Shown here: positions 1 to 18,088 of the stretch, piece by piece
Layout of the letters: each line of letters begins with the position of its first letter
Position numbering within the stretch: position 1 is the first letter of the stretch
NCBI RefSeq assembly: GCF_000721935.1
Contig: NZ_KL585387.1
Coordinates: forward strand, 92,591 to 110,678
DNA length: 18,088 nt
Source: Streptomyces sp. NRRL WC-3549
GTDB taxonomy: Bacteria; Actinomycetota; Actinomycetes; Streptomycetales; Streptomycetaceae
Direction: 5' to 3'
Translations under genes and position numbers: made by a program
Notes under the pieces: generated by a model
Told to the model about the DNA's origin: nothing
Seen by the model: only the letters and a program-made list of their open reading frames with translations
The model's database searches: none

Positions 1-1
1 G

Positions 2-64
2 GGCCCGCTGCCGTGGCGGGAGCGGTTCGCGGCCGTCAACGGGGAGCGTGCCGCGCCGTGCTGA
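2..64 (+). CDS. possible 3' end of an upstream gene (partial)
   Basis: Reading in frame from position 2 gives a 20-residue tail (GPLPWRERFAAVNGERAAPC) ending in TGA at 62-64. Codons mostly end in G or C, as in neighbouring genes, and the stop falls before the TetR leader. The piece is too short to assign a family. It may be only a chance open stretch in high-GC DNA. Confidence 0.3.
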   Translation, partial: GPLPWRERFAAVNGERAAPC

Positions 65-129
65 GACATGAGTTCGGGGCGGGCGTGGCGGCGCGCCGAG
101 GCGGGGGTTCGGGGGCGGGGGCGAGGACA

Positions 130-145
130 ATGGCGCAGGCGCCAT
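130..145. promoter_or_regulatory. candidate operator palindrome upstream of the TetR gene
   Basis: ATGGCGC and GCGCCAT form perfect 7-bp arms around a 2-bp AG centre, about 90 bp before the TetR start. TetR-family proteins usually bind such short dyads and often repress their own gene, so autoregulation is a reasonable inference. No convincing -10/-35 pair could be placed around it. Confidence 0.4.
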
Positions 146-219
146 GCAGAGGTGACGCATCCTCGCCCGCGCTCGCGACACCGCTCAGCCGCCGCGAACG
201 GACGGAGATGTGGCAGACG

Positions 220-226
220 AAGGAGG
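220..226 (+). promoter_or_regulatory. ribosome binding site that decides the TetR start
   Basis: AAGGAGG lies 7 nt before the GTG at 234. This favours that codon over the in-frame GTG at 210, which would put the Shine-Dalgarno sequence inside the coding region. Confidence 0.6.
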
Positions 227-233
227 AACCGTC

Positions 234-878
234 GTGGATGTCTCGGTGGACCAGGTGACCGGCACGATCGACCTGGCTCGCACCCGGGCCCGTGGGCAGC
301 TTCTGGAAGCGGGGCTGGAGCTGTTCGGGGTCTACGGCTACGCGCAGACGTCGGAGCAGGCGCTGTGCGAGGTGGCCGGGGTGCCGGAGGAGGTGCTGTG
401 GGAGGAGTTCGGCTCCCGGGAGGGGGTGCTGATGGCCATCCACAACCGGGTGACCACCAAGGGCCTGCGGGCGTCCGAACAGGCGCTGCTCTCGGAGGGC
501 ATGGACGACTGCCCGTTGGCGATGCGCTTCCGGCGCCTCTTCGACGCGTACGTCTACGCGGTGACCAGGGACCTCCGTGAGGCCCGGGTGACGTTCGTGG
601 AGGTGCTGGGGGTCAGTCCGGCGGTGGACGAGCACTGCAAGCGGTGGAAGGACCTGTGGACGGACTTCCTGACGGGTGAGGCCGAACGGGCCGCCGTGCG
701 CGGCGAGGTGGAGGATCGGGACCACCGTGTGGTGGTGCTGGTGATGGTGGGCACCGTGCACGAGTTGATGGCCCACCACAGCCGCCGCGCGCGGCGGGCC
801 CGGCCCGAAGAGGTGTCGCAGGAACTCACCACGCTGGGCCTGGAGATGATGGGCATCGCGAAGCCCAACGCGGAGTAG
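234..878 (+). CDS. TetR-family transcriptional regulator
   Basis: This is a 214-residue DNA-binding regulator, a normal length for TetR proteins. The N-terminal helix-turn-helix lies at roughly residues 13-60: a helix with GQLLEAGLELFGVYGYAQTS, then EQALCEVAGVPEEVLWEEFGSREGVL, matching the TetR pattern of a turn followed by an aromatic residue and a 'hook' into helix 4. The rest is the helical ligand-binding and dimerisation domain, which does not reveal the ligand. The recognition helix (VPEEVLWEEFGS) is acidic and departs from the common 'S.gtlY.hF.sKe' form. The start is GTG 234 because of the AAGGAGG site; GTG 210 is the alternative and adds 8 residues. The gene stands alone, converges with the EEP gene 47 bp downstream, and has a candidate operator at 130-145. 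The regulated target cannot be told from this window. Confidence 0.85.
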   Translation: MDVSVDQVTGTIDLARTRARGQLLEAGLELFGVYGYAQTSEQALCEVAGVPEEVLWEEFGSREGVLMAIHNRVTTKGLRASEQALLSEGMDDCPLAMRFRRLFDAYVYAVTRDLREARVTFVEVLGVSPAVDEHCKRWKDLWTDFLTGEAERAAVRGEVEDRDHRVVVLVMVGTVHELMAHHSRRARRARPEEVSQELTTLGLEMMGIAKPNAE

Positions 879-925
879 TGGACCCGGGGGCCGCGTACCG
901 GTGGGTGCGGACGTGGCACGCCGCG

Positions 926-1918
926 TCAGAGTCCGATGCGGGCCGCGACGGGCAGATGGTCGCTGCCCGTCGCCGGGAGGGACCAGAGGCGGGCGACCGT
1001 CGCCCCGCGCGTCAGGATCTGGTCGATCCTGGCCACAGGCAGCCTCTTGGGCCAGCTGAACGCGAAGTCCGTGTCCGGCCGGGTCGTGCGGGAGGTGACC
1101 GGGTCCAGGCCGCGGTCGTCCAACGTGCTGTTCAGGTCACCGAGCAGGATCACCCGGTCCACCTCCTCGGCGGCGATCAGCTCCCCGAGGAGCACGGCGC
1201 TCTCGTTCCGCCACCCCGCGCTCAGCCCGCCGAGGCCCAGCCGTACCGAGGGCAGGTGGACGACGTACACGGCGACCTCGCCCTTCGGCGTGGCGGCGGT
1301 GGCCCGCAGCCCCCGGTCCCAGCCGTAGGCGATCCCCTCCGGCTTGATGTCGGCCTTCCGCACGTCGGACAGCGGGTACTTCGACCACAGTCCGACCGTG
1401 CCCCGGGTCGCGTGGTACGGGTGGTCGGCGCCCAGTACCGCCTGGTAGGCCGGGATCGCGGCGGGCATCAGCTCCTCCAGGGCGATCAGGTCGGCGCCCG
1501 TGCGCCGTAGCGCGCGCGCCGTCCCGGACGGGTCGGGGTTCACGTCGCTGACGTTGTGCTGGACGGCCGTGAGGTCCCCGTCGCCCCGGTCGCCGCCCGG
1601 GAGGAGCAGCCCGCCGAAGAGCGCGGCCCACGCGACGGCAGGCAGCAGCAGCGCGCTCAGAGCGGTGTACGAGCGGCGTACCAGGGCCGGGACGAGTAGG
1701 ACGGGGACGGCGAGACCCAGCCACGGCAGGAACGTCTCCAGCAGGCTGCCGAGGTGGGCCCGGGTGTCGGGGACGACGGCGTGGAAGACCAGCAGGAGCG
1801 CCACCAGCACGGCCGCCGACGCGAGGACCCGCCCCCGTGCCCAGCCCCAGCGGCGTGTGCCGCTCCTCGTCCGCCTCAACGCCCCGTCCCTGCCCTGTCC
1901 CTGTCCCTGTCCCGCCAT
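926..1918 (-). CDS. membrane-anchored endonuclease/exonuclease/phosphatase (EEP) family protein
   Basis: The 330-residue protein has an N-terminal membrane region with about three hydrophobic segments (near residues 31-50, 66-81 and 86-107). An EEP (DNase I-like) domain follows from about residue 115, probably facing outside the cell. The metal and catalytic motifs are all visible: QHNV (N122), the ALEEL glutamate (148/149), GLWSKYPL (177-183), VHLPS with H221, GDLNS with D261 and N263, RIDQIL with D299, and GSDHLPV with D320/H321. Members of the fold cut phosphodiester or phosphomonoester bonds in nucleic acids, phospholipids or inositol phosphates; the substrate here is unknown. The first residues, MAGQGQGQG, come from a CCCTGT tandem repeat, so the exact start is uncertain and a more internal GTG near residue 31 is possible. 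It lies downstream of the SGNH hydrolase gene on the same strand, 149 bp away, so it is probably transcribed separately. Confidence 0.85.
   Translation of the reverse strand: MAGQGQGQGRDGALRRTRSGTRRWGWARGRVLASAAVLVALLLVFHAVVPDTRAHLGSLLETFLPWLGLAVPVLLVPALVRRSYTALSALLLPAVAWAALFGGLLLPGGDRGDGDLTAVQHNVSDVNPDPSGTARALRRTGADLIALEELMPAAIPAYQAVLGADHPYHATRGTVGLWSKYPLSDVRKADIKPEGIAYGWDRGLRATAATPKGEVAVYVVHLPSVRLGLGGLSAGWRNESAVLLGELIAAEEVDRVILLGDLNSTLDDRGLDPVTSRTTRPDTDFAFSWPKRLPVARIDQILTRGATVARLWSLPATGSDHLPVAARIGL
1893..1913. repeat. short tandem repeat CCCTGT x3.5
   Basis: Three exact CCCTGT units plus a CCC partial unit sit at the 5' end of the EEP gene and encode Gly-Gln dipeptides. A gain or loss of one unit would keep the reading frame. 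Confidence 0.75.
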
Positions 1919-2053
1919 GTCCGCCCCACGACGCCCGTCCCCGTGCCGGGCCGGTGCCGCCTGTCATGACCGACGCGGAGCCCACCCGCCGCGGTTCCGG
2001 TGCGTCGCCCTCCGGCACAGGTCGCGGTGGGCGCGTGCGGCGTGACGGAGGGG

Positions 2054-2067
2054 CGGGCCGTGGCCCG
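2054..2067 (-). terminator. short hairpin right after the SGNH hydrolase stop
   Basis: CGGGCC-AC-GGCCCG on the minus strand directly follows the stop codon at 2068-2070. It would fold as a 5-bp GC stem with a 4-nt loop. There is no T-run, which is usual in Streptomyces, and the stem is short, so support is modest. Confidence 0.35.
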
Positions 2068-2766
2068 TCAGGCGGAGGCCAGGGCCCCCGCGTACCGGCC
2101 GCCGACGCCCCACGCCTGGTACAGGGCGTCGGCGAAGGCGGCGGCCAGGCGGTGTTCACCCGTGGGGCCGGGATGGGTGCCGTCGTAGGTGTCCGTGTGG
2201 ATGTCGTAGCCCTGCGGGCGGGAGGCGAGCACCAGCGGGGAGGAGGTCGTGTCCAGGTCGGCCACGGCCTTCGCGAGGAGCGCGTTGAAGCGGTCGCACT
2301 CGGTGGCGAAGGGGGCGTCCGACTCTGCGCGTATGTTCGGTATGACGGGGAGCAGGACCATCTTGACGTGCGGGTTCGCCGTGCGCGCCGCCGCGATGAA
2401 CTCCCGCGTGTTCAGGGCCGTCTGCCCGCTGTCCGTGTAGAAGCCGAGGTCTATCAGGCCGAGCGAGACCAGCAGGACGTCCGCCCGGGAGGCCCGGACC
2501 GCGTCGGCGATGACCGGGGCCATGTGCAGCCAGCCCTCGCCCCAGCCGGCCAGGTGCCGGCGGGCGGCGACGGGGAAGGACGGGTCGCCGTACGTGTGGG
2601 AGAGCGGGGCGCCGGCCTCGGTGTCGTACAGCTCGGTGCGCGGGCCGGTGATCGCGTAGCCGCCGTCGCCGAGCGTCGCCTCCAGGTGCTGCCACATGCG
2701 GTAGCGCCAGGTGAAGTCGCCGGAACGCCCGATGGTCATGGAGTCGCCGACGAAGAGAAAACGCAT
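2068..2766 (-). CDS. SGNH/GDSL-family hydrolase
   Basis: The 232-residue protein starts MRFLFVGDSMTIG, which places the GDS block (nucleophile S9) at the extreme N-terminus as in cytoplasmic SGNH hydrolases. Block V is YDGTHP, with D195 and H198 completing the Ser-Asp-His triad. The family hydrolyses esters, often acyl or acetyl groups on lipids or sugars; no substrate can be assigned. Block III, usually GxND, reads GLID (103-106), so the Asn that normally helps form the oxyanion hole is Ile here. The start at 2766 was chosen because an upstream ATG (2856) would add 30 residues of non-conserved sequence and overlap the divergent gene. No signal peptide is visible. Only 58 bp separate it from the divergent gene at 2825, so their promoters must be close or shared. 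Confidence 0.82.
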   Translation of the reverse strand: MRFLFVGDSMTIGRSGDFTWRYRMWQHLEATLGDGGYAITGPRTELYDTEAGAPLSHTYGDPSFPVAARRHLAGWGEGWLHMAPVIADAVRASRADVLLVSLGLIDLGFYTDSGQTALNTREFIAAARTANPHVKMVLLPVIPNIRAESDAPFATECDRFNALLAKAVADLDTTSSPLVLASRPQGYDIHTDTYDGTHPGPTGEHRLAAAFADALYQAWGVGGRYAGALASA

Positions 2767-2824
2767 GGCCACATCATGTCCGATCACTGCTACGGCCCGG
2801 TACGTGACGGTGGACACTTGTGGC

Positions 2825-3826
2825 ATGAGACCGTCGCTGATCCGCTTCGCCGCCACCGCTGCCGTCGTTCTGCTGTGCGCCGGGACGTCACCGGCCGTGG
2901 CGGACGACGGGAAGGCCGATCAGAGCTTCACGATCGAGGACCCCCGGATCACCGAGTCCAGCGGTCTCGCCGCCAGCCGCCTGCACCCCGGGATCTACTG
3001 GACGCACAACGACAGCGACGACGGGCCGTACGTCTTCGCCGTCGACTCCCGGACCGGGAAGACCGTCGCGAGGGTCACCATGCGCGGGGTCGGTGAGCCG
3101 CGTGACGTGGAGGCGATATCGCTCGGACCGGACGGCAACCTGTACGTCGGTGACATCGGCGACAACCTCGACGGCACCTGGGACCACGTCTGGATCTACC
3201 GCTTCCCCGAACCGAAGGAGCTCGCGGACACCACCGTGCAGGCCACCCAGTTCGACGTGAAGTACGCCGACGGGCCCCGCAACGCCGAGGCGCTGATGGT
3301 CCATCCGAAGACGGGCCGGGTCTACATCGCGTCGAAGAACGAGGGCGGCGGCGGGCTCTACGAAGGCCCCAAGAAGCTGACCACGGGCACCACCAACGTG
3401 TTCCGGCGGGTCGGCGAGGTGCCGTGGGTGACGGACGGCGCGTTCTCGCCGGACGGCGGGCACCTGGTGCTGCGCTCCTACTTCAGCGCCCGGGGATACG
3501 TGTTCGAGGACGGCCGGCTCGGCGCCGACCACGCGGTGCAGGCCCCGCTGCAGCGGCAGTCCGAGTCCGTGACGTACACCGCCGACGGCTCGGCGATGAT
3601 GTTCGGCTCCGAGGGGGAGGGCAGCCGGGTCGTGCGCGTCGAGGCCACGGCGGAGGACGGGTACGACGGGAAGAAGGAGGGCGGTGGCGCATCGCCCTCC
3701 GAGGCGGCCTCGGGGGCCGGTGGCGGGGGCGCGGACCGGGCCGACAAGGGCACCGTGACCGGTGGCGCGGTGCTGCTCGCCGTGATCGGCCTGGCCGTCC
3801 TCGGCTTCCGGAAGCGGCGCGGCTGA
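2825..3826 (+). CDS. secreted, membrane-anchored propeller-like protein
   Basis: The 333-residue protein has a signal peptide (MRPSLIRFAATAAVVLLCAG, then an AVA-DD cleavage-like site near residue 27). A long extracytoplasmic domain follows, then a Gly/Ala/Ser-rich linker (about 285-305), one hydrophobic segment (about 309-328) and a basic end (RKRRG), so it is probably held on the outer face of the membrane. The body contains repeated strand-like blocks: HNDSDDGPYVFAVDSRTGKT, AISLGPDGNLYVGDIGDN, AEALMVHPKTGRVYIASK, DGAFSPDGGHLVLRSY and VTYTADGSAMMFGSEGEG. These suggest a beta-propeller like the WD40/NHL or phytase-like esterase folds. No catalytic motif is recognised. The start follows the signal peptide; an ATG at 2711 would place 38 odd residues before it. 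It is divergent from the SGNH gene and converges on the PPOX gene. Confidence 0.75.
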   Translation: MRPSLIRFAATAAVVLLCAGTSPAVADDGKADQSFTIEDPRITESSGLAASRLHPGIYWTHNDSDDGPYVFAVDSRTGKTVARVTMRGVGEPRDVEAISLGPDGNLYVGDIGDNLDGTWDHVWIYRFPEPKELADTTVQATQFDVKYADGPRNAEALMVHPKTGRVYIASKNEGGGGLYEGPKKLTTGTTNVFRRVGEVPWVTDGAFSPDGGHLVLRSYFSARGYVFEDGRLGADHAVQAPLQRQSESVTYTADGSAMMFGSEGEGSRVVRVEATAEDGYDGKKEGGGASPSEAASGAGGGGADRADKGTVTGGAVLLAVIGLAVLGFRKRRG

Positions 3827-3862
3827 CCGGGCGCGGCCTCCCCGCCTCCGCTCGTCGGTCAG
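3823..3862. terminator. weak inverted repeat spanning two convergent stop codons
   Basis: CTGACCG (3823-3829) and CGGTCAG (3856-3862) are 7-bp arms with a 26-nt spacer, and each arm contains the stop codon of one convergent gene. It could act as a shared bidirectional terminator, but the loop is long. Confidence 0.3.
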
Positions 3863-4266
3863 TCGTCGGAGAAGGGCCGCAGCTCGTAGTGGAGGGTGCG
3901 GTCGCGCTTCAGCCGGTGGGTGAGCGGGACGGCCACACCCTGGAGCGCCGGATACTTCCGGGACAGGGTCCGGGCGGCGTGCGTGTTCTCCTTCGAACCC
4001 TGCGGCAGGAGCCGCGCCCAGGCCTTCACCGGCGGCCCGGTCGGAGCGCCCCGCACGGTGCAGGGCGCGATCTCCACCACGGGGTGGTTGCGCATCCGGT
4101 CGACCTTCCAGGCCGAGGAGAACGTACGGATGTACGCGTGGTCGCCTTCGACGGCGATGCTGACGGGGGTACGGGCAGCGGATCCGTCCGGCCTGCGGCT
4201 GCTGAGCAGGACGGTGTACTGCTTCACAAAAGGCTCTAGTTCGCGGATCGTCTCCATATGTCCCAT
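3859..4266 (-). CDS. PPOX-class flavin/F420-dependent oxidoreductase-like protein
   Basis: The 135-residue protein fits the small split-barrel (FMN-binding/PPOX) fold, whose actinobacterial members often use coenzyme F420. Seen in sequence: an N-terminal helix ending VKQYTVLLSSRRPDGSAARTPVSIAVEGDHAYI, then RTFSSAWKVDRMRNHPVVEIAPCTVRG, the typical 'kvknlrrnP.V.l.......G' region, and a C-terminal GVAVPLTHRLKRD segment. Members reduce small molecules or bind cofactors; the substrate is unknown. The start could be ATG 4266 or ATG 4257 (METIRELE), and neither has a clear ribosome binding site. It is divergent from the acetyltransferase gene, with a short shared upstream region. Confidence 0.75.
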   Translation of the reverse strand: MGHMETIRELEPFVKQYTVLLSSRRPDGSAARTPVSIAVEGDHAYIRTFSSAWKVDRMRNHPVVEIAPCTVRGAPTGPPVKAWARLLPQGSKENTHAARTLSRKYPALQGVAVPLTHRLKRDRTLHYELRPFSDD

Positions 4267-4305
4267 GGTGCATGAAAAGGGGCGGCCGGGCCGGTGCGCC
4301 CGGCG

Positions 4306-4311
4306 TAGGGT
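4306..4311 (+). promoter_or_regulatory. candidate -10 element for a leaderless acetyltransferase mRNA
   Basis: TAGGGT ends 8 nt before the ATG at 4320. There is no Shine-Dalgarno sequence, and this spacing would put the transcription start at or next to the ATG. A good -35 is not visible. Confidence 0.4.
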
Positions 4312-4319
4312 CCCGCTGC

Positions 4320-4859
4320 ATGACGACGCCTCCCGGGCCCCGGCCCTTCGCCACCCGCCGCCTCGACCTGGTCCCGCTCGACCCGGTGTACGCGGACGAG
4401 ATGGCCGTCGTCCTCGCGGACCCGGGCCTCCACACGTACACGGGAGGCGGCCCCGAGGACGCCCGAGCCCTGCGGGCCCGCTACGCGAGGCAGGCCGCCG
4501 GTTCGCCCGACCCCGCCGAGCTGTGGTGGAACTGGGTGCTGCGGGTCCGTGCCGAGGGGTGTCTGGCCGGTTACGTCCAGGCCACCGTGCGCGGACCGCG
4601 GGCGGAGGTGGCCTGGGTGGTGGGCTCCGGATGGCAGGGCCGGGGATACGCCAAGGAGGCCGCGGCCGGGCTCGTCCGCCGGCTGCTGGACGGGGGAGCG
4701 GTCCGCACCGTCGTCGCCCATGTCCACCCGGAGCACACCGCGTCCGCCGCGGTGGCCGCGGCCGCCGGGCTGGAGCCCACGGCAGAGCGGGAGGACGGGG
4801 AGGTGCGGTGGCGGCGCGAGGCCCCGGGAGGCGCGCGCCCTGGCCATGCCAGGGAATGA
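4320..4859 (+). CDS. GNAT-family N-acetyltransferase
   Basis: This 179-residue protein transfers an acetyl group from acetyl-CoA to an amine. It opens with RPFATRRLDLVPLDPVYADEM, the usual start of RimJ/RimL-like GNAT proteins. Its acetyl-CoA-binding motif A reads AEVAWVVGSGWQGRGYAKEAAAGLV, with the Q/R-x-x-G-x-G/A loop as QGRGYA (about residues 106-111). A later strand, VRTVVAHVHPEHTASAAVAAAAGL, matches the GNAT 'N/H-xx-S..v..k.GF' segment. The acceptor substrate is unknown. ATG 4320 is preferred over ATG 4272 because TAGGGT lies just upstream of it and because homologue-like sequence begins there. It is monocistronic and divergent from the PPOX gene. Confidence 0.8.
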   Translation: MTTPPGPRPFATRRLDLVPLDPVYADEMAVVLADPGLHTYTGGGPEDARALRARYARQAAGSPDPAELWWNWVLRVRAEGCLAGYVQATVRGPRAEVAWVVGSGWQGRGYAKEAAAGLVRRLLDGGAVRTVVAHVHPEHTASAAVAAAAGLEPTAEREDGEVRWRREAPGGARPGHARE

Positions 4860-5031
4860 GATGTCCGATACCGTCTTAATCACCCTGTTCGCGTGGGGTG
4901 AGGTGGTGGACGTGCGGCCCGGGAGACCGGGGCCGTGGGGTGCGGCTCCCGCCTGAGGCGCCACGGCGCCCCGGCCCACGGCGGACGAGCGGGACGGCGG
5001 ACAGCCCCGATCGATCGACGAAGGACCCTCC

Positions 5032-6780
5032 GTGGACGAACTGGGAAGGCGGGAAGCCCTGCGGCTCGCCGGACTCACCGCGGCGGCCGATCCGGGCATG
5101 GACCGCTTCGCCAGGATGGTCGCCCGGTCCCTGGGCGTCCCCGTCGCGCTGGTGGCGATCCTGGAACCCGACCGGCAGGTCTTCCCCGGCATGGTCGGGC
5201 TGGAAGAGCCCTGGGCGGCACGGCGGCACACACCCCTGAGCCACTCCTTCTGCCAGCACGTCGTCGCCCGAGGCGAACCGCTGATCCTCAACGACACGCG
5301 GCTGCACCGGCTCACCTGCACCAGCCTCGCCATTCCCGACCTCCAGGTCATCGCCTACGCCGGCATGCCGCTGACCGACGCGGACGGCCACGTCCTCGGA
5401 TCGCTCTGCGCCATCGACCACGAGCCCCGTGAGTGGTCCGAGGACGAACTGCGCGACCTCGACGACCTGTCCGCGGCCTGCTCGGTGGAGCTGCGCCTGC
5501 GCATCGCCACCGAGCAGATCCGGCGCGACCGCGACCACGCCGGCGTGCTGCTGCGCGCCTCGGTCGAGCTGGGCCGCTCCCGCGAACTCACGGACCTGGT
5601 CCGACGGCTGCGCCTCCTGTTCGAGGGCCCGGCCGAACCGTCGTACGTGGGGCTTCTGCTCGCCGACGGGCGAGGGCTGTGGCGGGTGGCCGACCCGGAC
5701 ACCGTACGGTCGGCGGAGGCCGACGTCGACCGGCTGGAACGGAACGCGCGCTTCCCCAGCTCCCAGGCGATGCGCGAGCAGCGCACCGTCTTCGTGCCCG
5801 ACCACGCCGCACTCGTCGACGGCTTCGGCCCCGAGGCCGTGGCCGCCTACGACGCCCGGGGCCTCCGCTCCGTCCTGTGCGTCCCGCTGCCGCGCGGGCG
5901 CGGGGTGCTGACGTGGTGCTGGGCCGAGCCGCACGTCCTGACCGTCACCGAGAAAGCGGTCCTGACGGCCGTCGCGGGGTACGCCGGCCAGGCGGTGGAG
6001 CGCACGCTCTTCGTGGAGAACCGGCTCAGCGCCGCCGAGCAGTTGCAGTCGGCCATGCTCACCGCCCTGCCCGCCGTGCCCGGCCTGGAGATGACGGCCC
6101 TCTACCTGCCCGCCGCCGACCAGGCCATGGTCGGCGGCGACTGGTACGACGCCTACCTGGTGCCGGACGGGACGGCCGGCCGGCAGCCCGCGCTGATGCT
6201 CTCCATCGGCGACGTCATCGGCCACGACATGCGGGCCGCCGCCGTGATGAGCCAGGCCCGCAGCATGCTGCGCCAGGCCACCCTCGGGGACCCCGCGCAC
6301 TCGCCCGCCGCCGCCCTGGCCGCCGTCGACAGCACCTTCTCCGTCCTCCCCCTCGGCCCCGGCGCCACCGCCGTGCACGCCCGTCTGGACCCGGGCGCGG
6401 ACCGGTGGCGGCTGACCTGGTCCAACGCCGGCCACACACCGCCCCTGCTGCGCCTGCCGGACGGCCGCGTCTCGGTCCTGCGCGAGCACGACCTGCTGCT
6501 GCTGGGCCTGCCGGCCGGGCCGTGGCGCCGAGAGCACACCCGCGAACTCCCGCCGGGCAGTGTGCTGATGCTCTACACCGACGGTCTGGTCGAGCGCCGC
6601 GGCAGCGACCTCGACGACGGCATCGCGCAGGCGGAGGCGATGCTGTCCGCGCACGGGGACCGGCCCCTGCCGGAACTCCTGGAGGCGATCTCCCGCAGAC
6701 TGGGGGACGCCCCGCGCTCCGACGACGTGGCCGTCCTCGTGCTCCGCGTCACCGGACCGGGCGCGGGCGGGCCGTGCTGA
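5032..6780 (+). CDS. GAF-GAF-PP2C (SpoIIE/RsbU-type) protein phosphatase
   Basis: This 582-residue cytoplasmic protein should dephosphorylate phosphoserine or phosphothreonine on a regulator, typically an anti-sigma-factor antagonist. The first GAF domain (about 20-155) carries SHSFCQHVV (70-78) and GSLCAID (123-129). A second, less conserved GAF domain lies at about 170-325. The PP2C domain (about 345-575) has VGGDWYDAY (367-375, metal aspartate D370), IGDVIGHDMRAA (392-403, D394), WSNAGHTPPLL (463-473), YTDGLVERRG (515-524, D517) and DDVAVLVLR (564-572), so the metal-binding aspartates are intact. No transmembrane segment or RsbW-like kinase domain is fused to it. The start is GTG 5032, with AAGGA 6 nt before it. 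No anti-sigma factor or STAS gene is adjacent. The GAF ligand is unknown. Confidence 0.9.
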   Translation: MDELGRREALRLAGLTAAADPGMDRFARMVARSLGVPVALVAILEPDRQVFPGMVGLEEPWAARRHTPLSHSFCQHVVARGEPLILNDTRLHRLTCTSLAIPDLQVIAYAGMPLTDADGHVLGSLCAIDHEPREWSEDELRDLDDLSAACSVELRLRIATEQIRRDRDHAGVLLRASVELGRSRELTDLVRRLRLLFEGPAEPSYVGLLLADGRGLWRVADPDTVRSAEADVDRLERNARFPSSQAMREQRTVFVPDHAALVDGFGPEAVAAYDARGLRSVLCVPLPRGRGVLTWCWAEPHVLTVTEKAVLTAVAGYAGQAVERTLFVENRLSAAEQLQSAMLTALPAVPGLEMTALYLPAADQAMVGGDWYDAYLVPDGTAGRQPALMLSIGDVIGHDMRAAAVMSQARSMLRQATLGDPAHSPAAALAAVDSTFSVLPLGPGATAVHARLDPGADRWRLTWSNAGHTPPLLRLPDGRVSVLREHDLLLLGLPAGPWRREHTRELPPGSVLMLYTDGLVERRGSDLDDGIAQAEAMLSAHGDRPLPELLEAISRRLGDAPRSDDVAVLVLRVTGPGAGGPC

Positions 6781-6805
6781 CGCCCGCAGCCCCCTCCGAC
6801 ACTCC

Positions 6806-7417
6806 TCAGGCGCGCGGGCGCCCGGCGGCTACCGCGGCCGCCACGTCGAGGGTCACCTCGGCCCCGATCGAGCCGGGCAGCGCGGCCGTCTGGCCGGGGG
6901 CGTACACCTCGTGGTTGTCGTAGCCGCAGCCGGTGGGCTCGGTGAGGACGTGCACCCGGCCGTGCCTGCGGTCGATGATCACGTAGACCGGGATCTTGGC
7001 CTCGGCGTACGCGGCGACCTTGTTGCGCAGGTCGTTCTTGTAGTTGCCCGAGGTCACCTCCAGCACGAGGCGGAAGACGGCCGGGTCGTAGCAGTTGTTC
7101 TCGATCAGGTGCGCGTCGAAGTCGGCGTCGACGATCGCCAGGTCCGGGACGGCGTAGTCCTCGGGGCTGCCGGGCAGCCAGAGGCCGACGGCCTGGAGGA
7201 CCTCCGTCTCTCCGTCGTCGAGCCCGGCCGCGATGAAGGGCCGCATGATCTTGGTCAGAGCGCGGGCGTGCGGGCCGTCCGGGGGTGGGGCCACGGTGAT
7301 GACGCCTCCGATGATCTCGACGCGATGCCCCGGAAGCCGCTCCATGAGGCGGTTCGCCGTCACGAGCATGGGTTCCGGCTCATCGTCACAGGGGTGCTCG
7401 ACTGCTGCTGCAGACAT
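6806..7417 (-). CDS. Uma2-family (DUF820) putative nuclease-fold protein
   Basis: The 203-residue protein has the PD-(D/E)XK-like pattern of the Uma2 family. Visible elements are VEIIGGVITVAPPP with E34, YAVPDLAIVD with D92, RLVLEVTS with E120, and NKVAAYAEAKIPVYVIID with K133. All putative metal and catalytic positions are present. The family is abundant and highly duplicated in Streptomyces and cyanobacteria; a nuclease role is predicted from the fold, but the biology is unclear. AGGAGG (7424-7429, seen as CCTCCT on the plus strand) lies 6 nt before the ATG, so the start is well supported. The gene stands alone, converging on the phosphatase with 25 bp between them. It follows serC on the same strand but is separated from it by a terminator hairpin. 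Confidence 0.85.
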   Translation of the reverse strand: MSAAAVEHPCDDEPEPMLVTANRLMERLPGHRVEIIGGVITVAPPPDGPHARALTKIMRPFIAAGLDDGETEVLQAVGLWLPGSPEDYAVPDLAIVDADFDAHLIENNCYDPAVFRLVLEVTSGNYKNDLRNKVAAYAEAKIPVYVIIDRRHGRVHVLTEPTGCGYDNHEVYAPGQTAALPGSIGAEVTLDVAAAVAAGRPRA

Positions 7418-7520
7418 TGCGGGCCTCCTGGCATGGCTGGTGTCGAGGCCATCATCGTAGAACGGGGTGCCCCGGGCCGTCCCGCAGGCAGGGGATCACC
7501 CTGTCGGGTGGCAGCGGAAA

Positions 7521-7550
7521 CGGCCCCGCGCACGGATGTGCGCAGGGCCG
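7521..7550 (-). terminator. serC transcription terminator hairpin
   Basis: 13-bp arms (7521-7533 and 7538-7550) surround a 4-nt loop. The single non-Watson-Crick position is a G-U pair in minus-strand RNA but a C-A mismatch in plus-strand RNA, which points to termination of the minus-strand serC transcript. It begins 14 bp after the serC stop. It is followed by only TTT rather than a long U-run. Confidence 0.7.
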
Positions 7551-7564
7551 TCCGGGATGTGCCG

Positions 7565-8803
<1,239 letters not shown>

Positions 8804-10051
8804 TCAACCCAGGGTGACGGGAAGCTCGTACAGGTCGTTCTGGGTCACGATCGGCTTGTTGCGCAGCTCGGACGGGTCGACGGCCAGTGCCAGGCCGGGG
8901 AACCGCTCGTACAGCGCGGGCAGGGCGACGGCGGCCTCCAGCCGGGACAGGGCGGCGCCCGGGCAGACGTGCGGGCCGTGACCGAAGGAGATGTGCCGGT
9001 TGGGGGAGCGGGTGACGTCGAACTCCGTCGCCGTGGGGCCCCACTGCTTCTCGTCGCGGTTGAGGGCGGCGAACGAGATCATGGTGCCCTCGCCCTTCGG
9101 CAGGATCCGGTCGCCGACCTGGACGTCCTCGGTGGCGAACCGGATCAGGATGTGCGACGTCGGCGCGGACCAGCGCAGCGCCTCCTCGATCGCACCGTCC
9201 CAGCTCGCCTCGCCGGCCAGTACGGCCCGGCGCTGCTCCGGGTGGCGCTCCAGGGCGACGACCGTGTTCACGATCAGGCTGATCGTGGTCTCGTGACCGG
9301 CGGCGATGATCAGCTTCAGGGTGTTGAGGATCTCGTCGTCGGTGAGGTGGTCGCCGTCCTCGGAGGCGTTGAGCAGCGCCCAGGTGAGGTCGTCGGCCGG
9401 CGACTGCTTCTTCTCGTCGAGGATGCGCGAGAACAGCGTGTGGATGCCCGCCATCGTCTTCGGCACCTCGGACGGCGGGGTCTGGTTGGAGAAGAACCTG
9501 TCGAAGAGGCGCTTCATCTCGGGCAGGTCGGCGGAGTCGACGCCCATCAGCTCGCTGATGACGTTCATCGGGAGCGGGTAGGCGAACTCGGCCTTGAGGT
9601 CCACGCTCTCACCCGCCGGGCGCTCCGCGAGGCGGTCCAGCAGGACCTTCGTGCGGGCCTCGATCCCCGCCCGCAGGCGCTCCACCCGGCGGGCGGTCAG
9701 GGCCTGGGCCACCAGTCCGCGCAGCCGGCGGTGCTCGGCGCCGTCCGCGGTGAGCATGGTGCGGCCCGGGTTGACCAGGCCGATCAGCGGCCAGTCCAGC
9801 GGGATCTCACCGCGCTGCCAGGCGCCCCAGACGTTGATGTCCTTCACCAGGCGGCCGTCGGTGAGGGCCGCCTTGGCCTCGGCGTAGTGGGTGATCGCGT
9901 AGACCGGTATGCCGCCCGGCAGTTCGACCTTCGCGAGCGGGCCCGCCGCGTGCAGCCGGGCGCTCTCCCCGGGGAGGTCCCCGACGAACGGGTCCAGGAC
10001 GATACGTTCCTGCTCGACGGCACCGGTCGGTTCTGCGGTCGTCGCGGTCAT
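8804..10051 (-). CDS. cytochrome P450, CYP154-type
   Basis: This 415-residue soluble P450 has all the usual hallmarks: the C-helix AEHRRLR (105-111), the I-helix oxygen-activation motif AGHETT (251-256), K-helix EALR (290-293, EXXR intact), and heme-binding loop FGHGPHVCPGA (356-366) with C363 as the iron ligand. The overall sequence (RIVLDPFV near the start, VKDINVWGAWQRGEIP, RNKPIVTQNDLYELPV at the end) resembles the CYP154 family as I recall it. CYP154 members hydroxylate steroids and other large molecules; the substrate here is unknown. The start ATG overlaps the stop of the preceding P450 by 4 bp (ATGA, 10048-10051), implying translational coupling. It is the last gene of the conservon operon. 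No ferredoxin or reductase gene is in the window, so electrons must come from elsewhere. Confidence 0.9.
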   Translation of the reverse strand: MTATTAEPTGAVEQERIVLDPFVGDLPGESARLHAAGPLAKVELPGGIPVYAITHYAEAKAALTDGRLVKDINVWGAWQRGEIPLDWPLIGLVNPGRTMLTADGAEHRRLRGLVAQALTARRVERLRAGIEARTKVLLDRLAERPAGESVDLKAEFAYPLPMNVISELMGVDSADLPEMKRLFDRFFSNQTPPSEVPKTMAGIHTLFSRILDEKKQSPADDLTWALLNASEDGDHLTDDEILNTLKLIIAAGHETTISLIVNTVVALERHPEQRRAVLAGEASWDGAIEEALRWSAPTSHILIRFATEDVQVGDRILPKGEGTMISFAALNRDEKQWGPTATEFDVTRSPNRHISFGHGPHVCPGAALSRLEAAVALPALYERFPGLALAVDPSELRNKPIVTQNDLYELPVTLG

Positions 10052-11295
10052 CGCTGGCCTCCAAGGGCGGGGGTGGGAGTGAAACGGACCGGCAGGTCCT
10101 TCAGGCCGCGGAGCCACGGGGAGGGCCGCCGGGTCAACTGGTCTGCGGGTACGGCGAGGTCGACGTCCGGCAGCCGGTCGAGGATGACCTCGATCGCCGT
10201 ACGGGCGACCGTCTCGGCGATCTCCTGTGCCGGGAAGGGGCAGCGGTGGTCGCCGTGGCCGAACGAGAAGAAGGCGTTGTTGCCGCCGGTGAGGACGGTC
10301 CCGTCCGTGCGCACCCGAGGATCGGAGTTGGCCCCCGCCAGGCTGAGGACCAGCAGGTCGCCGGCCTTGATGTGGCAGCCGCCGAGGTGGGTGTCGCGGG
10401 TGGCCCAGCGGCCCGCGATGTTCTGCGAGGGGGTGTCCTCCCACAGCACCTCGTTCATGGCCTCGGCGACGCTGTGCCGGCCGCCGGAGAGCGAGGCGGC
10501 GAACCGGTCGTCGGTGAGCATGAGGCGCAGGGAGTTGCCGATCCAGTCGGCCGTCGGCTGGTGGCCGGCGGCCATCATGACCATGAGGTCACGGGCCACC
10601 TCCTCGTCCGTGAAGCCGGAGGTGCCGGCGAGCATGCGGCTGGTCACGTCGTCGCCGGGGGCGGCGCGCCGCTCGGCCACCAGCTGGAACACGGAGGTGG
10701 CGATGTGGCGCTGCCCCGCGAGGGCGTCCGGGCCGCCGTTGATCATGTCGTTCATCGCGGTGACGAGGGCGGGCCCCTTGTCGTCGTCGAAGCCGAAGAG
10801 CTTCGCCAGCACCCGGACGGGCAGCATCATCGCGTACGAGGCGATGAGGTCGGTGGTGCCGGCCGTGCAGAAGGCGTCGATGAGTCCGTCCGCGAACACC
10901 TCGGTGTGCTGCTTGAGCTCGAACGGGTCCTCTGCCTCCAGCGCGCCGCTGATCAGGGCGGAGCGCCGGCTGTGCCGTTCGCCGACGGTGTAGAGGATCG
11001 AGGGCTGGTCCCGGCTGATCATCGGCATCAGCGGCCAGTCCTCGGGGATGCGGGGCCACTGGTTCCACAGGAGCGAGTCGCGGCTGAAGAGCACCGGGTC
11101 GCTGGTGAGCTGGTGCAGCTCGCGGTAGCCGACGACCAGCCAGGCGGGGACGTCCCCGGGCAGGACGATCGGTGCGACCGCCCCGTGGTCGCGCCTGATC
11201 GCCCGGTACAGCTCGACGGGTTCGGCCTGGAACCGCGGGCTGGAGAGGTCGACGGCGCCGGAGGTGGCACCTGCCGCGTGCGGGCACTGGGTCAC
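10048..11295 (-). CDS. cytochrome P450, CYP157-type lacking the EXXR motif
   Basis: This 415-residue P450-fold protein has heme loop SFGHGDHRCPFPAQ (344-357) with C352, and I-helix AGHQPT (243-248). The K-helix, however, reads NEVLWEDTPSQN, so the normally invariant Arg of EXXR is Trp (E282-V-L-W285). CYP157 proteins of Streptomyces are known for this loss, and the C-terminal pattern (PSPWLRGLKDLPVRFTP) also fits that family as I recall it. They are often encoded beside a CYP154 gene in conservons. Whether this protein oxidises a substrate or acts as a heme-binding regulator is open. The start is GTG 11295, overlapping the cvnD stop as GTGA (11292-11295), and the end overlaps the next P450 by ATGA. 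The C-helix WxxxR is also unusual, reading GERHSRRSALI. Confidence 0.9.
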   Translation of the reverse strand: MTQCPHAAGATSGAVDLSSPRFQAEPVELYRAIRRDHGAVAPIVLPGDVPAWLVVGYRELHQLTSDPVLFSRDSLLWNQWPRIPEDWPLMPMISRDQPSILYTVGERHSRRSALISGALEAEDPFELKQHTEVFADGLIDAFCTAGTTDLIASYAMMLPVRVLAKLFGFDDDKGPALVTAMNDMINGGPDALAGQRHIATSVFQLVAERRAAPGDDVTSRMLAGTSGFTDEEVARDLMVMMAAGHQPTADWIGNSLRLMLTDDRFAASLSGGRHSVAEAMNEVLWEDTPSQNIAGRWATRDTHLGGCHIKAGDLLVLSLAGANSDPRVRTDGTVLTGGNNAFFSFGHGDHRCPFPAQEIAETVARTAIEVILDRLPDVDLAVPADQLTRRPSPWLRGLKDLPVRFTPTPALGGQR

Positions 11296-11951
11296 GGGTT
11301 GGGCTCCGGGGTCAGGGCGGCCAGGGGCTGGTCGCCGGCCCCGGCGGCCCCGTGGCCGCCCCGGGCGCGGGCGACGGACAGGGCGTGCAGGTGCTCGACG
11401 AGTGTGATCAGGACGTACTTGCTGGAGGAGCGGTCCCGGGCGTCGCACTCGACGAGCGGGACGTCCGGGGAGAGGTCCAGCGCCTCACGGATCTGCTGCT
11501 CGGTGTGGAGCGGGCCGCCGAAGTCGTTGCACGCGACGATGAACGGCGTGCCGTGGTGCTCCAGCCGGTCGATCGCGTACCAGGAGTCCGCGAGCCGCCG
11601 GGTGTCGACGAGGACGACGGCTCCCAGGGTCCCGGAGAAGAGGCGGTCCCACAGGAACCAGAAGCGTTCCTGGCCGGGGGCGCCGAAGAGGTAGAGGACC
11701 GAACGCGCGTCGAGCGTGATGCGGCCGAAGTCGAAGGCGACCGTGGTGGACGTCTTGGAGTCCACACCGTCGAGGTCGTCGACGGCCTCGCCCGCGCGGG
11801 TCATGGTCTCCTCCGTGTTGAGCGGACGGATCTCGCTCACGGAGCGGACCATGGTGGTCTTGCCGACCCCGAAGCCGCCGACCACGACGATCTTCAGTCC
11901 GTTGTCGGCCGTCGCCTGCAGAGCGGCACGGTCAGAGGTTGCGGAGTCCAA
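11292..11951 (-). CDS. cvnD: conservon GTP-binding protein CvnD (MglA/Rab-like)
   Basis: This 219-residue small GTPase-like protein has P-loop GGFGVGKT (25-32, K31), switch I region TSTTVAFDFGRI (67-78), and switch II FGAPGQERFWFLWDRL (89-104), where the usual DxxG is replaced by GAPG. Residues 138-146 (IVACNDFGG) occupy the place of NKxD, with no Lys or canonical Asp spacing; this divergence is usual in conservon GTPases. With CvnA-C it should form a membrane-associated, G-protein-like signalling complex. The start is taken as TTG 11951, preceded by AGGTG, which overlaps cvnC by about 20 bp. The in-frame ATG at 11999 would add 16 residues translated from cvnC sequence. The gene is followed by a GTGA overlap with the CYP157 gene. 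Confidence 0.9.
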   Translation of the reverse strand: MDSATSDRAALQATADNGLKIVVVGGFGVGKTTMVRSVSEIRPLNTEETMTRAGEAVDDLDGVDSKTSTTVAFDFGRITLDARSVLYLFGAPGQERFWFLWDRLFSGTLGAVVLVDTRRLADSWYAIDRLEHHGTPFIVACNDFGGPLHTEQQIREALDLSPDVPLVECDARDRSSSKYVLITLVEHLHALSVARARGGHGAAGAGDQPLAALTPEPNP

Positions 11952-12303
11952 CGAGCACCTGTTCCAGGGTGTCGGTGTCGGGGAGCTGGTCCGCGACACG
12001 GGCAGTACGGGGATGGCGTGCGCTGATCCGGCCGGTGTCGAGCAGGTCGCAGAGCATGATGCGGACGATGCCGACGGGCAGATTCAGGGTGGCCGAGATC
12101 TCGACGACGGCGGTGGGGCGTTCGCACATCCGCAGGATCGCGGCGTGTTCCGACTGCATCCCGGGGGCCGGGTCGCACTCGGCGACGACCAGGGTCACCA
12201 GGTCGAACGCGTCCGAGTCGGACCGGCTGCGGCCCCCGGTGAGGGTGTACAGCCGGTCCGGGGCGTCGTCACGCCCGGGGCGGGGTCGCGGCGCCGACGT
12301 CAT
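11932..12303 (-). CDS. cvnC: conservon protein CvnC (DUF742)
   Basis: The 123-residue protein opens with a short basic/proline tail and then RLYTLTGGRSRS, the conserved 'R.Y.lTgGRt' start of DUF742 proteins. The rest (CDPAPGMQSEHAAILRMCERPTAVVEISATLNLPVGIVRIMLCDLLDTGRI, taken in parts) reads as a winged-helix-like domain in which a short helix-turn-helix (VEISATLNLPVGIVRIML) is visible. In conservons it partners the kinase-like CvnA, roadblock protein CvnB and GTPase CvnD; its biochemical activity is not established. The start codon overlaps the cvnB stop as ATGA (12300-12303), and the end overlaps cvnD. Confidence 0.92.
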   Translation of the reverse strand: MTSAPRPRPGRDDAPDRLYTLTGGRSRSDSDAFDLVTLVVAECDPAPGMQSEHAAILRMCERPTAVVEISATLNLPVGIVRIMLCDLLDTGRISARHPRTARVADQLPDTDTLEQVLVGLRNL

Positions 12304-12746
12304 ACGTCCGCGGATTCCGTGGCCCCGGCCACCGCGTCGGTCCCGTCGGAGGTGCGCGGCGGGGCCACCAGGTGCTCGCCGAGCTGCTCGACGAGTTCGC
12401 TCATGTTGTGGCCGACGAGGCCGACGTCGGAGTCCTCCGCGGCGACGACCGCGAGATGGGCGCCGGCGCCCGCCTCGACGATGAACAGCACCCCGCCGTA
12501 GAACTCGGCCATCGCGGAGCGCACGCCGCCGGTGCCGTCACCGAACTCCACGGACGCGCCGTGCGACAGGCTCTGGATACCGGCGGAGATCGCGGCGAGC
12601 TGGTCGGCCTGGTCGACGGAGAGCTCGGGCGTACGGCACAGCTTCAGGCCGTCCCGGGACAGGACCAGGGCGTGCCGGGCGCCGGGTGTGCGTTCCAGCA
12701 GCCCCTCCAGCAGCCAGTTGAGCTTCTCGTCGGTGGTCGCGGTCAT
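12300..12746 (-). CDS. cvnB: conservon protein CvnB (Roadblock/LC7 domain)
   Basis: The 148-residue protein carries a Roadblock/LC7 domain over about residues 8-118: KLNWLLEGLLERTPGARHALVLSRDGLKL, then DQADQLAAISAGIQSLSHGASVEFG, then YGGVLFIVEAGAGAHLAVVAAEDSDVGLVGHNM. Domains of this fold, such as MglB, act on MglA/Rab-like GTPases, which fits its pairing with CvnD. The C-terminal 25 residues are low-complexity (Ala/Asp/Thr). The start ATG overlaps the cvnA stop by 4 bp (ATGA, 12743-12746), and its own stop overlaps cvnC the same way, so translation is coupled through the block. Confidence 0.93.
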   Translation of the reverse strand: MTATTDEKLNWLLEGLLERTPGARHALVLSRDGLKLCRTPELSVDQADQLAAISAGIQSLSHGASVEFGDGTGGVRSAMAEFYGGVLFIVEAGAGAHLAVVAAEDSDVGLVGHNMSELVEQLGEHLVAPPRTSDGTDAVAGATESADV

Positions 12747-14314
12747 CGGGTGTTGCCTTCCGGGTGCGGGGAGTTGGCCCGGACCGCCTGGCTGAAGGTG
12801 CTGAAGCGTGCCGCCTGCACCTTCGGGTCGGTGGTACGGGGCCTGGGGGAATCGGATCCGCCGGGGGCGGCGTTGCCGTTGCGGGCTTCGGCGGCGGCCA
12901 GGGTGCGGCCGCGGCGGCGCTTGGGCAGGCCGCTCTCGCCGAACTGGGGGAGGGACCCGGTGGTCTCGGAGTCGCCCCCCGGCGCGGAGGCGGGGCGGGC
13001 GGAGTCCTGGTCCGGGGTGTCCTGCGCGGGGGCGTCCGGCCCGGAACCGCCCTGGGCCGCAGTGGCGTCCTGGGGGCGGGCCGAGGTGTGGACCGGCTCC
13101 GGTTCCGGGCGTGCGGGGGCGGGCGCGCCGGGCGCGAGGGGGGCGCGGGAGACGAGCTCCTGCGGCAGCATCATCAGGGCACCGGTGCCGCCGCGCGCCG
13201 ACGGCCGGAAGGAGACGGTCAGACCGTGCTTACGGGCCAGCCGGCCGACGACGGCGAGCCCGAGGCGGGTACCGGACAGACCGGCGAGGTCCTGGTTCCG
13301 GGCCGAGACGGCACGCTCGGCGCGACGCAGCTGGACGTCGCTCATCACCAGACCGCTGTCCTCGACGGTGATGACGACCCCGGCCGGGACCTCCTCGACG
13401 TACACGTGGACTTCGGCGGTGGGCGGCGAGAAGTTGGCGGCGTTGTCGAGGAGTTCCGCCAGGGCGTGCATGACGCCCTCGGCGGCGTGCCCGGCGATCG
13501 CCACGTCGCTGGTGGAGTGCAGGCGGATGCGCTGGTAGCCGCCGATACGGCCCATCGCGCCCCGCAGGATCGACTCCATCACGATCGGCTTCGCCCAACG
13601 CCGCCCGGAGCGGGCCCCGGTGAGGACGGCGACGGAGTCGGCCAGCCGGCCCGCCTGGGCGGTGCGGTGGTCCAGGTGCAGGAGGTCGCCGAGCACGTCG
13701 TCGGCGGTGTGCCGGTGCTCCATCTCGCGCAGGTCGGCCAGCATGCCGGTGGCCAGCGCCTGCATACGGCCCGCGGCGTTGGCGCAGGCCGCGAGGGCGG
13801 CGGAACGCTCGGTCTCGCTGCGGCGGGCACGTGCGGAGAGCCGGGCGACCTCGTCGGTGAGGCGGGCCTGCTCGGCCTCGGCCTCGGACGTCAGGCGGGC
13901 GACCCGCTCGGCGGTCTCGGTGGTGATCCGGGAGGCCTCGGCGGCGGCGGTCGCCTTGATGCGGGCCGTCTCGGCGGTGAAGCGCTGCGCCTCGGCCGCG
14001 GAGGCCGAGACGAGGCGTGAGGTCTCGGCGGTGAAGCGCTCGGAGTCGGCGGTCCGCAGGGCCCGCAGGGCGCGCGCGGTGGCCAGGGAGTGGACGGCGA
14101 CGGTCACCGAGACGCACAGCAGCACGGCCGCGGCGCCCGCTCCCCAGGACAAGGGGGCCCGTACCGAGGCGGGCGCCGCGGTCACCGCCCACAGGCACAG
14201 GGCACCGGTGACGGCTGCCGAGATCAGCAGGGCGAGCGCGGTTGGCCGGAGTGAAGGGCGCAATCGGAGTCCTCGGGGCGGACGGTTCGGGGGGCAGGGA
14301 CAATCCGGGCGCAT
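12743..14314 (-). CDS. cvnA: conservon sensor-kinase-like membrane protein CvnA
   Basis: The 523-residue protein has two N-terminal hydrophobic segments (about 25-47 and 58-77) with only about 10 residues between them, so it has almost no extracellular sensor domain. A long charged helix (about 88-200) contains three 18-residue repeats (ERFTAETSRL..., QRFTAETARI..., SRITTETAER...). A dimerisation-like segment, LLHLDHRTAQAGRLADSVAVL, follows (211-231, with H216 in the His-box position). The HATPase domain (about 275-385) shows an N-box HALAELLDNAANFSP (283-297), G1 VEDSGL (317-322) and G2 GTRLGLAVVGRLARKHG (348-364). The C-terminal 130 residues are a Pro/Ala-rich disordered tail. It is likely the input component of the conservon. 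The start ATG 14314 has a weak ribosome binding site, so it is not certain. cvnB overlaps its stop. Confidence 0.9.
   Translation of the reverse strand: MRPDCPCPPNRPPRGLRLRPSLRPTALALLISAAVTGALCLWAVTAAPASVRAPLSWGAGAAAVLLCVSVTVAVHSLATARALRALRTADSERFTAETSRLVSASAAEAQRFTAETARIKATAAAEASRITTETAERVARLTSEAEAEQARLTDEVARLSARARRSETERSAALAACANAAGRMQALATGMLADLREMEHRHTADDVLGDLLHLDHRTAQAGRLADSVAVLTGARSGRRWAKPIVMESILRGAMGRIGGYQRIRLHSTSDVAIAGHAAEGVMHALAELLDNAANFSPPTAEVHVYVEEVPAGVVITVEDSGLVMSDVQLRRAERAVSARNQDLAGLSGTRLGLAVVGRLARKHGLTVSFRPSARGGTGALMMLPQELVSRAPLAPGAPAPARPEPEPVHTSARPQDATAAQGGSGPDAPAQDTPDQDSARPASAPGGDSETTGSLPQFGESGLPKRRRGRTLAAAEARNGNAAPGGSDSPRPRTTDPKVQAARFSTFSQAVRANSPHPEGNTR
13864..14038 (-). repeat. 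three 18-codon repeats in the CvnA linker helix
   Basis: CvnA residues about 92-150 hold three tandem 18-residue units, starting ERFTAETSRL, QRFTAETARI and SRITTETAER, each followed by an Ala/Glu-rich half. The first two also match strongly at DNA level (both contain GTCTCGGCGGTGAAGCGCT on the plus strand), suggesting recent tandem duplication. Confidence 0.7.
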
Positions 14315-14696
14315 CGGGGCGGCTTCGGTGAAAGAACCGCAGCAGGAGCTGATTGTTCCTGATCAAGTAACGGCAACTATAGGAGAATTGACGCCGCGTT
14401 TGGCGATCCCTTGTGGCCACTTATGTTTGGAATCTGTCTTGAAATCGACGGCGGTGGGGGCTCTCGGAGGGTGCGGCGGGTCAGGTGGCTGGATTTGCAT
14501 GGTGAACCAGTAGCGAATATGGCGATATGTCGTTTGTGCGGAGCGGGATTTGTCACGATCGTCGCCTGAGGGCGGGTGGGCCGCTAGTGTGAGCGCTCCG
14601 GTGCAGCCGACCTCGGGTCGCGGCACTGCCGTAAGACACACCGCGGGCGCCTTGAGGGGAGGCGCCGCGTGGCCCCGACGGAGGACACAGGCAACC
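14315..14696. other. divergent intergenic region between cvnA and the LCP gene
   Basis: This 382-bp gap has no convincing gene. It holds the only clearly AT-rich stretches of the window (about 14345-14450 and 14495-14555). On the minus strand TATAGT (14381-14376) is a possible -10 for cvnA, but a matching -35 is poor. On the plus strand TAGTGT (14585-14590) is a likely -10 for the LCP gene. The direct repeat ATATGgcgATATG lies near 14517-14529. Confidence 0.6.
14585..14590 (+). promoter_or_regulatory. candidate -10 element for the LCP gene
   Basis: TAGTGT matches the Streptomyces housekeeping -10 pattern TAgngT and lies about 107 bp before the GTG start, predicting a leader of about 100 nt. 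The -35 at 17-18 bp upstream is poor (GTCGCC/TCGCCT). Confidence 0.4.
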
Positions 14697-16544
14697 GTGG
14701 ACACGCAAGGCCGTGGGCGGGACGAGGACATCGACCCCGCAGACCAGTGGGTACTCAATCCGGACACCGGCGACTACGAACTGCGACTGACCCCTTCCGA
14801 AGAGCGAACGCCCACGCCGTCCGGCCCCTCCTCCTCGTCCCGCACCGGCGGCCCGGCCTCCCGGACCGCTGCGCCCGCCTCACGCCGCCGCGAGGCCCCC
14901 GGTACCACCGAACCGCCGGACGAGCGGGCCTCCGTACCCGGACAGCGCGGCGGGCGCAGGGGCGGCGGCCGGGGCGGCGCACCGCCGGAACGCGGGTCCG
15001 GCGGCCGGGCGGCGGGCCGGGGCGACGCGTCGGCACCGGGGCGCCGCGGGACCGGGCCGGCGCGGTCCAGGAGGGCCGGGAAGGCCGGGAAACCCGGCAG
15101 GTCCGGCAGGACCGGCAAGAAGAAGGCGCTGGTGTGGACCGGCGGTGTACTGGCGTTCCTGCTGGTGGGCACCGCCACGGCGGGCTACCTCGTGTACCAG
15201 CACTTCAACGGCAACATCACCGCGCTTTCCAGCGACGGCGCGGGAACCGGCGGCTTCAGCAAGGACCGGCCGATCAACGTCCTGGTGATCGGCACCGACA
15301 AGCGCACCGGCGAGGGCAACGAGGGTTACGGGGACAAGGAGAGCGTCGGCCACGCCGACACCACGATCCTCTTCCACGTCTCCAAGGACCGGACGAACGC
15401 CACCGCGCTGAGCGTTCCGCGCGACCTGATAGCGACCGTCCCGGACTGCCCGACCAAGCAGGACGACGGTTCGACGAAGACCATCCCGGGCACCGAGGGC
15501 CAGCGCTTCAACACGAGCCTCGGGCAGTCCGACCGCACCCCCAGCTGCACGATGCGCACCATCACCGAACTCACCGGCATGGAGGTCGACCACTTCATGG
15601 TGGCCGACTTCAACGCGGTCAAGACCCTGACCAACGCCGTCGGCGGCGTGGACGTCTGCCTGGCCAAGGACATCAACGACAAGAAGTCCCACCTGAACCT
15701 CACGAAGGGCGAGCACACCCTCCAGGGCGAGGAGGCGCTGTCCTTCCTGCGCACCCGGTACTCCGTCGGATTCGGCAGCGACCTCAGCCGCATCGAGCTC
15801 CAGCAGCAGTTCCTGAGCTCGCTGGTGCGCAAGCTCAAGTCCAACGACACCCTGACCAGCCCCACCAAGATGTGGACGCTGGCGGAGGCGGCCACCAAGG
15901 CGCTCACCGTCGACGACAAGATCGGCGACATCAACGAACTGCGCAAGCTGGGCATGGAGCTGGCCTCGGTCGACCCGAAGAACATCACGTTCACCACGGT
16001 CCCGGTGCTGGACAACCCGGACGACAAGGCCACGGTCGTCCTGGACAGGTCGAAGGCGCCGCAGGTCTTCTCGATGATGCGTGAGGACGTCTCCTTCACC
16101 GAGGTCGCCGCGCAGAAGAAGGCCGCGGCGAAGGAGAAGGACGCCGCCAAGCTGAAGGGCGAGATGGCGGCCCCGGCGGACGTGCGGGTCGACGTCTACA
16201 ACGGCGGCGCCCCGGCCGGCTCCGCGCAGAACGCCCTGGACTGGCTGCAGAACACCGAGGGCGTGCTGAAGTCCACCAACAAGTCGAACGCGCCGGAGAA
16301 GGTCAAGAAGACCCAGCTCGTCTACGCCCCCAACCAGGCCGACCAGGCCCGCCGCATGGCCGACATGATGGGCCTGTCGGCGTCGGCGCTGAAGCCCACG
16401 ACGACGGACGCCGGCGAGATGGACCCGATGGTCCTCACCCTGGGCCCCGACTTCGTACAGGCGGGCACCCCGCTCAGCGCCCCGAAGCAGGCACCGGAAG
16501 AGATCCAGCGCGTCGAGGGCGACAAGCAGGTCTGCGCGAAGTAG
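14697..16544 (+). CDS. LytR-CpsA-Psr (LCP) family cell-wall glycopolymer ligase with LytR_C domain
   Basis: This 615-residue type II membrane protein should transfer lipid-linked glycopolymers (teichoic acid or related) to peptidoglycan outside the cell. The order is: a motif DPADQWVLNPDTGDYEL (13-29), a disordered Gly/Arg/Pro-rich cytoplasmic tail (about 35-143), one transmembrane helix (about 145-167), an LCP domain (about 193-385) and a LytR_C domain (about 495-588). LCP hallmarks seen are VLVIGTDKR (195-203), ADTTILFHV (220-228), SVPRDL (239-244, R242/D243), and LRTRYSVGFGSDLSRIELQQQFL (351-373 region; R352, R354, D362, R365). The start is GTG 14697 with GGAGG 12 nt upstream, a rather long gap. 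An ATG at 14550 would place extra, non-typical sequence first. The gene is transcribed away from the conservon. Confidence 0.9.
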   Translation: MDTQGRGRDEDIDPADQWVLNPDTGDYELRLTPSEERTPTPSGPSSSSRTGGPASRTAAPASRRREAPGTTEPPDERASVPGQRGGRRGGGRGGAPPERGSGGRAAGRGDASAPGRRGTGPARSRRAGKAGKPGRSGRTGKKKALVWTGGVLAFLLVGTATAGYLVYQHFNGNITALSSDGAGTGGFSKDRPINVLVIGTDKRTGEGNEGYGDKESVGHADTTILFHVSKDRTNATALSVPRDLIATVPDCPTKQDDGSTKTIPGTEGQRFNTSLGQSDRTPSCTMRTITELTGMEVDHFMVADFNAVKTLTNAVGGVDVCLAKDINDKKSHLNLTKGEHTLQGEEALSFLRTRYSVGFGSDLSRIELQQQFLSSLVRKLKSNDTLTSPTKMWTLAEAATKALTVDDKIGDINELRKLGMELASVDPKNITFTTVPVLDNPDDKATVVLDRSKAPQVFSMMREDVSFTEVAAQKKAAAKEKDAAKLKGEMAAPADVRVDVYNGGAPAGSAQNALDWLQNTEGVLKSTNKSNAPEKVKKTQLVYAPNQADQARRMADMMGLSASALKPTTTDAGEMDPMVLTLGPDFVQAGTPLSAPKQAPEEIQRVEGDKQVCAK

Positions 16545-16576
16545 CGGGCCCGCCCACCGGCGCGCACCGGGCCCGC
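16544..16576. terminator. GC-rich inverted repeat after the LCP gene
   Basis: GCGGGCCCG (16544-16552) and CGGGCCCGC (16568-16576) form 9-bp arms with a 15-nt spacer, starting at the last base of the LCP stop codon. It lies between convergent genes and could stop transcripts from both sides. There is no U-run. Confidence 0.45.
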
Positions 16577-16607
16577 CGGGCGGAGCACTTCCGGCCGCGG
16601 CACCGGC

Positions 16608-17358
16608 TCACTGCCCGTCCCAGGTGACGATCTCCCGTGCGAGGTCGAGCAGTCCGGGAAGGGCCGGGTGCGCCGGCCCGTCGCGGCGGGCCAGCAGGAC
16701 CGTGTTGGCGACGGCGAGGGCGGTGGCGGGCCGGGCGTCCGGGGGCCACAGGTCGAGCGTGGTGGTCCCCGACACGGTGTTCAGGACGACCGGACCGTCC
16801 GCCAGGTCGGCGAGGGAGAGCGAGGGGCGGGCGGCGAGCGGCCCGTCCGCCGTGACGGCGGCCACCCGGCTCTCCGTGTACAGCACCTCGGTGACGATCC
16901 CCGGGGTGTCCACCGGCCCCCGCAGCACCGCCGCGTCGACCTCGCCCCGCGCGAGACCGGCCGTGCGGTCGTCGATGCGGCGCAGCTCCAGCGGGGTCCG
17001 CGGGCACCGCCGGTGCCAGGTGCGCAGCAGCGGTGTCGTGTACGGGCCGAGCGCCGACCAGGCGTGCCCGAGCCGAAGCGGCCGGGGGCGGGGCGGGCCG
17101 GGGGTGACGGCGTCGTCGAAGGCGCTGACCGCGAGGGCCGCCTTGTCCCGGAAGACGGTGCCCTCGGGGGTGAGCGCCAGGTGGTGGGTGGACCGGTCCA
17201 CGAGCCGCACGCCCAGGTGGTCCTCCAGGGCGGCGAGCGTGCGGGAGACGACCGGCTGGGGAGACAGCCCGGGTGACGCTGCCCTCCTCGGCCACGGCCA
17301 GGAAGGCCCGCAGGTGCCTGACGTCGATACCGCGTCCGGGGCCGTGGTGGGTGCTCAT
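16608..17358 (-). pseudogene. LysR-type transcriptional regulator, frameshifted in the helix-turn-helix
   Basis: The start ATG 17358 opens MSTHHGPGRGIDVRHLRAFL then AVAEEGSVTR, a normal LysR N-terminus. The match then moves to another frame, where GLSPQPVVSRTLAALEDHLGVRLVDR continues the helix-turn-helix, followed by a LysR substrate-binding domain to the stop at 16608. The switch lies near 17262-17272. Compared with the usual LysR spacing about 14 nt are missing, so it looks like a deletion not divisible by three inside the DNA-binding helix. The substrate-binding part is complete (RLGHAWSALGPYTTPLL to LLDLAREIVTWDGQ). A truncated protein could start at GTG 17210 but would lack the DNA-binding helices. 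It is divergent from the EamA exporter gene, the usual target arrangement for LysR proteins. A sequencing or assembly error is the main alternative. Confidence 0.75.
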
Positions 17359-17390
17359 GCGTGTGGAGCATAACGCGAGCACATCGGACA

Positions 17391-17420
17391 TTTCACTTGG
17401 CGCACGCGGGTCCCTACCGT
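17391..17420 (+). promoter_or_regulatory. candidate promoter of the EamA-type transporter gene
   Basis: TTTCAC (17391-17396) and TACCGT (17415-17420) are separated by 18 bp, with a predicted start near 17427 and a leader of about 50 nt. It lies in the divergent region with the LysR gene. Confidence 0.4.
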
Positions 17421-17475
17421 GGTGCCGTGCGGCTTCCCGCACCCAGCCGACGTCCCGAAAGGTCCAGGTTCCCAA

Positions 17476-18088
17476 GTGAACGACTCGCACACCGCCGCCC
17501 AGACGGCGGCCGTCGGTGTGCCCGAGGCGGTGACCGCGCTCGACGCCCCGGGCCCCGAAGGTCCACGGCGAAGCGCCCGCGGTAGGACGCTGGGGCCGGT
17601 CGCCCTCGTGGTGGCCGGCGGCCTCTCCGTCCAGTTCGGGGCGGCGATCGCGGTCCTGCTGATGCCGAGGGCGGGTGCGCTGGGCGTCGTCACCCTGCGC
17701 CTGGCAGCCGCCGCGGTGGTGCTGCTGGTCGTCTGCCGTCCCTCCCTGCGCGGCCACTCCCGTGCGGACTGGGGCACGGTGGTCGCGTTCGGCGTCGCCA
17801 TGGGCGGCATGAACACCCTCTTCTACCAGGCCGCCGACCGGATTCCGCTGGGCGCCGCCGTCACCCTGGAGGTGCTGGGGCCGCTGATCCTGTCCGTCGT
17901 GGCGTCCCGCCGTCTGCTCAACCTCGTCTGGGCGGGGCTCGCGCTCGGCGGTGTGGTCCTGCTCAGTGGCGGGGGCTTCGACCGGCTCGACCCGGTCGGC
18001 GCGGCGTACGCCCTGGGGGCGGGCGCGATGTGGGCGGCGTACATCGTCTTCAGCGCCCGCACCGGCCGCCGCTTCCCGCGGGCGGGCG
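17476..18088 (+). CDS. EamA/DMT-family transporter, RhtA-like (3' end outside window)
   Basis: The first 204 residues of an inner-membrane exporter of the drug/metabolite superfamily are present; the reading frame runs off the window without a stop. After a polar N-terminal tail of about 38 residues come hydrophobic helices: PVALVVAGGLSVQFGAAIAV, GALGVVTLRLAAAAVVLLVV, WGTVVAFGVAMGGMNTLFYQAA, IPLGAAVTLEVLGPLILSVV, LNLVWAGLALGGVVLLSGGG and VGAAYALGAGAMWAAYIVFS. The pattern RxPLGxAVTLEVLGPL is typical of RhtA-like threonine/homoserine exporters, but the substrate is not certain. The start is GTG 17476; ribosome binding is weak (CCAGG 7 nt upstream). The divergent LysR gene is its likely former regulator. 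Confidence 0.85.
   Translation, partial: MNDSHTAAQTAAVGVPEAVTALDAPGPEGPRRSARGRTLGPVALVVAGGLSVQFGAAIAVLLMPRAGALGVVTLRLAAAAVVLLVVCRPSLRGHSRADWGTVVAFGVAMGGMNTLFYQAADRIPLGAAVTLEVLGPLILSVVASRRLLNLVWAGLALGGVVLLSGGGFDRLDPVGAAYALGAGAMWAAYIVFSARTGRRFPRAG

Follow-up and report, generated by a model that had tools for sequence, protein, structure and literature searches.

What stands in for the Glu-Arg-Arg (ERR) triad in a cytochrome P450 without the K-helix arginine that nearly all P450s carry, and whether such a protein is catalytic or serves some other purpose, is an old question raised anew by the window, an 18,088-nucleotide stretch of Streptomyces sp. NRRL WC-3549 in which a P450 of this kind lies directly downstream of a conservon, an actinobacterial G-protein system. 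EXXR serves as a test for a real P450, and in the available parts of two Streptomyces surveys proteins with only one of EXXR and CXG are put down as pseudo-P450s or fragments (PMC6408508, PMC7369989). The CYP157 family, as the accessible text has it, was named for lacking EXXR (FEBS Lett 2006, 580:6338, cited by PMC3599690). The EVLW replacement in CYP157A is likewise already known, since PMC3599690, in the portion available, prints the same three motifs as in the window protein for a CYP157A, Svu023 of S. virginiae IBL14 (GHQPT, EVLW and FSFGHGxHRCPFPA in its Table 2). That portion also gives EVLW for CYP157A2 of S. avermitilis and states the linkage to conservons, and its motif section carries no comment on the I-helix Gln/Pro or the meander arginine. 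A loss, shared across the branch of conservon P450s, of the meander arginine together with the I-helix pair and the docking arginines was, like the sensor argument developed below, not found in the open-access literature searched, nor was any paper there joining P450, ERR triad, meander, EXXR and arginine.

A CYP157A-type P450 in an overlapping operon

The genes run in the order cvnA-B-C-D-CYP157-CYP154 and every boundary overlaps in ORF coordinates, the start of cvnD being uncertain (Table 1). The P450 assignment rests on a phmmer search of PDB P450s with the longer 466-residue open frame as query (best match 1gwi, CYP154C1, E 4.9e-47). Tryptophan at the K-helix Arg position, in a motif that matches PMC3599690 as far as that source is available, and a gene directly downstream of CvnA-D domains mark the protein as of the CYP157A type, from whose published motifs it differs in nothing that matters; relatives sharing these motifs have 71-93% identity to it, and no match carried a CYP157 label. 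The neighbouring gene (8804-10051), not CYP157A, resembles CYP154C1/C2 (1gwi, 6l69, 7cl8, 9u53), which are canonical P450s.

Table 1. Genes of the operon and residues of the CYP157A-type P450 discussed in the text.
Feature	Positions	Strand	Remarks
CvnA, histidine-kinase-like (PF02518), 523 aa	12743..14314	minus	
CvnB (Roadblock/LC7, PF03259)	12300..12746	minus	
CvnC (DUF742, PF05331)	11932..12303	minus	
CvnD, small GTPase-like (PF03029)	11292..11999	minus	true start uncertain
CYP157A-type P450 (CvnE), 415 aa	10048..11295	minus	GTG start at 11295 overlaps cvnD stop
C-helix H108-S-R-R-S112	10960..10974	minus	His kept, HxxxR Arg lost (A76/S4/Q1 in 81)
I-helix A243-G244-H245-Q246-P247-T248	10552..10569	minus	acid column Gln, catalytic Thr column Pro
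K-helix E282-V283-L284-W285 replacing EXXR	10441..10452	minus	fixed 81/81
R296 of GRWA, canonical Arg column	10408..10410	minus	R 157, H 19 of 192; R 152/152 canonical
Shortened meander D325-F345 without FDxxR arginine	10261..10323	minus	
R329	10309..10311	minus	Arg 145/192 conservon, 0/152 canonical; 80/81 A type
C352, heme-thiolate ligand	10240..10242	minus	TGC; 81/81 A type, 192/192 conservon P450s
E361, charge-reversed L-helix arginine	10213..10215	minus	Glu 81/81 A type; canonical R143 + K9 of 152
CYP154C-like partner P450	8804..10051	minus	AGHETT, EALR, FDVTR, CPG; ATGA overlap with CYP157A

The sequence and fold of the window protein are those of a P450 despite the absence of a Pfam match. 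At E 0.001 no Pfam family, PF00067 included, is found on 10048-11295, the partner scoring 97.8 bits; a six-frame PF00067 search of the whole genome lists the partner, as two stretches, but neither the CYP157A gene of the window nor the other three CvnE genes that this genome has (on G000:C22, C20 and C43). Protein matches were listed and counted for an A-type (120 of 2096), a C-type (120 of 2247) and an R-type query (120 of 361). Precomputed PF00067 is carried by only 4 of the 120 A-type matches listed and by most of the C-type matches listed. Such conservon P450s may be absent from counts based on Pfam. PADLOC gave no match.

The EVLW K-helix is fixed

Counted from the GTG at 11295, minus-strand positions 10452-10441 read GAG GTG CTG TGG and encode Glu282-Val283-Leu284-Trp285, as the first-pass annotation had it. 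Comparison with 80 related loci (71-93% identity; records titled Streptomyces except one Microtetraspora and one [Kitasatospora]) finds each of the four residues in 81/81 sequences and TGG at codon 285 in all of them, while NEVLW stands in 120/120 of the A-type matches listed (of 2096). The replacement, which that annotation had expected from earlier descriptions of CYP157 and proposed to look for among relatives, is thus the rule in the CYP157A type, and the heme cysteine that it had noted is equally secure (TGC at 10242-10240, 81/81). A corrected sequence with Arg285 was the obvious way in which the observation might have dissolved, TGG and CGG being one base apart and the assembly of this genome having an adapter join elsewhere. 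However, EVLW is no sequencing error, because it is fixed in 81/81; a search allowing up to 3 mismatches finds no Nextera adapter in the window, and the intact 415-residue frame, with a dN/dS of 0.13 to the nearest relative (L017), likewise opposes a decaying pseudogene. We regard error as ruled out and give the two together a vanishingly small chance. The CYP157A gene evolves under constraint like its CYP154C partner, with median pairwise NG86 dN/dS values of 0.317 (3227 pairs) and 0.324 (3230 pairs) respectively, crude values from non-independent pairs limited to 0.1<dS<0.8.

The survey was widened to 192 conservon P450s (111 other distinct sequences besides the window and the 80 loci, near relatives being over-represented), set against 152 canonical P450 rows that are mostly CYP154-type partners from the same loci. 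The EXXR Arg position is occupied by W177/F10/R2/H1/Y1/Q1 in the conservon proteins versus Arg in 152/152 of the canonical ones. Trp285, earlier put forward as a substitute, holds up as the strongest single candidate, its position being aromatic in 188/192. The K-helix Glu is less conserved than this aromatic residue, because Glu occupies the -3 position in only 155 of the 192 (Q22, D9, L4, H1, T1 in the others). E286 and D287, proposed alongside Trp285, are near-fixed in the A type (80/81 and 81/81) and would offer no family-wide solution, because the residues after the Trp vary outside it (LD, DD, DE, NE, RF and others). No other arginine takes the EXXR place in the K-helix of the window protein. 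Of the suggestion that a nearby one might do so, what stands is Arg329 near the meander, which is conserved but not universal (145/192); not named before, it is by its conservation a second candidate substitute besides Trp285.

Loss of further arginines

The meander FDxxR arginine is the second arginine of the ERR triad. It is present in 152/152 canonical P450s, whereas a loose FDxxR pattern occurs in 2/192 conservon P450s, both times as MEGNR in a different register. Some Arg aligns to the meander position in 13/192, and in the L161 type it is one residue off by our reading. The meander Phe column is a gap or Gly in 192/192 conservon proteins versus F/L/M in 152/152 canonical ones. Thus the window protein lacks both EXXR and the meander Arg, and the ERR triad with them, while the heme-thiolate Cys of a monooxygenase is kept. 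Also kept across the conservon proteins are H108 (190/192), R296 (157, with His in 19 more) and H350 (182/192), alongside C352 (192/192); the canonical Arg of the R296 column presumably contacts a heme propionate.

Two further arginines are missing from the A type, which we take to correspond to R112 and R364 of P450cam on the redox-partner face. The HxxxR arginine of the C-helix is found in 151/152 canonical, 63/192 conservon and 0/81 A-type sequences, and the L-helix arginine (Arg in 143 and Lys in 9 of 152 canonical rows) is Arg in 39/192 conservon P450s and Glu in 81/81 of the A type.

The I-helix keeps its letters and loses its catalytic columns

The I-helix AGxxxT motif had been reported as kept, which is correct for the letters (AGHQPT) and fails for the function. 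In the alignment the catalytic-Thr column (Thr in 150/152 canonical P450s) is P247 and the acid column (Glu in 147/152) is Q246, T248 being the residue after the catalytic-Thr column. These columns presumably correspond to E267/T268 of P450BM3 and D251/T252 of P450cam. With the acid and the Thr both replaced at the columns of oxygen activation, the I-helix is not conserved in function. Gln246 and Pro247, read from the codons, do not vary across the 81 A-type sequences, and an acid with Thr/Ser is found in 14/192 conservon P450s versus 147/152 canonical ones. The pair is no strict requirement for every known P450, and some working P450s do without the Thr; P450eryF has Ala. The A245T entry 1z8q is consistent with Ala at that position.

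These residues bear on whether CYP157A could be an active P450 with an unusual core, in which Trp285 and Arg329 would replace the ERR lock, a peroxide shunt, substrate-assisted proton delivery or an unusual electron partner would sustain turnover, and CYP157A and CYP154C would act in series. A canonical partner adjoining the A type does fit two enzymes in series, and CYP157C1 was reportedly purified as a P450 in 2006. However, with the acid and Thr columns replaced in 81/81, both the C-helix and the L-helix arginine gone from the same 81, and no FDxxR, we hold an active enzyme to be unlikely, though a serious contender. The EXXR loss is not random decay, because it is fixed, is joined with the losses of the other arginines and of the oxygen-activating residues, and is tied to one operon position.

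Graded variants among conservon P450s

A separate census was made without choosing by P450 similarity, and in it conservons were taken by DUF742 from 6 hand-picked genomes of 10 (the other four genomes and one weak DUF742 match below cut-off, G047:C1:7352096, lie outside it). It covered 56 conservon loci, and in 20 of these CvnD is followed immediately by a P450, with Trp at the Arg position in 17, His in one (L211), Arg in one (L225) and one unreadable (L193); a second P450 on the same strand, found in 8 cases, has EXXR in 8/8. The unreadable copy, excluded from the residue counts, is another conservon P450 of the present genome (G000:C43:147213-155473), whose K-helix is interrupted by a Nextera adapter at 3047-3060 of that stretch. 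Adapter-like ends beside runs of N were also seen by eye in L159.

A set of 296 genomes sampled evenly from the phylum, with at most 5 candidates scored each, gave 15 with a match at 1e-60, and the matches in G133, G262, G305 and G337 are EXXR P450s; 30 loci from this sample (L232-L261) stand outside the counts. Phe occupies the Arg position in most copies of two genomes of another family (G109 and G293), and one A-like copy of G109 (L267) has Trp. In each of these two genomes a conservon (L263, L264) has three CvnE-type P450s (DEVLF) and one EXXR P450 after CvnD.

The CYP157C proteins (CYP157C1, EQSLW) are like the window protein in having Trp at the Arg position and a conservon location, and the C-type relatives lack FDxxR. 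Unlike it, these relatives have Gln at -3 and, before it, Glu (Asp in one case) at -4, and they keep the Thr column (T or S in 120/120 matches listed, of 2247) and mostly the acid (E in 101/120 of these), and no second P450 accompanies them on their strand. One example, L149, keeps both the C-helix and the L-helix arginines. The third group, comprising L225, L211 and matches P0244-P0363, has K-helix His about as often as Arg and no meander arginine: the query and the 120 matches listed (of 361) have H 63, R 56, C 1 and L 1 at the Arg position, F[DN]xxR in 0/121 and Pro in the Thr column in 121/121.

Conservon P450s form one branch (42/42 in one tree, 54/54 in another; SH-aLRT 100), within which the R/H rows of the first tree and the R/H/Q rows of the second nest among W rows. 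Because the R/H group sits among W-type rows in both trees, Arg may have been regained there. As a firm claim, an ancestral Trp with secondary Arg/His was set aside, since AU tests keep the alternative (p 0.067 and p 0.073). As far as their residues indicate, these proteins are graded natural variants, the A type without ERR, acid, Thr and both docking arginines, the C type without ERR and with most of the rest kept, and the R/H type often with the K-helix Arg and without the meander Arg. Because such variants exist, the question of whether a P450 without EXXR is catalytic, and to what purpose, is now testable. Because the losses are graded, as the C type and L149 illustrate, the whole conservon P450 family cannot be called inactive.

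An AlphaFold2 model of CYP157A has a mean pLDDT of 84, with residues 339-351 (meander end and start of the Cys loop) below 50. The canonical partner, modelled as a control from a shallower alignment, has a mean of 70 and is low at its Cys loop (354-362) too, so that the low values of CYP157A there are uninformative. A short helix in the meander region of the control model (334-340) is absent from the CYP157A model, a faint hint that the K' helix may be lost.

Operon context and proposed function

CvnA has two N-terminal hydrophobic stretches ~10 residues apart with, by eye, no sensor domain between them. CvnE proteins in PMC13343842 are alike in having the P450 gene directly after cvnD and a CvnA without sensor domain; that work, in the part available, studied CvnF8, mapped CvnE and modelled it with CvnA11, leaving catalytic residues undiscussed. 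Its statement that CvnE/CvnF go with sensor-less CvnA agrees with the CvnA lengths of our census: open frames have a median of 551 residues beside a P450 versus 932 without (18 versus 36, 54/56 loci, p 4e-9), some frames on both sides being cut by the ends of the retrieved stretch. The short 523-residue CvnA of the window fits the same pattern.

The CYP154C-like partner is present in 80/80 related loci, its first start falling within 181 bases in 80/80 and the 4-base overlap with CYP157A being found in 69/80; CvnD lies upstream in 76/80, three of the other four have <700 bases upstream, and L032 is unexplained. A partner directly next to CYP157A in all A-type loci would also suit a pseudo-P450 scaffold whose role is to activate or stabilise its CYP154C neighbour, not to sense, by analogy with EryCII and DesVIII and their glycosyltransferases. 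In the accessible part of PMC3391682 these are P450 folds that serve as partner proteins without catalysis, as is proposed here for CYP157A. The NCBIfam model TIGR04515 ('P450-derived glycosyltransferase activator') does match the window protein, though far below cut-off (85.5 versus 343 bits), and the match is generic because the CYP154C partner scores higher on it (119 bits). EryCII and DesVIII, moreover, have no heme cysteine, whereas C352 is kept in the window protein, the cysteine is invariant in CYP157A and present in 192/192 conservon P450s, and the operon that encodes the protein is one for signalling. In the stretches examined, C-type conservon P450s stand without a second P450 on their strand. 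We consider a scaffold of this kind improbable.

Taken together, the fixed losses suggest that a former P450 enzyme has become a sensor or regulator, and we propose, with about even confidence, that in CYP157A a heme-thiolate P450 fold has been put to a new use in the cytoplasm, either sensing heme or a ligand or modulating CvnA. A sensor fits better than a monooxygenase because the heme ligands are kept while the residues of electron entry and oxygen activation are lost, and CvnA is the likely target because the operon puts CYP157A on CvnA. CvnE would be an accessory subunit of the conservon in which heme binding via Cys352 is predicted and very probably retained, while the parts for ordinary monooxygenation appear to be lost. 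Aromatic packing of Trp285 would replace the Arg285-Glu-Arg lock, Arg329 might supply a charge, and no redox partner would dock. The canonical CYP154C partner might make or consume the ligand, and CYP157A, by sensing it, would supply sensing or modulation to a CvnA kinase without an extracytoplasmic sensor domain, the signal passing to the CvnA ATPase domain. In the available part of PMC13343842, CvnE11 touches the HATPase domains of CvnA11 in an AlphaFold2 prediction. The grading of the losses, with the C type keeping the Thr column and mostly the acid, runs counter to this sensor reading, as do the fit of the adjoining partner to two enzymes in series, the working P450s that do without the Thr, the Arg aligned to the meander position in 13/192 and the reported purification of CYP157C1 as a P450.

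More tentatively, and with rather less than even confidence, the whole CvnE branch may be a clade of heme-thiolate pseudo-monooxygenases. Deletion of the meander Arg on its stem would have made the K-helix Arg dispensable and let an aromatic residue take its place, and the return of Arg/His in one sub-branch without the meander Arg would mean that nature has taken the ERR triad apart; the A type would sense the product or substrate of CYP154C and relay it to CvnA.

Elsewhere in this genome another P450 (L014, G000:C16, match 76504-76749) has VADRLIHLVP at EXXR and no FDxxR, with GGHDST and FGAGAHYCLG kept; on this short stretch at a contig end, it too appears to have lost the ERR triad. Downstream of CYP154 in the window, on the same strand, lie a class-V aminotransferase-like frame and a Uma2 gene (putative restriction endonuclease fold) at 6806-7417 and 7565-8683.
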